DNA of 59,701 nt from Microcaldota archaeon (lineage in GTDB: Archaea > Micrarchaeota > Micrarchaeia > Anstonellales > Bilamarchaeaceae). The notes beneath the pieces were generated by a model, which did not search any database, was not told the DNA's origin, and saw nothing but the letters and a program-made list of their open reading frames with translations. Both the position numbers and the translations under genes were made by a program. The first letter of the stretch is position 1; each line of letters opens with the position of its first letter. The DNA is taken from contig JAFGCC010000007.1 of assembly GCA_016932815.1 (NCBI GenBank), forward strand, positions 1 to 59,701, written 5' to 3'. Below are positions 1 to 59,701 of the stretch, piece after piece.

Positions 1-360
1 GAGGTGCAGGAGCCTCCAAGGGTTGGGTTGTACATCCATTAAAGTCCCACATGAGCTGGGTTCAGTACGTCGCGAGACAGTACGGTAACATCTTCAAGGA
101 GTGTTGGTTTCTGAGGGTAAGGATCTTTGAGTACGAGAGGAACGGAGATTCGAGGCCACTGGTGGACCGGTTGTGTCAATGCATTGCCGGGCAGCTACGC
201 CTTATGTCGATAAGACCTGAAAGCATCTAAGGTCGAAGCGACTCCCAAAACGAGAAATCTAAAGGCCGCTTATAACAGATAAGTTTGATAGGAGTGGGGT
301 GTAAGTCCTTAGCTAACGCGAGGGATTCAGCCTGCACTTACTAAAGGCATACCTTTCAAA
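1..360 (+). rRNA. 23S ribosomal RNA, 3' end (partial)
   Basis: The window opens inside the 3' part of domains V-VI of 23S rRNA. The universal sarcin-ricin loop is at about 131-146 (AGTACGAGAGGAAC), and the peptidyl-transferase-proximal segment around 50-95 (GAGCTGGGTTCAGTACGTCG, then CGAGACAG) matches the conserved helix 90-92 region. The 3' boundary is estimated from the final closing helix near 310-350 and could be off by 20 bases either way. No 5S rRNA follows before the next gene, so 5S is presumably unlinked. Confidence 0.95.
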
Positions 361-405
361 CTCTATGGATATCATTTTTACTACTTATTTTATTATTTAT
401 TCTGC

Positions 406-443
406 TTGCTTAGCGTGAGCCATTTTTGACGATAGTTATTTAA
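406..443 (+). promoter_or_regulatory. 38-bp promoter segment, copy 1 (BRE/TATA)
   Basis: This 38-base block is identical to 1351-1388. It ends in the TATA-like TTATTTAA, about 42 bases before the ATG of the gene at 485. The position fits a TATA box with a short 5' leader carrying GGTGG. The same relative spacing at copy 2 indicates a promoter cassette rather than coding sequence. Confidence 0.75.
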
Positions 444-484
444 ACACAACTATCCCCTAAATACAACCTACCAACGGTGGAAAA

Positions 485-1327
485 ATGGCTAAACAATTAG
501 TATTCTCAGGTTTACCCTCCATGCATCGCGCAGCAGCAGGAAAATGCACGGAGTGGATGGGCGCAAAGCTCCCCTCCAGGAATCTGCTGCATGCGGAAAT
601 CATGAAGGGCACAATCCCCGGCCGCTGCTTTGCGAAGGAAATCTTCGCCCACACGGCATTGGGAGGCGTTTTCGTTTCCGGCAAGGACATATCCGACCCC
701 CTAAGCCGCATGAGGATTCCGGCGAGCGATTTAGGGGAACCTGGCATCTTCGGCAGGCCCGACGTAGCACTTTTCATAGACCCAGCGGGCATGGACAAGT
801 GCAAAAAAACCGGGGAAACGGTAATAATCCCCAATTCCGTAACCGTCCGGGGAAGCATGCCCTGGTACCATCGCATGGGCCATGTGTGGGATAAGGAGGC
901 CGATTCCAAAGGGCAGCCGCGCAAGGACCTTTTAGAAGGAGAACCCTTCCTCTTCGTCATGGATTCCGGGCTGGGCGTTAGGCCCCTTGCCTTGGATGGG
1001 AACTACGTGGGAATCGCCTTCGCCAATCTGCTTCCCGACCAAGAGTGCGGGATAATCTTCGAAGAGAATGTCAAAAGCGGGCCAAAGGCGGCAAAAGCCC
1101 CTGCGAAGTTTGAAGGGGCCAGGCAACTGTGCCTCTTTGAAACACTGCAGGGCAGGCATACCGGCTCAAGGCAGCTGTCCCTCTTTGATAGCACGGGGGC
1201 CCTGGAGAAGCCCACCGCTTTGCCAGAAGGCGTCATAGAAGGGGCCATCGAGCGGCTGGAGGTGCTGGGCGTGGTTTCGGACCTGCCGGATACTATTATC
1301 CAAGCGCTGGAAGTCCTGCGGGAGTGA
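485..1327 (+). CDS. Hypothetical protein with two QLxLF motifs
   Basis: I do not recognise this 280-residue protein. ATG 485 lies seven bases after a GGTGG ribosome-binding site and behind the duplicated 38-bp promoter. It has no signal peptide or membrane helix and looks soluble. Residues about 1-195 form a mixed globular region rich in Gly, Pro and His. A linker rich in Lys and Ala (about 197-210) is followed by two short near-repeats, GARQLCLFET and GSRQLSLFDS, about 17 residues apart, and then a helical C-terminus. QLSLF is the consensus of the bacterial sliding-clamp-binding peptide; archaeal PCNA uses a different motif, so clamp binding is only a speculation. The TGA stop is followed directly by copy 2 of the promoter. 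Confidence 0.8.
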   Translation: MAKQLVFSGLPSMHRAAAGKCTEWMGAKLPSRNLLHAEIMKGTIPGRCFAKEIFAHTALGGVFVSGKDISDPLSRMRIPASDLGEPGIFGRPDVALFIDPAGMDKCKKTGETVIIPNSVTVRGSMPWYHRMGHVWDKEADSKGQPRKDLLEGEPFLFVMDSGLGVRPLALDGNYVGIAFANLLPDQECGIIFEENVKSGPKAAKAPAKFEGARQLCLFETLQGRHTGSRQLSLFDSTGALEKPTALPEGVIEGAIERLEVLGVVSDLPDTIIQALEVLRE

Positions 1328-1350
1328 GCGCAACCCGCCATTTTCCAATT

Positions 1351-1388
1351 TTGCTTAGCGTGAGCCATTTTTGACGATAGTTATTTAA
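1351..1388 (+). promoter_or_regulatory. 38-bp promoter segment, copy 2 (BRE/TATA)
   Basis: Identical over 38 bases to 406-443. It sits 44 bases before the ATG of the gene at 1432, matching copy 1 in distance and orientation. The sequences on both sides diverge at once, so only the promoter was duplicated or transferred. Confidence 0.75.
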
Positions 1389-1431
1389 GCAATATTGACC
1401 ATATATGATAACTTATTTACGGTGAGGAATC

Positions 1432-2124
1432 ATGGCACAATTATCAAGAAACACCCCGGTGAAAGCAACCAGCGCACAGGCCAAGAAGGGAAGGTTCAAT
1501 CCCGCACGCTATTTTAGGAACAGGAAAACCTTCTCCGCACTCCGCAAGGAGCTCCGGGCACACCACTCCTACGCATTTGGTTATTCCCCGGGCTCAGTCT
1601 ATTCTGAAAACCGCGCCAGGGAAGGCGGGGTGTCCGTTTCCATATCCGGTTTTAGCAGGGAAGGCCAGACAATCAGAATATCCGAGGGTAAGAGGACCAA
1701 AGCAATTTCGGTTGAGCATCCATCCGTTTTTTCCAGGGCATCGAACTTCATACAATCGCTGCCAGTATGTGCCGTCTTGGGCGGAGGGATTTGCGCACTC
1801 TCCGCAGTTGCTTTCCGCACCGTTGGGAATGGCGCCCTTGCAAAGGCCTTTTCAGGAGCAATGCAGGGAGCCTCCACAGCGTTATTCGGAACCGCAGACA
1901 AGCCCTCGCTTTTCTTTACCGGGGCAATAATCGGAACGGCATTCGCAGTAGCCCTCTCGCTTGCCAGGGAGATTCGCTCAATAAAGAGCCCCTCTAATAA
2001 CAAAGCACTCTACGGGTTTGTAAAACACGGGGACAAGCATGCCGTATCCGCACTCGCCCAACACCTCGAAGAAGAAAGATTTACCCGCGAGGCTACCAAA
2101 GAATGGACACTAGCGAAGTTTTGA
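1432..2124 (+). CDS. Hypothetical protein with two hydrophobic helices
   Basis: No family is recognised for this 230-residue protein. Start ATG 1432 follows a GGTGAGG ribosome-binding site. The N-terminal ~100 residues are basic (many Arg and Lys) and polar. Two hydrophobic segments follow at about residues 110-130 and 160-180, suggesting a hairpin membrane anchor or a bitopic membrane protein with a basic cytoplasmic head. The C-terminal ~45 residues are again charged. It is transcribed from the same 38-bp promoter sequence as the neighbour at 485, so the two genes are likely co-regulated although their proteins are unrelated. It converges on the Cys-rich gene at 2184-3761, with a hairpin between them. 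Confidence 0.75.
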   Translation: MAQLSRNTPVKATSAQAKKGRFNPARYFRNRKTFSALRKELRAHHSYAFGYSPGSVYSENRAREGGVSVSISGFSREGQTIRISEGKRTKAISVEHPSVFSRASNFIQSLPVCAVLGGGICALSAVAFRTVGNGALAKAFSGAMQGASTALFGTADKPSLFFTGAIIGTAFAVALSLAREIRSIKSPSNNKALYGFVKHGDKHAVSALAQHLEEERFTREATKEWTLAKF

Positions 2125-2131
2125 TTCTAAC

Positions 2132-2194
2132 CCAGGCGCGCTAGCGGGATTGGGGAGCCCGTTTGCAAAACCGGCAAGTTAACCTAGCGCCTGG
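2132..2194. repeat. Structured inverted repeat between convergent genes
   Basis: Bases 2132-2139 pair with 2187-2194 (8 bp, CCAGGCGC with GCGCCTGG), then a 2-base bulge and 3 further pairs. A second stem, CGGG/CCCG, lies inside at 2145-2148 and 2158-2161. It overlaps the last codons of the minus-strand gene. Its position between convergent genes suggests a bidirectional terminator or an RNA-stabilising 3' structure. It has a faint tRNA look but lacks a T arm. Confidence 0.45.
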
Positions 2195-3761
2195 ATGCGA
2201 CATCGTAAACACTAAGGGGGAACCCCCCATCCTCCTTAATCCTCTCCGCAACTTCGGAGAGCACGATTTTCTTTATGCGCATGTATTCTTCCCGCGGATA
2301 AACAGAGTTCCCAATCGCATATTTGAGGTTCTTCGCGTTGAAGCAAAGGATGCAGTCGTGGCAGTTCTCAACATTGTGGCAGAAATAGCAGTCGGAACTT
2401 CCGCTTGACTGGTCCACTTCGAAGCACCGCTTCAATTTAACTCCATGATAGCACTTTATGCAGAAAGAGCAGTCCCACAAAGTATCGAAGCCGAATACGT
2501 GCTCGCTTGAGCGCGGCCACATCCCGCAGGAGCAATACTTGGAATATACCTGCGCAGAAGAAAGATAGCAGTATGAGCAGTCGATTGTAAGTGAGCATTC
2601 GGTCAAATTGCTGTTTTTCCCCTCGTAGATTTCCACCGGGTAGAAAGCAATTTCCCCTAGGACTTCATGCACGTTTTCCAGAGAAAGCGATTGTGCAGCC
2701 TCAATTCCTATTGAAGTATTCTCCCCAAGCCACTGCCCTTCGGCAAAAGTTACAATCCGGCCCAAATCAATGGGGGGAAGGGCAATCACGTACGGGATGA
2801 AAAGAACCCTCCGCCCGCTTGCAGCACTCTTTACTTCGCCCATGGTGTGCGTGTGCGCAAGAAGCCACCCCTTATGCTTGTCTATGCCCTCAAGCTCAAC
2901 TCCAAGCACAATCCTGCTAGTATCCGAAAAAGCCTTCTCCACGGCTTCCTTTCCGCCTGAGAAATCCGGCTCCTCCTGCGGGGGAACCCTGGGCTTCACC
3001 TTCTTGCACTTAAAGATTATTTCCATCAGGGAAGGCAGTTTCCCATCATTCCTGAGCCCAGAAGCCATCCCGGATAAAAGCCGCGCTTTCACTTCCCTGT
3101 ACCTATCTGGGGAAAGCTGCACGTTCCCGATGCAGTTCTTCCTGTTTTTCAAATTGAAGCAGAACATGCAGTCGTTGCAGTTCTGCAAGCTAAAAGAATA
3201 ATAGCAGTCCATGCAGTTCTGGCAGGCCCACACTTCAAAGCAGCGCACCGTTTTATACGTCTGGGTGCACCGCATGCACATCCTGCTCTCCCCAGGAGCG
3301 TGCACCCCGAACAAGTCCGATGATTCGCGCCCCACGCTGCAATTATAAAGATATTTGGAATCCCCATACAAAGAAGAGCCATAAACGTAGAAGCAGTCGC
3401 TTATGTTCGTGCTCTTCTCAACGAATCCGGAATTGCCCAGAACCACGTTCCCGCAGTATGCAAGCCGGGAAGAAAAAAGCGAAACCAAAGATTCAAGAGA
3501 ATCAACAGAGTCCAGCGGGATTGCAGGATAGCCCTTCCCGAAATCCACCTCGTCAAAACTCACAAAGCGCGAGTTGCGGGAATACTCTTTTACCCCAAGC
3601 TCCACGCCCTTGCCCGAAACAACGGACTTCTCGCTCCTATTAGCGTCAATCAATCCGCAAAGGTAAGAATCAAATTTTGAAACCGGGCCCACATCCTCCC
3701 TGAAAAGAACGCGGCAGCAGTTCCCAAAATGCGCATTTAGCGCATCCGTGGTTTCGCTCAT
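2184..3761 (-). CDS. Duplicated Cys-rich protein of unknown function
   Basis: A 525-residue protein with about 40 Cys, mostly as CxxC or NCxDC pairs. It contains two copies of one module, roughly residues 165-260 and 420-520. Each runs RCFEV, several C-pairs with DCYY/DCYF, NCxDCxxCFNxKN, then IGN, a Tyr-containing helix and a DGxxP stretch. From memory, similar Cys-rich repeat proteins, often carrying a misleading CaiB/BaiF label, are common in CPR and DPANN genomes; I cannot verify that here. The pattern would suit a repetitive solenoid or metal-binding fold. ATG 3761 is 38 bases after the stop of the coiled-coil gene at 3800-4939 on the same strand, so they may be co-transcribed. No signal peptide is seen. 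Confidence 0.85.
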   Translation of the reverse strand: MSETTDALNAHFGNCCRVLFREDVGPVSKFDSYLCGLIDANRSEKSVVSGKGVELGVKEYSRNSRFVSFDEVDFGKGYPAIPLDSVDSLESLVSLFSSRLAYCGNVVLGNSGFVEKSTNISDCFYVYGSSLYGDSKYLYNCSVGRESSDLFGVHAPGESRMCMRCTQTYKTVRCFEVWACQNCMDCYYSFSLQNCNDCMFCFNLKNRKNCIGNVQLSPDRYREVKARLLSGMASGLRNDGKLPSLMEIIFKCKKVKPRVPPQEEPDFSGGKEAVEKAFSDTSRIVLGVELEGIDKHKGWLLAHTHTMGEVKSAASGRRVLFIPYVIALPPIDLGRIVTFAEGQWLGENTSIGIEAAQSLSLENVHEVLGEIAFYPVEIYEGKNSNLTECSLTIDCSYCYLSSAQVYSKYCSCGMWPRSSEHVFGFDTLWDCSFCIKCYHGVKLKRCFEVDQSSGSSDCYFCHNVENCHDCILCFNAKNLKYAIGNSVYPREEYMRIKKIVLSEVAERIKEDGGFPLSVYDVASRR

Positions 3762-3799
3762 TCAATACGACTCTCATCTTCCGGAATCCCCAAAAAGCG

Positions 3800-4939
3800 C
3801 TATCCCATCCTGCGCTTTTTCCTGCCCGCTTCCCATTCTTTCATGTGGGTATCGAAATTCGCCACGTTCTTTTCCGCAGCGCCCCTAAGGTCAAGGTCGT
3901 CCAAGCGGAACTGCCTGACTCCGTATCCGGCCCCAACTGAACTGGCCCCAGCAAACTCGGTCATCTTGCGCGTCTGCTCGGCAATGAAGTTCTTGGCCGC
4001 GGCACCGCCCATCTTCTCCTTCCCAATCATGGTGCTTGTGCCCGCCGTCACGTATCTTGCGGCATAAGAATCCCTCTCCTTTTTGAGCGCATTGGCAGTA
4101 TCCAGGTACTGTTTCTGGATTTCCGCGCGCTTCTTCGCGAATTCCTTTACCAGCTTCTCCCCTTCCTTTTCGCTTTTGCTCTTGCTTATCTTGCCCTCCT
4201 TCCCGTAATACTGGCTGTCAAGCGAGGCGAGCTCTTTGCCGCATTTTGACAAAAGTGCTGTAAGCTCCCTGTTTTTCTGCATCGCAACGCGGTATGCCTG
4301 CTCGGCCTCGGTTTCACCCGTAGCCGCCCTGGGAGATTTTTTGCGCGTTTGCGCATCCGCTTTCTTTTCCTCCAGCCTTATGGTACGGGTTTTTCCCGCG
4401 CCAGCTTCGACGATAGATTTGAATACCTTCAATTCCCCGGGTTTGTTGCTTACCTGCTCTTTTAGCATGGAATCAAACGATTCATCGCGCGCGGTTTCCT
4501 TGCGCTCGACCTTGGCAGCCTTGTTTCCCTTCTCCGCATTGTGCGAGCTTAGGGCCTGCTTTAGCTCCTCTCTTGCGGCCTTGAAGCCGGATTCCTCTGC
4601 CGTATGCAATATGGCTTTTTTCTCGGCAGCAGTTACTTTCTTTCCCCTCTTCTCATAAGCCTCCATCCTAAAGGAAATCGCCTTCATGGGGTCCTTTTCA
4701 ATTAGCATGGCGAACATTTCGTTGCGCACAGTGGGCTTCATTTTCAGCTCCGCCCCGGAATCCAGTATTTTCTCAACAGCCCTCTCCACTATCTCCCGGG
4801 TTTCGCGCTCGGTTAGCTTCATTCCCCACTTCCTCTCGAAGGCTTCAATGGTGTTCTCCATCTGCTTTTGGGTGTCCGTGGGCCCCAACTCAACGGTTTT
4901 GGTGAACTTCTTAATCTCCTCTTGCTTCTGCGCTGCCAT
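3800..4939 (-). CDS. Lys/Glu-rich coiled-coil protein, hypothetical
   Basis: A 379-residue, highly charged protein from ATG 4939 (MAAQKQEEI). Longer in-frame starts upstream would overlap the divergent TPR gene at 4994 and add residues of a different character, so the 4939 start is preferred. The body is nearly all alpha-helical with heptad-like Lys/Glu/Ala segments, especially residues about 200-340, and there is no signal peptide or membrane helix. The C-terminus is rich in Gly and Arg. It is probably a structural or scaffold protein in the cytoplasm. It is divergent from the TPR gene 55 bases away and probably co-transcribed with the Cys-rich gene downstream. Confidence 0.75.
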   Translation of the reverse strand: MAAQKQEEIKKFTKTVELGPTDTQKQMENTIEAFERKWGMKLTERETREIVERAVEKILDSGAELKMKPTVRNEMFAMLIEKDPMKAISFRMEAYEKRGKKVTAAEKKAILHTAEESGFKAAREELKQALSSHNAEKGNKAAKVERKETARDESFDSMLKEQVSNKPGELKVFKSIVEAGAGKTRTIRLEEKKADAQTRKKSPRAATGETEAEQAYRVAMQKNRELTALLSKCGKELASLDSQYYGKEGKISKSKSEKEGEKLVKEFAKKRAEIQKQYLDTANALKKERDSYAARYVTAGTSTMIGKEKMGGAAAKNFIAEQTRKMTEFAGASSVGAGYGVRQFRLDDLDLRGAAEKNVANFDTHMKEWEAGRKKRRMG

Positions 4940-4993
4940 GAATCTCTTAGGAATGCGCTTTCTTTTATTCCTTTCTGCCGAATCTAGGAAACA

Positions 4994-5470
4994 ATGCCGG
5001 AGTTTTCCTCGAAGCCCCCATACCTTAAGCAGATATCCCTTTACTTTGAGAGCGGGGAATTCAGGCAGGCATACGAGCTCTCCAAGGACTTCGCCTCGGC
5101 TTTCCCGGAATACATGATTGCGCACTTCCTCTTTGCAAAAGCGGCGTTCTGGCTCAACGATTTCAAGATTGCGGAGCAGGAATCCACATTAGCCTTCAAC
5201 CTCGCCAAGGGGCAGGACGAGATGGCGGTTGCGGGAATACTGCGCGCATGCACCTGCTACCGGCTCAAAAAATACGAGGAGGGAATGGAGCTGTTGGAAC
5301 TCCTAAAAACCCGGCTTCCCCGGAGGGAGGAAATAGCCAGGCTCAAGTTCATCTTCGCCCTCGCCCTGCACGATGAGCAGGCCGCCCTGCGCCATCTTGA
5401 CACCCTATACGAGATAAACAGCAGCGCGGCCAGCAACCTCATAACCAAGGTGCTCTCCCGCTACATCTGA
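4994..5470 (+). CDS. TPR-like repeat protein
   Basis: A 158-residue, all-helical protein. Helix pairs with TPR spacing appear at residues 10-40 (YFESGEFRQAYELSKDF), 45-75 and 80-110 (CYRLKKYEEGMELLELL), and again near the C-terminus (FALALHDEQAALRHL). TPR proteins act as protein-protein adaptors; nothing here indicates the partner. It starts at ATG 4994 and is divergent from the coiled-coil gene 3800-4939. A structured non-coding stretch follows its stop. Confidence 0.8.
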   Translation: MPEFSSKPPYLKQISLYFESGEFRQAYELSKDFASAFPEYMIAHFLFAKAAFWLNDFKIAEQESTLAFNLAKGQDEMAVAGILRACTCYRLKKYEEGMELLELLKTRLPRREEIARLKFIFALALHDEQAALRHLDTLYEINSSAASNLITKVLSRYI

Positions 5471-5521
5471 AACCCCTAGATTGCGGCGCAGGCTAGTCCC
5501 GCCATTTTCCCTCCCCGCGTG

Positions 5522-5658
5522 GGGGCTTTGTAGAAAGGGTGCCTGGCCCCTTTGTTTTGGGTTTAGGGTTTTGGGTTCTGGAGGGAACGCACAACCCGCA
5601 ACGCAAAACCCGAAACTGCCCTGATGCCCCATCCCAAACATGTTTTCTACAGAGCCCC
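5522..5658. repeat. Nested inverted-repeat element in intergenic region
   Basis: Outer arms 5522-5536 (GGGGCTTTGTAGAAA) and 5643-5658 match as an inverted repeat with one mismatch. Inside is a second inverted pair made of GGGTTT-type runs (about 5557-5580) and AACCC/AAAACCC runs (about 5591-5616). The stretch has no credible gene. Part of it, read on the minus strand (CAGTTTCGGGTT followed by TGCGGGTT), recurs at about 27989-28010. It could be a small mobile or MITE-like element, or a structured RNA. Confidence 0.5.
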
Positions 5659-5711
5659 GAGTGGGCGCACATTTATAAAGGTGCAAAGCATTCTCAGCAA
5701 CAGGTGAGAAA

Positions 5712-6449
5712 ATGAAGATTCTGCTTGGATTATTCATGGCATTCCTGCTTCTTCTTGCAGGATGCCCCCAGGAGAAGCCCGGAATGCCTCCGCAGGGAGG
5801 CCCGGGCAACGGCAGCATGCCCCCAGGGGGAATGCCCGGAGAGGCTCCCCCAGAAGGAGCGCCTGAGAACGGCAGCCTGCCCCCGCAGGGAGGCCCCGGC
5901 GAAGGCGCGCTCCCTTCAGGGGAGGAGCAACAGGCTTCCGGCTCTGAAGGCAGCGCATCGGGTACAGGGGATTTTGCAGACTGGGATCTTGCGTCCATGA
6001 TGGGCCTTGGCCAGTCCGTCCACTGCTCAGTCAGGTACAACGACGGTTCCATCTCGTCCGAGTCCGAACTCTATCTCAAAGGTGAGAAGATGCGCGTGGA
6101 AGCGGCATCCGTAGTAGAAGGGGACTCGTTCAACACCAAGATGATAATGGTGGGGAACCTAAGCTACATCTCCATGGACGCGGCGGCTTACGGGCTTGAT
6201 GAGGACTGCGAATGGGTAATGCTGGACTTTGAGCAGCTACAAGAATGCATGCCAGAATCCATGCGCGAAGACTCTGGCGCATCTACCGAGGCGTTTGACT
6301 TCTCAAGCGAATATGCGGATGCCCCAAGCGATTTTAGCTGCAGCTACGCAACTTTCGGCGACGAGATGTTCACTCCCGAAGGCAAGGTATGCGACCTGAC
6401 AGAAGAGCTCTGCAGCATCTACGATATGCTTGAGGCCCAGGGCTCATAG
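5712..6449 (+). CDS. Secreted lipoprotein with Gly/Pro-rich linker
   Basis: A 245-residue protein with an N-terminal signal ending in the lipobox LLAGC (Cys about residue 18), so it should be lipid-anchored on the outer face of the membrane. Residues 20-85 are a low-complexity Gly/Pro/Glu linker with repeated PPQGGPG and PENGS units. A globular domain of about 155 residues follows, with four or five Cys (VHCSVRYND, EDCEWVM, LQECMPE, FSCSYA). No known family was recognised. ATG 5712 follows a GGTGAG ribosome-binding site, with the TATA-like TTTATAAAG at about 5671. Confidence 0.85.
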   Translation: MKILLGLFMAFLLLLAGCPQEKPGMPPQGGPGNGSMPPGGMPGEAPPEGAPENGSLPPQGGPGEGALPSGEEQQASGSEGSASGTGDFADWDLASMMGLGQSVHCSVRYNDGSISSESELYLKGEKMRVEAASVVEGDSFNTKMIMVGNLSYISMDAAAYGLDEDCEWVMLDFEQLQECMPESMREDSGASTEAFDFSSEYADAPSDFSCSYATFGDEMFTPEGKVCDLTEELCSIYDMLEAQGS

Positions 6450-6501
6450 CTCAAAACCGCAAACCAATAACCCTTTATTTTCTTTCTTTTATTTTTATCC
6501 C

Positions 6502-6987
6502 ATGAGTGAAGTAGACAAGGTTACCCAGAAAGCCGTGGAAGAAGGCGGAATCCTCGCCCTCCTCTATTTTGACATACACGGCTCGGACAAGGACACCCTA
6601 ATCCAGCTTGCCACGGGCTTCGTGCAGAAAGTGCTCAAGGAAAACGGGGTAATATTCGCAAAAGCGGAGATAGACGAACCCCTGGAGTCAGAAGGGCTCT
6701 TTTCCACTTCATTGGAGCTGAAAGTGCTAACCCATGACGTAGAGTCCATGGCGCAGCTTTGCGCGAATTTCTGCCCCTTCTCCCTGGAGGTCCTAGAGCC
6801 CCAGGAGTTCCGCGTACCCCTAGCGCACATGCAGGACCTCCTGATGTTCGTAGCGTCCAATTCGCACGATTACAAGAAATACATACTAGAGAAGGTTTCC
6901 CCGCCGCAACAGCAGGAAGCCTACAAGAGGAACCTAAGAAACCGCGCGGAGATAGGAAAAAAGCTCCTTGAGAGGAAAAAGGAGTAG
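6502..6987 (+). CDS. Hypothetical protein in KaiC/acylphosphatase operon
   Basis: A 161-residue soluble protein. ATG 6502 is chosen because a T-rich promoter (TTTTATTTTTA) sits directly before it and the upstream in-frame extension is not protein-like. Residues 1-115 look like an alpha/beta domain and 115-161 a charged helical tail. The stop is only 8 bases before the KaiC-like ATPase gene, so the two are surely co-transcribed and may act together. No family was recognised. Confidence 0.8.
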   Translation: MSEVDKVTQKAVEEGGILALLYFDIHGSDKDTLIQLATGFVQKVLKENGVIFAKAEIDEPLESEGLFSTSLELKVLTHDVESMAQLCANFCPFSLEVLEPQEFRVPLAHMQDLLMFVASNSHDYKKYILEKVSPPQQQEAYKRNLRNRAEIGKKLLERKKE

Positions 6988-6995
6988 GTGTAAAA

Positions 6996-7688
6996 ATGGA
7001 AGAACCATGCAAGACCGGGATTATGGGCCTGGATAAGATGCTAGGAGGCGGGCTCCCGGAAGGCTCAATTAGCACAATAAGCGGGCCCACGGGCTCTGGC
7101 AAGAGCACCCTCGCACTCCAGTTCTTAGTAAACGGGGCGCAGAAATACGGGGAGACCGGCTTATATGTCGCAATAGAGGATTCGCGCGATTTAATCTACA
7201 AGCACATGTCCTATGAAGGGTGGAACATAGACAAGCTAGAAGAATCCAAGAAACTGCTTTTTCTGGATTACCCCCCCCACGAAGTGGACCAGTTCCTAAA
7301 GCAGAATAGCGCAATAGGCGAACTAATAGAAACAATGGGCGTAACCCGCCTCGTAATAGATTCGATTATGCCAATAGCCCTCCTCTTTTCCAACGAGGAT
7401 GATAGGAAGAAGGGATTCTTGCAGGTAATAAACAACATCCGCAAGTGGAAGACCACGACATTGATAGTATCCGAAGAGCAGCCCACCCACCCCGGAGCAT
7501 CCCTCCCAAGGACCAACTACGGGATAGAAACCCTCTCGGACGGCTGGGTGCACCTTAGCTACGACCTTGGGAAGAAGGCCGAGCGCACAAGGGGCGTGGA
7601 AGTGCTCAAGATGAAGGGCTCAAACCCATTGATGAAGAAGTTCCCGATGGCGATAAAGGGCACGGGAATCTCGGTTTCTTCCAAGTGA
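6996..7688 (+). CDS. KaiC-like RecA-superfamily ATPase, single domain
   Basis: A 230-residue KaiC-domain protein. The N-terminus [17 protein letters not shown] is the family signature. Walker A is GPTGSGKST (about residues 30-38) and Walker B is TRLVIDS (about 117-123). Bacterial clock KaiC has two such domains; single-domain forms are abundant in archaea, where they are usually ATP-dependent regulators whose targets are mostly unknown. It lies in a tight operon with the hypothetical gene upstream (8-base gap) and acylphosphatase downstream (10-base gap). No membrane segment is present. Confidence 0.92.
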
Positions 7689-7698
7689 GGAGATGATT

Positions 7699-7998
7699 AT
7701 GCGCGCAAGGCTCCTAATTTCGGGTTCGGTGCAGGGAGTCAATTTCCGCTGGTTTGTGCAGGAGACCGCCAAAGGGATGGGCGTAAACGGCTGGGTGAAG
7801 AACCTCCCCGACGGGAAGGTGGAAATAGAGTGCGAATCGGAAACCGAGAAATCGCTCAGGGAGTTCATGCGCACAATAGAGGATTCCTCTGCGGCAAAGG
7901 CGAAGGGCTTCAATTCAATCTTAGTAGAAGGAGTGCAGGTCCTCTCAATTGGGAAGGGCGCTGCGCCCAAATACGATTACTTCAACATAGAATACTAA
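7699..7998 (+). CDS. acyP: Acylphosphatase
   Basis: Acylphosphatase hydrolyses carboxyl-phosphate bonds such as acetyl phosphate or carbamoyl phosphate. The signature [11 protein letters not shown] contains the phosphate-binding loop and catalytic Arg, and GWVKNLPDG contains the catalytic Asn. Length from ATG 7699 is 99 residues, close to the family's usual ~90. ATG 7693 is also possible, but the GAGGAG ribosome-binding site touches it, so 7699 is better spaced. It is the last gene of the unit starting at 6502, and its 3' end meets the convergent MFS gene with a 1-base gap. Confidence 0.93.
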
Positions 7999-7999
7999 T

Positions 8000-9133
8000 T
8001 TACGCGATTGCGGCTTCGACAATTCCCACTCCCAGCTTCTTTTTCTTGAAGAATTCGAACACCGCCCCGTATGCGAATAGCGAAATTCCGGCAATTAGGA
8101 GCGGGAGCCTCAGGTCCCCCCAGAGCAGGTATGCCCCGATTGCAAGAAGCGCGCCCATGGCCCTGCCCGCATTCAGCAAGAGTTCGCGCCCGTGCATTGC
8201 AGGGTGCAGTTTCCCGCACCTATCGACCAGGATTGCATTCGAGAATGGGAAAAACAGGTTCCTAAAAAACATCGCCACCACCACCGATGCGAACCACGCT
8301 GCAGGCTCATACGAAGCCGAGCACAGCGCCATTCCCGCACCGAAGCCCGCAGAGGAGAAGAGGAGGAATCCCCTGCGGTTGCCCAGTTCATCCGACATCT
8401 TCGCAAAAACCATCGACAGGGCTATGCTAAGCAGGCCCGCGGCGCTAAAGAACATCCCAAAGCCCAAGGGCTCATCAAAGTATCCCAGCGTTATCATCGG
8501 GATTAGGATGAAAGTCCCCATCCCGCCAAAGCCCTCCATAAATATTAAGGTGCGCAAGCCCGCAATCTCGCCTAGGCTCTCAGAATTATTGATGGCGGCC
8601 GCTTCATTGGGCGCACAATCCCCGCGCAGGAGCACAAGCCCCGGAACCAGAAGGAGGGCGGAGAGCAGGAAGAGTGCGGGAAAGCCCCAGAACACCACGA
8701 TTATGCCTGCTATGGCGGGGCAGAAAATCCCCGCAAAAGAGCCCATGCCCACGTAAATGGCGCTCTCTATGGCGTTCTTCCCCTTTTTGTATGTGAACCA
8801 GAGCGCATTGAACGGAACCCAGAAAAGCGGGAATACCGCGCTTCCTATTAGCGCCAAGGCTAGCGCCCCCCAGATTCCCCCTAGAAACGCAAGCGCGATT
8901 AGGGCTGCCATCTGCGAGAGCAGCCCCCACCTGAGGCTTCCCCAGCCCGATTGCCCCTGCAGGCAAAGCAGCGCAATCGGCGCGGCATAATAAGCAAATC
9001 CGTAGAGCAGCATCTCCAGAATGCCCATGCCGCTCTCCTCAAAATAGAGATAGATAATAGAAGTGCCCAGCGTGAGAGCGGCAGTCCAGACTGCAAATAT
9101 CCAGACAAGCTGCCCCCTGCAGGCTTTTCCCAT
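8000..9133 (-). CDS. Major facilitator superfamily transporter
   Basis: A 377-residue protein with about 11-12 hydrophobic helices and the MFS loop 2-3-like signature in its second half (AKMSDELGNRRG, about residue 240). ATG 9133 (MGKACRG) is chosen because it places a short basic N-terminus right before TM1; longer versions would overlap the divergent gene at 9186. The substrate cannot be told. It is divergent from the secreted protein at 9186 and convergent with acylphosphatase. Confidence 0.88.
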   Translation of the reverse strand: MGKACRGQLVWIFAVWTAALTLGTSIIYLYFEESGMGILEMLLYGFAYYAAPIALLCLQGQSGWGSLRWGLLSQMAALIALAFLGGIWGALALALIGSAVFPLFWVPFNALWFTYKKGKNAIESAIYVGMGSFAGIFCPAIAGIIVVFWGFPALFLLSALLLVPGLVLLRGDCAPNEAAAINNSESLGEIAGLRTLIFMEGFGGMGTFILIPMITLGYFDEPLGFGMFFSAAGLLSIALSMVFAKMSDELGNRRGFLLFSSAGFGAGMALCSASYEPAAWFASVVVAMFFRNLFFPFSNAILVDRCGKLHPAMHGRELLLNAGRAMGALLAIGAYLLWGDLRLPLLIAGISLFAYGAVFEFFKKKKLGVGIVEAAIA

Positions 9134-9185
9134 TCGCAGATTGTGCGGGGATAGGTTTTTATTATTAGCAACCAAAAAACAGCCC

Positions 9186-9983
9186 ATGAAGTGGATTCTC
9201 GCTTTTGCGCTCCTTGTGGGGCTGGTTTTCCCGCTCCAGATGATTGAGCCCATATTAACCGAAATTTCCGATGGGCAGACAATAGAACTTGGGACGATGG
9301 GCCCGGGGCAGACAGTTGAGCTCCAGCTCCACCCGAAAGTCTATGAGGGCGGAATCCACGGGATAGGGGGCAATTACGACCTGGCTTATGCCGGCTCGCT
9401 GCCCCAGGGCTGGTCTTCGCAGAAGAGCAAGCTTTATGGCAGCCCCCTGCAGGTGAAAATAACCGCAGACCCCTATGCGGATGAAGGGACCTACACCCTG
9501 CCCATCTTGGTGGAAGATGAGGGCAACGGGGAAGAGCTAGGGACAATCACGTTTTACGTGCATGTTGAAATAAGCACGGATGTTATGGACTTTTCGGTTT
9601 CGCCTTCGGAGAGGACCGTTGGGATAGGCCACCCCGCCCGCTTTGAGATACTAATAAACAACCACGGGAACGCAGGCGACACCTTCAGCATAAGTTCCGA
9701 AGGGGTTGCCAAATGGGATTTTACCAAGCTGGTCTATATCCCGCCGCAAAGCAGCAAGGTAATCTCCTATGAGGTTGCGGCATTTGAGGAGGAGGACTAT
9801 TCTTCCCTCATTACGGTTGAGTCCTCTTCATCCTCGCGGGTTTCTGCCTCCGAGCCCATAACAATCCACGTGCAGCCCGACACGCTCTCAGATTACAAGG
9901 CGGTAAACAACGGGGCCCTCCTATTCCCAATAATCGAGGCACCGGTTTACGCGCTTATAGGGCTGCTCTCAAACCTCTGGTGA
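9186..9983 (+). CDS. Exported beta-sandwich protein with C-terminal anchor
   Basis: A 265-residue protein starting at ATG 9186 (MKWILAFALL) with an N-terminal signal peptide of ~20 residues and a hydrophobic helix at the very C-terminus (about residues 244-262). In between are two beta-rich regions. The second (about 130-225, with FEILINNHGNAGDTFSI) has the look of a NEW3/CARDB-type surface Ig-like domain. It is probably a cell-surface protein tethered by its C-terminus. The TATA-like TTTTTATTATTA at about 9156 fits a nearly leaderless start. Confidence 0.8.
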   Translation: MKWILAFALLVGLVFPLQMIEPILTEISDGQTIELGTMGPGQTVELQLHPKVYEGGIHGIGGNYDLAYAGSLPQGWSSQKSKLYGSPLQVKITADPYADEGTYTLPILVEDEGNGEELGTITFYVHVEISTDVMDFSVSPSERTVGIGHPARFEILINNHGNAGDTFSISSEGVAKWDFTKLVYIPPQSSKVISYEVAAFEEEDYSSLITVESSSSSRVSASEPITIHVQPDTLSDYKAVNNGALLFPIIEAPVYALIGLLSNLW

Positions 9984-10029
9984 TTCTTGGGGGCAGGGAG
10001 GTTGCCTCATGCAGTAGTGAGGGATATTT

Positions 10030-11658
10030 ATGAGCAAGACTCCAGCCAAAAAAAAGAACCCCCCCAAAGCCAATCCCGCAAAGGGGAGCCGCCCTGCAAA
10101 AAAAGAACCCCAGCCTACTGAAGAAAACAGGGCGCAGGCTGCAAAATATGCCGCTAAGCAACTGCTAGCTGGGAACACAAGCCTTGCAAAAATCAAGCAG
10201 GAAGCCGCAAGGAAATTCAATCTCCCCAATTTCCTTAGGAATTCGGAGATACTTCCCCAGCTTCCAAAAAGTGCGCCTAAAAGGGTGCGCGCCCTCCTCC
10301 TAAAGCGCCCTTCACGGACAGCATCCGGGGTAACCCCGGTGGCCCTGATGATAAAGCCCGAAGGCTCCTGCCCGTTTTCGTGCATATACTGCCCCTACAC
10401 CGGGAAGGCGGCAAAAAGCTACACCGGAGAAGAGCCTGCGGCGTTGCGCGCAAGGCAGTTCGGTTTTGATGCCCTAGCACAGGTCCAAGGAAGGCTCAGG
10501 CACTATGCGGAAACCGGCCACCCGACCGACAAGTGCGAGGCAATCATAATGGGGGGAACGTTCCTTTCAATGCCCGAAAAATACAAGCGCGCATTCGTAA
10601 AGAAAATGTACGACGGGTTCAACAACAAGCCCTCAAGAAGCATCGCAAACGCGAAAAAGATAAACGAGTCCGCAAAATGCAGGGTGGTCGGGCTAACAAT
10701 GGAAACCCGCCCGGATGTTTGCAAGAAGGCGCACATACGCGAGATGCTCTCTTATGGGGCAACGCGGGTGGAGCTTGGAGTCCAGAATCCGGATGACATT
10801 ATCTATAAAAAAATAAACCGCGGGCACAGCGTAAAAGACGTGGAGAACGCAACCAAATGGTTGAGGGATTCCGCATTCAAGGTCTGCTACCACCTAATGC
10901 CCGGGCTCCCAGGCTCAGGCCCAAAAAAAGACGTGCAGATGGTAAAGCGCGTCTTCTTAGATTCAAGGTTCATGCCGGATATGCTAAAGGTTTATCCCAC
11001 CCTCGTCCTGGGAGGAACAATCCTCTCGGAAATGGCGGCTCAGGGCAAGTACGAACCGTATTCAACAGAAGAAGCCGCGGATGTAATTTCCGAATTCTAC
11101 CGCCACATCCCAAAATGGGCACGGGTTATGAGGATACAGCGCGACATCCCCTCCGGGCTAATTGGGGCAGGAGTGGAAAAGAGCAACCTGCGCGAGCTAG
11201 TTGAAGCGGCGGTAAGGAGGAAGGGAATAGACGCAAAGGAAATCCGCTACCGCGAGCCTGGGGTGCGCAAGCTTCCAACAGAGAAGCCCGAACTCTGCCG
11301 CACAGACTATCTTGCAGCAGGCGGCAGGGAAATATTCCTCTCAATTGAAGCCGGGAACTGCATCCTTGGTTTTGCAAGGCTGAGGATTCCGCATTCCCCG
11401 TTTGTAGAAGAAATCCCCAAATCCTCCGCGCTAATTAGGGAGCTCCACGTTTACGGCCCGGAAACGTCAATAGGCAGAAAAGGCGAATCCGCGCAGCACC
11501 GCTCATTTGGGAGCGCGCTCCTAAAAGAAGCAGAATACATCGCAAAGGAAGAATGCGGGAAAGCGGAAATGGTAATAATAAGCGGAGTGGGTGCGAGGCG
11601 CTACTATTACAAGCATGGGTATGCGCCCAAGGGCCCGTATGTTGCAAAGAAGCTCTAG
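10030..11658 (+). CDS. elp3: Elp3 family tRNA uridine(34) acyltransferase
   Basis: A 542-residue Elp3 homologue. Elp3 installs the carboxymethyl group at C5 of wobble uridine in tRNA using acetyl-CoA and radical SAM chemistry. The radical SAM [4Fe-4S] motif is C114-x3-C118-x2-C121 (CPFSCIYC). Conserved Elp3 segments include ETRPD, GATRVELGVQ and YHLMPGLPGS. The C-terminal ~110 residues are the GNAT domain (GSALLKEAE, then YYYKHGY). The N-terminal 35 residues are a Lys/Pro-rich tail. The 3' end overlaps the convergent coiled-coil gene by 4 bases. Confidence 0.96.
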   Translation: MSKTPAKKKNPPKANPAKGSRPAKKEPQPTEENRAQAAKYAAKQLLAGNTSLAKIKQEAARKFNLPNFLRNSEILPQLPKSAPKRVRALLLKRPSRTASGVTPVALMIKPEGSCPFSCIYCPYTGKAAKSYTGEEPAALRARQFGFDALAQVQGRLRHYAETGHPTDKCEAIIMGGTFLSMPEKYKRAFVKKMYDGFNNKPSRSIANAKKINESAKCRVVGLTMETRPDVCKKAHIREMLSYGATRVELGVQNPDDIIYKKINRGHSVKDVENATKWLRDSAFKVCYHLMPGLPGSGPKKDVQMVKRVFLDSRFMPDMLKVYPTLVLGGTILSEMAAQGKYEPYSTEEAADVISEFYRHIPKWARVMRIQRDIPSGLIGAGVEKSNLRELVEAAVRRKGIDAKEIRYREPGVRKLPTEKPELCRTDYLAAGGREIFLSIEAGNCILGFARLRIPHSPFVEEIPKSSALIRELHVYGPETSIGRKGESAQHRSFGSALLKEAEYIAKEECGKAEMVIISGVGARRYYYKHGYAPKGPYVAKKL

Positions 11659-12485
11659 ATTGAGAGGTGGAGCTCCTCCTCCTCGCTTCCGATTGCCTCC
11701 CTGCGCGCTTTTAGGTGGTCCATGTATTGCGCCTGGAGCTCCTTGAATTCCTCCTGCTGCGCCTCGTTGAACGTGATTGCCTGCATCTCCGCATTCTTGA
11801 TTTGCAGCTGCACGCTCACTTTTGCCAGCTCCTTCTCGTTTTCCGTGAAATCGGGAAGCTTGGATTTGGGAATCCAGAAATATTCGTTGTTGACTACCAC
11901 CCTGCCCTCATCCAGGTCGTCTGTGCACTTAACGAGCCTTCCCCCGCTTTCCTTGCACCTAATCCCAACGCGGTTTAGGAGGCGCACAATCTTCTTCCCC
12001 TTCTCCCCTCCGAAATCCGCACTTGAATCGCCCGGCTCCCCATGCCTCAGGGCCTCCCCCACGCATTCTTTTACGTCTTTTTCCGAGCCCGCAAGAAGTA
12101 TGTTGAGCTTTCCTATCTCGTTCTTGTTCTCGAGGTTCCTGCGCATGATTTTCCCCCTCTCTGCCAGGTATAGGTATATGTCCCCCTCCTTGTTTCGCAT
12201 CGCATCCTGCACCTCATCCTTGGGCAGCCTTGCGACCATCTCCCCTATCTCATCAATTTTCTTCTGGTTTGGGACTATCACCTTCATCCTCCTGCCTTCA
12301 AGCTTCCCCTCTATTATCTTGAGCTTGGAGCGGGAGTCGTGGAGGTCCTCTTCTATCTCCCGCACCAGGGCCGAATGCTCCCCTGCCTTGTTCTTTATGT
12401 ATTCTAGCTTGTATTCTTCTTCTGCGACCTTCTTGCGCAGTTCAATGTAAGCGCCAATTTCACGTGCGGTAAGCCTCTCGTCCAT
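11655..12485 (-). CDS. Coiled-coil protein, hypothetical
   Basis: A 276-residue soluble protein. Residues 1-130 form a long charged coiled coil (heptad-like Leu/Ile/Glu/Lys). About 130-215 is a small mixed domain with KKIVRLLNRVGIRCKES and a WIPKSKL segment. Residues 215-276 are coiled coil again. No family was recognised. ATG 12485 lies 14 bases after the stop of the Lon-like protease gene on the same strand, so co-transcription is likely. Confidence 0.8.
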   Translation of the reverse strand: MDERLTAREIGAYIELRKKVAEEEYKLEYIKNKAGEHSALVREIEEDLHDSRSKLKIIEGKLEGRRMKVIVPNQKKIDEIGEMVARLPKDEVQDAMRNKEGDIYLYLAERGKIMRRNLENKNEIGKLNILLAGSEKDVKECVGEALRHGEPGDSSADFGGEKGKKIVRLLNRVGIRCKESGGRLVKCTDDLDEGRVVVNNEYFWIPKSKLPDFTENEKELAKVSVQLQIKNAEMQAITFNEAQQEEFKELQAQYMDHLKARREAIGSEEEELHLSI

Positions 12486-12499
12486 TCAAACCACGCCCC

Positions 12500-14158
12500 T
12501 TATTTCCCCTGAATATTTTTTATAAATAGAGGTAGGATTAGCAGCAGGGCAAACGCCCCCGCGCAAACGCTTTCTTGGCACTGAGGGCATTCGCACTCCC
12601 CTTCTTCGGAGGCGGTGGCGCTTCCCATAAACAGCCCGGAGGTGTGCGCATCATCGACCTGCTGCCCCACCCCTTCCATCGCGTAGGAAAAGAGCGCAAC
12701 GGCGTAAGCGCCTTCGGCATCCCCCGCCGCTGCAAGGTAGTCCGAGTGCGCCCGGAACGTGCTTCCCCACAGGGTTTCCCTGCTCCCGTAATTGACTACG
12801 GAAATGTCAAGGCCTTCAACCCCCTCTTCTTCTACGATTTCGTATGCCTTCTCAAAGGAAATCGCATAAGCTAGTTCGTAAACCGCCCCGGCGTATTCTC
12901 CCTCCCCATACAGCTCCATCCCGTTCTGGTAGGTTTCCGATTCGTCTATGTAAGTATAATTGGAGCTGAAATTGACGAACATCTCCGCGTTCTGCCTCAT
13001 TAATTCCTCATCCATGAGCTCGCCCCCGATGCGCTTTGCCGTCTCCTGCATCATGGATGCGGCGTCGCACCATGCAAGGGCGTAATTGAGTTCATATACT
13101 ATCAGGTATTCTTCCTCGCGCGTATTCGCGTCGTTCTCCCTGAACAATTCAAGCTGGTTGCGCGCCCTCTTCTCGCGGGCCTGCGCACCCATCACCCATT
13201 CGTAGTTCTCGTAGGTAAGTTTCGCATCCCCAATTCCCTCAAGGCAGCCTTCTACTTCCCCAACCTTGCCTTCGACGTCCGGATTTTCTATGTGCAATAG
13301 GGAATCCGCCATTATGAAATTGAGGAATGCGCCGTTTGCCGCAGAATAATAGTATCCTTTTTCAAGAAGCTCCTCCTGCTGGCCCAAGAGTTCCAGGTAA
13401 TATGCGCGTATGGGCGCGTCTTCAAGCTTCCCTATGGTTTGCCTCTCCCGCTCAATCATGCTCTCTGTTATCGCCTTGAAATTCCCGTCTTTTTCCCCCG
13501 CATAATCATCTAGTTCGGGGATAGGCGCAACGCTGAGGTTTAGCGGGCGCTCTTCTGGGGTTGCCCCGTAGAAGAAGAAATCCCTTGCCTCTTCGAATGT
13601 TTCAACTTCGTAGATTGTTATGCCGCTTATTCCTTCTAGGAGGAGTTTTTCGTCCATGCTCTGGATGGGGGTTAGGAAGTACTTTTTCCCGTTTGCTTTC
13701 GCGCTTAGGGCTTTCTCGTATAGCCCGCCTACCTGCAATACCTGCCCGTCTTCGGAAATTGCCCCTGTCATCGTGGCCTGCCGCGTGATTTCCTCCCCGC
13801 TAAATAGGGAATATGCCATGATTGCGAATGCCGCCCCGCCCGAAGGGCCCTGAACGAATTCGCTATTGTCCTTTATGCTAAGGAGGGCGTCGCATTCTTC
13901 CCCGTCATGCGCGTAATCCCTTGCAACATCCGCCGCAATCGAGAAGCTCTCCTGCAAGTCCCTGTCAGTATTCGGGTTGGCATTGATGTATGCGCCCCCA
14001 TTCCCATCCACCAGGCGTATCTCCACCGGGACGATTGAGCCTACGCTTGAGCCTTCCCCTATCCCTGAAACCGCGGGAAGCCCCAGGCTCACGCTTCCTT
14101 CGCATTCCATGGCGGCGGCAAATGAAATTATCAGCAAAGCGAGGATTAGGAATCTCAT
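12500..14158 (-). CDS. Exported Lon-type (S16) serine protease without AAA domain
   Basis: A 552-residue protein starting at ATG 14158 (MRFLILALLIIS) with a clear signal peptide. Residues about 20-190 are a Lon proteolytic domain with the Ser-Lys dyad: Ser in QGPSGGAAFA, MTGAISEDGQVLQVGG, and Lys in LYEKALSAK. There is no AAA+ module. Residues 200-500 are helical, and the last ~20 residues are a hydrophobic anchor (FALLLILPLFI) after a Cys-pair (CECPQC). The protease should thus face outside the cell, tethered by its C-terminus. Longer starts upstream would add a non-signal extension and overlap the promoter. Confidence 0.88.
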   Translation of the reverse strand: MRFLILALLIISFAAAMECEGSVSLGLPAVSGIGEGSSVGSIVPVEIRLVDGNGGAYINANPNTDRDLQESFSIAADVARDYAHDGEECDALLSIKDNSEFVQGPSGGAAFAIMAYSLFSGEEITRQATMTGAISEDGQVLQVGGLYEKALSAKANGKKYFLTPIQSMDEKLLLEGISGITIYEVETFEEARDFFFYGATPEERPLNLSVAPIPELDDYAGEKDGNFKAITESMIERERQTIGKLEDAPIRAYYLELLGQQEELLEKGYYYSAANGAFLNFIMADSLLHIENPDVEGKVGEVEGCLEGIGDAKLTYENYEWVMGAQAREKRARNQLELFRENDANTREEEYLIVYELNYALAWCDAASMMQETAKRIGGELMDEELMRQNAEMFVNFSSNYTYIDESETYQNGMELYGEGEYAGAVYELAYAISFEKAYEIVEEEGVEGLDISVVNYGSRETLWGSTFRAHSDYLAAAGDAEGAYAVALFSYAMEGVGQQVDDAHTSGLFMGSATASEEGECECPQCQESVCAGAFALLLILPLFIKNIQGK

Positions 14159-14292
14159 TTTCCCACATTCTGCGGGCTTCTTTATAAAACAAATAGTTAT
14201 GTGCCCCCAACGCCGTGTTTGGCAAATACGCCGCACTTTTCCACGGTCATTATCCAGCCTAACTAATAAGATAAAAGGGAAAAGTTCCAAAC

Positions 14293-14336
14293 ATTCCCGC
14301 CCTCGCCCATCGTATGGTGCACAGTGGGGCGGGAAT
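14293..14336. repeat. 10-bp perfect hairpin after tRNA-Gly
   Basis: ATTCCCGCCC at 14293-14302 pairs perfectly with GGGCGGGAAT at 14327-14336, with a 24-base loop. It begins 4 bases beyond the 3' end of the minus-strand tRNA-Gly. It is plausibly a 3' processing or termination structure. Confidence 0.5.
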
Positions 14337-14340
14337 ATTT

Positions 14341-14410
14341 GCGACCGCCGGGGTTCGAACCCGGGTCATTGGCTTGGGAAGCCAAGATCCTGCCGCTAGA
14401 CTACGGTCGC
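14341..14410 (-). tRNA. tRNA-Gly (CCC)
   Basis: A complete 70-base cloverleaf on the minus strand: acceptor GCGACCG with CGGTCGC, anticodon arm TTGGC-TTCCCAA-GCCAA (anticodon CCC), and T arm CCGGG-TTCGAAC-CCCGG. No intron, and no encoded CCA. A TATA-like TTATAAAAAG lies about 35 bases upstream (near 14445) on the same strand. Confidence 0.97.
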
Positions 14411-14556
14411 GCAAAATAAAGCAAGGAATTTATGTACCCAAATTCTTTTTATAACTGCCGTTCCCCGAACCGCGGGGAAGCCCTGCCTTATGCAACGCCT
14501 TAACGGAAACCTCCCCCCGCCAGCTTTTTATTCTAAAGCAACCCAAATACCCCAAA

Positions 14557-16401
14557 GTGGCAAGGAGAATCTATTTTAGGCATGAAAAATTGCGCAAGCA
14601 GCAGGAGCCCCTGATACAGGATGCCTACTCCGCAATAGAGGCAAAAGAGCACCTCCTAGCGCACGCGCCAGTCGGGCTGGGAAAAAGTGATGCGCTGCTC
14701 TCCCCTGCAATCTCCTATGCCCTAGAGCACAACAAGACCGTATTCTTCTTAACCCCCAAAATATCGCAGCACCGGATTGCAATGGAGGTGGTGCAGGGGC
14801 TTGCGGCAAAATACGAGCTTGAGAACCTGCGAGCAGTAGACCTAATAGGCAGGAAACACGCGTGCATAGACCCGGTTCTCTCGGACATGGACGCAGAAGG
14901 CTTCTACCAGTCGTGCGAGAGGAAAAGGAAAAACGAGCAGTGCCCCTATTTTAGGAACGCAAAAGGCTACAACAGGCTTGATGAATCTCGCGCAATAAGG
15001 CTCTTTAAGAAGGTGGAGGATTCGTATGGGTGCGGGATGCACCACGAAGACCTAGTGGCGATGGGCAGGGACAGTGAAGCGTGCCCCTACGAATGGCTAA
15101 CCAGGCTCGCATCAGGCTCGAATGTCATAATCGCCGACTACTTCCACATGATGCTCCCTTACATCCGCGACATCCTCCTTGCCAAAATACGCAAGAAGCC
15201 CTCAGAATCAATCCTGATTGTGGATGAGGCGCACAATCTCGCAAAGAGGGTGCGGGACCAGCTTTCGGTTTCCACCAATTCATTCCTATTATCCAAGATG
15301 GACAAGGAGCTAAGGGCGCTCGGCCTAAAGAGCAACATCACTTCCAAGTTCAACCGCTGGGCGAAATACAACCTCTCAAATTCAAGGGAGAAATTGGTAA
15401 TGAAGGAGATGTTCTTTGAGGCACTCTCAAATGAGCAGTACTCCCCGCAGGAATTGGTGGACTACCTTGAGAGCTGCGGAGAGGCGTTCATAGGGACAAC
15501 CGGAAAAAAGAGCTTCGCCCTCCGCTTTGCGAGATTCCTTGCTGCCTGGATTGATTCGGACGATTCGGTCCCGTGCGTGCGCATACTCCGCAGGAGGGGC
15601 GAAAACTTCTTCCTATCCAAAAAAGCGCTTGACCCCTCAAGTGCGACTTCCAGGATGAACGACGTGCATTCTGCAATCCTTACAAGCGGAACCCTGCTTC
15701 CAATGGAGATGCACCGCGACGTTTTGGGGCTGGATGCTTCAAGGACGAAGATGAAGCAATACCCCTCGCCCTTTGGCCATTCTAGCAAGCTCAACATAAT
15801 CCTAGAAGGATTCACGACAAGGTATTCCCGGAGGGAGCCCTCAGAATACAAGAGGATTGCGCATATGCTGGATTTGCTAATTGCGCAGAGCCCCGGAGGA
15901 AGCGCACTCTTTTTCCCCTCGTATAAAGTGATGGGCGCAATAGTGCCGTTTATGGCGTCTGATTCGCTGCACATGCAGCGCGAGAGAATGGCGCCATCGG
16001 AAGTGAGTTGCCTCCTCTCCGATTTTAGGCGCGGAGGAACCCTCTGCTGCGTGCAGGGCGGCTCCCTAAGCGAAGGCCTGGATTACTGCAAAGGGGAGAT
16101 AAAAACCGCGGTTATAGTGGGAATAGCACTAGAAGAGATGAGCCTGGAAGTTGAAGCCCTAATAGACCACTACGACGATAAATTCGGGAGGGGATGGGAT
16201 TATGGTTATTTATATCCCGGAGTAATCAAGGCGGTGCAGTCTGCGGGAAGGGCGATAAGGAAGGACGAAGACCGCGCCGCAATAATTTACATGGACGAGA
16301 GGTTCAAGTGGAAGAATTACCGCTCGCTGCTTCCAAAGGAAGAAAGGTTCACCGTTACTGCGGAACCCATGCAATACCTCTCCGAATTCTGGAAAGGCTA
16401 G
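14557..16401 (+). CDS. XPD/Rad3-family Fe-S DNA helicase
   Basis: A 614-residue superfamily 2 helicase from GTG 14557, placed ~25 bases after a TATA-like TTTTTATTCTAAA, so probably leaderless. Walker A is APVGLGKSD (about residues 37-45), the DEAH box is IVDEAHN (about 222-228), and later motifs are SGTLL, GGSLSEGLDY and QSAGRAIR. Between Walker A and DEAH sit the Cys residues of an XPD-type iron-sulfur cluster (HACID, QSCER, EQCPY, EACPY). XPD unwinds DNA 5'-3' and in archaea is linked to repair. It is followed by the RFC large subunit gene. Confidence 0.93.
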   Translation: MARRIYFRHEKLRKQQEPLIQDAYSAIEAKEHLLAHAPVGLGKSDALLSPAISYALEHNKTVFFLTPKISQHRIAMEVVQGLAAKYELENLRAVDLIGRKHACIDPVLSDMDAEGFYQSCERKRKNEQCPYFRNAKGYNRLDESRAIRLFKKVEDSYGCGMHHEDLVAMGRDSEACPYEWLTRLASGSNVIIADYFHMMLPYIRDILLAKIRKKPSESILIVDEAHNLAKRVRDQLSVSTNSFLLSKMDKELRALGLKSNITSKFNRWAKYNLSNSREKLVMKEMFFEALSNEQYSPQELVDYLESCGEAFIGTTGKKSFALRFARFLAAWIDSDDSVPCVRILRRRGENFFLSKKALDPSSATSRMNDVHSAILTSGTLLPMEMHRDVLGLDASRTKMKQYPSPFGHSSKLNIILEGFTTRYSRREPSEYKRIAHMLDLLIAQSPGGSALFFPSYKVMGAIVPFMASDSLHMQRERMAPSEVSCLLSDFRRGGTLCCVQGGSLSEGLDYCKGEIKTAVIVGIALEEMSLEVEALIDHYDDKFGRGWDYGYLYPGVIKAVQSAGRAIRKDEDRAAIIYMDERFKWKNYRSLLPKEERFTVTAEPMQYLSEFWKG

Positions 16402-16465
16402 ACAAGGAACTCTGAATCGGGATACGATTAAAAACATAATTCAATAATTGTGCAAAGGTGGGAAC

Positions 16466-17875
16466 ATGCTTCTTGCGCAGAAATACGCACCCAAAAATCT
16501 CGATGAGGTCCTAGGCAACCTTACCGCCAAGAAGCAGCTAAAGCGCTGGATGCTAACCTGGATGAGGGGGCAAAGGCAAATCCCGCTCTTCATCGCAGGC
16601 CCGACGGGAATAGGGAAATCCGCAATGGTATATTCGCTTGCAAAAGAGCTTGACCTAGAACTCCTTGAAATGGGCCCAAGCGATTTCAGGGACAAAGAGA
16701 GGGTTGAGCGCATCTTAGGAGGCTCGATGAGTGCCGCGACGCTCTCAGGCAAGCACAAGCTAATCTTAATTGATGATGCAGATGCGATGGGAAAAGAGGA
16801 CAAGGGCGGAGTCTCCGCAATCTCAAAACTCCTCAAGGATTCCCCGTTCCCGATAATAGTTACCGCGCAGGATGCGTGGGACCGCAAGATAATGTCCCTT
16901 CGCTCCTACTGCTCGGTAGTGCAGCTAAAGCGCCCGATTGCGCCAAGCATCGCAAAGCTTCTCCTGCATATCGCAGCGGAAGAAAAAATGCGCGTTTCCG
17001 AAGACGAGGCAAACGCGATTGCGGAGAACGCGCACGGCGACATCCGCGCCGCGATAAACGATTTGCAGGCAAGGGGCCCGGGGCAGAGGGACCGCGAAAA
17101 GGACATCTTCACAAAGATGAAAAACCTGTTCTGGGCGCAAACATATCCCGATGCGAAGGCGGTTTCTTTTGGGAACATCGAGCACGACCTCCTAAAATTG
17201 TGGATTGAAGAAAATATCCCGATTGCGTATTCGCCTTCGGACACTCCCGCAGCCTACAACATGCTCTCTCGCGCGGACATCTTTGATGGAAGGATAAAAA
17301 GAAGGCAGTCCTGGGGCCTCCTAAAATATTCAAGCGACCTCATGACCGCAGGCGTTTCCTTATCGAGGGGGGACATGCGCCCGAAATTCGCAAGGTTCCA
17401 ATTCCCAACTTTCCTAAAGAAGATGAAAGCCACTTCCGCGGCAAGGGCGACTACGCGCTCGCTCCTAACAAAAATCGGGAGGAAGATGCACACGTCCCCA
17501 AAGAGGGCGGAATCCTACCTGCCCGTTTTCGCCGCAATGTGCGAAGAGGACGAAGAGTATTTTGAAACCAACTACCATTTTGAGGAAAAGGAAATAGAAT
17601 TCCTAAAGAAGTTCGCGCCGAAAACGGGGAGGAAGAAAAAGGTTCCCGCGAAGAAGGCTCCCGCAGGTGAAAAAGGGAATGAGCCCAACGGGGAAAAGCC
17701 CAAGGAAGAAAAGAAAGAGGCTCCCAGGGAATCCCCGAAGAAAGAAGAGAGCGGGAAGGGCGAAGGCGAATCCGAAGGGGAAAAAGAGGAAGAACTCCCA
17801 ATCAAGAAACTGGGCAAGCCCGCAAGGCCTCCGAGGGAAGAGCACAAAGGGCCCAAGCTCCACGAATTCTTCTAA
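16466..17875 (+). CDS. rfcL: Replication factor C large subunit
   Basis: A 469-residue clamp-loader subunit that, with RFC small subunits, opens and loads PCNA on DNA. The start is ATG 16466 (MLLAQKYAPKN), preceded by GGTGGG. RFC box 2, LAQKYAPKNLDEVLGN, is at the N-terminus. Walker A is AGPTGIGKSA (about residues 43-52) and Walker B is LILIDDADAM, with DDAD instead of the usual DEXX. Residues ~385-455 are a Lys/Glu-rich linker, and the extreme C-terminus PKLHEFF is a PCNA-interacting (PIP-like) peptide. Confidence 0.95.
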   Translation: MLLAQKYAPKNLDEVLGNLTAKKQLKRWMLTWMRGQRQIPLFIAGPTGIGKSAMVYSLAKELDLELLEMGPSDFRDKERVERILGGSMSAATLSGKHKLILIDDADAMGKEDKGGVSAISKLLKDSPFPIIVTAQDAWDRKIMSLRSYCSVVQLKRPIAPSIAKLLLHIAAEEKMRVSEDEANAIAENAHGDIRAAINDLQARGPGQRDREKDIFTKMKNLFWAQTYPDAKAVSFGNIEHDLLKLWIEENIPIAYSPSDTPAAYNMLSRADIFDGRIKRRQSWGLLKYSSDLMTAGVSLSRGDMRPKFARFQFPTFLKKMKATSAARATTRSLLTKIGRKMHTSPKRAESYLPVFAAMCEEDEEYFETNYHFEEKEIEFLKKFAPKTGRKKKVPAKKAPAGEKGNEPNGEKPKEEKKEAPRESPKKEESGKGEGESEGEKEEELPIKKLGKPARPPREEHKGPKLHEFF

Positions 17876-17985
17876 AATGCCCAAACGGGGCTTTTTTTAG
17901 CCCAAAACGCTCTGACGGGGCACCGACGATAGGTTTATTAACCTTCTCTTCCTTCATAGGATTACAGCACATTCGAGGTGTGAAA

Positions 17986-18201
17986 ATGGGAAAGAAGATT
18001 GGAAATGAAAAGATTGACAGGCAGGATGGATATCTTTACTTCGTCGGGAAGGACGGATATGTTTGGAGGGTGCCCATGAAGCACAACAAGAGGGGCACCA
18101 AGAAGAGGGTCGGCAGCGAGAAGGTAGCGAAGGAGAAAGGATTCCTTTACTATGTCGGCTCCGACGGCGCGGTCTACAAGGCAAAAATGAAGAACGCCTG
18201 A
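17986..18201 (+). CDS. Small internally duplicated basic protein
   Basis: A 71-residue, strongly basic protein. ATG 17986 is preferred over GTG 17980 because GAGGTG lies ~8 bases before it. It has two copies of one unit: QDGYLYFVGKDGYVWRVPMK (about residues 14-33) and KGFLYYVGSDGAVYKAKMK (about 49-67), each preceded by a Gly-x-Glu-Lys segment. Such short beta-hairpin repeats could form a small two-lobed barrel. No function was recognised. It is a separate gene between RFC-L and S6e. Confidence 0.8.
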   Translation: MGKKIGNEKIDRQDGYLYFVGKDGYVWRVPMKHNKRGTKKRVGSEKVAKEKGFLYYVGSDGAVYKAKMKNA

Positions 18202-18308
18202 GTAGCACCCCCTTCTTTTTTATTTTTATCTTTTTATTATTTATACTCCTTCTTGCATTGAAAAATTGAAAGTTCAGTGTATTGGAGACATATATTGAGG
18301 TGAGTTAA

Positions 18309-18707
18309 GTGAAACTCGTAGTATCAGATGCAAAAACAGGCAGGACAGTCCAGGTTGAAGTAGCCGAAGAGAAGCGCGCCCTTATTTCGGGAAAGAAGAT
18401 AGGGGATGAACTCTCCGGGGACGACTTCGGCCTTGCAGGCTACACGCTCAAGCTTACAGGCGGAAGCGACGACAGCGGGTTCCCGATGAAGAGGAACATT
18501 TCCGGGGCAAGGAAGCTATCCTCCCTCGTCTCCACCGGGCCGGGATTCAAGCCCAAGCTCAAGGGGCAGAGGAAGAAGAAGATGTTCCGCGGGGACACCT
18601 ACTCTACCGAGATAACCCAGGTAAACTCCATAGTCGCAAAGCCGGGAGCACAGTCGCTAGACGAACTATTCCCCAAGCAAGAGAAGGCTAAAGAGGAAGG
18701 CAAATAG
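18309..18707 (+). CDS. rps6e: Small-subunit ribosomal protein S6e
   Basis: A 132-residue ribosomal protein from GTG 18309. The sequence KLVVSDAKTGRTVQVEV at the start, then GFPMKRNISGARK and QRKKKMFRGDTYS, is typical of archaeal S6e. It precedes the aIF2-gamma gene by 20 bases, the common archaeal rps6e-eif2g order, so the two are co-expressed translation genes. Confidence 0.96.
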   Translation: MKLVVSDAKTGRTVQVEVAEEKRALISGKKIGDELSGDDFGLAGYTLKLTGGSDDSGFPMKRNISGARKLSSLVSTGPGFKPKLKGQRKKKMFRGDTYSTEITQVNSIVAKPGAQSLDELFPKQEKAKEEGK

Positions 18708-18727
18708 GTGTTCTTCTGCAGGCGGAA

Positions 18728-19903
18728 GTGAATATCGGGCTCCTGGGCCACGTAGACCACGGCAAGACGAGCCTCACGCGCGCCCTGACGGGCAAATGGA
18801 CGGACACGCACAGCGAAGAGCTAAAGCGCGGGATTTCCATAAGGCTCGGCTACGCGGATGCGGATATACGCTACTGCCCAAAATGCAAGGAATACACCGT
18901 TTCCGAAAAATGCGAAAAATGCGGGGGCAAGCCCGAGGTAAAAAGGAGGGTTTCCTTCCTGGATGCCCCGGGGCACGAAACCCTGATGACGACCGTATTG
19001 TCCGCTTCGAGCATAATGGACGGCGCCCTCTTGCTTATTTCGGCAAACGAGGAGTGCCCCCAGCCCCAGACCGCAGAGCACCTTACGGTGCTCAACATAC
19101 TGGGCATAAAGAACATAGTCGTAGTGCAGACCAAGGTGGACCTCGTTTCCAAGGAGCAGGCATTGGAGCATTATAATAAGATAAAGGAGTTCCTCAAGGG
19201 CTCTGTGGCAGAGGGCGCCCCAATAATTCCCGTAGTCGCAAACCACGGGATAAACGTTGGGGAGGTCGCCAGGGCAATAGAAGAGAGCATCCCCACGCCC
19301 AAAAGGGACAAGGATTCCCCCCCGCTTTTGTACATTTCCCGCTCATTTGACGTGAACAAGCCGGGCGTGGAAGTTTCCACGATAAAAGGCGGAGTAGTGG
19401 GAGGCTCGCTCCTTCGCGGAACACTCAAAACCGGGGACAAGATTGAATTCCTCCCGGGAATTGAGCGCGAGGGCAAGGGCCCAAAACCCATTTCAACCGA
19501 AGTAACTTCGCTTATGTGCGAAGGGGGAGCGCTAAAGGAGGCGCACTCTGGGGGGCTAATTGCAGTAGGCACAACCCTGGACCCGAGCCTCACAAAGGGG
19601 GATTCCCTTGCAGGCTGCGCAGTTGGGACCCCGGGCTCGCTGCCCCCGGTTCTAGGGGAACTCGAAATCTCCTATTCACCCATAGAGCGCACCGAATTCG
19701 ACAACCCGCCCCCGAAAGTGGGCGAGCCCATAGTAGTGAGCGTGCAGACTTCCACTACCGTCGGAGTCGTCTCGGCCTACAAGAAGGGAACCGTCAGGAT
19801 AAAGCTCAAGAAGCAGGTGTGCGTAGGCAAGGATTCCACTGTGGCCCTAAGCCGCAGGGTTGGCCAGCGCTGGAGGCTCTGCGGCTGGGGAAAGACGCGC
19901 TAG
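18728..19903 (+). CDS. eif2g: Translation initiation factor aIF2 subunit gamma
   Basis: A 391-residue GTPase that carries initiator Met-tRNA to the small ribosomal subunit. The start is GTG 18728 after a GGCGG signal. G1 is GHVDHGKTS at residues 7-15, G3 is DAPGH, and G4 is TKVD (usually NKxD). A zinc knuckle CPKC-x8-CEKC lies between G1 and G3, as is typical. Domains II and III follow. The Thr for Asn in G4 is a small deviation worth noting. Confidence 0.96.
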   Translation: MNIGLLGHVDHGKTSLTRALTGKWTDTHSEELKRGISIRLGYADADIRYCPKCKEYTVSEKCEKCGGKPEVKRRVSFLDAPGHETLMTTVLSASSIMDGALLLISANEECPQPQTAEHLTVLNILGIKNIVVVQTKVDLVSKEQALEHYNKIKEFLKGSVAEGAPIIPVVANHGINVGEVARAIEESIPTPKRDKDSPPLLYISRSFDVNKPGVEVSTIKGGVVGGSLLRGTLKTGDKIEFLPGIEREGKGPKPISTEVTSLMCEGGALKEAHSGGLIAVGTTLDPSLTKGDSLAGCAVGTPGSLPPVLGELEISYSPIERTEFDNPPPKVGEPIVVSVQTSTTVGVVSAYKKGTVRIKLKKQVCVGKDSTVALSRRVGQRWRLCGWGKTR

Positions 19904-19974
19904 TGCACATTTTTCTGCCGAGGCACACGATTTTTAAACCTTTTTCTATTTATTACTGCAACAAGGTGTACTAT

Positions 19975-20316
19975 ATGGATATTCGGAAAATGATTCAGGG
20001 CATGTTCGTCATGACCATGCTGCTTGGATTGGTTGCTGCAGATACCGGTGCAGAACAGATTACCGCTGGCCTTTGTGGGCTATACAACCTGGTCCAGAGC
20101 GTTCTAGCAGTGGTCGTGTTCGTGCTCATCGTTGTCGCCGCAGTAGTTTATGCGGGCGGCCAGATCATGGGAGCTGAAACGAGGGCGAGGGCCTCCGTTT
20201 GGGCAACCTCAATGATCGTCGGCGCACTAATCGGCGTCCTTATCTACATTATCCTCCCGATTGTTCTCGGGGCGATGATGCCGGAAGGAACCGATTTGAC
20301 CGTGTGCACTTCCTGA
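19975..20316 (+). CDS. VirB2/TrbC-like pilin (signal peptide plus two helices)
   Basis: A 113-residue protein from ATG 19975 with a GGTG signal 9 bases before and a strong TATA (TTTTTAAAC) at about 19931. Architecture: a cleavable signal peptide (to about residue 22), then two long hydrophobic helices (about 38-62 and 75-100) joined by a short polar loop with GAETRARA. This is the layout of VirB2/TrbC pilins of type IV secretion and of the archaeal CedA1/TedC pilins. The assignment rests on architecture and the YAGGQ...GAE...RA pattern, not on a search. It directly precedes the prepilin operon at 20418. Confidence 0.65.
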   Translation: MDIRKMIQGMFVMTMLLGLVAADTGAEQITAGLCGLYNLVQSVLAVVVFVLIVVAAVVYAGGQIMGAETRARASVWATSMIVGALIGVLIYIILPIVLGAMMPEGTDLTVCTS

Positions 20317-20417
20317 AGGGCCTAAAACCCTTCTTTTTCCTTTTTATCTTTTTTCTCTTTGAACTCCTCCTCGTTTTGGATTAGGCTTTTAAATTTGGGC
20401 AGGCACTCTTTATCCGG

Positions 20418-21047
20418 ATGAAAGGCTACGTTTCCTTCCTGCTGGTGCTCTCAATAGTCCTGTGCATCTTCGCATTCCTAGAGCCCTTGCCCAGCCTCCA
20501 TGCCGCCTCAGGGTCCCGCGCAATAGAAGCAGAGCGGGCCAATTCGGTTTCCATGAACGCAAAGGAGGCGCTCGCACTCTCCACATCGTACTGGATGCAC
20601 GCTTCCGCCTCTGCCTACGATTTGCTCCCGGAAGGCTCCCAGAGCCCCGCAGGGCGCGAACTGGCGGTAAAAACCGGCATATTGGGCGGATGGGCGCTTC
20701 TATCCTCCCACAACTTCTCCGATGATTTTGAAGTGGAATTCTGGTGCGGGCAGGTTTCTTCGGACACAAAAGAGGGGCTCTCCGCCCAAATGCTAGAAGA
20801 GGGCAGGGTGCTCCCCTGCGAAACTTGCGCCCCCCTCCCAAGCCCTTCATGCGCAGATTACATATATTTTGAGCAGCAATCCCCCCACGGGGCGGGAACA
20901 ACGGACAGGGTGCAGTTAAAGGGGGGAGCTTCCGCGCTTGCGGGTGCGGGCTTTGGGACTTTCGGGGCAGTGGGCGCCTCCATATATTCAAGGAAGTTCA
21001 ACATATCCAATGTAGTGTATTTCCCCACCACGGAGTGGATTGGATGA
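20418..21047 (+). CDS. Type IV prepilin-like protein, first gene of pilin operon
   Basis: A 209-residue protein with an N-terminal KGYVSF followed by a ~20-residue hydrophobic helix, then a mostly extracellular domain with CETC and CAPL...SPSC Cys residues. The short basic N-terminus before Gly and a hydrophobic stalk suggest a type IV pilin-like subunit, although no Glu is seen at position +5. ATG 20418 is about 25 bases after a TATA (TTTTAAATT), so leaderless. Its stop overlaps the next start (ATGA). Confidence 0.7.
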   Translation: MKGYVSFLLVLSIVLCIFAFLEPLPSLHAASGSRAIEAERANSVSMNAKEALALSTSYWMHASASAYDLLPEGSQSPAGRELAVKTGILGGWALLSSHNFSDDFEVEFWCGQVSSDTKEGLSAQMLEEGRVLPCETCAPLPSPSCADYIYFEQQSPHGAGTTDRVQLKGGASALAGAGFGTFGAVGASIYSRKFNISNVVYFPTTEWIG

Positions 21048-21358
21048 GGGGGCAGGCCGCAATAGAGGAGCTTTTGTCCCTTGCAATCTACATCGCCCTC
21101 ATTTCGCTTTTGCTCTCGGCGGTCCTCTCCCTCAAGTCCCAAGGAGAAGACTGGGCGGATTCTCTCTCGCTCAACGCAAAGGCATCCTCTGCCGCCCGCG
21201 CATACGATTCATTCTCCAATTCCGCAATCCCCAACCCGGATTCGATTGAAGGCGGGGGGAGGGGCTACATAGAAGTGTCTATTGAAGATGGAGGGGAAAC
21301 CTCCGCAGCAGCGGTCCTAGGCGGGATAGCCGAATACGCAGAAGGTGAGCCCGTATGA
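21044..21358 (+). CDS. Class III type IV prepilin
   Basis: A 104-residue protein with the archaeal class III prepilin signal MRGQAAIEELLSL: cleavage after Gly3, Gln at +1, Glu at +5. A hydrophobic stalk helix to about residue 30 and a small C-terminal domain follow. The ATG at 21044 overlaps the preceding stop, which decides the start against an upstream GTG at 21035. The stop overlaps the next start, so the genes are translationally coupled. Confidence 0.82.
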   Translation: MRGQAAIEELLSLAIYIALISLLLSAVLSLKSQGEDWADSLSLNAKASSAARAYDSFSNSAIPNPDSIEGGGRGYIEVSIEDGGETSAAAVLGGIAEYAEGEPV

Positions 21359-21759
21359 AAAAAGGATTCATCTCATTTGATTTGCTCTTTTGCGCCCTTC
21401 CCCTCCTAATAATGATATCTCTCCTCCTAAACCAGGTTTCGCTAATAAACGAGGCGGCGCAGCTCCAGGGGGAATCAGTACAGGAATACTCAAAGCTCCT
21501 CTCCATTGCCGACTACGCACTCAAGCAGGGGGGAGCGCTAAAGGAGGACCAGCAGGGAGGGCAATTCAGCGGGAGCGCCCTATACCGCCCGAGTGTGATA
21601 GACGATTATGAGCTCTCCCAAATCCCAAGTGAAGAAATCCGGAGCTGGATGGGATTTGAGTCCCTGCACATAGGCTGGGACAAGGGGGAAGGGACCTGCG
21701 TGTACAGGATTGCCCTAAGAGGGGATGAGGTGAAAAAGCTCTATGTGTGCGGGAAATAG
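21355..21759 (+). CDS. Type IV prepilin-like protein (KKG-FISFD)
   Basis: A 134-residue protein starting MKKGFISFDLLF. It looks like a prepilin with cleavage after Gly4, Phe at +1 and an acidic residue (Asp) at +5, much like bacterial type IV prepilins. The hydrophobic stalk runs to about residue 28, then a globular domain with two Cys near the end (GTCVYR, YVCGK). The start overlaps the previous stop (ATGA). Confidence 0.75.
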   Translation: MKKGFISFDLLFCALPLLIMISLLLNQVSLINEAAQLQGESVQEYSKLLSIADYALKQGGALKEDQQGGQFSGSALYRPSVIDDYELSQIPSEEIRSWMGFESLHIGWDKGEGTCVYRIALRGDEVKKLYVCGK

Positions 21760-21786
21760 GAAAGAAATAACCGGAGGCGCAAACGC

Positions 21787-22161
21787 ATGAAGACAATAGA
21801 GGCATTAATCTGCGCATTCGTGCTCATCTCGTTTGCCCCCCTTGCATTGCTGGAAGCCCCAGCCCCCCAGACGCAGCTCCAGCAATACCAGCTTGCAGAG
21901 GACGTGTGGAGGATTGCTTACCTAAAAGGGTGCTTTGCCCAGGATGCCCCCGCTCCCACCCCCACCCTCGCCAAGGACCCAATGGAAGCCTGCCTAAATA
22001 ACGTAATATATGAAATAGAAGAAGAAACCGGGCTCAAAATAGAATTCGAGAACCTGGATGCAGCGGGAAGCGAACTCCCAAAAGAAGGCTCGGCAAGAAT
22101 CCAAAAAACAATCCTCGTAAACGGCATCCCCGAAGTCGTTTTCCTCAAAGTGGGCGGATAG
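21787..22161 (+). CDS. Minor pilin-like protein, last gene of pilin operon
   Basis: A 124-residue protein with an N-terminal MKTIEALI, a hydrophobic helix to about residue 22, and a small extracellular domain with Cys in LKGCFA and EACLNN. It has no Gly cleavage site, so it may be a non-processed minor subunit or assembly factor. It lies 27 bases after the preceding prepilin on the same strand and was grouped with the pilin operon on position and shape only. Confidence 0.65.
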   Translation: MKTIEALICAFVLISFAPLALLEAPAPQTQLQQYQLAEDVWRIAYLKGCFAQDAPAPTPTLAKDPMEACLNNVIYEIEEETGLKIEFENLDAAGSELPKEGSARIQKTILVNGIPEVVFLKVGG

Positions 22162-22264
22162 AAGGGGTTGCCAAAACCCAAAGGGCTATTACGCAGGGAA
22201 TCTTTAAAGGAATGCCGATTGGGCAACTGCAAACCAATTATAATACTTCCCCCCATAGGCAAAT

Positions 22265-23575
22265 ATGGCACAAAACCTCAAAGCGCCAGCAAAGAGGGAT
22301 TCTATGACCAGCAACACTCCACGCCCCCAGAAATTCCCGGCAGGGCCTTCAATGGCCAACAACTGCAGAGCAGGAGAAAGAATCGCCCCATCCAAGATTG
22401 TGGATTTGGTAAGCTATGCAATAAGGGACATAGTAGCTGCCGCGGAAGAGGAAGTGAAAAAAGGCAAACAGATAGACTGGCTCAACATAGGAGACCCAAG
22501 TGCCTACGATTTTGCACCCCCAAGAAGGATTCTGGAAGCCGCCGCAGAAGCGCTCCTTAGCGGGAAATACACTGGGTATGCGCCTTCTGGAGGAGACCCG
22601 GAACTAAGGAGGGTCATTGCGGGAGTCGAAGGGTGCGGCAACAATGAAGTCTTCGTCACCTCCGGGCTCTCAGAAGGAATAGATATGGCGCTAAGAATCC
22701 TGCTGGATGCGGGGGACTCAGTCTTGTTCCCCAACCCGACCTACCCCCTCTATGCGACAAAAGCGGACGTTTTCGGCGCAGAATCAATCTATTATGAGTG
22801 CGACGAAAAATGGCTCCCCGACATAGACCGCCTAAGGGAGAGCATAAAGGCCAGCACCAAGGCAATCGTGGTGATAAACCCCAACAACCCCACAGGAGCA
22901 GTCTACCCTTATAGCGTGCTAAAGGAGATTGCCGACCTTGCCGCAGAGTTCAACCTTGCAATAATCGCAGACGAGGTCTACGACCACGTGCTCTTTGAGG
23001 GCGTGGAGATGCACAAGCTAAAGGACATCGCAAAGGACGTTCCCGTATTCTCGGGCAACAGCCTCTCAAAGAACTTCCTATACCCCGGAGCAAGGGTTGG
23101 GTACATGGCAATCCACAACGACGATGGCAGGGGGTTCCTGAATGCGTTCATGAAAATGTGCAACCAGCGCCTCTCAATCAACTGGGAACTCCAGAGGGGT
23201 GCTATTGCCGCATACAATGGGGATTACACTTTCCTAAAGCCCTCAATTGAGAAGCTCCAGAGGAGGAGCGACATACTCTGCGGCAAAATAGCCGAAATCC
23301 CCGGCCTCTCGGTCGTTGCCCCCAAGGGAGCATTATACACCTTCGTAAAGGTGGACGGGTACGAGTCAGATGGGAAGCACGACAACCGCCCGGACTGGAA
23401 TTTCACCTACGACCTGCTAAGGACAGAGGGCGTGCTGGTAGTTCCGGGCTCCGCGTTCTACAAGAACCACCCGGAAGAAATCTACTTCCGCACCACCCTG
23501 CTCCCGGATGAAATGACGATGGACAGGGTAGTGGGAAAGCTAGAGAAGTTCATGAAGGCACGGCACCAAGGCTAA
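22265..23575 (+). CDS. PLP-dependent aminotransferase, class I/II (AlaT-like)
   Basis: A 436-residue fold-type I aminotransferase. The PLP Schiff-base Lys is in SGNSLSKNFL, the cofactor Asn in NPNNPTG, the Asp in IIADEVYDH, and the substrate carboxylate-binding Arg in FRTTLLP. Overall pattern and length point to an alanine/aspartate-type transaminase acting with 2-oxoglutarate or pyruvate; the substrate cannot be fixed. ATG 22265 is ~25 bases after TATA-like TTATAATAC (leaderless). The first ~35 residues are a low-complexity extension, and ATG at 22304 is a possible alternative. Confidence 0.9.
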   Translation: MAQNLKAPAKRDSMTSNTPRPQKFPAGPSMANNCRAGERIAPSKIVDLVSYAIRDIVAAAEEEVKKGKQIDWLNIGDPSAYDFAPPRRILEAAAEALLSGKYTGYAPSGGDPELRRVIAGVEGCGNNEVFVTSGLSEGIDMALRILLDAGDSVLFPNPTYPLYATKADVFGAESIYYECDEKWLPDIDRLRESIKASTKAIVVINPNNPTGAVYPYSVLKEIADLAAEFNLAIIADEVYDHVLFEGVEMHKLKDIAKDVPVFSGNSLSKNFLYPGARVGYMAIHNDDGRGFLNAFMKMCNQRLSINWELQRGAIAAYNGDYTFLKPSIEKLQRRSDILCGKIAEIPGLSVVAPKGALYTFVKVDGYESDGKHDNRPDWNFTYDLLRTEGVLVVPGSAFYKNHPEEIYFRTTLLPDEMTMDRVVGKLEKFMKARHQG

Positions 23576-23590
23576 TCCGGCAGGGCAGGA

Positions 23591-23640
23591 AGCTAGGGAG
23601 ATTCATGAAGCCTGGGCATCAGGGCTGGATTGGGCAATAG
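23591..23640 (+). repeat. Degenerate duplicate of the aminotransferase 3' end
   Basis: AGCTAGGGAGATTCATGAAG at 23591-23610 mirrors AGCTAGAGAAGTTCATGAAG at 23538-23557, 53 bases upstream inside the last codons of the aminotransferase. The resemblance continues through the GGCATCAGGGCTGG stretch. It is an imperfect tandem duplication of the gene's tail, now non-coding. Confidence 0.5.
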
Positions 23641-23682
23641 GCATAAAGGTTGATTAATAAACTTTTTTGCGGTATTCCCCCC

Positions 23683-26600
23683 ATGCAGGAGGGCCAGAAG
23701 GAAAAATCATCCGAAGGAACCTTGCTTGCCGAGCAGAAAGTCCGCGCATACCTGAACATCGCGCAGAAAGACGAGAACCTCTGGTCGGCATTCCTGGTTT
23801 TCCTGGGAGCCCTTTCATTATTGGGCGCAATCCCCTTCTACCCGATAGCAATAGCATTCGTGCTCGCACTAGCCTGCGGCGCAGTAGCATACAAAAGCCC
23901 GCCCCTGGGGGTGGCACTTGGATTCATACTAATACTCCCGGCCCTCTCATACCAGTCCGCGATTTTCGGCTGGGTAGGGCTCATGATACTGGCCCTGATA
24001 TTCTTTGAGGTATTTGAGCACTGGGGAGAAATAGCCCTCCTCGAAGTGCTGGTCCTCCTTCCCTTTGCGGTATTCCCCTTCTCCCTATTGGGAGGATTAA
24101 TCTACTTCGGCATGGTTTGGGGGAGCTTCCATTTCGGCTCGGCAAAGAGCATGATAATATCGACTGCCTCGGTATTCATGGTTTTGCTCCTAAGCTCCAT
24201 CTGGCTGGTTCCCAATTCGGCTTTCTTTGGGATAAACACCGCTGCCTATTCCGCCCTCCCCGCAATACAGCTAACCAAGCCCGCCCTCCCCCTAATTTCT
24301 GTAATCCCCGGGATAATCCCCGCCCTAACCAACCTCGCAAACCTGCAGGCCGTAAGCCAGGCCTGGGCGGCAATGGGCCACATAGGCTCAAACATGATAA
24401 CCCTCATCATAGCAGATGGGGCGATAGCCCAGATTGCAGTATGGGCTGCAGTCCTCTTCTTTGCGGGGTGGTTCCCGGGAAAGAGCAGGAACCGCTGGAG
24501 GCAGACAATTGCCGCACTCCCCATCCTCTTAGTCCCCGCAGCATATTTCATAATTTGCGCAATCTACCATTACCCGTTCTACCCGGCGATGTTCCTGTAT
24601 GCGGGGCTGTCCGTGGGCGCAGTCGCCCTAATAGACCTTGCGGGAGTGACTTTTTCAAGGGAGCGCAAGATTGAGCGCGGCAAGAAAACAAAGAAGTTCG
24701 GGAAGTTCGGCTTCGGGGACGCAGCCGATTCCGGGGAAACCCTAGATAGCGTCGGAGGATATGAAGACGTTAAAAAGGAATTGCGAGATTCCATACTCCT
24801 TCCCTTGCAGAGCAAGGACCTCGCCTTTGCCTACAACCTCAAAGTCCCAAGCGGAATCCTCCTCTTTGGCCCGCCCGGAACGGGAAAAACCCTCCTAATG
24901 CGCGCCCTTGCAAACGACATGGACTATAGCTTCTATCCGGTAAAAACCCCCGAAATCCTAAGCCAATGGTATGGGGAATCGCTCCCATATTCCGAAAAGA
25001 TGCTCGTAAAGGGTGAGGATGGGAGAGTGCGCCTCAGGGAAATTGGGGAAGTTGTCGAAAAGCGCCTCAGTGTTGAGGTGCTTGCATTCGACAAAAGCGG
25101 AATGGCGCGATTCTCAAAGGTAACAGGCCACATAAAGCACAAGTCCACCTCCCCGATATATGAAGTGAAAACGCGCACCGGAAGGAGGATAAAAGTTACC
25201 GCATACCATTCGCTCTTTTCATTTGACGGCTCAAAGATAAGCGAGGTGAAAACTTCCGAACTGGTTCCAAAATCATCCTACATTGCAATTCCCTCGTCTA
25301 TCCCATTTTCCGAAAATCCCATAATTGAGATGGACCTGCTCTCCCACCTCAAGGAGGACGATTATGGGCTTTCAGTTTCCGGGGTTTCCGCATATGCCCT
25401 CGAAGCGATAGGGCGCCTTGGGGAAGAAAAAGCAATGGAAATCCTGGGGTACAATTCCAGGAGTTACATGAAACAGGCGCTCAAAGCGGGCAGGGCAATA
25501 AAGGTGCGCAGGTTCCTTGCCCTAATGGATGCCGCACACATAACTGCTGATTCATCAAAAATAAGTGTAATCGCAAAAAGGAAGCGCTTCCCGGCACTAA
25601 TTGATGTGGATGAAGATTTCTCTACGTTCCTTGGGCTCTGGGTCGCAGAAGGCTCATACAACCGCAAGGATACGGTACGCATAAGCGTTTCCAGGAAAGA
25701 AGAGAAGAAAGCCGCAGCCCTATGCAGGAAGCTCTTTGGGCACGCAACGATATACCGCAAGAAAAATTCAAACGCCTCGGATATATACATGGGTTCAAAG
25801 CCCCTTTATGTTCTCATGCACGACATTCTGGGCATACATGATGGCGCCCACGAAAAGTCCGTGCCGGACATCGCCTTCTCTTTGGGAAAGAAGAACATGG
25901 GTGCGTTCCTGCGCGGCTATTTTAGCGGGGATGGCACAATCTACTCCAACCAGCATGGCACCGCAATAGTGGAAGCCTCCACTGCGAGCAGGAACCTTGC
26001 GGATGCAACGCTTTACCTCCTGCTGCACTTTGGAATAGTGGGAACGGTTTACCCTAAAAAAGAATGGACGGGAACGCCCTCCTGGAGGGTTTCTTTCAAT
26101 GGAGTGGAGAACCTGCGTAAATTCTCGGAAATTTCCTTCCTGGATTCCCGGCGGGCTGCGAAGCTCACTTCTGCCATGGAATCCGCATCCTGGCACAGGA
26201 GCCCGCAGGTGCCCATCATAGGGGAGCTTCGGGGCATAGTGGCGCAGAAGTTTCCCAAGTGGTCGGCATCCTCAACAATAGGCACGGATGCCCTTATGGG
26301 CGTGGCTTTTGAAGAAGAGCCGGAATTCCTAGTGCCAATGCGCAATGGCATTTACTTAGATAGGGTGGAATCGGTAAAGAGAGTGGAAGACGAGGAATAC
26401 GTGTATGACGTTTCGGTAGAGGGCCTGGAGAATTTCACCGCGGGCTTTGGGGGGATTTTCGCCCACAACAGCGAGAAGAATGTAGTCGAAGTCTTCAACC
26501 GCGCAAGGGACACGGCCCCCGCAATACTCTTCTTTGATGAAATAGACGCAATCGGAAAAAGGAGGGCGCTAGCCGGAAACGACAGCGTAACCCCCAGGGT

Positions 26601-27885
26601 GCTAAGCGCACTCCTCCAGGAGATGGACGGGGCAAAAAAGAGCAAGAAGCAGGTAATAGTAGTTGGCGCAACCAACGTGCCAGACCAGCTTGACCCGGCC
26701 CTCATGCGCCCAGGAAGATTCGACAAGATAATCTACATGCATCTCCCAGATGATGCTGCCAGGAAGGCAATATTCAAGGTTTCCCTAAAGGGGCTGCCGG
26801 TTTCAAAAAGCGTCGATTACGACAAGCTTGCAAAAAAGAGCCGGAGGTTCTCCGGTGCCGACATCGCAAACGTGGTAAAGACCGCGCTCAGAAAAGCCGC
26901 AGAGGATGCGAAGAGGGCGGGCAAGGTAGTCCCGATTACGATGGACCACATCTTGGGCGTGCTCGAAAAAACAAAGCCCAGCACCTCCCTTGGCTCATTA
27001 GAAGACTACGAGCGCTTCCAGCTTGATTTCCAGCGCTCCGAATCCGGAAGCGGGGCCGAAGAAGATGCAGACGGAAAGAAGAAAAAGAAAGCAGTAGGCT
27101 GGGACGACGTTGCAGGATTGGACGACCTAAAAGGGGCGTTCAAGGAGGCAATCGAAATCCCCCTCCTCCACCCCGAACTCCTAGAGGAATTCAAGGTAAA
27201 GCCCAGCAAGGGAATACTCCTATTTGGCCCCCCAGGCACGGGCAAAACCCTCACAGTCCGCGCAGCATCCAACGAGCTGGATGTTTCATTCTTAACAATA
27301 AGCGGGGCACAGCTCATGCAGCAGGGATACGCCCATGCGGTAAACGTAATCAAGGAAACATTCAACAGGGCAAGGGAGAACCCCCCATCCGTAATCTTCG
27401 TAGATGAAATCGAGACGTTCGCCCCTGCAAGGGGAATGGGCCGCTCGGACATAGTAGGCCAGTTCCTAGTGGAAATGGACGGGGTAAAGGGCAATGAGGG
27501 AGTGCTGGTAGTTGGCGCAACCAACCGCCCCGACATCCTGGACAAGGCGCTCCTGCGCCCAGGGCGCTTCGACAAGGTATTCTACGTCCACCCGCCCGAT
27601 GAGAAAGGGAGGAAGGAGCTATTCAAAATCCACCTCGGGAAATTCACGGGGGGCCTGGACATAGGGCGTCTTGCAGAGGCGACTGCAGGATTTACCGGAG
27701 CCGACATCGCCGCGCTCTCCCAGCAAGCGAAAATGGGCATGCTCCGCGAGAAGCTATCTGGCAAGAAGGCGGAACTCGAAACTTCGGATGTAGAGAAGCT
27801 CCTCTCCGCAATGAAGCCTTCCGTAACCCGCAGGATGCTTGAAGAATACGAGAGCTTCGTGGAAGAATACGGGGAGCGCAGGTAA
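23683..27885 (+). CDS. Membrane-anchored double AAA+ (CDC48-like) ATPase with intein
   Basis: A 1400-residue precursor from ATG 23683. An upstream in-frame TTG exists, but the TATA-like TTAATAAACTT at ~23653 makes 23683 nearly leaderless. Residues about 35-325 contain some 8-10 hydrophobic helices. AAA domain D1 has Walker A GPPGTGKTL (about 395-403), then the pore-loop sequence QWYGES, which is interrupted by an intein, then Walker B ILFFDEIDAI and GATNVPDQLDPALMRPGRFD. D2 has GPPGTGKTL, VIFVDEIETF and GATNRPDILD. The mature extein should be ~903 residues. CDC48/p97 proteins thread substrates through the ring; here the ring would be fixed to the membrane by the N-terminal helices. No protease domain is present, unlike FtsH. 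Confidence 0.93.
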   Translation: MQEGQKEKSSEGTLLAEQKVRAYLNIAQKDENLWSAFLVFLGALSLLGAIPFYPIAIAFVLALACGAVAYKSPPLGVALGFILILPALSYQSAIFGWVGLMILALIFFEVFEHWGEIALLEVLVLLPFAVFPFSLLGGLIYFGMVWGSFHFGSAKSMIISTASVFMVLLLSSIWLVPNSAFFGINTAAYSALPAIQLTKPALPLISVIPGIIPALTNLANLQAVSQAWAAMGHIGSNMITLIIADGAIAQIAVWAAVLFFAGWFPGKSRNRWRQTIAALPILLVPAAYFIICAIYHYPFYPAMFLYAGLSVGAVALIDLAGVTFSRERKIERGKKTKKFGKFGFGDAADSGETLDSVGGYEDVKKELRDSILLPLQSKDLAFAYNLKVPSGILLFGPPGTGKTLLMRALANDMDYSFYPVKTPEILSQWYGESLPYSEKMLVKGEDGRVRLREIGEVVEKRLSVEVLAFDKSGMARFSKVTGHIKHKSTSPIYEVKTRTGRRIKVTAYHSLFSFDGSKISEVKTSELVPKSSYIAIPSSIPFSENPIIEMDLLSHLKEDDYGLSVSGVSAYALEAIGRLGEEKAMEILGYNSRSYMKQALKAGRAIKVRRFLALMDAAHITADSSKISVIAKRKRFPALIDVDEDFSTFLGLWVAEGSYNRKDTVRISVSRKEEKKAAALCRKLFGHATIYRKKNSNASDIYMGSKPLYVLMHDILGIHDGAHEKSVPDIAFSLGKKNMGAFLRGYFSGDGTIYSNQHGTAIVEASTASRNLADATLYLLLHFGIVGTVYPKKEWTGTPSWRVSFNGVENLRKFSEISFLDSRRAAKLTSAMESASWHRSPQVPIIGELRGIVAQKFPKWSASSTIGTDALMGVAFEEEPEFLVPMRNGIYLDRVESVKRVEDEEYVYDVSVEGLENFTAGFGGIFAHNSEKNVVEVFNRARDTAPAILFFDEIDAIGKRRALAGNDSVTPRVLSALLQEMDGAKKSKKQVIVVGATNVPDQLDPALMRPGRFDKIIYMHLPDDAARKAIFKVSLKGLPVSKSVDYDKLAKKSRRFSGADIANVVKTALRKAAEDAKRAGKVVPITMDHILGVLEKTKPSTSLGSLEDYERFQLDFQRSESGSGAEEDADGKKKKKAVGWDDVAGLDDLKGAFKEAIEIPLLHPELLEEFKVKPSKGILLFGPPGTGKTLTVRAASNELDVSFLTISGAQLMQQGYAHAVNVIKETFNRARENPPSVIFVDEIETFAPARGMGRSDIVGQFLVEMDGVKGNEGVLVVGATNRPDILDKALLRPGRFDKVFYVHPPDEKGRKELFKIHLGKFTGGLDIGRLAEATAGFTGADIAALSQQAKMGMLREKLSGKKAELETSDVEKLLSAMKPSVTRRMLEEYESFVEEYGERR
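24979..26469 (+). mobile_element. Intein with LAGLIDADG homing endonuclease
   Basis: A 497-residue in-frame insertion (precursor residues 433-929). The N-terminal splice residue is Ser (SLPYSEK), directly after the extein WYGE. Block B is VTAYHSLFSF (His). The two LAGLIDADG-type motifs are FLGLWVAEGS and FLRGYFSGDG, each with its acidic residue. The C-terminal splice block is GFGGIFAHN, followed by extein Ser+1 (SEKN). Removing it rejoins WYGE-SEKNVVEVF, which matches the AAA family. All blocks are intact, so splicing and homing activity are both plausible. Position: pore loop 1 of AAA domain D1. Confidence 0.93.
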
Positions 27886-27908
27886 GTCGGATGCCCTCCG
27901 GGCCCGCT

Positions 27909-27944
27909 CACCAGGCAAGGGGGAAGCGTCCCCCTCGCCTAGTG
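27909..27944. repeat. Long hairpin downstream of the AAA gene
   Basis: Arms 27909-27924 and 27929-27944 pair at 14 of 16 positions with the 4-base loop AGCG; the core is AGGCAAGGGGGA with TCCCCCTCGCCT. It begins 24 bases after the AAA stop codon. Likely a transcript-end structure; it also marks the left edge of the AT-richer retroelement island. Confidence 0.5.
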
Positions 27945-28082
27945 GAACATACTCCCCCTCATTATTCTTCTTTTGCCTTCGGGTTTCCAGTTTCGGGTTG
28001 CGGGTTTTGGAATTTTGCGTTTGATAATTTAGGGTTTTCTGTTTCGGGTTTTGATGAGTTAGAAAAGGAGATAACCAAATTA

Positions 28083-28355
28083 ATGCAGGATGAAGACGTT
28101 ACCAAAAAATCAGGCATTTACCCGTATGTTTTAACAAGAGAGGAGAAATACCTGAATATCCGTGCCTTTACCGACAATCAAAAAAGGGAAGCATACGAAA
28201 GGCAAAAGGGCATTTGTCCGAAATGCAAGGAACATTTTGAGATAGGAGAAATGGAAGCCGACCACATAAAGCCGTGGCATGAGGGAGGGAAGACTACTGC
28301 CCAAAATTGCCAGATGCTATGCAAAGCGGATAACAGGGCCAAATCAGGGAAATAA
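28083..28355 (+). pseudogene. HNH endonuclease remnant (C-terminus of a DUF262-type protein)
   Basis: The 90 residues from ATG 28083 match the C-terminal HNH part of DUF262/GmrS-like endonucleases as I recall them: YPYVLTREEKYLNIRAF, AYERQKGICPKC, MEADHIKPWHEGGKTT, NCQMLCK. The N-terminal ParB-like DUF262 domain (several hundred residues) is missing, and upstream sequence is GGGTTT-rich non-coding DNA. The final zinc ligand expected after MLCK (usually CxxC) is replaced by ADN. It is therefore read as a truncated, probably inactive relic of a restriction or mobility gene. Open reading extends upstream to 27891, but that part is not protein-like. Confidence 0.75.
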
Positions 28356-28440
28356 CCCGTTTTTGGAGCCATTATGGGCTTTATGAGCAAACACCGCACT
28401 TTATTAGCAAAAGGAACTATTTTAGCAAAGCCGCGGTAAC

Positions 28441-28456
28441 CGATACATATTTAAAC
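28441..28456 (+). promoter_or_regulatory. Promoter of the DGR target gene
   Basis: CGATACATATTTAAAC has BRE-like and TATA-like halves about 40 bases before the ATG at 28495. It resembles the CGATAGTTATTTAAAC core of the duplicated promoter at 406-443. A GGTGA signal lies 6-10 bases before the start. Confidence 0.55.
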
Positions 28457-28494
28457 ATGACCAAACACAATAACAATCAATAATGGTGAAAATC

Positions 28495-29175
28495 ATGGCA
28501 CACGCACAAGCTAAAACAGAACAAAAATATGAAGGAACAAGAGACCCTAAAAGGATGTTGACTCACAAACTGCTCAATGAAGCAATAAGAAAAGACTGGA
28601 ATAACGTTGAAGGATTGCTTCCAGCTAGAACATCAACTTCGCTTGAGTACAAAGCAGGCGCAACAAAGGCTAAATCCTGGGATTATGGAAAGAAAAAGGT
28701 AAGCATAGATTTGCCTCTTGAAGATGGATGGTATGTGCCGGATGGAAACCCTTTTGATATCCCAAATGGCCGCAGGAGCAACCCTGATGATCCGGATGCT
28801 CTTTATCTGATAAGAAATCAGAAGGAGGCGTTCGCCGGCCCTGTTGGCCGTGGCGGCGGCTACTTCGACGGCAGGAGGCGTGGCGTCTTTGCCTGTGGCG
28901 GCTGGTCCGATGATTCGGGGGTGGCGTTGATTGGTCGCGAAGCGACCACGCCGCTGGCAGATGTACCGGAAGAAAGGCTGGTTGAAGTCGCTGACCCAAA
29001 AGCATTGGTGCAGAGAGCCCGACTATTGGAAGCTGCGGCAAAGGAACTGACTGAGCGCTTGGGAGGAGTGTTAACTCCGGAAGCATTTGCCCGTTTAATC
29101 AAACCAACTTCGGATGAGGCAGCTTTCCTGAGGGAATTGGCCGGAAAAATCGAAGCGATACAGCAAAAAGCGTAA
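28495..29175 (+). CDS. DGR target protein (variable, C-type-lectin-like fold)
   Basis: A 226-residue protein. ATG 28495 is chosen over 28483 because GGTGA precedes it at normal spacing. Residues ~1-50 are a helical head and 60-150 resemble the C-type-lectin/FGE-like fold of DGR targets as known in DPANN archaea (LEDGWYVPDGN, SDDSGVAL). The variable repeat encodes residues about 114-145. Diversified residues include the GGY after GRG, the Gly after FD, the Gly and Phe flanking Val in GVF, and CGG before WS. A ~75-residue helical C-terminus follows, which is unusual since the VR is mostly at the C-terminus in classical DGRs. No signal peptide is seen, so it may act inside the cell. Confidence 0.88.
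   Translation: MAHAQAKTEQKYEGTRDPKRMLTHKLLNEAIRKDWNNVEGLLPARTSTSLEYKAGATKAKSWDYGKKKVSIDLPLEDGWYVPDGNPFDIPNGRRSNPDDPDALYLIRNQKEAFAGPVGRGGGYFDGRRRGVFACGGWSDDSGVALIGREATTPLADVPEERLVEVADPKALVQRARLLEAAAKELTERLGGVLTPEAFARLIKPTSDEAAFLRELAGKIEAIQQKA
28834..28929 (+). repeat. DGR variable repeat (VR)
   Basis: Aligned without gaps to the template repeat at 29423-29518 (offset 589). The first 22 bases are identical. Over 96 bases, 20 of the 26 template adenines are changed here (17 to G, 3 to T), and only one non-adenine template base differs (C to G at 28926). Such adenine-restricted change is the hallmark of mutagenic retrohoming. Confidence 0.95.
28932..28948 (+). repeat. Hairpin just after the VR (DGR target-site stem-loop)
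   Basis: TGGTCGC-GAA-GCGACCA is a perfect 7-bp stem with a GAA loop, starting 3 bases after the VR end. In the Bordetella phage DGR a short GC-rich hairpin with a GAAA loop sits at the same place and is needed for efficient retrohoming. It is absent after the TR. Confidence 0.8.
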
Positions 29176-29253
29176 TCCCTTCCCTTTTTTAATGTTCCAT
29201 TCCCAATGCCATTCCCTTGCCTTGCAGGTTAGGGCCACACACTCGCTTACAGC

Positions 29254-29277
29254 ACCAAGGGGCTTCTGCCCCTTGGT
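29254..29277. terminator. 10-bp perfect hairpin after the DGR target gene
   Basis: ACCAAGGGGC-TTCT-GCCCCTTGGT, a perfect stem with a 4-base loop, 79 bases beyond the target stop codon. There is no T-run after it. It probably ends or protects the target transcript, or separates it from the TR transcript. The rest of 29176-29421 has no gene; I looked for a short Avd-like accessory protein there and saw none. Confidence 0.5.
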
Positions 29278-29421
29278 CATGAAATACAGCAGCGACAGTT
29301 AGTAGTTTGTTCTTTTGCGAAACCTGAAGCTGCGGTGGGGCTCAATGAGCCATCTTGATGAATGAAACTTCATTGGGGCCTTGTGCCGGCAAACACATGG
29401 CTTAAGTAAGCGGGTTACATT

Positions 29422-29518
29422 GGCCGGCCCTGTTGGCCGTGGCGACAACAACTTCGACAACAGGAGGCGTAACGTCAATGCCTATGACAACTGGTCCAAT
29501 GATTCGGAAATGACCTTA
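29422..29518 (+). repeat. DGR template repeat (TR)
   Basis: Template partner of the VR at 28834-28929. Between GGCCGGCCCTGTTGGCCGTG and the end it is rich in AAC, GAC and AAT codons (26 adenines), the usual template style that allows Asn/Asp codons to diversify broadly. It lies between the target gene and the reverse transcriptase, 49 bases before the RT start. It is in the same reading frame as the RT with no stop codon between them. Confidence 0.95.
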
Positions 29519-29566
29519 ACCTGCAATGCTGGGGTTTATTTCTTTTTCTCATCCTTCTATTATTCT

Positions 29567-30666
29567 ATGCGAAGCTACAATGATTTATACGGACATCTTA
29601 CCTCTTATGAAAACCTTGAGCTTGCTTTCAAAAAAGCAAAGAAAGGAAAAACCCTGAAAGATTATGTTGTCAGGTTTGAAAGCAATATTGAAGAAAACCT
29701 GCTGAAACTTCAATTTGAACTTCAATCCTTCACTTACCGGCCAATGCCCATCCAGACTTTCATAATAAGAGATCCAAAAACCAGAAGAATTGGGGCATCT
29801 GACTTTAGAGACCGCGTGGTCCATCATGCAATATGCAATGTGATATCCCCAATTCTGGGAAACAGTTTCATTTTTGATTCATTTGCAAACCAAAAAGGCA
29901 AAGGAACCCATTCCGCCATAAAAAGATTTGAGAAATTTATGAGGGGAGCCCCGGCCGATAATTGCAGAATCCAAATAGGGGGGGGGGCAAGCGAGTTTTG
30001 GACAACAGAACCCATGCCGGTTATGTGTTCAAGGCAGATATAAGACACTATTTCGAAACTGTTGACCATCAAATCCTGCTTAAGCTAATACGAAAAAGAA
30101 TCGAAGATAAGAAAACAATGTGGTTGATAGAAACAATTCTGAAAAATCATACGACAAGGATTCCCGGGAAGGGAATGCCATTGGGCAACTTAACTTCCCA
30201 GTTCTTTGCGAACCTATACCTGAATGAGCTTGATTATTTTGTAAAACATAAGCTTAAAGCAAAATATTACATTCGCTATGTTGATGATTTTGTAATCCTC
30301 CATAAGAATAAGAGACTGTTGAAAAACTGGAAGAAAAAGATAAACAATTTTTTGAAGGAGAAACTGAAACTCGGTTTACATCCTGAAAAATCCAAAATAT
30401 TTCCTTTGAAAAGAGGGATAACACTTCTCGGTTTCAGGATTTTTTCAAAGCATAGGCTGTTGAAGAAAAGCAATGCGAGAAGAATATGGAAGCGCCTTGG
30501 CAAGTTCAAGCAAAAATACCAATCCGGAAACATAGAAAAAGAAAAAATCTCCCAAAGCCTGGATGGCTGGATTGCATACGCGGAATTCGCCAATACCTAC
30601 AATCTGCGCATGAAGGTTGCATTTGCTTTTGCTGAAGCTTTCAATACGGAAGGAATAGCAAAATAA
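29567..30666 (+). CDS. DGR reverse transcriptase, frameshifted at a G10 tract
   Basis: Start ATG 29567 (MRSYNDLYGHL). The upstream part to about 29977 has the RT N-terminal motifs (FRDRVVHHAICNVISP, IFDSFANQKGKGTHSA). The downstream part continues in another frame with KADIRHYFETVDH (catalytic Asp), GMPLGNLTSQFFANLYL (the LGxxxSQ variant typical of DGR RTs), RYVDDFV at about 30274-30294 (catalytic Asp pair) and LLGFRIF. A run of ten G at 29978-29987 separates the frames. Eleven or eight G would restore one protein of about 366 residues. It could be a contingency tract, ribosomal slippage, a real loss, or a base-calling error. Codon use is AT-richer than in flanking genes, suggesting acquisition. 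Confidence 0.9.
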
Positions 30667-30715
30667 TCCGTTGTTTTCGCATTCTGGAGTGCTCCGTTTT
30701 AACCATTTCCCCCCC

Positions 30716-31288
30716 TCACAATTTCTTGAAGGCGACTACCCCATGCTGGCTCTTTGCAAAGCGGTAGCCCCTCCTAATTAGCGCCTTCTCGGTCTTGTTG
30801 CCCCTCTGCATCATCGCTTCGGAGAGGTTTTCGTCATTAGGCCTGATTGAGGAAGTGATTGCGACCGCGTATTCTTTTCCGAGCTCCCTTCCCTCTTCTT
30901 CGCGCTTCTCAATTAACAGCTCCCTTATCCCCCTCCCCTCATAAGCAAGAAGTATGGCATCATCTTCCAAGAACACCGCATTTCCCTCCCCTTCCTCAAA
31001 ATCCAGGGTGTCTGGGTTGAAGCGCACTTCCCATGAGAGCCCGACCGAAACGAGTATCCTGTCCACGAACGCCCCATAGCTCATTCCCTTCGAAACCACT
31101 CCCGAAATCTCCTCATCGGTTACGCTAAATAGGCACTTGCGCATCACTTTCGCGGCCTCTTCCACGTCCGATTCGTGCAGCTTCTTTATCTCCACTTCCT
31201 CGATTTCGGTTGGCGCGCGGAATTTCTTTGCCGGCTCGGCTTTCTTCACTTCCGAATCGATTATCTCGCTCTTGAATTTGCTTTTCAT
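30716..31288 (-). CDS. GNAT-family acetyltransferase-like protein
   Basis: A 190-residue protein from ATG 31288, whose ATGA overlaps the stop of the zinc-ribbon gene upstream. After a ~45-residue charged N-terminus, residues 48-190 have GNAT-like order: VEIKKLHESDVEEAAKVM, a strand pair with AVFLEDDAILLAYEGRGIRELL, then VAITSSIRPNDENLSEAMMQRGNKTEKALIRRGYRF. The usual Q/RxxGxG/A acetyl-CoA loop is not clear, so the catalytic state is uncertain. It is coupled to the zinc-ribbon gene, which suggests a joint role. Confidence 0.65.
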   Translation of the reverse strand: MKSKFKSEIIDSEVKKAEPAKKFRAPTEIEEVEIKKLHESDVEEAAKVMRKCLFSVTDEEISGVVSKGMSYGAFVDRILVSVGLSWEVRFNPDTLDFEEGEGNAVFLEDDAILLAYEGRGIRELLIEKREEEGRELGKEYAVAITSSIRPNDENLSEAMMQRGNKTEKALIRRGYRFAKSQHGVVAFKKL

Positions 31289-31623
31289 CCGAACCTCACC
31301 CCGCAAACCGGGCACTGCATCATGTAAACGTCCATCTTGTATCCGCACCTTGGGCACCGATACTGGGTTTTCTTTGCAGCGCGTATTTCGGATTCGAAAT
31401 CGTATTTGCACTCAACGCAGATTTTTGCATCCAGCTCGTTTAGAGCCTTGCATTTTGGGCATTTCTTGCGGAACATGCTCTTTATGCGCACTCCGCATTC
31501 GTAGCAGCGCTCCATGTCAAGCGTCACTTTCGCGCCGCAGTTTGGGCACTTGAATTCCTTTGAGGCAAGGGTTTTTTTCTCCCCGCCTCCAAAAGCGCCC
31601 TTCAATACATCCATAATGCCCAT
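31285..31623 (-). CDS. Triple zinc-ribbon protein
   Basis: A 112-residue protein starting at ATG 31623 (MGIMDVLKGAF). It has six Cys pairs arranged as three zinc ribbons: CPNC with CYEC, CPKC with CVEC, and CPRC with CPVC, at about residues 25-45, 54-74 and 90-108. Such ribbons bind nucleic acids or proteins. It is divergent from the large membrane-protein cluster that begins at 31704 and overlaps the next gene by 4 bases, so it is expressed with the GNAT-like protein. Confidence 0.85.
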   Translation of the reverse strand: MGIMDVLKGAFGGGEKKTLASKEFKCPNCGAKVTLDMERCYECGVRIKSMFRKKCPKCKALNELDAKICVECKYDFESEIRAAKKTQYRCPRCGYKMDVYMMQCPVCGVRFG

Positions 31624-31703
31624 CTGCACAACTCTCCAAAACTGCCTGCTTACTGGTTTCTTCCGTAGAATGCTTTTTATATTTTGTCTTCTTATTGGAT
31701 TAC

Positions 31704-32963
31704 ATGCGTGTGGCCAGGATGGAGAGGGCATTGTTGCTATTCCTGCTCATTTGCGTTTCCTCCTCCTTCGCAGCAGATATCGTCTTGCCCGAACTCGGCC
31801 TCCCCATGCTCTTCCTAGTCGCCCTCATAGTTTCTATGGGAATCGGGGGCGCATACATGGCAGGCTCGTTTTTGCAGAGCCCCCAGATTTCCGCCTGGTC
31901 ACGGCAGCAGGTGCGCGAGCTTTTGGCAGGATTCATAATAGTGGTCCTGATTTGGGGCGTGGCGATGGGAACCGACAGCCTCGTAGGAGCAATCTTCCTA
32001 AATGGCGGAGGAGGCTTCGCCTCGGTCGGCGGAGCCGCACTTGACGGCCACATAGAATACATGGAAGGGCTCTACCTCCAGGTTTGCGATGCATACCAGG
32101 CTGTGGGGATGTTCCAGGGCTTTGGGTATTTTGCAAGCCTTGGGGGATTCTGGTTCTATTTCGGCGCAGGAGGCTCGCCCTTTTTCGGGGTAAACGGCCT
32201 ATTGGGCCCCCTCTCAACGGCAGCAAGCAACCTCACAGTCCAGATACTCTCATTTAGGCTAATTAGGCTATTTACCTACTACATAGACGGGGTAATCCCC
32301 ACCTTCCTCCTCCCAATCGCCCTCGCATTCCGCATGGTGCCATTTACCCAGAGGGCGGGAAACACCCTAATTGCAATCTGCCTTGGCGCGATGTTCATGC
32401 TTCCCCTATCCCTCATTTTCGTAAACGAGTTTGGAAAGGCCGTAGACTGGAAGTATGACGATGCGCTCGATGCCAATTTCAAGTTCGAGAACATGGGAGC
32501 GGATAACGGGATGGTCGATTTCATAATGAACTTCACCGAGGTCATGTGCAAGAACGCGGTAATCCGCAACCTGCTGAGCTTAGGCGAATTCATATGGGCG
32601 GCAATATTTGCCGCTGTGATGTCCATCCCCTGCCTCGCAGGATACGGCGCGTGCTTCGTTTCGTATTTCATGCTCTTTTGGCTGGAACTCTGGCCGAACA
32701 TAGTCACGATTATACAGGTGATAATAGGCGCCCTGGTGCTTGCGGCATTCGCAATAGATGCTGCCACCCTCGCAGGGGGAGGGGGCGGGATTGCGGGAAT
32801 GGACAGGATTGCCACCTTGCTGATACCGGCAGTAACTGAAGCCACGGGATTCTCAATTGTTTCGTTCATGATAATAGCCCTCATAACCTTTACGGGCACA
32901 AAGGCGATATCCACCGCCCTCGGAGGCGAGTACGTCCTATACGGCGTTTCGAGGTTTGTGTAG
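31704..32963 (+). CDS. VirB6/TrbL-like polytopic membrane protein, paralogue 1
   Basis: A 419-residue protein, first of a six-gene paralogous array. ATG 31704 lies ~28 bases after TATA-like TTTTTATATTT; an upstream TTG is less likely. It has a signal peptide (to about residue 27) and about 7-8 hydrophobic helices. It carries the array's shared elements: motif A SFLQSPQISAWSRQQVREL (a short loop with Pro and an acidic or polar helix), motif B LPIALAFRMVPFTQRAG with a following LIAI helix ending in Pro, and the C-terminal helix with LGGEYVLYGVSRFV. The layout recalls VirB6/TrbL/CedA channel proteins of DNA-transfer machines; that link is inferred from shape. Confidence 0.8.
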   Translation: MRVARMERALLLFLLICVSSSFAADIVLPELGLPMLFLVALIVSMGIGGAYMAGSFLQSPQISAWSRQQVRELLAGFIIVVLIWGVAMGTDSLVGAIFLNGGGGFASVGGAALDGHIEYMEGLYLQVCDAYQAVGMFQGFGYFASLGGFWFYFGAGGSPFFGVNGLLGPLSTAASNLTVQILSFRLIRLFTYYIDGVIPTFLLPIALAFRMVPFTQRAGNTLIAICLGAMFMLPLSLIFVNEFGKAVDWKYDDALDANFKFENMGADNGMVDFIMNFTEVMCKNAVIRNLLSLGEFIWAAIFAAVMSIPCLAGYGACFVSYFMLFWLELWPNIVTIIQVIIGALVLAAFAIDAATLAGGGGGIAGMDRIATLLIPAVTEATGFSIVSFMIIALITFTGTKAISTALGGEYVLYGVSRFV

Positions 32964-33878
32964 ATGAGGAGGCTGCTGTTGCTGCTGGTGCTCTTTTCCG
33001 TTGCCCACCCGACAGTAGGCAGCTGCAACTTCTCCCCAGAAGACGCTGCCGCCCAGCAGTCGCTTGATACCGCATTCACTTTTGTTTCAATAGCAATGGG
33101 GATTGCAATCGTTTCGGTTTCGCTATCCTACATGGTAGGCAAGCTCACATCCAACCCGCAGCTGCTCCTATTTAGCAAGGACGAGATGGCACACCTCATA
33201 ATAACGCTCCTCCTCCTAAGCTCGGTAATTGCGATATTCGAGGGAAGCTGCGTCCTCATGGACAACTTCCTTGATATCCAGGGAGGAATCTCCGCTGCAA
33301 AGGGCCACATGTACAACCTCCAGCTTGAAGGGAAGGTGATTGTGCGCAGCCTGCTAAAAGAATCGGTGGAGGAGAAATTCGAGGCGGCATGGGTTGCAGG
33401 CTACATGCTCCCGATTGTCGGGGGAGAAACCGCGTTCATACGCTCATACCACACCGCCAATGCAAGGCAATACGAAATCCTCGCCGACATGGTCACAGTC
33501 GGGTACGTATCTGCGGGGGTGCAGCACTATGCCCTTCATTTCATTGAAAGCTTCGTATTCCCGATAATGCTGCCCTTTGGGCTAGTTCTGCGCGCACTTC
33601 CATTTGTGCGCGAAGCGGGCAACACGATTATCGCCCTCTGCTTTGCGCTATTGATAATATTCCCCTTCGCATACGGCGTCAATGCCTCCGCAAACGACGT
33701 TGAAAAGAATTTCTGCGACCTCGATGAGGAGAGGGTGATGGGCGACTGCACAACCACCCTGGGCTGGGGAAGGATTTCCTCTTATCTCTTCCAGACGGTG
33801 TTCCTGCCGAATCTTGCAATGGTGGTGCTCGTTTCCGGGGCAACTGCGATGGTGAAGGCTTCGAAGGTGATTTCATGA
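32964..33878 (+). CDS. VirB6/TrbL-like polytopic membrane protein, paralogue 2
   Basis: A 304-residue protein starting at the base after the stop of paralogue 1, so tightly coupled. Signal peptide MRRLLLLLVLFSVAHPTVG; about 6 hydrophobic helices. Motif A is GKLTSNPQLLLFSKDEMAHL, and motif B LPFGLVLRALPFVREAG followed by NTIIAL and a helix ending in FP. An external loop near residues 245-265 has Cys in NFCDLD and GDCTTT. It lacks the C-terminal GGDVD element of the other members. Its stop overlaps the next start by 4 bases. Confidence 0.8.
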   Translation: MRRLLLLLVLFSVAHPTVGSCNFSPEDAAAQQSLDTAFTFVSIAMGIAIVSVSLSYMVGKLTSNPQLLLFSKDEMAHLIITLLLLSSVIAIFEGSCVLMDNFLDIQGGISAAKGHMYNLQLEGKVIVRSLLKESVEEKFEAAWVAGYMLPIVGGETAFIRSYHTANARQYEILADMVTVGYVSAGVQHYALHFIESFVFPIMLPFGLVLRALPFVREAGNTIIALCFALLIIFPFAYGVNASANDVEKNFCDLDEERVMGDCTTTLGWGRISSYLFQTVFLPNLAMVVLVSGATAMVKASKVIS

Positions 33879-35992
33879 AGAAGCTCCACCTATTTGCATT
33901 CCTGGCCGCATTGCTCCTCTTATATGGATGCACGGACACGGCACAGTCCGAATACGTCGTGGATGTGGATGGGGGAGGCGACATCGACCAGTACGGGGAT
34001 TACGACCCAGGAAGCGGCTCGATAATTGGCGCAATAGTCGATGAATGGAGGGTATTCTCGGTAATTTTCATGCTCATTTCAATAGGCCTGATTGCATTAG
34101 CCTATCCGGTCTCAAGCGCGCTCGACCTAAAAGACCTTCGCGCCTGGGCGGACGTTGAGATGGGCGAGGCGTATTCAACTGCCCTCATAATCGCATTCGT
34201 AATAGGCGCACTCGTATTCGTGGAATTGACAACCCATGCAATCACTGCCGCAATGCCCGAATTCAGCTGCGAAGGCTCCCGCTTTTGCCCGGTGACTGTT
34301 GCCGAGCAGTATCTCCAGGAATACCTGGACAAGACCATGCCCCTCTACAACGATTTGCTCCAGCAGTCAATCCAATACGGGAAAGCGGCAACCCTGTCCC
34401 TGATTGCCGGAACCAACTACATGTACCTTGGCTACCTTTCAGTGACCATGAAGCCGATTCCCTTCTTCCTCATAAAAGCTACATCCGCAACGCAGGAACT
34501 GCAATTTTTGATGGGGATGCGCGATGCACTATTGTTCCAGCAGTTCCTCCTAAACCACGTTTCATCCACGCTCGCCCCAATGGCGCTTCTTTTGGGAATA
34601 ATCTTCCGCTCCTTTTTTATTACCCGCAAGCTGGGAGGGCTCTTAATGTCCTTTGGGATATGCTTCATGCTCGTTTTCCCCGCAACCTACGCGCTTGCGA
34701 TGTACACCCTCCACACGACTATCTACGGCTCATCGGTTACAGGCGGCGAAGTCACCAACGAGCACTGCACAGCAAGCTGCAGGGAGCTTCCGCCCGTAGC
34801 ATACATCCCCGGAGTGGATGAGGGGCTTACCCGCAGCGAAATAATGGAGCTCTTCCCCCAGGAGGATTTGGAGAGCGATGATGCATATGCACAGCGCATA
34901 AGGGAGTTCATAAGCGGAGAAGAATGCACTATAGTGGAGTTTCCCCTGGGCCCGGGAATAGACCCGCTCCTAGTGGAGGTGTGCGACAAGATACCGTATT
35001 GGGACACGGGGGACGGGGAGCGCATTTACAGCTGCGGCTACTTCAACGACGAATGCCCGCAGCTGTGCAGGGCGCTGCCGTATCCAAACCAGAACATGGA
35101 CTGCGCTTCAAGGGACACAGAATACTTCTGCACCGAACATGTCCCAGAGCAGTGCATCCTGATAAGGTACGTTGATTTTGGCGACCCCAACCTCCAGGGA
35201 ATGAGTGAAGAGGACATATCCTCCTGCCCCGAAGAATGCAGGCCCCTAATCGGCCTCAAAAAAGAAGGGTGCGACGTTGGATACGGATTCATACTAGAAG
35301 AGGGCATGAGTGCAGGAGATATAGAAGACCTAATGGAAGCAGACGGCTATGCATACAAGGACGGGGTAAAGACCCCAAGCGATTATTACATTTCATACGG
35401 GAATGGGGAATACCGCAAGAACCGCGGCCCAGACAGCAACGCAAAGAGTTTCCTCCGCGCAATAGGATATGAGGAGCTAGAATACGGCAAGATGGTAATC
35501 TGGGACGAAGGCTGCCCAAACCATTGCCGCTGGATTTCCTCAAGCGGGAACCTGATGGGCCCAGGCTGCGAGGAGATGTGCAAGGAAGAATACTTCCCAG
35601 ATGACCCGCAGGAAATCTGGGATGCGGCGATGTCTTCTAGCACCCAAAGCCAGATAGAAGCGGCGCAGGAGAGCTGCGTAATGATAATACCCGATACGGT
35701 CTTCAACAGCCCGCATTGCTCCTCCTGCAGCTACCTCCTCGACCCAGGGTTTGCGGCATACCCGGCTGTGCACCAGTCCTGCGAGGAACTCTGCGGCTCG
35801 CCCAAGAGCGCAACTGCGGACAACGGAATGGAGAGCGAGATTGCGGAGATGAACTCGGTTGCATCGGTAACCTTCCCGGCGCTGATACTCCCGATGCTGA
35901 ACCTGGTCATAACGTTTATAGCAATACGCACGCTCTCTCCGATACTAGGAGGCGACATTGACCTTCCGGGGATGATGGGGATGATACGATGA
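33875..35992 (+). CDS. VirB6/TrbL-like membrane protein 3 with large Cys-rich insert
   Basis: A 705-residue lipoprotein-like member: the signal ends LLLYGC (Cys about residue 15). It has motif A (SSALDLKDLRAWADVEMGEA) and motif B (APMALLLGIIFRSFFITRKLG). Between the helix after motif B and the last helix is an insert of about 360 residues (about 290-650) with some 30 Cys, probably a disulfide-rich extracellular domain. The C-terminus LSPILGGDIDLPGMMGM is the shared signature. It overlaps both neighbours by 4 bases. The insert should face the outside, making this the member most likely to contact other cells. Confidence 0.82.
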   Translation: MKKLHLFAFLAALLLLYGCTDTAQSEYVVDVDGGGDIDQYGDYDPGSGSIIGAIVDEWRVFSVIFMLISIGLIALAYPVSSALDLKDLRAWADVEMGEAYSTALIIAFVIGALVFVELTTHAITAAMPEFSCEGSRFCPVTVAEQYLQEYLDKTMPLYNDLLQQSIQYGKAATLSLIAGTNYMYLGYLSVTMKPIPFFLIKATSATQELQFLMGMRDALLFQQFLLNHVSSTLAPMALLLGIIFRSFFITRKLGGLLMSFGICFMLVFPATYALAMYTLHTTIYGSSVTGGEVTNEHCTASCRELPPVAYIPGVDEGLTRSEIMELFPQEDLESDDAYAQRIREFISGEECTIVEFPLGPGIDPLLVEVCDKIPYWDTGDGERIYSCGYFNDECPQLCRALPYPNQNMDCASRDTEYFCTEHVPEQCILIRYVDFGDPNLQGMSEEDISSCPEECRPLIGLKKEGCDVGYGFILEEGMSAGDIEDLMEADGYAYKDGVKTPSDYYISYGNGEYRKNRGPDSNAKSFLRAIGYEELEYGKMVIWDEGCPNHCRWISSSGNLMGPGCEEMCKEEYFPDDPQEIWDAAMSSSTQSQIEAAQESCVMIIPDTVFNSPHCSSCSYLLDPGFAAYPAVHQSCEELCGSPKSATADNGMESEIAEMNSVASVTFPALILPMLNLVITFIAIRTLSPILGGDIDLPGMMGMIR

Positions 35993-37035
35993 GGAAGGAA
36001 CTGCTGATTTTCATAGTGCTTTTCTCCCTTTCCTTTGCCTCACCTGGGGCAGCGGAGCTTGAGTGGCACAGTTTTGCCTTCATAGCCGCAATTTCCGCTC
36101 TCGGAGTGCTGGCGATACTCTACATGATAAGCTACCTGGTCGATTCTCCCGAAATGCGCATGCTCTCAAGGCAGGAAGTCTACCAGGTTGGCATAACCAT
36201 GCTGATAATAGTCTTTTTCATCTCCTTTGAGGCGTACGTTTATGCATACATGGGCGGGCTCCTCGCAGAATCATTTGGGGGCGAAGACGCCTCCCACATA
36301 GATTACGCAATGGGCATCCTCACAGAAAACGCGGATGAGCAATGGGGAATGATAAAAGAGCTAACAGAATACTTTACAATGGCGCTTGGTAGCATGGCGT
36401 CTTCTTCTGCAACTTGCAGCATAATGGGGACAAGCCTCACATACCCAGGCTGCATAGGAATCCAGGTTCCCTTCTCTTCCCTGGTCTTTGCCACCAACAC
36501 CCTGGTTACCGCGATGCTCACTTCAAATTCCCAGATTGCACTCCTAAATCTCGCAGAGGATTTCTTCTTCCCGGTAATGCTTCCTTTGGGGCTTTTCCTT
36601 CGCTGCTTCCAGTTCTCAAGGGGCGCAGGCGGCCTCCTAATAGGGATTTCCGCCGCATTCTATTTCGTTTTCCCGATTTCGATAATCCTTACCCAGGGTA
36701 TGCTCAACACCGCGGAGATAGATGCGGGAATAAGCGAGCCCAGCATCCCGCACCCGCAATTTCTGAGCGAGGATTTCGCAAACGACTTTTCGGGCTTTGA
36801 AGTTGCAGCCGACTGCAATCCATTGGACATGGACCAGAATGCCGCTAGGAAGCAGGGAAAGAGGTTAACAGGAGACAACGGGGACAACCTGGTGGACCCC
36901 TTATTGTTCTACATTTTCATAGGCGGGTTGTTCAACACGATGCTCAACCTCATGATAACGCTCTCAGCAGCGCGCGCACTATCCAAGGTGTTTGGGGCCG
37001 AAGTGGACATATCGGCACTTGCGAGGATTGCATAA
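35989..37035 (+). CDS. VirB6/TrbL-like polytopic membrane protein, paralogue 4
   Basis: A 348-residue protein with a signal peptide (MRKELLIFIVLFSLSFA) and about 6 hydrophobic helices. Motif A is SYLVDSPEMRMLSRQEVYQV, motif B LPLGLFLRCFQFSRGAG with a following helix ending FP, and the C-terminus is VFGAEVDISALARIA. An external loop (about residues 130-160) contains two Cys (ATCSIM, PGCIGI). Its start overlaps the previous stop; the next gene starts 2 bases after its stop. Confidence 0.82.
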   Translation: MRKELLIFIVLFSLSFASPGAAELEWHSFAFIAAISALGVLAILYMISYLVDSPEMRMLSRQEVYQVGITMLIIVFFISFEAYVYAYMGGLLAESFGGEDASHIDYAMGILTENADEQWGMIKELTEYFTMALGSMASSSATCSIMGTSLTYPGCIGIQVPFSSLVFATNTLVTAMLTSNSQIALLNLAEDFFFPVMLPLGLFLRCFQFSRGAGGLLIGISAAFYFVFPISIILTQGMLNTAEIDAGISEPSIPHPQFLSEDFANDFSGFEVAADCNPLDMDQNAARKQGKRLTGDNGDNLVDPLLFYIFIGGLFNTMLNLMITLSAARALSKVFGAEVDISALARIA

Positions 37036-37037
37036 TC

Positions 37038-38096
37038 ATGGAACTTGACAGTGGACTAATTTACTCTTTTGCTATAATCTCCTCGATTGTGGCTTCGGGG
37101 CTAATAGCAATAGCCTACGCACTAGGCCAGCTGCTGCAGAACCCCCGCTTCAGCGTGTGGGCAAAGACCGAATTGTTCCAGGTCGCAATAAGCATCTCGC
37201 TTGTTTTCATAGCATTGTTCCTAGTAGGGTTAGTCGGGCTCGACCCGGATTCTGAATTCACGGTTTCAGCAGGATGGATAGACACGCTCTCAGGAGGCAG
37301 CATAGAAGACGTCTATTCGCGCCCGCAGATTGAAACGGAATTCAGCGTGTTCGAGACCAGCGAAGCGTATTTGCAGAACCTCGCGTTCTTCTCCCACCGC
37401 GCAGTCCGCGGCTCGCGCACGATGATGGGAGTTACAGATGAATTCTCCAAATACATGCGCACCCCCTGCACCCCTCCCCTATTTGGGTGCATGCTAGGAG
37501 TAAACGGGGTGAATGCGCGCCCATTAAGCGGCGCAACCGCCCTCATGCAGGCATCCAACCTTCTGCTCTACACCTCCTCTGCGGCCTACCTTACCGTGCT
37601 TGCGCAAATCTTCCTATTAAGGTTCATCGCCCTCGATTCGGGCGGCCTCTTAGCAATATACATGCCCCTTGCAATAGTGCTGCGCTCCCTTCCCTTCATG
37701 CGGCAGTTCGGGGGAGCCCTCCTTGCAATCTGCATCACGCTGTTTTTGGTCTATCCCTCGCTCCTCTTTGTCGAATCCACGTTCTGGAATCCCTATACGT
37801 GGATTGAGGATGAGGCATGGGATTCGGTTGACACGTTTGTAGATGACCTGGACAATACCAAGCACGCAGGCAAATACGGAGACCTCTTCTATAGGGGCAC
37901 CGCAAGCGACGGCGCAATCACAATGGGGGAGTCATATTCCCTATTCGAGTACATAAGCAGGCTCGTTTCATTTTCGTTTATTAGCGCATCATTCCTGTTT
38001 ACTTTCAACATACTCGCAGTCTCGGCATCCGCGTCTTTCTTTGCCCGGATGCTTGGGACGGAAGTCGACCTTAGCAGGCTGATGCAGATAGTCTGA
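37038..38096 (+). CDS. VirB6/TrbL-like polytopic membrane protein, paralogue 5
   Basis: A 352-residue protein without an obvious cleavable signal; it begins directly with the first transmembrane helix. Motif A is GQLLQNPRFSVWAKTELFQV, motif B MPLAIVLRSLPFMRQFG with a helix ending YP, and the C-terminus is MLGTEVDLSRLMQIV. About 6 helices. An external loop near residues 130-160 carries two Cys (RTPCTPP, FGCMLG) at the position equivalent to those of paralogue 4. Confidence 0.82.
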   Translation: MELDSGLIYSFAIISSIVASGLIAIAYALGQLLQNPRFSVWAKTELFQVAISISLVFIALFLVGLVGLDPDSEFTVSAGWIDTLSGGSIEDVYSRPQIETEFSVFETSEAYLQNLAFFSHRAVRGSRTMMGVTDEFSKYMRTPCTPPLFGCMLGVNGVNARPLSGATALMQASNLLLYTSSAAYLTVLAQIFLLRFIALDSGGLLAIYMPLAIVLRSLPFMRQFGGALLAICITLFLVYPSLLFVESTFWNPYTWIEDEAWDSVDTFVDDLDNTKHAGKYGDLFYRGTASDGAITMGESYSLFEYISRLVSFSFISASFLFTFNILAVSASASFFARMLGTEVDLSRLMQIV

Positions 38097-38119
38097 GCAA
38101 AACAGTTACGGTGGAAAAA

Positions 38120-39223
38120 ATGGAAAAGAAAAAGGCGGAAAAAACGCGGGAAAAAAGGCCCGGATTCGGGCTCCCAATAACCCTGCTGGCCATCCTCTTA
38201 GTGCTCGGGATAGGCTCCATGTTCTCCGAAACCGGGGAGGAGCAGCTGGAAAAAGGGGACTTCCTCCCTTACTGGCAGGCAACCTGGCTGCCAATGTGCG
38301 TTTTGGCAATAGCAATCTCCTGGTCGCTCCATGGCCTAGTTTACGGGGTAGGCCATGCGCTCAATTCCGAGCCGATAAAAAGGTACGCCTTCTCAGAACT
38401 CCTCCAGACTGCCGCAACTGCGGTAATAGTGATAGCCCTTACCGGAATCTTAGTCCAGGCATTTGATTTCGTAGGCTCAATAGGCGCAATAAGCTGCGGC
38501 GAAGAGCAGATAAGCGCCCCGATAGAAGCGGACATGTGCAGGACCGACGAGTTTAGGCAGGAACTAGTCGAAAAGAAGAAATACGCCTTCGATGCGGACA
38601 AGGGCCCGGAAATTCTCTACTCAACGCGCATTAGCATATTTTCTGTTCCCGTTTTCGTTGGCTCGTGGATAAAGAGCGTGCACAAGGAAGTGGAAACTTA
38701 CCACAGCATAGCTTATATCTGCACCAACCTGCTAATCGGGCTTAGCGCCAAAATGTTCATATTGCAATACATACGCGAAAACATGCTGACTGTGTTCCTG
38801 CCCATAGGCATAATACTGCGCACCTTCCATTTCACAAGGGGGATAGGAGCGCTCTTTATTTCCCTTGCAATAGCCTTCTTCTTCATTTACCCTACAGTTG
38901 TATTCATGATGGATAGCAGCTTCATGGAGGCAAACGCGGGCCCCGCACTTCCCGAAATACTGACTACCGGGATGTGCAACATCCCGATTTTCGGGAGCTT
39001 TTCATTCGGCTCTGCCGCAATAGAGATGACCAGCTCCTCAGGGGCGGCATCCCAGATTGCGCTATCAAACAACCTTGCCTCCTTCATAGCCGACATACAG
39101 ACCGAGCTCATCTACAGCAACATGGTGGGCTTCTCAATAGCGCTCACTTTCGTAAGGTTTGCAACGACCATCCTAGGAGGCGATGTCACTCCGTTTATGG
39201 GAATGGTGGGGAGGCTGGTATAG
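38120..39223 (+). CDS. VirB6/TrbL-like polytopic membrane protein, paralogue 6
   Basis: A 367-residue protein. ATG 38120 is preferred over GTG 38111 since GGTGG lies seven bases before it. A basic cytoplasmic N-terminus (~17 residues) leads into the first helix. Motif A is the diverged GHALNSEPIKRYAFSELLQT, motif B LPIGIILRTFHFTRGIG with a helix ending YP, and the C-terminus is ILGGDVTPFMGMVGRLV. External Cys are in ISCGEEQ and DMCRTDE, with another pair-like element near residue 290. The stop is directly followed by the ATG of the giant lipoprotein. Confidence 0.82.
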   Translation: MEKKKAEKTREKRPGFGLPITLLAILLVLGIGSMFSETGEEQLEKGDFLPYWQATWLPMCVLAIAISWSLHGLVYGVGHALNSEPIKRYAFSELLQTAATAVIVIALTGILVQAFDFVGSIGAISCGEEQISAPIEADMCRTDEFRQELVEKKKYAFDADKGPEILYSTRISIFSVPVFVGSWIKSVHKEVETYHSIAYICTNLLIGLSAKMFILQYIRENMLTVFLPIGIILRTFHFTRGIGALFISLAIAFFFIYPTVVFMMDSSFMEANAGPALPEILTTGMCNIPIFGSFSFGSAAIEMTSSSGAASQIALSNNLASFIADIQTELIYSNMVGFSIALTFVRFATTILGGDVTPFMGMVGRLV

Positions 39224-42200
39224 ATGAAAAATTCCACTACGCTTTTGCTTGGATTGTCCGTTTTGTTCTTATTCCTGATGTTTGGGTGCGCAACGCCCAA
39301 ATACCAATTCTGCTGCGCATACGAGCAGGCGTTCCCGGAGGACCCGGATGACGCAGTCTGCTGGGGATATGATGAAGAGGGCGTGGAGCAGGAGCTATCC
39401 GTAATGTTCTGCGATGAGGACGATTATGCCTGCACAATCCTAAATGATGATGGGGAGCAGGAGGAAATCCCGGTTTGCGCATACATGGAAACCGTTCCCT
39501 GCAACACGACCTGCGCAGGGGTTTTCTGCGGGCAGTTCTTCTTTGACCCGCGCCCCTCAATGGGCGTAATCCCGGACAACCAGTCGCACAACAAGAATTT
39601 CGAAGGCGACGAGGGGCAGAGCGCAGGAGAGATTGAAGACCCAGTAGGAATGTGGAATGCCCAATGCATAGTAGAGGAGATGACTCCCGCGTTCCTGCGC
39701 CAGGTGGAAAATTCCGACAACATAGTGCTCAACACCTTCCGCTTCGGAATCGGGGACACCTTCGAGGATTTCGAGGAGGCGCAATACTACTTCCCCCTTA
39801 CCGACCAGGGCTGCTACATAAACCCCCAGGGCACAGTTGACCGCTACATAGTCTATGCGATACCCAATTCAGTAGGCTCCGGCTCGAGCCAGCTTTGCGA
39901 CTACAGCACATACTTCCACACCTACGTCTGCACAGAAGACAATAGCATCCAGTCCCACTCCTATTTCGACTGCGCTTCAAGGTGTGCGCTCGACTATTAC
40001 GGCTATGATGCCGAAATCGACCCGCTCAACCCATACCCTTCAAGGCGCCTGGGCTCCTCGCGCCCCACCGGAAACCCCTTTGCATACGCGCCAGGGGAAC
40101 ACTATGACTTCTACGAAGACAGTGACCCCAGGGAAGTCCCCTGCCCCGACTGCGAAGGCGGAACTGCTGCAGTCGGCACCATGATTACCGATGACGATGT
40201 CCGCTCAACAGTCAGGAGGGGCGGGCTGCCTGCCACCTCGGGAGACGCGGTGCTGCTTGACAGGTACGCAACTGGCACGGTGCTATACGGCGCAACTTTT
40301 GGATACGACAAGCTTTCGATGCATGAAGATGAGAACCTCTTTCTCCAGCTAAAAGAAGACAAGGACGGAACCCTGGTTCCCGGAGTCTCCGCAGCGGGCA
40401 TCTCCACGGATTTTGCGGACTATTATGCCGCCAAATACGGAGAAGACGCGTCGCAATACCTTTATTTCGACTGGGAGGGCGAGAGCAGTTCGTGGGCGCG
40501 CACGGTATTCTTCACGCAGATAGAGGATTCGCATGCAATCTACCCCTGGCTCCTTGCCCACCATTCGGTTTACAATCGGCAGTTCGAAGACGGGCACTAC
40601 CTCGCAGACGGCACGCACGAAGAGGGCGCGGAATTCGAGTGCCTCTCTTCTTCGGAATGCCTGTCTGGCTACTGCAATAATTTCGATTACAAGAGGGGGG
40701 TTTGCGTAGATGAGGATGGCAAAGACGTCCTCTGCGACTGCTGGAGCGAGAATGGCCAGGTAATGTGCATGGGAGCCGCTGCAGTGGACGTTCCCTCCTG
40801 GGACCGCGAAGAAGTGGACGTTGAGATGCCCTTTGTGCTCCCAGCCCTGGTCGATGACCGCCAGGCCAGCAACGGCCTTGTTAGCCTGCCTTCAGTGGGA
40901 AGGGTGCAGGTAATCACACTCACAGAAGACGGCGACCAGGACGGGGAGCCCATAGAGGAGATAGAAACCCCCATCCCCATGTTCTTCATGTACGTTGGGG
41001 GAATGGGCTTCCAATACGAGGACTTCGATGGCACATACAGGCTGTCCCCGGATTATGAGTACCGGGGATGGGGTGATGTCCCCCTCTACGATGATGGGGG
41101 AAGCCACGATGGGGACATCTCCCAGATTGACGTTTTCATGAGCCCGTGTGCCATGCTTCCCGAAGGCTCCCAGGGCTGGTGGAGCCTCACCTGGGGAGAC
41201 GAGAGATACATGGAGTGCTGCAGCCGCTCGGGTACCCGCGAATGCTGCACCGCCGCAAACGGCTACGATTCGGACGACGATGACCACCACTGCGTGGAAT
41301 ATCCTTTTGCTTCGGACTCAAACTTCGTAACCGGCCCGACCGAAGGCACCTATGCAACCAGGTTCATGGAAAACTGCATGGACGGCTACGAAAAATACGT
41401 GCACCTCTGCTTCGGCGAAGATGCGCGCGGCCAGGTGGGGAACTGGTGGGGCTGGGACCTGGGCTCGGATACCGAGCTCGAGTCCGCCCTCAAATCAGGC
41501 AGCGATTATGATGGCTTCTGCGAATACCTAGCCAACATGCGCGATGAGAATGGCAATGAGGCAGACGGCTTTGTGAACTGCTACCTCTGGCAGAGCGGCG
41601 GGCACCTTCCCATGAGCACCACAGACGAGTGCGCAATGGAGGCGGAAACATTTATTGCAATCGAGCCGCGCTGGGTGGAGGATGCGGATGAGGGCACTGG
41701 AAGGTGGGCATTCGGAAAGTGCCTGCTTAATTCCCAGGGTGACGACCTGGAAGTAAAAGAATACGGGATGTGCGAATCCTGCGGCTTCCTCACAATGGCA
41801 AAGCAGCAGCTCTCTGCGCTCTCGGGAATGTATAACGACCCGGAAACGGGAGACTACTGGGAAGGAATGTTCGACGACCAGGATGATATGCACGGAAACA
41901 CATACTGCCCCGACATTGCAATTAGCACGCCATATACTTACGATTCATTCCACTCACAATGGGTTCCCTCCGATGAGGGGGTTTATTCTGCCATGTTCTT
42001 CTATGGGCTAGAAGAGTTCGGAATGAACGGATACAACCAATACTTCTTTGGAAACAGCGTTTCCAGGGGCAACGACGATTTGGACAAATGCACCTACCCC
42101 AATGGATATACAGTGTTTGAATTCGACGGCCATGAGGGAAAGGCTCCCGGTGGGGACGAGCGGCAGAGGGGACTGCCCTATACATATCCAAACGCCTATT

Positions 42201-43792
42201 ATGTAAACACGGAACTTGAGGAGATGATGAAGCGCAACATCCAGCCCGTCCTCTTCGCATCCGACTGGGGCTTGTGGGAAACAACTTCCGGTGACGAAAA
42301 TCTGGACATAGAAAACGATTTCTCGGTGGTGCTCAAGCTCAACGGCGATGGAGAGATAGACTGGGCCACAAACGAGCTGATTGCGGATTTGTACCTCAAC
42401 CGCAATTACTTGTTCATAGGGAACTCGGATACCGAACCGGGAGATGACCGGGTCATATATTCTACGGGAAGCTTCCTTGCAAACACCGTGATAAACGAGG
42501 GGGCGGTCATACTCGTGACATATCTGGGGGAGAGGGAGAATGAGAACGTGGATTGCTCAGAAGACGGCTGCGAAATCTTTCCGCGCTACAACCACGATGA
42601 GATAATCTACAGGGGGAGGGCAACCCGCCTCCTCTGCCCCAACTGCATGATTGCCGTAGGGGCAGGATACGATGGGGGCTACCAGAGCGGGCGCGATTAC
42701 AGCACCGGCATCACATTCGGCTCCGGAGTCCACCCCTACGACCCCCTGAGTTCAACCTTGGGCGATGGATTCAACCTGGACAACCGCAGGGCGGAAATAA
42801 CAGAGCTGTTCTCCGATGAGGACGTCCTCGATTTCGTAGATGCAATAGCCATCAACGTGCAGCTCTCTTCCAAAGACGATTATTGCGATATGGACTTTGA
42901 TACCGAAGAAGAAAAGTTCGAATACGTACTAGGCGAACTGCAGGATTTGGGAAGCTGGTCGCTTGCAACTTACGGCAAGCCCCTCATAATAACCGACCTG
43001 AGGGTGGATTATGTGCAAAGCTCATCTGCGTGCTGGCAGGATGAAGTCGCAGGCAGGTTCATAGCCTACATGGGCGAGAATGCAAACAAGCTTGCAAAAG
43101 CGGGATACCTGGGAGTAATCTATGGAGCCTGGGACTCCTGGGGCCTGGGGGGAGTAAGGGACATAAACGATGCAAGCGTTGAGTACTACCGCGGGGACTT
43201 CTACGAAGGAGTGTTTGCAGCAGCAAGGAATTTCGCCGGCCACTCATTTACGGTCTATTATAGTGAAGCACAGGTAGGTGCAGCAGCCACCTGCCCGTGC
43301 ACCCCCTGCACCGCGGCAGACAACCCTGCAATCTGCAACGGGCATTTCCAGGGCGACCCCACAATGCCGCAGTGCGTTGGCTACCAGGCCGGAATGAAAT
43401 GGCCGGAAAACTGCGTAAGCGAGGACGTGTGCGTCTTCCCCGAAGAAGGCTCAGGCCTGGAAGTAGACTGCAAGGCAACCTACAACAACGGCACAGTCAC
43501 CAGGATTACTTTTGACATGGATGACATAGTCCTGAGCCCGACTGCCTATCAGGATGTGATAGGCTCGATAGATTCCGCAGAGAAATACTGCTTCGTAGTA
43601 AGCGAGGATGAGGGAAACGCGGTAACCTATTTCGTAAACGACCAGAATTCCTTTGATTCAACGGCAGCCGTGTTCTCAATGGACGGGAACACGGAAACAG
43701 AGTGCGACCCCACAGAGAGCCTGCTCGAGCCTTTCTGCGGATACCTGCCGCCCGTAACCGACTACAAGCTTGAATGCGAGGTGCAGCCCTAG
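39224..43792 (+). CDS. Giant Cys-rich secreted lipoprotein
   Basis: A 1522-residue protein with a signal ending in LMFGC (lipid-anchored Cys22), so it should be on the cell surface. It has about 60 Cys, many in acidic and aromatic loops. Residues roughly 980-1340 have alternating strands and helices like a TIM-barrel glycoside hydrolase (VLFASDWGLWE, YGKPLIITDLRVDY, YLGVIYGAWDSWG), but I cannot name a family or the catalytic residues. No C-terminal anchor. It starts on the base after the stop of paralogue 6, so it is part of the same operon and probably of the same surface complex. Confidence 0.85.
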   Translation: MKNSTTLLLGLSVLFLFLMFGCATPKYQFCCAYEQAFPEDPDDAVCWGYDEEGVEQELSVMFCDEDDYACTILNDDGEQEEIPVCAYMETVPCNTTCAGVFCGQFFFDPRPSMGVIPDNQSHNKNFEGDEGQSAGEIEDPVGMWNAQCIVEEMTPAFLRQVENSDNIVLNTFRFGIGDTFEDFEEAQYYFPLTDQGCYINPQGTVDRYIVYAIPNSVGSGSSQLCDYSTYFHTYVCTEDNSIQSHSYFDCASRCALDYYGYDAEIDPLNPYPSRRLGSSRPTGNPFAYAPGEHYDFYEDSDPREVPCPDCEGGTAAVGTMITDDDVRSTVRRGGLPATSGDAVLLDRYATGTVLYGATFGYDKLSMHEDENLFLQLKEDKDGTLVPGVSAAGISTDFADYYAAKYGEDASQYLYFDWEGESSSWARTVFFTQIEDSHAIYPWLLAHHSVYNRQFEDGHYLADGTHEEGAEFECLSSSECLSGYCNNFDYKRGVCVDEDGKDVLCDCWSENGQVMCMGAAAVDVPSWDREEVDVEMPFVLPALVDDRQASNGLVSLPSVGRVQVITLTEDGDQDGEPIEEIETPIPMFFMYVGGMGFQYEDFDGTYRLSPDYEYRGWGDVPLYDDGGSHDGDISQIDVFMSPCAMLPEGSQGWWSLTWGDERYMECCSRSGTRECCTAANGYDSDDDDHHCVEYPFASDSNFVTGPTEGTYATRFMENCMDGYEKYVHLCFGEDARGQVGNWWGWDLGSDTELESALKSGSDYDGFCEYLANMRDENGNEADGFVNCYLWQSGGHLPMSTTDECAMEAETFIAIEPRWVEDADEGTGRWAFGKCLLNSQGDDLEVKEYGMCESCGFLTMAKQQLSALSGMYNDPETGDYWEGMFDDQDDMHGNTYCPDIAISTPYTYDSFHSQWVPSDEGVYSAMFFYGLEEFGMNGYNQYFFGNSVSRGNDDLDKCTYPNGYTVFEFDGHEGKAPGGDERQRGLPYTYPNAYYVNTELEEMMKRNIQPVLFASDWGLWETTSGDENLDIENDFSVVLKLNGDGEIDWATNELIADLYLNRNYLFIGNSDTEPGDDRVIYSTGSFLANTVINEGAVILVTYLGERENENVDCSEDGCEIFPRYNHDEIIYRGRATRLLCPNCMIAVGAGYDGGYQSGRDYSTGITFGSGVHPYDPLSSTLGDGFNLDNRRAEITELFSDEDVLDFVDAIAINVQLSSKDDYCDMDFDTEEEKFEYVLGELQDLGSWSLATYGKPLIITDLRVDYVQSSSACWQDEVAGRFIAYMGENANKLAKAGYLGVIYGAWDSWGLGGVRDINDASVEYYRGDFYEGVFAAARNFAGHSFTVYYSEAQVGAAATCPCTPCTAADNPAICNGHFQGDPTMPQCVGYQAGMKWPENCVSEDVCVFPEEGSGLEVDCKATYNNGTVTRITFDMDDIVLSPTAYQDVIGSIDSAEKYCFVVSEDEGNAVTYFVNDQNSFDSTAAVFSMDGNTETECDPTESLLEPFCGYLPPVTDYKLECEVQP

Positions 43793-43837
43793 TGAAAAGG
43801 GAGCAAGTTTATAATATTCTACTGAGAGGTAATACAC

Positions 43838-46800
43838 ATGGACAGGGATGACTTATCCAAGTTCGGGGGAGTAATCATAGTCATCCTGATACTTCTCTTG
43901 CTAGGAGCAGCAGTCCTCTCCCAGCCCGGAGACGGCACCGATGGGGATGGAGGAATACCCACAGGGGGAACCCCGTGCACATCCGATGCAGACTGCCCCC
44001 CAGGCGAAATCTGTATTGAAGGCTTGTGCGGAGTCCCAGAAGACGAATGCACATCGGATTTCGACTGCCCATCGGGAATCTGCATAGACGGGGTTTGTGA
44101 AGACGAATGCGCATCGGATTTCGACTGCCCGCCCGGGGAAGAGTGCGTGGATGGGGCCTGCGTTGATGATGGCTCGTGCACATCGGATTTCGACTGCCCC
44201 GATGGAGTGTGCATAGGCGGGGTGTGCACAAGCGGATGCTCCGGCGATTTTGATTGCCCTCCCGGTGAAATCTGCGTTGACGGCTCATGCGAAGAAGAAG
44301 ATGGGGGGGATGATGACACTATTTATTGCCCGGATGGCGAGTGCCCGGATGGGATGGAGTGCGTTGACGGAGTCTGCGTTGATGAAGGGCCCGAGTGCGA
44401 GGGAGATGAAGACTGCCCCGGGGGAATCTGCGTTGGCGGAGTGTGCGTGGGAACGCCTCCCGAGTGCACAGATGATGAGGACTGCCCCGCAGGAGAATGC
44501 ATAGGAGGAGTGTGCACATCCACAGGCTCAATGGCCGGGGACGAAACTTTCTGCGAAGGATGCCCATCCGAAGATTCGCTGGCAACCAAGATGTTCCTCA
44601 ATCCCGATATTCCCGACAAGCAGGTGTCCATGGTCGTTTTCGCAGAAGAGGGGACAAGCAGGCTGGTGCTTGAAGACGCAACCGTTTTCGCCCAGGTGAT
44701 TGCAAACGATTTGAGCAGCATAGAAACCTGCAAGATGCTCACAAACGAGCTTGGGCAGGCAACATTCGATTATTCGGAAAAGCAGGTGTGCGCCGAAAAA
44801 GGCTGCATAATAAACCTCGTTTTCTGCTGCGCAAACATCGGCGATGCGTGCCTGCTCCCGGTTTGCCTGGGCGATGAGAGCATCACCAGCCACTATGACA
44901 TCGACCCATGCGAACCTGCATCCGGCGCTTGGCCAACCCAGGCAAGGGTAGTAGGCGCAGTAGACGAAATGAGCCCGCTCTATCCTGCAATGGATGACAT
45001 TTCCATTCCTCCTGAGCCCAAGCTCCTGGGCCTGGGATTCACTCTTGAATTGTGCTTCCCGGTCCTGGCAATTTTCGGCCTGCTTAGTGCGGCGATGTTT
45101 GCAAGCGGGAGGAACCCCTTCCAGATGTTCTCGCTCCACACGCCCCGCTTCAAGCGCGCAGCCCAGCGCGCAATCCGCGCGCGCGGATTCACAATCAATT
45201 TCAGCGCAATCGGAAGCTCAATTGCAAGTGCTGCCCAGGGCCATGGAGGCAAGAAAAGCAACCGGCCCCGCGGCTTAAAGGCAAGGATGAAGGGCGCAGG
45301 CAAGGCCCTAAAGAACATAGGGAAAGTGAGGCAGGCGGTAAAGCGTGCACGCGCGGGCAAGGGATTCACGGGCGCGCAGGTGCAGAAAGCCAAGGGCGCA
45401 GGCGGTGCTGGAGCCGGAGGCCCAGAAGGCGGGGAAGGCGGACGGGGAATCGCGGAATCGGCAGAGCGCGGAGGCGTAACAGGGGACCAGATGCTAGCAG
45501 CAGAGGAAGCGGGATACACCCTGCAATGGATGGCCAAGAGCGGAGTGGGAACTTCCGCTGGGATGACTGCGAAAGCGGGCTTTGCCGCAATAGGCAGCGC
45601 ATTCCTTACCAAACTGCTAGGAAGATATGCATTTACAAGCTGGATAGTCTATGGCTCAAGCCGCGAAGGCGGCTTCAAAGGCCTGCGCAGGACGATAGAC
45701 GAAGCCCTCGCTGCAAGCGCGGCGCCAAGGGTGGTTGCAAACTGCTCGACTGCCCTAAACAGCATAGGCTGGACTGAAGCCGCAAGCGAAGACGGCAAGA
45801 GTATTACCGCAAGCTACACCAACGAGAAAGGAGAGAGGATAACCCGCACTTTCGACAACGATGAGGCCGGACAGTCCGCCCTCATAAAGCTCCGCGGCGA
45901 AATCCTCATGCCCACCCTGATAATAATGAACCACGCTGCAGCCCTGGCCAAGAGCGTCCTTGCAGGCCCGGGAAGCGACATGGCCCATGCGATGGACGAG
46001 ACGCTAAAGGCAGGGGCAGAAGAGATGGAAGTCGAGGTTTCAGGAGGGAAGAAAAAGGAAACCGCCAAAGCCGACCTCGATGACATGCGTGCGCAGGGCA
46101 AAAAGAAGTATTCTGACAAATACGAGCCTTATGCGACAGCCCTCCTCCCCACAGAAGCGGAGGCACAAGCGGATGCAACGGTACTAGAGAAGAATGCAAA
46201 ACTCGTAAAATACGTAGATTCTTTTGAGAAGCAGGCAAGCAGGCTGGGCACCCCGTCTGCTGCCAAGAAGAACGAGGTAATGAACAAGGTCGCACTCGGC
46301 CGCGCAGCCGCCGTGCTCGAAAAAGCGGAAGCCCAATACGGGGCGAAGTTCGTTGCAAACGACCCAACGCTCTCCAGGCTGGCCGTATCCCTTGGGAATG
46401 CGAGCGAGGCATCTGCGAGCAACGCAAAGCCTGGCGCGCAGGCCAATTCGATGATTGAGTTCCGCAATTATTCGCGCGCCCTCACAGGCTCAATAGCAGT
46501 TGAAGGGGGGAACACGCACCTTCTTGCCGCCCAGTCGCGCGCCCTTGCGGACTCGGTTGGCCAGGCAGGGCAGGCAGGGGCCGCGCCTTCGCGCACCGAC
46601 CTCATGGTTGCAGCGGCAATATTGAACAAGGCCGAAGCGAAAATGGGAGCGCGCGACACCCTGGGAAACACCGACCTTGCCAGTATGTCTTCTTCAGTCC
46701 TGGAGGGCGCAAAACTCTACGGGCAGAATGCGCCCGAAGGGCAGAAGGCGGAAGCGCTCAACACGCAGATTTACCTTGCATCTTCAGTTGCTTCTGTGGC

Positions 46801-48271
46801 AATGAACGCATCCGCGGACTTTGGGGCAGGGGAAACCGTGAATGCGGGCATTGCGCAGGGCCGCATAGCAAGAATGCGCGATGAGGCAATAAGCATGATT
46901 GCAGGCGCATACAAGGCGGCAGACGATTACCTTGCAAAGAATGCGCCTGCTGACATACGCATGGCAGACGAGTCCCAGAAGGCCCTTGCCAACACCATGG
47001 CGCGCTTTGAAGGTGCGGGCGACCCCACCCAGTACATGAGCGCTTCGGAGGTCTATTCCGCAACCGATTCAAAGATACTAAACCAGGCGCGCGCACTTGC
47101 CAAATACGGGCTCGATGATGATGGCTCCAAGAACTACGAAATCCAGAACAAGGGCTATCTTTCCCAGGCTGCCTCCGAGGTTTACGCAGAGGAGAAGAAA
47201 GACTACATTTCGAAAGTGATGGCGGAGAATTATGAAGAGGGCTATAAACTAGAAGACCTCTCGGCTGCAGAGCGCGCAAGCGTAGATGCGCAGGCAAGCA
47301 ACATGCTGGTTCGCGACCTTGCAACCGGGGAATTCAAGCCCAGCGAATCAACTGCAGCCCTTGAAAAGCAGCAGCGCGGCGAAACCTTCGTTGAAAGGTT
47401 CAAGAACTGGGAGCCTGGGAAGCAGGACGAGGAGCGCTTCAACAAGGTGCAGGCGCGCGCAGCCCAGATGCTCGATAATGACATTTACACAAACCCCGGC
47501 CAGTACCTCGATACGATAGGCTCCGCAGGCAGCACCCCAGAGCAGCGCGCAGAGGCAGTGGGCAAGCTGGCGGATTATACCCAGCAGCTCTACAAGGATT
47601 CGCAGGTGCCGGAAGCCGGAGCTGGCGGGCTTCCCAAGCCCTCTGAACTTGAGCAGCAGGTAATACAAAGCCAATTGATGCAGGGGCAGGCGCCCAACCC
47701 AGCTACAGTAGACCTTGGGGTTACGATGCAATACATGGGAATATCCTCCAGCCTTGCTTCCGCGGAGAATCCCACTCCCAAGATGGCGGATGCGCAAGCC
47801 GCAGCCGATTACATGGCAAAGAATTATGGGGACATAAGCTCCCAGGCCAGGAACGAGGCGGAAAACGTGCGCCTCCAGCTAGGCGACATGAGCCCAGGGG
47901 ACCCGCAGCATGCAAGGGAGCAGGTTTCAGGCAGGATTTCCGAACTTGAGGGCAAGGCTTACCGGTTTATGGGCTCATCATCTGGCTTCAATGCAACCGA
48001 TGACCCCCTGCTAATAAGCGCGGGATACGGGGTTTCAAAAAGCGAAATAAAGCGCGAGGACACAATAGGCGCGGAGAAGTATGCGGACCTAAACCCCGGA
48101 ACCTACGAGTCCCACAAGGAGAGGGTAGAAGACTATACCCACGCGCAGATGCGCAAATCCTATGATGAGAGGATGGCAAAAGAAGGGGAAGCCGGAGACG
48201 CGGGAAGGGGGGACCGGGTAAGGCGGCTCGGTGAGCTTGCGAGGGGGCTTGGGGGAAAAAAGAATGAGTGA
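43838..48271 (+). CDS. Giant transmembrane protein, Cys-rich outside, helical inside
   Basis: A 1477-residue protein. Residues 10-28 are a membrane anchor. Residues ~45-230 are 8 or so tandem Cys-rich units of the type C-x4-DC-P-x-G-x-C-x-x-G-x-C, acidic and EGF-like in look. About 235-390 is a beta-rich Cys domain. Residues 396-425 are a second hydrophobic helix, possibly with a third at 576-605. The remaining ~870 residues are Ala/Lys/Glu-rich helices, most likely in the cytoplasm. It would link an external knob to a long internal rod. It has its own TATA-like TTTATAAT at ~43808 and a GAGAGGT signal, so it can be expressed apart from the upstream genes. Confidence 0.85.
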   Translation: MDRDDLSKFGGVIIVILILLLLGAAVLSQPGDGTDGDGGIPTGGTPCTSDADCPPGEICIEGLCGVPEDECTSDFDCPSGICIDGVCEDECASDFDCPPGEECVDGACVDDGSCTSDFDCPDGVCIGGVCTSGCSGDFDCPPGEICVDGSCEEEDGGDDDTIYCPDGECPDGMECVDGVCVDEGPECEGDEDCPGGICVGGVCVGTPPECTDDEDCPAGECIGGVCTSTGSMAGDETFCEGCPSEDSLATKMFLNPDIPDKQVSMVVFAEEGTSRLVLEDATVFAQVIANDLSSIETCKMLTNELGQATFDYSEKQVCAEKGCIINLVFCCANIGDACLLPVCLGDESITSHYDIDPCEPASGAWPTQARVVGAVDEMSPLYPAMDDISIPPEPKLLGLGFTLELCFPVLAIFGLLSAAMFASGRNPFQMFSLHTPRFKRAAQRAIRARGFTINFSAIGSSIASAAQGHGGKKSNRPRGLKARMKGAGKALKNIGKVRQAVKRARAGKGFTGAQVQKAKGAGGAGAGGPEGGEGGRGIAESAERGGVTGDQMLAAEEAGYTLQWMAKSGVGTSAGMTAKAGFAAIGSAFLTKLLGRYAFTSWIVYGSSREGGFKGLRRTIDEALAASAAPRVVANCSTALNSIGWTEAASEDGKSITASYTNEKGERITRTFDNDEAGQSALIKLRGEILMPTLIIMNHAAALAKSVLAGPGSDMAHAMDETLKAGAEEMEVEVSGGKKKETAKADLDDMRAQGKKKYSDKYEPYATALLPTEAEAQADATVLEKNAKLVKYVDSFEKQASRLGTPSAAKKNEVMNKVALGRAAAVLEKAEAQYGAKFVANDPTLSRLAVSLGNASEASASNAKPGAQANSMIEFRNYSRALTGSIAVEGGNTHLLAAQSRALADSVGQAGQAGAAPSRTDLMVAAAILNKAEAKMGARDTLGNTDLASMSSSVLEGAKLYGQNAPEGQKAEALNTQIYLASSVASVAMNASADFGAGETVNAGIAQGRIARMRDEAISMIAGAYKAADDYLAKNAPADIRMADESQKALANTMARFEGAGDPTQYMSASEVYSATDSKILNQARALAKYGLDDDGSKNYEIQNKGYLSQAASEVYAEEKKDYISKVMAENYEEGYKLEDLSAAERASVDAQASNMLVRDLATGEFKPSESTAALEKQQRGETFVERFKNWEPGKQDEERFNKVQARAAQMLDNDIYTNPGQYLDTIGSAGSTPEQRAEAVGKLADYTQQLYKDSQVPEAGAGGLPKPSELEQQVIQSQLMQGQAPNPATVDLGVTMQYMGISSSLASAENPTPKMADAQAAADYMAKNYGDISSQARNEAENVRLQLGDMSPGDPQHAREQVSGRISELEGKAYRFMGSSSGFNATDDPLLISAGYGVSKSEIKREDTIGAEKYADLNPGTYESHKERVEDYTHAQMRKSYDERMAKEGEAGDAGRGDRVRRLGELARGLGGKKNE
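44052..44199 (+). repeat. Near-identical DNA repeats in the Cys-rich coding region
   Basis: The 19-base string CATCGGATTTCGACTGCCC occurs at 44052-44070, 44112-44130 and 44181-44199 (periods 60 and 69). Conservation at the base level, beyond what the protein repeat needs, points to recent duplication and a potential for repeat-number change by recombination. Confidence 0.75.
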
Positions 48272-48283
48272 AGGTGAGGCTCC

Positions 48284-48598
48284 ATGAAGAAGACCACCCG
48301 CCCGTTCTTGAGGCTAAAGCATCATCTTACTTCCGAGAACCTCTGGCTCTACATATTATCCATAATACGCAAGGACAAGGAAGCCTATGCGTATGCCCTC
48401 CCTGAAGAGATGGAGCGCCGCTTCGGCTTCAAGTGCAGCAGGGTAATGGTCTACATAGTGCTGCACATGCTAGAATTCCACCACATGATTTCCCCAATTG
48501 AACGGGGCCGCAGGAAATACTACAAGCTCACAAAAGAGGGCGAGGCAACCCTGGATTCTGCAAAGGAATACCTCTCGATGCTCTCCTCATCCCTATGA
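48284..48598 (+). CDS. PadR-like winged-helix regulator
   Basis: A 104-residue protein with a winged-helix core: ENLWLYILSIIRKDKEAYAYALPEEMERRFGFKCSRVMVYIVLHMLEFHHMISPI and then RRKYYKLTKEGEATL, the wing and following helix typical of the PadR family. The N-terminus is basic. It starts 12 bases after the giant transmembrane gene, preceded by GGTGAGG, so it is the last gene of the cluster and may regulate it. Confidence 0.85.
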   Translation: MKKTTRPFLRLKHHLTSENLWLYILSIIRKDKEAYAYALPEEMERRFGFKCSRVMVYIVLHMLEFHHMISPIERGRRKYYKLTKEGEATLDSAKEYLSMLSSSL

Positions 48599-48726
48599 AT
48601 CCCTTTTTTCCCGCCCCCCATGCCGCAAATCCATCTTCCCGCATCCGCTTCCCTTTTTCCAATGCTCCCTTCCCGCTTCCGTTTTGGAGGGGTGCCCATT
48701 ATAAAGCTTTTTTGCATATCCGATTT

Positions 48727-51357
48727 ATGTCCAAGGCATACTTTGCGCTTTTGGTTTTAGGGCTGCTCTTCTTAGCCGGCTGCCCCGTAGAAGAATACGT
48801 GGAGCCCGGCGCAATAGCGGTCTGGCAGCAGCAGGAGGGAAATGACTGGGAAATCCGCTACTCCCTCTGGAACGATGTTCTCTCCAAGTGGTACACCCCT
48901 TCGGGCTCTCCCACTGCACTTATTGCGCAGCTTCCCGGGGCAGACCACGACCCCTACGTTGATTCTGATGGCGTGAGCACCGCGCTCTCCGTCTGGAACC
49001 ACGAGGGAACGATATACTTTTCCAAATGGAAGGGATACTCGTGGAGTTCCCCCTCCGCAATAGCCGAAACCGGGGGCACCGATTCCGACCCCGCAGTGGC
49101 GCTTGGGGATTCGGGTGCCCTCGCAGTATGAGTGCACGGAAAGGGAAGCTCCGCAACCCTCTATTATTCGGAATATGATGGAATCTCCTGGAGCAAGCCC
49201 TCCGCAATAGAAGAGGGGCGCAAAGGAGCCTCCCTCCCGGAACTCGCCTTTAGCCCCACTACCGGGATATTCTTCCTAATCTGGAGCGAACAAACTGCAA
49301 GCGGGGTGCGCGCAATGGCCTCTGGCTTCTCAAGCGGAGTCTGGGCGCCCGCAGTTGAAATCCCCTCGCAGAAAGAGGATGCGGTTTTTGACACCTCCGC
49401 CCCAACAAATTCGCGCATGGGCCTTGGAGTTGCCTTTGCGGCAAGGGAAGCGGTAGCGGTATGGGAAACTACAAAAGGAAGCCTCTACTCCTCCATCTGG
49501 ACTCCATCCGGGTGGAGCGATGCGGCAAGATACTCGGAAGACTCAATGCCCGATGCGGAATACGAAGCGGGCGGAGTCCCCTATTCGGTTTTCATAAACG
49601 GGACCAACCTGTACTGGAGCAGGGACCTTTATTTCGGAGCCCACTCCGAACCCGTCCCGGGAACGGGCAGCGACCTTCGCCCCGCCCTCACGTTCATTGG
49701 GGATGGGACAATAGGTTTAACCGTTTTCCGCACTGATGCTGTTGCATCAGGGGAGATATACTTTAGCAGGTGGGATGGCTCAATGTGGAGCCCGGTTTCC
49801 CCAATTGACCCTGCGACAATCCCCGGAGCGGACAGGAACCCGGACGTTTCCCCATTGGAAAAAGCGGGAACCTACTGGGATTTCTATTTCGATTACTGCG
49901 GTGACGGAGTCCTGCAATGGCCAAACGTATGGGGCCAGTTTGAAGAGTGCGAAGTGGGGATTGCGTGCGCAAACCCCAATGAGTGGTGCGACGTTCCCGA
50001 CTGCCTCTGCTACCGCCACCAGACTCCGGATGACAACCTTACCAACGGCACTTTCTGCGGAGACGGGGCAATCCAGCGCCCCAATTCCCTAGGCGGGATG
50101 GAAGAATGCGAAGCCGGGATTCCCTGCGCAAACCCCAATGATGCCTGCAACATGGCAACCTGCGCTTGCATTCCTTCGGAAACCGGGGCTACGCACAATG
50201 TCTGCTCAAATGGAGCGTGCATATCCTCGCCCGGAGCGGGAGCGAATGAATGCGTAGTGGATTCAGATTGCACAGAAGAAGAGCCAACCGGGCTCTGCGG
50301 AAACGGGCAGATAAATGCCGGCGAAGAATGCGACATAGGGGGAGCGCTCATTTCCGGGGTGCAGTATGGTGCAGCACCGGATACCTGTGCAATGGGAACT
50401 TCATGCTGGGAAGACTGCAAGTGCCACAAGGGGGTGGTTACTCCCCGCTGCGGAGACGGATACATCTCAGGGCCCAAGCAAGGCGCAAACGAGGAGTGCG
50501 ATGTAGGCGGGCGCCTAGGCTCCAAGGTGCTTCCGGATACATGCCCCTGGCCAACCCACTGCTCTTATATCTGCAGGTGCGAGGAAGAGGAGGTTGATGA
50601 CGGCCTCCACTTTGAGTGCGTTGAGGGCAAATGCATGGCCCTAGACGGAGAAGGGGACAACGATTGCATATACGATTCGCAATGCTGGCACTACGAATGC
50701 CAGGGCGAAGAGTGCGTGCAGGTCCTCTTCCCAGGAAGCGACATGTGCATTTTCAGCGAGGACTGCCTGGAGACCCACAGCGAATGCATAAACGAAGAAT
50801 GCGTGGAAGTGCAGGGGCTTGGGGACGATGAATGCTCCTTTGATTCCGACTGCATAGAATACCACCTTGAATGCGTGGATGAAGAATGCGTGGAAGTAGA
50901 AGGCGCAGGCCAGGACGGGTGCCTCTTTGATTCCGATTGCATAGAGGAAGCGGAAACCTACTGTGGAGACGATATCATCCAGCAGGAGAACGGGGAAGAG
51001 TGCGAGGATGATTCCGACTGCCACGGGGATGAAGTGTGCAGCAAGTGCACGTGCATCGCTCCCCCTGATTTGGACTGCGGTTACATCTGCGGCCAGACGC
51101 AGGGTGCGGAACTAATTGCATCCGGTCTTATCAGCGGGAGCGCTTGCGAACAAGCTGTTGACTACGCTGAAGTCGATTGTAAACTCACTTGCGTATACTC
51201 CTGGTTCTACAAGGCGGAGAATGTTGCGGGCTATGATAGCTGCTGCTGCGGGATGGTAAAACGCTTCGACTGCACAGACTGCCCAGGGCAGAACCCGCAG
51301 TGCCCTGGAGAAGAAAAATGCAATGCAAACGCCCCACGCTGGTGGTCCCCGAATTAG
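48727..51357 (+). CDS. Cys-rich surface lipoprotein, interrupted by in-frame TGA
   Basis: From ATG 48727 (leaderless, TATA-like ATTATAAAG at ~48699) the frame runs 134 codons, meets TGA at 49129-49131, and continues in the same frame to 51357 (876 residues if read through). The signal ends FLAGC (lipobox). Residues ~20-390 are repeats of a beta-propeller-like unit with recurring AVW or SVW and YSEYDG/FSKWKG-type strands; the TGA falls exactly where a Trp is expected (ALAV-stop-VHG). Residues ~390-780 carry CGDGxIQxPN and ECE Cys-rich units. The last ~95 residues, with DSCCCGMVKRF, are shared with the next gene. A GTG directly after the TGA could restart translation without a signal peptide. 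Confidence 0.82.
49129..49131 (+). other. In-frame TGA at an expected Trp codon
   Basis: TGA as codon 135 of the gene at 48727. Other genes here clearly use TGA as stop (for example 1325-1327), so general recoding is unlikely. A single G-to-A change from TGG explains it best. Confidence 0.7.
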
Positions 51358-51535
51358 TTTTCTGGGCCACGCAACCTTCTTTTCTTCCTTTTTCCTTTTC
51401 CCCTCTTTTTCCCGTTTTGTTTTCTCCCTTCCACTTCCCATTTTTCCTTGTTCCCCACACTTCCCTATCCCGTTTCCCCCGTTTGCGCACCATCCACCCA
51501 TGCAATTATAAACCTCCCGCCCCATTAGCCCAAAT
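51358..51535 (+). other. Pyrimidine-rich intergenic stretch
   Basis: 178 bases without a gene, of which about 51375-51480 are almost only T and C on the plus strand, with many T runs. Archaeal termination is favoured by T-rich RNA-like strands, so this may end the upstream transcript. A TATA-like CAATTATAAACC at ~51503 serves the next gene. Confidence 0.5.
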
Positions 51536-52279
51536 ATGAAGAGCGCATTCCTCATATTTCTTGCATTCGGGATATTGTTCATGGCCGGCTGCCCTTCAAA
51601 TGATTCCGGGCAGGGGCAGGGCGGAACCTACTGTGGAGACGGCATAATCCAAAGCCCGAACGACGATGGGGAATACGAGGAATGCGAGCAGGGAGTCCTG
51701 TGCCCGGGGCTAGGAGAATCCTGCGCAGAAGACTGCGCCTGCATCAGCGTAGAGCCGGAGGAGGAAGAGGATGAAACCCACCTAGGATGCGTTGCGGGCT
51801 CCTGCATAATAATCCACTCCCAGGGGGAGAATGAGTGCCTCATGGATTCGGATTGCGCGCAGGAAGCCTACTGCGGAGACGGGATAGTCCAGCCAGAACT
51901 GGGAGAAGAGTGCGAGGACGATTCGGCCTGCGAAGAAGGGGAAGCCTGCGGTTCCTGCAGGTGCCTCACCCCGCCAACCCTAGACTGCGATGCAATCTGC
52001 GAAGCAACCGAAGGCGCAGAGGCAATCGCACAGGGGATTGCGAGCAGGGAAGAGTGCGGAGAACTAGTAGGGGAGCATTATGATTCTCCCTCATGCTACC
52101 TAAGCTGCACTTATTTCTGGCACTACCAGAAAGACAACGCCGCAGGGTGGGATAGCTGCTGCTGCGGGATGGTAAAAAGGTTTGCTTGCAGCGACTGCCC
52201 GGGAAGCAACCCGCAATGCCCGGATGCAACTTCCTGTTCCGTGGAAGCCCCCGAATGGGTGCGCCCGGCAGCCGATTAA
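51536..52279 (+). CDS. Cys-rich surface lipoprotein, small relative of the upstream gene
   Basis: A 247-residue lipoprotein; the signal ends FMAGC. Two CGDGIIQ/CGDGIVQ units with ECE (about residues 33-60 and 117-140) match those in the gene at 48727-51357. The C-terminal ~95 residues (LDCDAICEATEGAEAIAQ to SCCCGMVKRFACSDCPG) are homologous to that gene's C-terminus. It thus looks like a compact paralogue with the propeller part removed. The leaderless ATG at 51536 lies ~27 bases after the TATA. Function unknown; surface-exposed, disulfide-rich. Confidence 0.85.
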   Translation: MKSAFLIFLAFGILFMAGCPSNDSGQGQGGTYCGDGIIQSPNDDGEYEECEQGVLCPGLGESCAEDCACISVEPEEEEDETHLGCVAGSCIIIHSQGENECLMDSDCAQEAYCGDGIVQPELGEECEDDSACEEGEACGSCRCLTPPTLDCDAICEATEGAEAIAQGIASREECGELVGEHYDSPSCYLSCTYFWHYQKDNAAGWDSCCCGMVKRFACSDCPGSNPQCPDATSCSVEAPEWVRPAAD

Positions 52280-52288
52280 ATAATGCAC

Positions 52289-53320
52289 TTAGTCTATGCG
52301 GAACCGAAGGATTGCCGCAACCCCGCCAAAGCCCCCCAGCTTGTGCCCCGCATCGCTCTGCGAAGAAAAGAAGAACACATGCGAACCCAGCTTTTCCCCC
52401 ATCTGCGCTATTTCCTCCACCTTCTTGTTCTTGCGCAGCATCTCATCTAGTATGAGCAGCTTCTCAACGGCCTTGCATTCAATTGCGGAATAGACTTCGT
52501 CCACCCCGTATGCGCCAAGCCCATCATCCTTGTGCAGGTGCACCATGAATTCTTCAAGCAGCCTCTCTTCCTCTTCAAGGCGGGCTTCCCCTGCAACCTG
52601 CGCTATTACCCCCCGTTTGAGCAATTCAGTTACCCCGCTCTTTTCGCAGGTTGAGCAGTTCTCAAAACTTACCCTGCCCAATTCCTTGGGGTATTTTTCC
52701 TTCATGAATTCTTTTAGCCCGTCTTTTGCAAAGCCCGGGCCCGCTATTATGAATTTTTCCGGGTGCGCAGAAACGTAGGCTGCAACCTCCCCATAATACT
52801 GCCTGACTTTCTCATCGTAGCTGCCTTCTCTTTTGCTTCCCTTGCAGGAGAACTCCGGCCCATAAGACACCCCGTATCCTCGCAGGATTGCGCTTGTTGC
52901 ATTGCACTCATCCATAACGATTATGCGGATTAAGGGGCGCCTGGATTCGGAAACCGCCTTCTCAATGCGTGAAACCTCGTAGTTCTTCCACTCCTTTATT
53001 ATCTTGAGCTTGTCCCCCGCCTCAAAATCAAAAGTGTGGTAGCGCCCCCTCTGCACGAATTCTTCCGGGGAGCCGCTTATGATTTTGCCCCCCACCCTGA
53101 GCCTGTTTGCGGATTCTGCGAATTCCACGCTTTCTACCCCAAGGACAATCTTCACGGGCTTCTTCTCCTCCTTGCCGTCTGCGAATTTCACGCTGCGCAG
53201 TGTCCTTGATTCAACTTTGTCCCCATTGCGCAGCACGCGCTCTAGGTGCCAGAGGTCTTCTAGGGTTTCCACTAGGACCTTCATCTCGCCAAGCTTCCGG
53301 TCGAAGTGGGTTATGCGCAT
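52289..53320 (-). CDS. pelA: Pelota (Dom34) ribosome-rescue factor
   Basis: A 343-residue Pelota homologue, which with aABCE1 and aEF1A splits stalled ribosomes. The N-terminal domain (1-130) has DLWHLERVLRNGDKVESRTLR, the central domain (about 130-265) has IIAGPGFAKDGLKEFMKEK, and the C-terminal L7Ae-like domain has AYGVDEVYSAIECKAVEKLLILDEML. It lacks the GGQ motif of release factors, as expected. It converges on the lipoprotein gene at 51536 with a 9-base gap. Confidence 0.96.
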   Translation of the reverse strand: MRITHFDRKLGEMKVLVETLEDLWHLERVLRNGDKVESRTLRSVKFADGKEEKKPVKIVLGVESVEFAESANRLRVGGKIISGSPEEFVQRGRYHTFDFEAGDKLKIIKEWKNYEVSRIEKAVSESRRPLIRIIVMDECNATSAILRGYGVSYGPEFSCKGSKREGSYDEKVRQYYGEVAAYVSAHPEKFIIAGPGFAKDGLKEFMKEKYPKELGRVSFENCSTCEKSGVTELLKRGVIAQVAGEARLEEEERLLEEFMVHLHKDDGLGAYGVDEVYSAIECKAVEKLLILDEMLRKNKKVEEIAQMGEKLGSHVFFFSSQSDAGHKLGGFGGVAAILRFRID

Positions 53321-53353
53321 GCATTGTCCTTGGGGGAAACCCGCTTATAATCT

Positions 53354-55045
53354 TTATGGGCCTGCGCTGGTCGTAAACATCCTCCCAATATGCACCCTAA
53401 GGTCGTTCCAGACGAGCTTTACCGTAAGCTTTGCGTGCAGGAACTTGTCCTTCATCGTCCTTAGGCTATATAAGATGTCCCTGCGCGGCGCCACCGGCCT
53501 GAGCCTCCCATCTTCAAGCTCCAGGAAGGTTTCGGCTCCCGCAACCACGGAATCCCCGCGGAATGTCTTGCCATGCATCATCTCCACGAAGTCTTTTCCT
53601 TCCAGGGGCGAATCCCTGAGCTTATCCATTCCCGCCTCATCCAGCGTGAAAGCCGTCCTCCCGTATGCAAGGGGGCTAACAAGCCTCCAGTACCTCCTGG
53701 TTTTCCCGTATATGTGCAGGTCGTGGTCCATGTATAGGACCTTGCCGAACTTCTCCTCCATCCTCCTAGCGAATGCGTAGCTTACGCTGTTCTCGCGCAT
53801 CTCCACATTGGGCTTCATCTGCTCTCCTATTCCCTTCTCTAGGATGTCGGTATCGTCCATTATCCCGCCTTCGGCGTTCGTCCGCTCCCCTACTAGCACG
53901 TCCACTTTCCTGCGGAAGTACGCTTCGGTCTGCCCGTTCTCGAAATGGAGGGGGTAGTCCTCCAGGGTGGGATTGAAGAGCCCCACCGCGTCCGCATGCA
54001 CCTTGACGAAGGTCCAGATTGCCTTCCAGTTGTATTTTGGCTCATCGTTTTTATCGCGCTCATTTAGCAGGTTGAGCAGGCCGACTGGCAGCCTCCCTAT
54101 TCCCACATTCAGGATGCATGAGGGGTGCGCAACCCCAAGCGCCATGTCCCCGTCATTGCGCATTTTCTTTGTGGCTTTTAGGACCTCCCGCATCCTCACA
54201 TTCGGGGCAAGCCCGGGCATCACGCTGTGCTTGTTGTCCCTGATGAATTTCTCCCAGAACCAGGTTGCCACTTTGAGGTCCCTGAACCAAAAGTTCAGGT
54301 GCGGGCCGTTCTCCGAGCCCTCGTTGAAGGGCATGGTGAATTCCAAGGAAGGAATCTTCCTTATCCCCACTGCGTCTTCCCTTGCGCTTATGTCCTCTAT
54401 TGCCTCTTTGTGTATCCAGTTGTGGTACCCCGTTGCATCTATGTCGTAGTGCCAGAGCATGAACTGGCGGATTACGTCCTTGCGCAGGGAAACCCCGTCG
54501 TCCCGGTTGCGCCCTATGTCCTCGTTTTCTCCCCAGTGCCCGTGCACCACCGCGAAGAACTTGCTTCGCGCCTTCCTCCCCTCAACGTCTTCTATCTCCC
54601 TTGTGGTGTTTTCCACCCAGGATTTGTTCGAAGACCGCCAGACGTTCCTCTTGCGCAGGATTTGCTTCCTGCGCAGCCTTCTCCCTTCATCCGCGTTTGT
54701 CGGCTCGGTAAAGAACGCCGTCGTCTTGAACGTGCCGAACTTCACAAACACGAAAAAATTGGATTCGCTGCAATCCCGCGCACGGTTCAACAAAATTTCG
54801 TTTTCATACGCAACCCCGGGTTCCAGCACTACGTCTGATATGCCCGCGGCCTCAAGCCGTGCCTTGACTTTTTCGGAGCCTACAACCGCGCCCCAGCCTT
54901 TAGCATGCATGGTTTTAGCAAGCGCAAGGGCATGCCCGAAGCTCCTCTCCTTGAACCTCCCAAACCTGCTCTCCCGGGCAGGCTCAGGAGCCTTAGGAGC
55001 TCCATCCTTGCGGTGCCGTACCTCTTGTTTGCACAAGCGGACCAC
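53354..55045 (-). CDS. PHP-like metal-dependent phosphoesterase domain protein (tentative)
   Basis: A 563-residue protein from GTG 55045, preceded by GGGAGG. His/Asp elements are spaced as in the PHP fold: VHGHWGENED (about residue 167), DIDATGYHNW (about 200), IPSLEFTMPFNEGSENGPHLNFWF (about 233-258), GVAHPS (about 306). PHP proteins include polymerase proofreading units, histidinol phosphatase and RNases. The C-terminal ~130 residues have no match I know, and the N-terminal ~90 residues are basic. No membrane segment. The identification is by motif only. It lies 33 bases upstream of pelota on the same strand. Confidence 0.6.
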   Translation of the reverse strand: MVRLCKQEVRHRKDGAPKAPEPARESRFGRFKERSFGHALALAKTMHAKGWGAVVGSEKVKARLEAAGISDVVLEPGVAYENEILLNRARDCSESNFFVFVKFGTFKTTAFFTEPTNADEGRRLRRKQILRKRNVWRSSNKSWVENTTREIEDVEGRKARSKFFAVVHGHWGENEDIGRNRDDGVSLRKDVIRQFMLWHYDIDATGYHNWIHKEAIEDISAREDAVGIRKIPSLEFTMPFNEGSENGPHLNFWFRDLKVATWFWEKFIRDNKHSVMPGLAPNVRMREVLKATKKMRNDGDMALGVAHPSCILNVGIGRLPVGLLNLLNERDKNDEPKYNWKAIWTFVKVHADAVGLFNPTLEDYPLHFENGQTEAYFRRKVDVLVGERTNAEGGIMDDTDILEKGIGEQMKPNVEMRENSVSYAFARRMEEKFGKVLYMDHDLHIYGKTRRYWRLVSPLAYGRTAFTLDEAGMDKLRDSPLEGKDFVEMMHGKTFRGDSVVAGAETFLELEDGRLRPVAPRRDILYSLRTMKDKFLHAKLTVKLVWNDLRVHIGRMFTTSAGP

Positions 55046-55191
55046 CTCCCATACATATTATGCACGGAAAAGAGTTTAAAGGGACCAGATTGGGCGAATC
55101 ATATATGCATATTTTCCGTCGTAAAATGAAGGTTTGTTTGGATTTGTGGGTTTTTTCGTCCACTTTGCATGGTTTTTCTCCGAAAACCCGT

Positions 55192-55680
55192 TTAGCCCAT
55201 GAGCTTCCTGAGCATCTCCTTCTTCTCGGATTCGGGTATGCTCTCATCGTTCTTGAAGAAGGTGTCAAAGAAGTCTTTTAGCATCTCCTTTGTCTTTGAA
55301 GGGTTGATCTTGTAGGCCTCCACCATCTGCCCGTTTGCCTCTTCGTCCTTTAGGAACATGAGCGCTATTGAGAGCATGAAATGCGAGTCCGCGTCCTTGT
55401 TCATTTCCAGGGCCTTTTTGAGCTCCTCTGCGGCCTCCTCAAACTCGAATAGCCCAATGTGGGACATCCCCTTGGCCTTATGGTATTTCCCGGTTTTTTC
55501 AAGGTATAGCGCGCGCTCAAAGCACTCTAGGGCATAGTCCCCGTTCTTCTTGTACTGCGAAACCATCCCCATTAGGAACCATCCTTCGGGGTCGTCGCGG
55601 TTTTTGCGCAGGAGTTCCCTTGCCGTTGCGCGAACCTCCTCTACTTCCCCGTTCTCAAGCCGCCTTAGAACAGATTCCAT
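55192..55680 (-). CDS. TPR repeat protein
   Basis: A 162-residue all-helical protein with at least three TPR units: ARELLRKNRDDPEGWFLMGM with YKKNGDYALECFERAL, then KAKGMSHIGLFEFEEAAEELKKALEM, then a diverged third. ATG 55680. The C-terminal 40 residues form a charged helix. The protein probably acts as an adaptor; partner unknown. The sequence from 55046 to 55191, upstream of the PHP-like gene, holds T-rich promoter-like DNA and no gene. Confidence 0.85.
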   Translation of the reverse strand: MESVLRRLENGEVEEVRATARELLRKNRDDPEGWFLMGMVSQYKKNGDYALECFERALYLEKTGKYHKAKGMSHIGLFEFEEAAEELKKALEMNKDADSHFMLSIALMFLKDEEANGQMVEAYKINPSKTKEMLKDFFDTFFKNDESIPESEKKEMLRKLMG

Positions 55681-55761
55681 TTTCCAATCTTCTCACTTTA
55701 TGCTTTAAAAACTATCCCGCCCCTAAATCTCCCGGTGCGCAAGCCTCCCCCCGGAAAGCGC

Positions 55762-55833
55762 AGCCCTGTAGTCTAGTGGTCAAGGACGCGGGACTTTGGA
55801 TCCTGCAACCCCGGTTCGAATCCGGGCAGGGCT
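55762..55833 (+). tRNA. tRNA-Gln (TTG)
   Basis: Complete 72-base cloverleaf: acceptor AGCCCTG with CAGGGCT, anticodon arm CGGGA-CTTTGGA-TCCTG (anticodon TTG), and T arm CCCGG-TTCGAAT-CCGGG. No intron. The following 55834-55966 has no gene; it contains a 9-bp inverted repeat CATCCTGCA/TGCAGGATG (55898-55906 and 55931-55939). Confidence 0.97.
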
Positions 55834-55966
55834 ATTTAGCGGGAAGGCCAAGCGCGCCGAATGCGCAATCCGGCGGCCTGGTGCCCGCAAAGGTTCACAT
55901 CCTGCATCCTGGGCCATGGCAGCTTCTAGTTGCAGGATGGGCCGCGAAGCGGACCGCCGCAAGCGC

Positions 55967-57040
55967 CTAATTTTGCGGCAAGCCCACGTACCTGAGCGTG
56001 AACGGCTCTTCCGGCTGCCCCGCAGTATCCGCATAGAGCATATGGTCTATCTGGCTCTCAACGACCCAGGCGCCGTCCCCAACAACAACCACGTTTGTCG
56101 GGAAATCGAGTTCATCATCGATAACCTGCTTTGTCCCCGTGCTGCCATTGACGCTAATCATGGTCAGGCGGTTAGTGCCATACTCCGAAACGAGAATCGT
56201 ATCCGGGCCGAGCGCAGCTATGCCATCGTAACCCATGTTCGAGAGATTGCCTTCGACAATAATCCGCTCTACTTCCCCGGCACTTCCGTCTTCGTTGATT
56301 GAAACACGGTAGATTCCATCGTTGTCCGTCCGCGACAAAAAGAGCGAAGAATTGCCATCCCAGTCAATCCCGTTTAGCGTCCATCCCTCCTGGTGGCCCT
56401 CTGAGAATGCGGGGTCATCGCTCCAGACCTCCAAGGCGCTGCCTCCCGCTTCCAGGCGGAATATGCTGTGGGTAAAGGAGCAGGTAATGTAGATGTTCCC
56501 ATCCCCATCCATGGTAAGGTCATTGCCTATGGCCCCTTCGGGGAACTCGTACAATTCTACGAGCTCGCCCGTTTCCAGGTCAAAGGATTTTAACTGGGCC
56601 GGAATTGACATGAATCCCTGGTAGTCCCAGAATACTGCCCAGAGCAGGCCATTCTTTTCGTCTACTAAAAGGCCAAGCGCGGTTCGCCCCTCCGCTTCCG
56701 GGGGCACGAACGAAACGGATTTGCCAGAGCCGCTTGGGACTATGTCAATCTTTCCGCCCCACATGCTTCCCACATAGAGCGTGCCGTCTTCTCTGGCCGC
56801 AATCCCGTCTGGGAAGTAATTCTCCCCGCTCAATTCAATAATTGAAGGTAATTTGGGTTCCATTGCGGATTCCTCTTCGGGCTCAGCAAGCGAATCGTTT
56901 TCCCCGGATGATTCGAGGACCGCCGAATGCCCGGAATCCGCCTGGGATTCCCCTGCAGGCCCGCCAGGCGTAGTGCATCCGCTTATTAGCAGGAGCGCAG
57001 CCGCCGCCAAAACCAAAACCAATGCCAAATGTTTTTTCAT
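55967..57040 (-). CDS. Beta-propeller (NHL/SMP-30-like) surface lipoprotein
   Basis: A 357-residue protein; the signal peptide ends LLISGC (lipobox). A low-complexity Glu/Ser/Gly linker (25-65) leads to repeats with the NHL/SMP-30 look: FPDGIAAREDGTLYVGSMWGGKI, IGNDLTMDGDGNIYITCSF, LNGIDWDGNSSLFLSRTDNDGIYRV, YDGIAALGPDTILVSEYGTNRL. Such propellers bind ligands or hydrolyse lactones; here function is unknown. ATG 57040. It lies downstream of the aldo/keto reductase gene on the same strand with a 49-base gap. Confidence 0.85.
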   Translation of the reverse strand: MKKHLALVLVLAAAALLLISGCTTPGGPAGESQADSGHSAVLESSGENDSLAEPEEESAMEPKLPSIIELSGENYFPDGIAAREDGTLYVGSMWGGKIDIVPSGSGKSVSFVPPEAEGRTALGLLVDEKNGLLWAVFWDYQGFMSIPAQLKSFDLETGELVELYEFPEGAIGNDLTMDGDGNIYITCSFTHSIFRLEAGGSALEVWSDDPAFSEGHQEGWTLNGIDWDGNSSLFLSRTDNDGIYRVSINEDGSAGEVERIIVEGNLSNMGYDGIAALGPDTILVSEYGTNRLTMISVNGSTGTKQVIDDELDFPTNVVVVGDGAWVVESQIDHMLYADTAGQPEEPFTLRYVGLPQN

Positions 57041-57089
57041 CTTTTTCTACCTCAGTGTTTTAATCTTCGAAATCTGTTTCCTGCCTTTT

Positions 57090-58019
57090 TTATTTGAGGG
57101 GCGGAGCCGCTTCCATCGGGTTAATGCCGCTGGCTGCCCAGGCGATTGCCCTGTTCTGGTCTAGCCCGTCTAGGCGCTCCATGTCCCCATCGGGAATTTC
57201 AAAATTGAACAACTCCAGGTTTTCTTTGATGCGCTCAGGCTTGCTGCTTTTTGTCAGCACCGAATACCCATGCTGCAATCCCCACCTAAGGAGCAGCTTC
57301 GCTTCGGATACGTTGAGTTTTGCCGCAATCTCCCTGATGGTTGATTGGCTTCCCTCTTTTACTTCGGAAAGGACTTCCCCGCCCTGCCCCTTTTCAACCC
57401 TCCAGCTTGAGAGGGGGGCAAGCGAACTATACGCTATTGGCTCAATTGAATTCTCCTTCATGTACCTGCTCAACTCAACTCTCGCGCAAATTGGGTGGAA
57501 TTCGACCTGGTTTGCTTCCGGCTTTGCTAACCCCGCATCCAGGATTTCCCTTATCCTCGCTTCATCGTAGTTGGAAACCCCTATGTGCTTTGCCAGCCCC
57601 ATTCTTCTTAGCTCAATCAATGCTTTCCACTGCTCAAGCCTGAGCCCCGATAGCGGGGCGTGTATAAGGTAGAGGTCAACATAATCAAGCTGCAATTCCT
57701 TTAGCTGCCTCTTTAGGTTTTCAATTGTCTCTTCAAAGTTTTTTTCGTGCGACCCCCACGGTTTGTACCCTGGGAAAAGTTTGGTGGTTACAAAAATGTC
57801 CTCTCTTGCGAGGCCGGATTCTTCTAGCCCCTTTTTTATTCCCCTTCCCGTGCCCACTTCGTTCTCGTAGCCCTCAGCCGAATCAATGTGCCTAAATCCC
57901 GCCTTGATTGCCTCGCTTACGCAGAACTCGGCCTGCTCAATCGAGAGTTGATACGTTCCGAAGCCCACAAGGGGCATGCCTATTCCATTGCGCGCCGATT
58001 TCGATATCTCCATTTTCAT
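57090..58019 (-). CDS. Aldo/keto reductase
   Basis: A 309-residue NADPH-dependent oxidoreductase. The catalytic tetrad is visible: Asp in HIDSAEGY, Tyr in the same motif (GYENE), Lys in VTTKL, and His in YLIHAPL. The C-terminal cofactor site is VLTKSSKPERIKENL. It reduces aldehydes or ketones; the natural substrate is not predictable. ATG 58019 is divergent from the HxlR-type regulator 110 bases away, which probably controls it. Confidence 0.95.
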   Translation of the reverse strand: MKMEISKSARNGIGMPLVGFGTYQLSIEQAEFCVSEAIKAGFRHIDSAEGYENEVGTGRGIKKGLEESGLAREDIFVTTKLFPGYKPWGSHEKNFEETIENLKRQLKELQLDYVDLYLIHAPLSGLRLEQWKALIELRRMGLAKHIGVSNYDEARIREILDAGLAKPEANQVEFHPICARVELSRYMKENSIEPIAYSSLAPLSSWRVEKGQGGEVLSEVKEGSQSTIREIAAKLNVSEAKLLLRWGLQHGYSVLTKSSKPERIKENLELFNFEIPDGDMERLDGLDQNRAIAWAASGINPMEAAPPLK

Positions 58020-58086
58020 CCATCCTCTTAAAATAGAAAACTATATATGTTTCCGTTTCCTAATGGCAAAAACACTAAGTTGCGAT

Positions 58087-58096
58087 GGTATATATA
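58087..58096 (+). promoter_or_regulatory. TATA box of the HxlR-type regulator gene
   Basis: GTATATATAC about 35 bases before ATG 58130, in the divergent region shared with the aldo/keto reductase. On the opposite strand, the reductase has its own TATA-like ATATATAGTTTTC at about 58036-58048. The overlap of the two control regions would allow one regulator to act on both. Confidence 0.55.
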
Positions 58097-58129
58097 CTCT
58101 CCGTAACTCCAAGGAAACCAGGTGACTTC

Positions 58130-58498
58130 ATGGTAACTAGCAAAAAACGGTGTGAGGCGGTATATGCGGAATTATCCAGAAAATGGTCGATAACCATCAT
58201 CAAGGACATTTTCCTAGGGTGCAAAACATTCAACGATTTTTTGGAGGTTAACGAAAATTTGTCGAACAAGGTCCTCTCGGAACAACTAAAGAGCCTAGAA
58301 GAGCTGGGCTTCATCCGGAAAGTCCTGGTAAGCACAACCCCGCTAAAAGCCAATTATGAGTTAACTGAGATGGGAAAGAGCCTCAACAAATTGGTATATG
58401 AAAAAATAATGTTCGGATTGCACAACGAATTATTCGACAGGAACTACCCCCTGATAGCAGGCAAGGACCTGGAGGAGGTTTTCGGGATAAACCAGTAG
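58130..58498 (+). CDS. HxlR-family winged-helix regulator
   Basis: A 122-residue HxlR-type protein. ATG 58130 is chosen because GGTGA lies 5-9 bases before it and the TATA box lies inside the upstream extension. Typical features: CEAVYAELSRKWSITIIKDIFLG near the N-terminus, FNDFLEVNENLSNKVLSEQLKSLEELGFIRK as the recognition region, and YELTEMGKSL as the wing. HxlR proteins often sense reactive aldehydes or redox stress and regulate a neighbouring oxidoreductase, which fits the divergent aldo/keto reductase. Confidence 0.92.
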   Translation: MVTSKKRCEAVYAELSRKWSITIIKDIFLGCKTFNDFLEVNENLSNKVLSEQLKSLEELGFIRKVLVSTTPLKANYELTEMGKSLNKLVYEKIMFGLHNELFDRNYPLIAGKDLEEVFGINQ

Positions 58499-58514
58499 CA
58501 CTGTTTAGTGCATA

Positions 58515-58719
58515 TTCCCCCAAAGAAAAAGGGTTTTGGCTGTAATATTTATTTGTGTGTATAAATGGATAAAAGAGTGAGGTTTAAAAACCCTCCCAAT
58601 TCGTCCCTTTCTTTTTCCAAAAAGAAAGGTTCGGTTCCCCCAAAGAAAAAGGGTTTTGAGTATATTATCTAATGTGGGCGTAAATGGATAAAAGAGTGAG
58701 GTTTAAAAACCCTCCCAAT
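58515..58719 (+). repeat. Tandem duplication of a control region (period ~120 bp)
   Basis: Two ~85-base copies, 58515-58600 and 58635-58719. Each starts with TTCCCCCAAAGAAAAAGGG and ends with AAATGGATAAAAGAGTGAGG then TTTAAAAACCCTCCCAAT; the middles differ moderately. Between them is the palindrome CCTTTCTTTT-TCC-AAAAAGAAAGG. Each copy holds the small palindrome GGTTTAAAAACC. No gene fits here; a regulatory role for the downstream gene is likely. Confidence 0.75.
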
Positions 58720-58751
58720 CTTAATATAAACACTTAGTGAGTTGTTTGGTT

Positions 58752-59030
58752 ATGCTCAAGCAGAAAAAAGCTACAAACGAAAAGCTTTCCGCGGTGCCGG
58801 TCAAGGTCGAAGAATGCCCGGCTACTGTTTCCCATACGATAGCGCACCTCTACACCTCCATGGGCATTGCGCAGAGGCAGGACTCCCACCACGCGCACCC
58901 AATCCACGCAGAGCATGACGTCAACCTCACCCACAGGTGGGAATCCCTTCCCTTAGTTGAGGATGCGCCCCACGCGCCGAAGAGGGAACTCTTCAACAGC
59001 TTCAAGGGTGCCGTGAACCAGATACTCTAA
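58752..59030 (+). CDS. Small His-rich protein
   Basis: A 92-residue soluble protein. ATG 58752 is ~27 bases after the TATA-like TTAATATAAAC, so leaderless; the GTG at 58737 is less likely. Residues ~25-62 hold about nine His (SHTIAHLY, DSHHAHPIHAEHDVNLTHRW), which could bind metal ions. No family was recognised. The duplicated control region just upstream suggests that its expression is specially regulated. Confidence 0.75.
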   Translation: MLKQKKATNEKLSAVPVKVEECPATVSHTIAHLYTSMGIAQRQDSHHAHPIHAEHDVNLTHRWESLPLVEDAPHAPKRELFNSFKGAVNQIL

Positions 59031-59088
59031 TTAGGGGTTTTTTAGGAAAAGAAAAGCCGGGAATAAAAAATAATTCTTAGAAGTGGAG

Positions 59089-59562
59089 CTATATCGCCCT
59101 TGCAATATACACTTCAATTGATTCGCACTCCCTTACTTCCGCGGTTGTGAACCTTACAGTATCAGAATTGCCGTTTGCATCTAGCATTGCGCTTTTCCTG
59201 ATTGCCGGCTTGTCCGCAAAAAGTTCGCAGTCGGGATTGAGTATCACTACCACCTTCCTATGCTTGCGGTTCTCAACTCCCCTTATATTTACCTCCGTCT
59301 TGTAATCCGAATCAATCGTAATGGAAACGGTTCCTTCGAATCCTCTTGGCTTTTTTATTACGTTGGTCCCGCATTCCCTCTCCCCTGCTATTGAGAGGTC
59401 GCGGAGCGCGGATGCGAAAATTCTCTGCCCAAGCCTTCTGGATGCGGGGGGAATCGTTATCTTGTGGAAATCGTTCTGGAGCTTTACCCTCGCAAAAGGC
59501 TTTGGGGCCTTCCCTTCGCCCTGGTAAATCATGATTGCCGGACCGGTTATCTGCCTAGCCAT
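59089..59562 (-). CDS. Hypothetical beta-rich protein
   Basis: A 157-residue soluble protein from ATG 59562, with a TATA-like TTTAAATTC ~26 bases upstream on the same strand (leaderless). Predicted mostly beta strands (FARVKLQNDFHKITIPP, TVSITIDSDYKTEVNIRGVENRKHRKVVVILN). No family, signal peptide or membrane helix was recognised. The stretch 59563-59701 up to the window end has no other gene that I can support. Confidence 0.75.
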   Translation of the reverse strand: MARQITGPAIMIYQGEGKAPKPFARVKLQNDFHKITIPPASRRLGQRIFASALRDLSIAGERECGTNVIKKPRGFEGTVSITIDSDYKTEVNIRGVENRKHRKVVVILNPDCELFADKPAIRKSAMLDANGNSDTVRFTTAEVRECESIEVYIARAI

Positions 59563-59701
59563 GGTTACATATTAATAGGCAGAAGAATTTAAAAGGGTGG
59601 CGTTTATGCTTTTTTGTAGACCGTCCGGCAACTCAGCGCCCAGCCCCACAAAATGCCAACTAAAAAATAAAACCCGCGAATACCCATGCTGGAGCGCAAC
59701 C

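Follow-up and report, generated by a model that had tools for sequence, protein, structure and literature searches.

A diversity-generating retroelement in a micrarchaeal chromosome

The window, that is, the whole 59,701-nt stretch of DNA analysed here, belongs to a micrarchaeal genome whose named relatives are Candidatus Micrarchaeota and which holds a single RT. On its + strand a target gene with an internal VR is followed by a hairpin, an RT-16 RNA, a TR and an RT (29567-30666), a layout that is common to relatives. With its target, hairpin, TR and DGR-type RT, the locus is a diversity-generating retroelement (DGR). The occurrence of DGRs in DPANN archaea, to which the earlier note on this DNA had pointed, was already known. 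The features of the locus are the following.

28483..29175, + strand: DGR target gene, an ORF of 230 aa, or 226 aa from the ATG at 28495, made up of a conserved N-terminal domain, the VR and a two-helix tail
28834..28917, + strand: mutable core of the VR
28918..28925, + strand: IMH-like 3′ end of the VR, GGGGTGGC, with a fixed difference from the GAAATGAC of the TR that is common to relatives
28932..28948, + strand: hairpin 3′ of the VR, an inverted repeat with a 7-bp stem and a GAA loop
29214..29423, + strand: RT-16 RNA (Rfam RF03019; cmscan 78 bits, E 1.7e-10)
29423..29506, + strand: core of the TR
29507..29514, + strand: IMH*-like 3′ end of the TR, GAAATGAC
29567..30043, + strand: N-terminal part of the RT (fingers), 158 aa, matching PHROG 1423 (E 1.6e-44), which loses its frame past the G tract and then ends at a stop
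29978..29987, + strand: poly-G10 tract, the proposed phase-variation switch of the RT, a tract being present at the homologous position of 22 further loci in Micrarchaeota, the ambiguous L006 included
29988..30666, + strand: C-terminal part of the RT (palm with YVDD, and thumb), in another frame, matching PF00078 (E 2.9e-18)

The TR (29423-29518) and the VR (28834-28929) align over 96 positions without gaps. Our recount returned the same figures as the earlier note: 20 of the 26 TR adenines are changed in the VR (17 A>G and 3 A>T; hypergeometric P=2e-14), and the sole difference at a non-adenine position is a C>G at 28926. The variation had been described as adenine-restricted. In the 84-nt mutable core (28834-28917 / 29423-29506), 15 of 21 adenines and none of the 63 other positions are changed; the 3′ end calls for a correction. 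Judged from sequence comparison, the five A>G at 28919-28929 that turn GAAATGAC into GGGGTGGC are fixed IMH*/IMH differences rather than products of mutagenesis, because the 3′ ends of relatives show the same fixed difference between TR and VR. Indeed, in pairs whose 3′ end aligns, the TR of relatives ends in GAAATG(AC) or GGAATG(AC) and its VR counterpart in GGGGTG(GC), and two loci have CAATGG in the TR and CGGTGG in the VR.

Adenine-restricted differences recur in 15 more TR/VR pairs, all from relatives. Pooling all 16 comparisons gave 116 A>G, 60 A>T and 5 A>C changes, with 137 adenines retained and 7 of 690 non-adenine positions changed. The rarity of A>C (5 of 181 changes), although most template codons are AAC, is unlike what is known of the BPP-1 RT (PMC12875486) and may point to another spectrum of errors or to selection. 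A search of the micrarchaeal genome itself for further VRs, a step that had been proposed earlier, found none.

An IMH/IMH* pair and a hairpin thus stand at the 3′ end of the VR, as is characteristic of DGRs. The hairpin is the one noticed before (TGGTCGC-GAA-GCGACCA); in relatives the stems differ and covary, and the GAA loop is mostly conserved. The A-specific transfer from TR to VR, the IMH/IMH* end and the hairpin after the VR are all shared with the BPP-1 DGR (mtd/avd/TR/brt; RT structures 8ub7 and others), in which homing requires a hairpin downstream of the VR (PMC3240598). In contrast to BPP-1, no Avd gene was seen between target and RT: no + strand ORF of at least 60 aa lies between target and TR, and the RT-16 RNA that precedes the TR is found there instead. 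This RNA, detected at 16 of the 20 related RT loci that were searched, probably forms the 5′ portion of the TR transcript. Its place directly upstream of the TR in DGR loci suggests that the family RF03019 belongs to the template RNA of DGRs.

The target family has 22 members in relatives, and the target had no match in Pfam, NCBIfam, PHROG or the PDB, by sequence or by fold (cut-off of the fold search E≤0.001). Its AlphaFold model (pLDDT 85.5) has helices at 168-189 and 195-225. DGR targets typically have a C-type lectin or Ig fold; the model, though good, matched no PDB fold at the cut-off given. The mid-protein VR with a helical tail, which had been singled out as a peculiarity, is therefore present. 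It is not unusual, however, since nanoarchaeal AvpA, a DGR target that likewise belongs to a DPANN host, has already been described as having an internal VR and, after it, an extension of two helices (PMC5006420); the present family is unrelated to it by sequence. The reported lack of a signal peptide fits the N-terminus MVKIMAHAQAKTEQKYEGTRDPKRM, as judged by eye. In one relative (G002), a DGR target (L036:1114-2454) has a VR domain followed by what appear by eye to be ankyrin-like repeats. Many target paralogues lie on different contigs in G033 (15 matches), G039 and G002.

Two neighbouring genes deserve mention. An HNH endonuclease gene (window 27891-28355) lies directly upstream of the DGR target; we know of no nicking enzyme for DGR targets. 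The gene at positions 23650-27885 of the window codes for a CDC48-like tandem AAA ATPase that contains an intein bearing a LAGLIDADG domain (residues about 457-940).

An RT encoded in two frames, and simple-sequence tracts in relatives

The RT had been taken as complete, and the DGR layout with it. The other components are in place, but the RT is disrupted at the G10 tract (29978-29987), a feature that the earlier note did not mention, and the consensus cannot encode a whole enzyme. The N-terminal part, starting at the ATG at 29567, reads through the ten G's and ends at a stop at 30043, and KADIRHYF, YVDD and the thumb are encoded in another frame. The motifs YVDD and NLTSQFF are nevertheless present, and the best PDB match is the BPP-1 DGR RT (8ub7; E 9e-68), the fold of which resembles that of the modelled RT (TM 0.82/0.90). 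The tract is located between the fingers and motif A. In the alignment to 8ub7, the BPP-1 RT has no insertion there, so that the archaeal chromosomal enzyme differs from it by an extra pre-motif-A linker encoded by simple sequence. In the model of an in-frame relative's RT (361 aa, pLDDT 90.2), the sole segment below 50 is this tract-encoded linker (residues 134-144). Since the tract encodes only a disordered loop of the modelled RT, linkers of any whole-codon length should be tolerated.

Simple-sequence tracts occur at the same junction in 22 micrarchaeal RT loci, as G8-11, C8-9 or (AG)5-12, and encode poly-Gly, poly-Pro or Arg-Glu repeats. The frame offsets between the RT halves are 0, +1 and +2 in 3, 10 and 9 of these loci, single-genome frame calls being soft as homopolymers of 9-12 are prone to mis-assembly; the in-frame ones are L003, L062 and L224. 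All eight tract-free micrarchaeal RTs are in frame (Fisher P=3e-5 against the tract loci), and the interval in which the frame can change holds the tract in every tract-bearing locus. Such tracts are not a general background of these genomes: 1.7 kb of junction DNA holds 24 of them, compared with none in the 114 kb that surround the micrarchaeal RTs, and the genome of the window has only three G tracts of at least 9 and no (AG)6. In the RT tree, the tract-bearing enzymes fall inside one strongly supported clade (100/100), within which the type of tract changes repeatedly and its position stays constant, across families.

Differences in length between closely comparable loci were also seen. One genome carries two RTs, one with (AG)9 and out of frame, the other with (AG)10 and in frame. 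The neighbours G020, in frame with G10, and G019, out of frame with G8, are 82% identical and have near-identical flanks. A 23rd locus (L006, in G042) is interrupted by a scaffold gap with a tract on both sides, G9 and G11, a hint of length polymorphism within one population. Among the genomes compared, with one genome per species, no near-identical ones differing in tract length alone were found, the nearest pair being 82% identical.

Simple-sequence tracts in other DPANN retroelements

A tract is borne by 55 of 180 distinct DPANN DGR RTs, in all 55 cases at one of four sites, the proportions among which are not population estimates; 120 of the 125 tract-free RTs are in one frame. Site A is the start of the RT. 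Its tracts stand mainly at the Avd/RT junction of Aenigmatarchaeota, and there the tract determines fusion of Avd with the RT; the ORF upstream is an Avd match (NF033474; E 3e-22 and 3e-18, of which the former falls slightly short of the curated cut-off). Because the RT keeps its own ATG at this site, the effect of the tract there must differ. Poly-G at this junction leaves the two proteins fused in frame at L280 and L311 and out of frame at L279, L283 and L288. Site B is the pre-motif-A linker, with 22 tracts, 19 of them out of frame. Site C, the loop before GMPLGN in a Nanoarchaeota-related phylum, has 19 tracts, 15 out of frame, ranging from G9 to G27 and including C11 and GA and CT repeats; at least 8 gains or losses map to well-supported branches (FastTree). 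Loci of this site were partly chosen for a split RT, which inflates the 4.7-fold enrichment. Five tracts lie at site D, in the thumb.

In the wider DPANN set, the frame switch falls inside the tract at 17 of 17 split loci that bear one at the pre-motif-A or pre-GMPLGN site. An A-restricted TR/VR pair was present in the fetched DNA at 27 of 41 tract-bearing or split loci, showing that these are DGRs. The same search of about 50 RTs on viral contigs found no tract within the RT.

Proposed phase variation of the RT and its alternatives

We propose, with a probability of roughly 0.8, that slipped-strand phase variation of the tract switches the mutagenic RT on and off, which would make the RT a phase-variable (contingency) gene of a chromosomal DGR. 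As in contingency loci, the tract lies inside the ORF and its length sets the frame, and both ON and OFF lengths occur among relatives (3 in frame, 19 out) of a gene that is under purifying selection (see below). Because single frame calls may be wrong, we base the argument on where the tracts lie and on their recurrence.

With the tract in frame, the full RT would be made and would copy the TR RNA with errors at adenines, the cDNA then replacing the VR of the target. Slipped-strand mispairing at replication would add or remove G's and so shift the catalytic half into another frame. The diversifier, presumably without activity in such cells, would then stay OFF until the tract slipped again. 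At any time the majority of cells would be OFF, as in the assembled sequence, and rare ON cells would give bursts of new target variants. The presumed benefit is that ON lineages would diversify the target and OFF lineages would retain a successful variant. The number of in-frame tract loci (3 of 22) is below the expectation of one third (P=0.035), a shortfall that calls for OFF as the favoured state or for dead loci among the 22; with 19 of them OFF, the excess would be consistent with a mutator that is costly and rarely ON. Across DPANN archaea, we consider it probable that tracts evolved repeatedly and independently at four permissive loops of the RT, making DGR diversification phase-variable and mostly OFF.

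An unlikely alternative is that programmed ribosomal frameshifting or transcriptional slippage yields some full-length RT from any tract length, which would mean a constant lower dose with no switching. Runs of G and of AG can be slippery, and purifying selection on out-of-frame genes would then be explained without a switch. Programmed ribosomal frameshifting, however, goes in one direction and relies on a conserved signal. Here, a shift of +1 would be required in some loci (10 in Micrarchaeota, 10 elsewhere) and one of +2 in others (9 and 7, respectively), in addition to the genes that are in frame, and these mixed offsets rule out a one-direction programmed frameshift. Furthermore, the base of the tract varies, even to C-runs and CT repeats. 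Slippage of RNA polymerase on the tract may be a source of full-length RT.

It is very improbable that the RT is a decaying pseudogene in which the G tract is merely the site of the first frameshift. In favour of decay, the RT as assembled has a broken frame, a stop is also present close to the end of L009, and frameshifted bacterial DGR RTs have been read in this way before. Indeed, the DGR of Bacteroides sp. 9_1_42FAA shares with ours a frame-broken RT and an intact VR/TR, and in the available part of PMC3521204 its frameshift is taken as inactivation or sequencing error, with no tract or recurrence reported. Against decay, dN/dS is 0.03-0.10 for both RT halves where dS was estimable, even when neither gene of a pair is in frame, an estimate pointing to purifying selection on both halves. 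Moreover, there are almost no other lesions, the tract has been retained at the same site across families, and the VRs of nine out-of-frame loci have only 1 change in 434 non-adenine positions. This identity of 433/434 suggests that the TR was copied into the VR recently, that is, that homing in out-of-frame loci was recent on an evolutionary scale.

We give scant credence to the idea that sequencing or assembly errors at homopolymers made an intact gene look frameshifted. Runs of 9-11 G are prone to error, and two lengths flank the scaffold gap in G042, but errors can create neither the tracts nor their confinement to four sites; in addition, dinucleotide tracts are out of frame too, and about 19 wrong calls in 22 are implausible. 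Finally, a split RT, translated separately as two polypeptides that then assemble, can be practically dismissed: the overlap of the two ORFs at the tract would fit it, but in some relatives the ORF is continuous, and 15 of the 19 out-of-frame micrarchaeal C-terminal halves lack an ATG or GTG ahead of their conserved start, 6 of them lacking a TTG as well.

Phase variation of the RT would place this locus alongside the contingency loci of Neisseria, Campylobacter and Haemophilus, which likewise have a hypermutable tract in an ORF, mixed frames and genes under selection. Known contingency loci based on simple-sequence repeats are mostly surface-structure genes and DNA methylases (PMC8437040, PMC5084427). 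In contrast, the gene switched here would itself be a targeted mutator, and in archaea, for which we found little published work on phase variation. What appears to be new is the simple-sequence tract in a DGR RT. Our search of open-licence papers on DGRs with phase variation, simple repeats, homopolymers or frameshifts found no report of a tract-switched RT, which is not proof of absence, and no such switch is described for the AvpA DGRs in the available part of PMC5006420.

A tract switch in the RT, if true, would be a simple heritable answer to the question of how constant self-mutation by a DGR is restrained. One localized mutator would then control another, an arrangement evolved repeatedly in archaea, and tract length in metagenome data would predict whether the VR of a population diversifies. 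Frame-broken RTs, possibly discarded or called dead by DGR surveys, may be switched-off functional genes.

The two other long G tracts of the genome lie in unrelated genes. A G9 tract (G000:C1:42346; L238, tract at 1501) breaks the reading frame of a large NosD-like protein of the right-handed beta-helix type, and PF13229 matches both pieces, making this gene a further candidate for phase variation in the same genome. The third and last, also G9 (G000:C12:10909; L257), is in frame in the charged N-terminal region of a protein identified by eye as FtsY-like.
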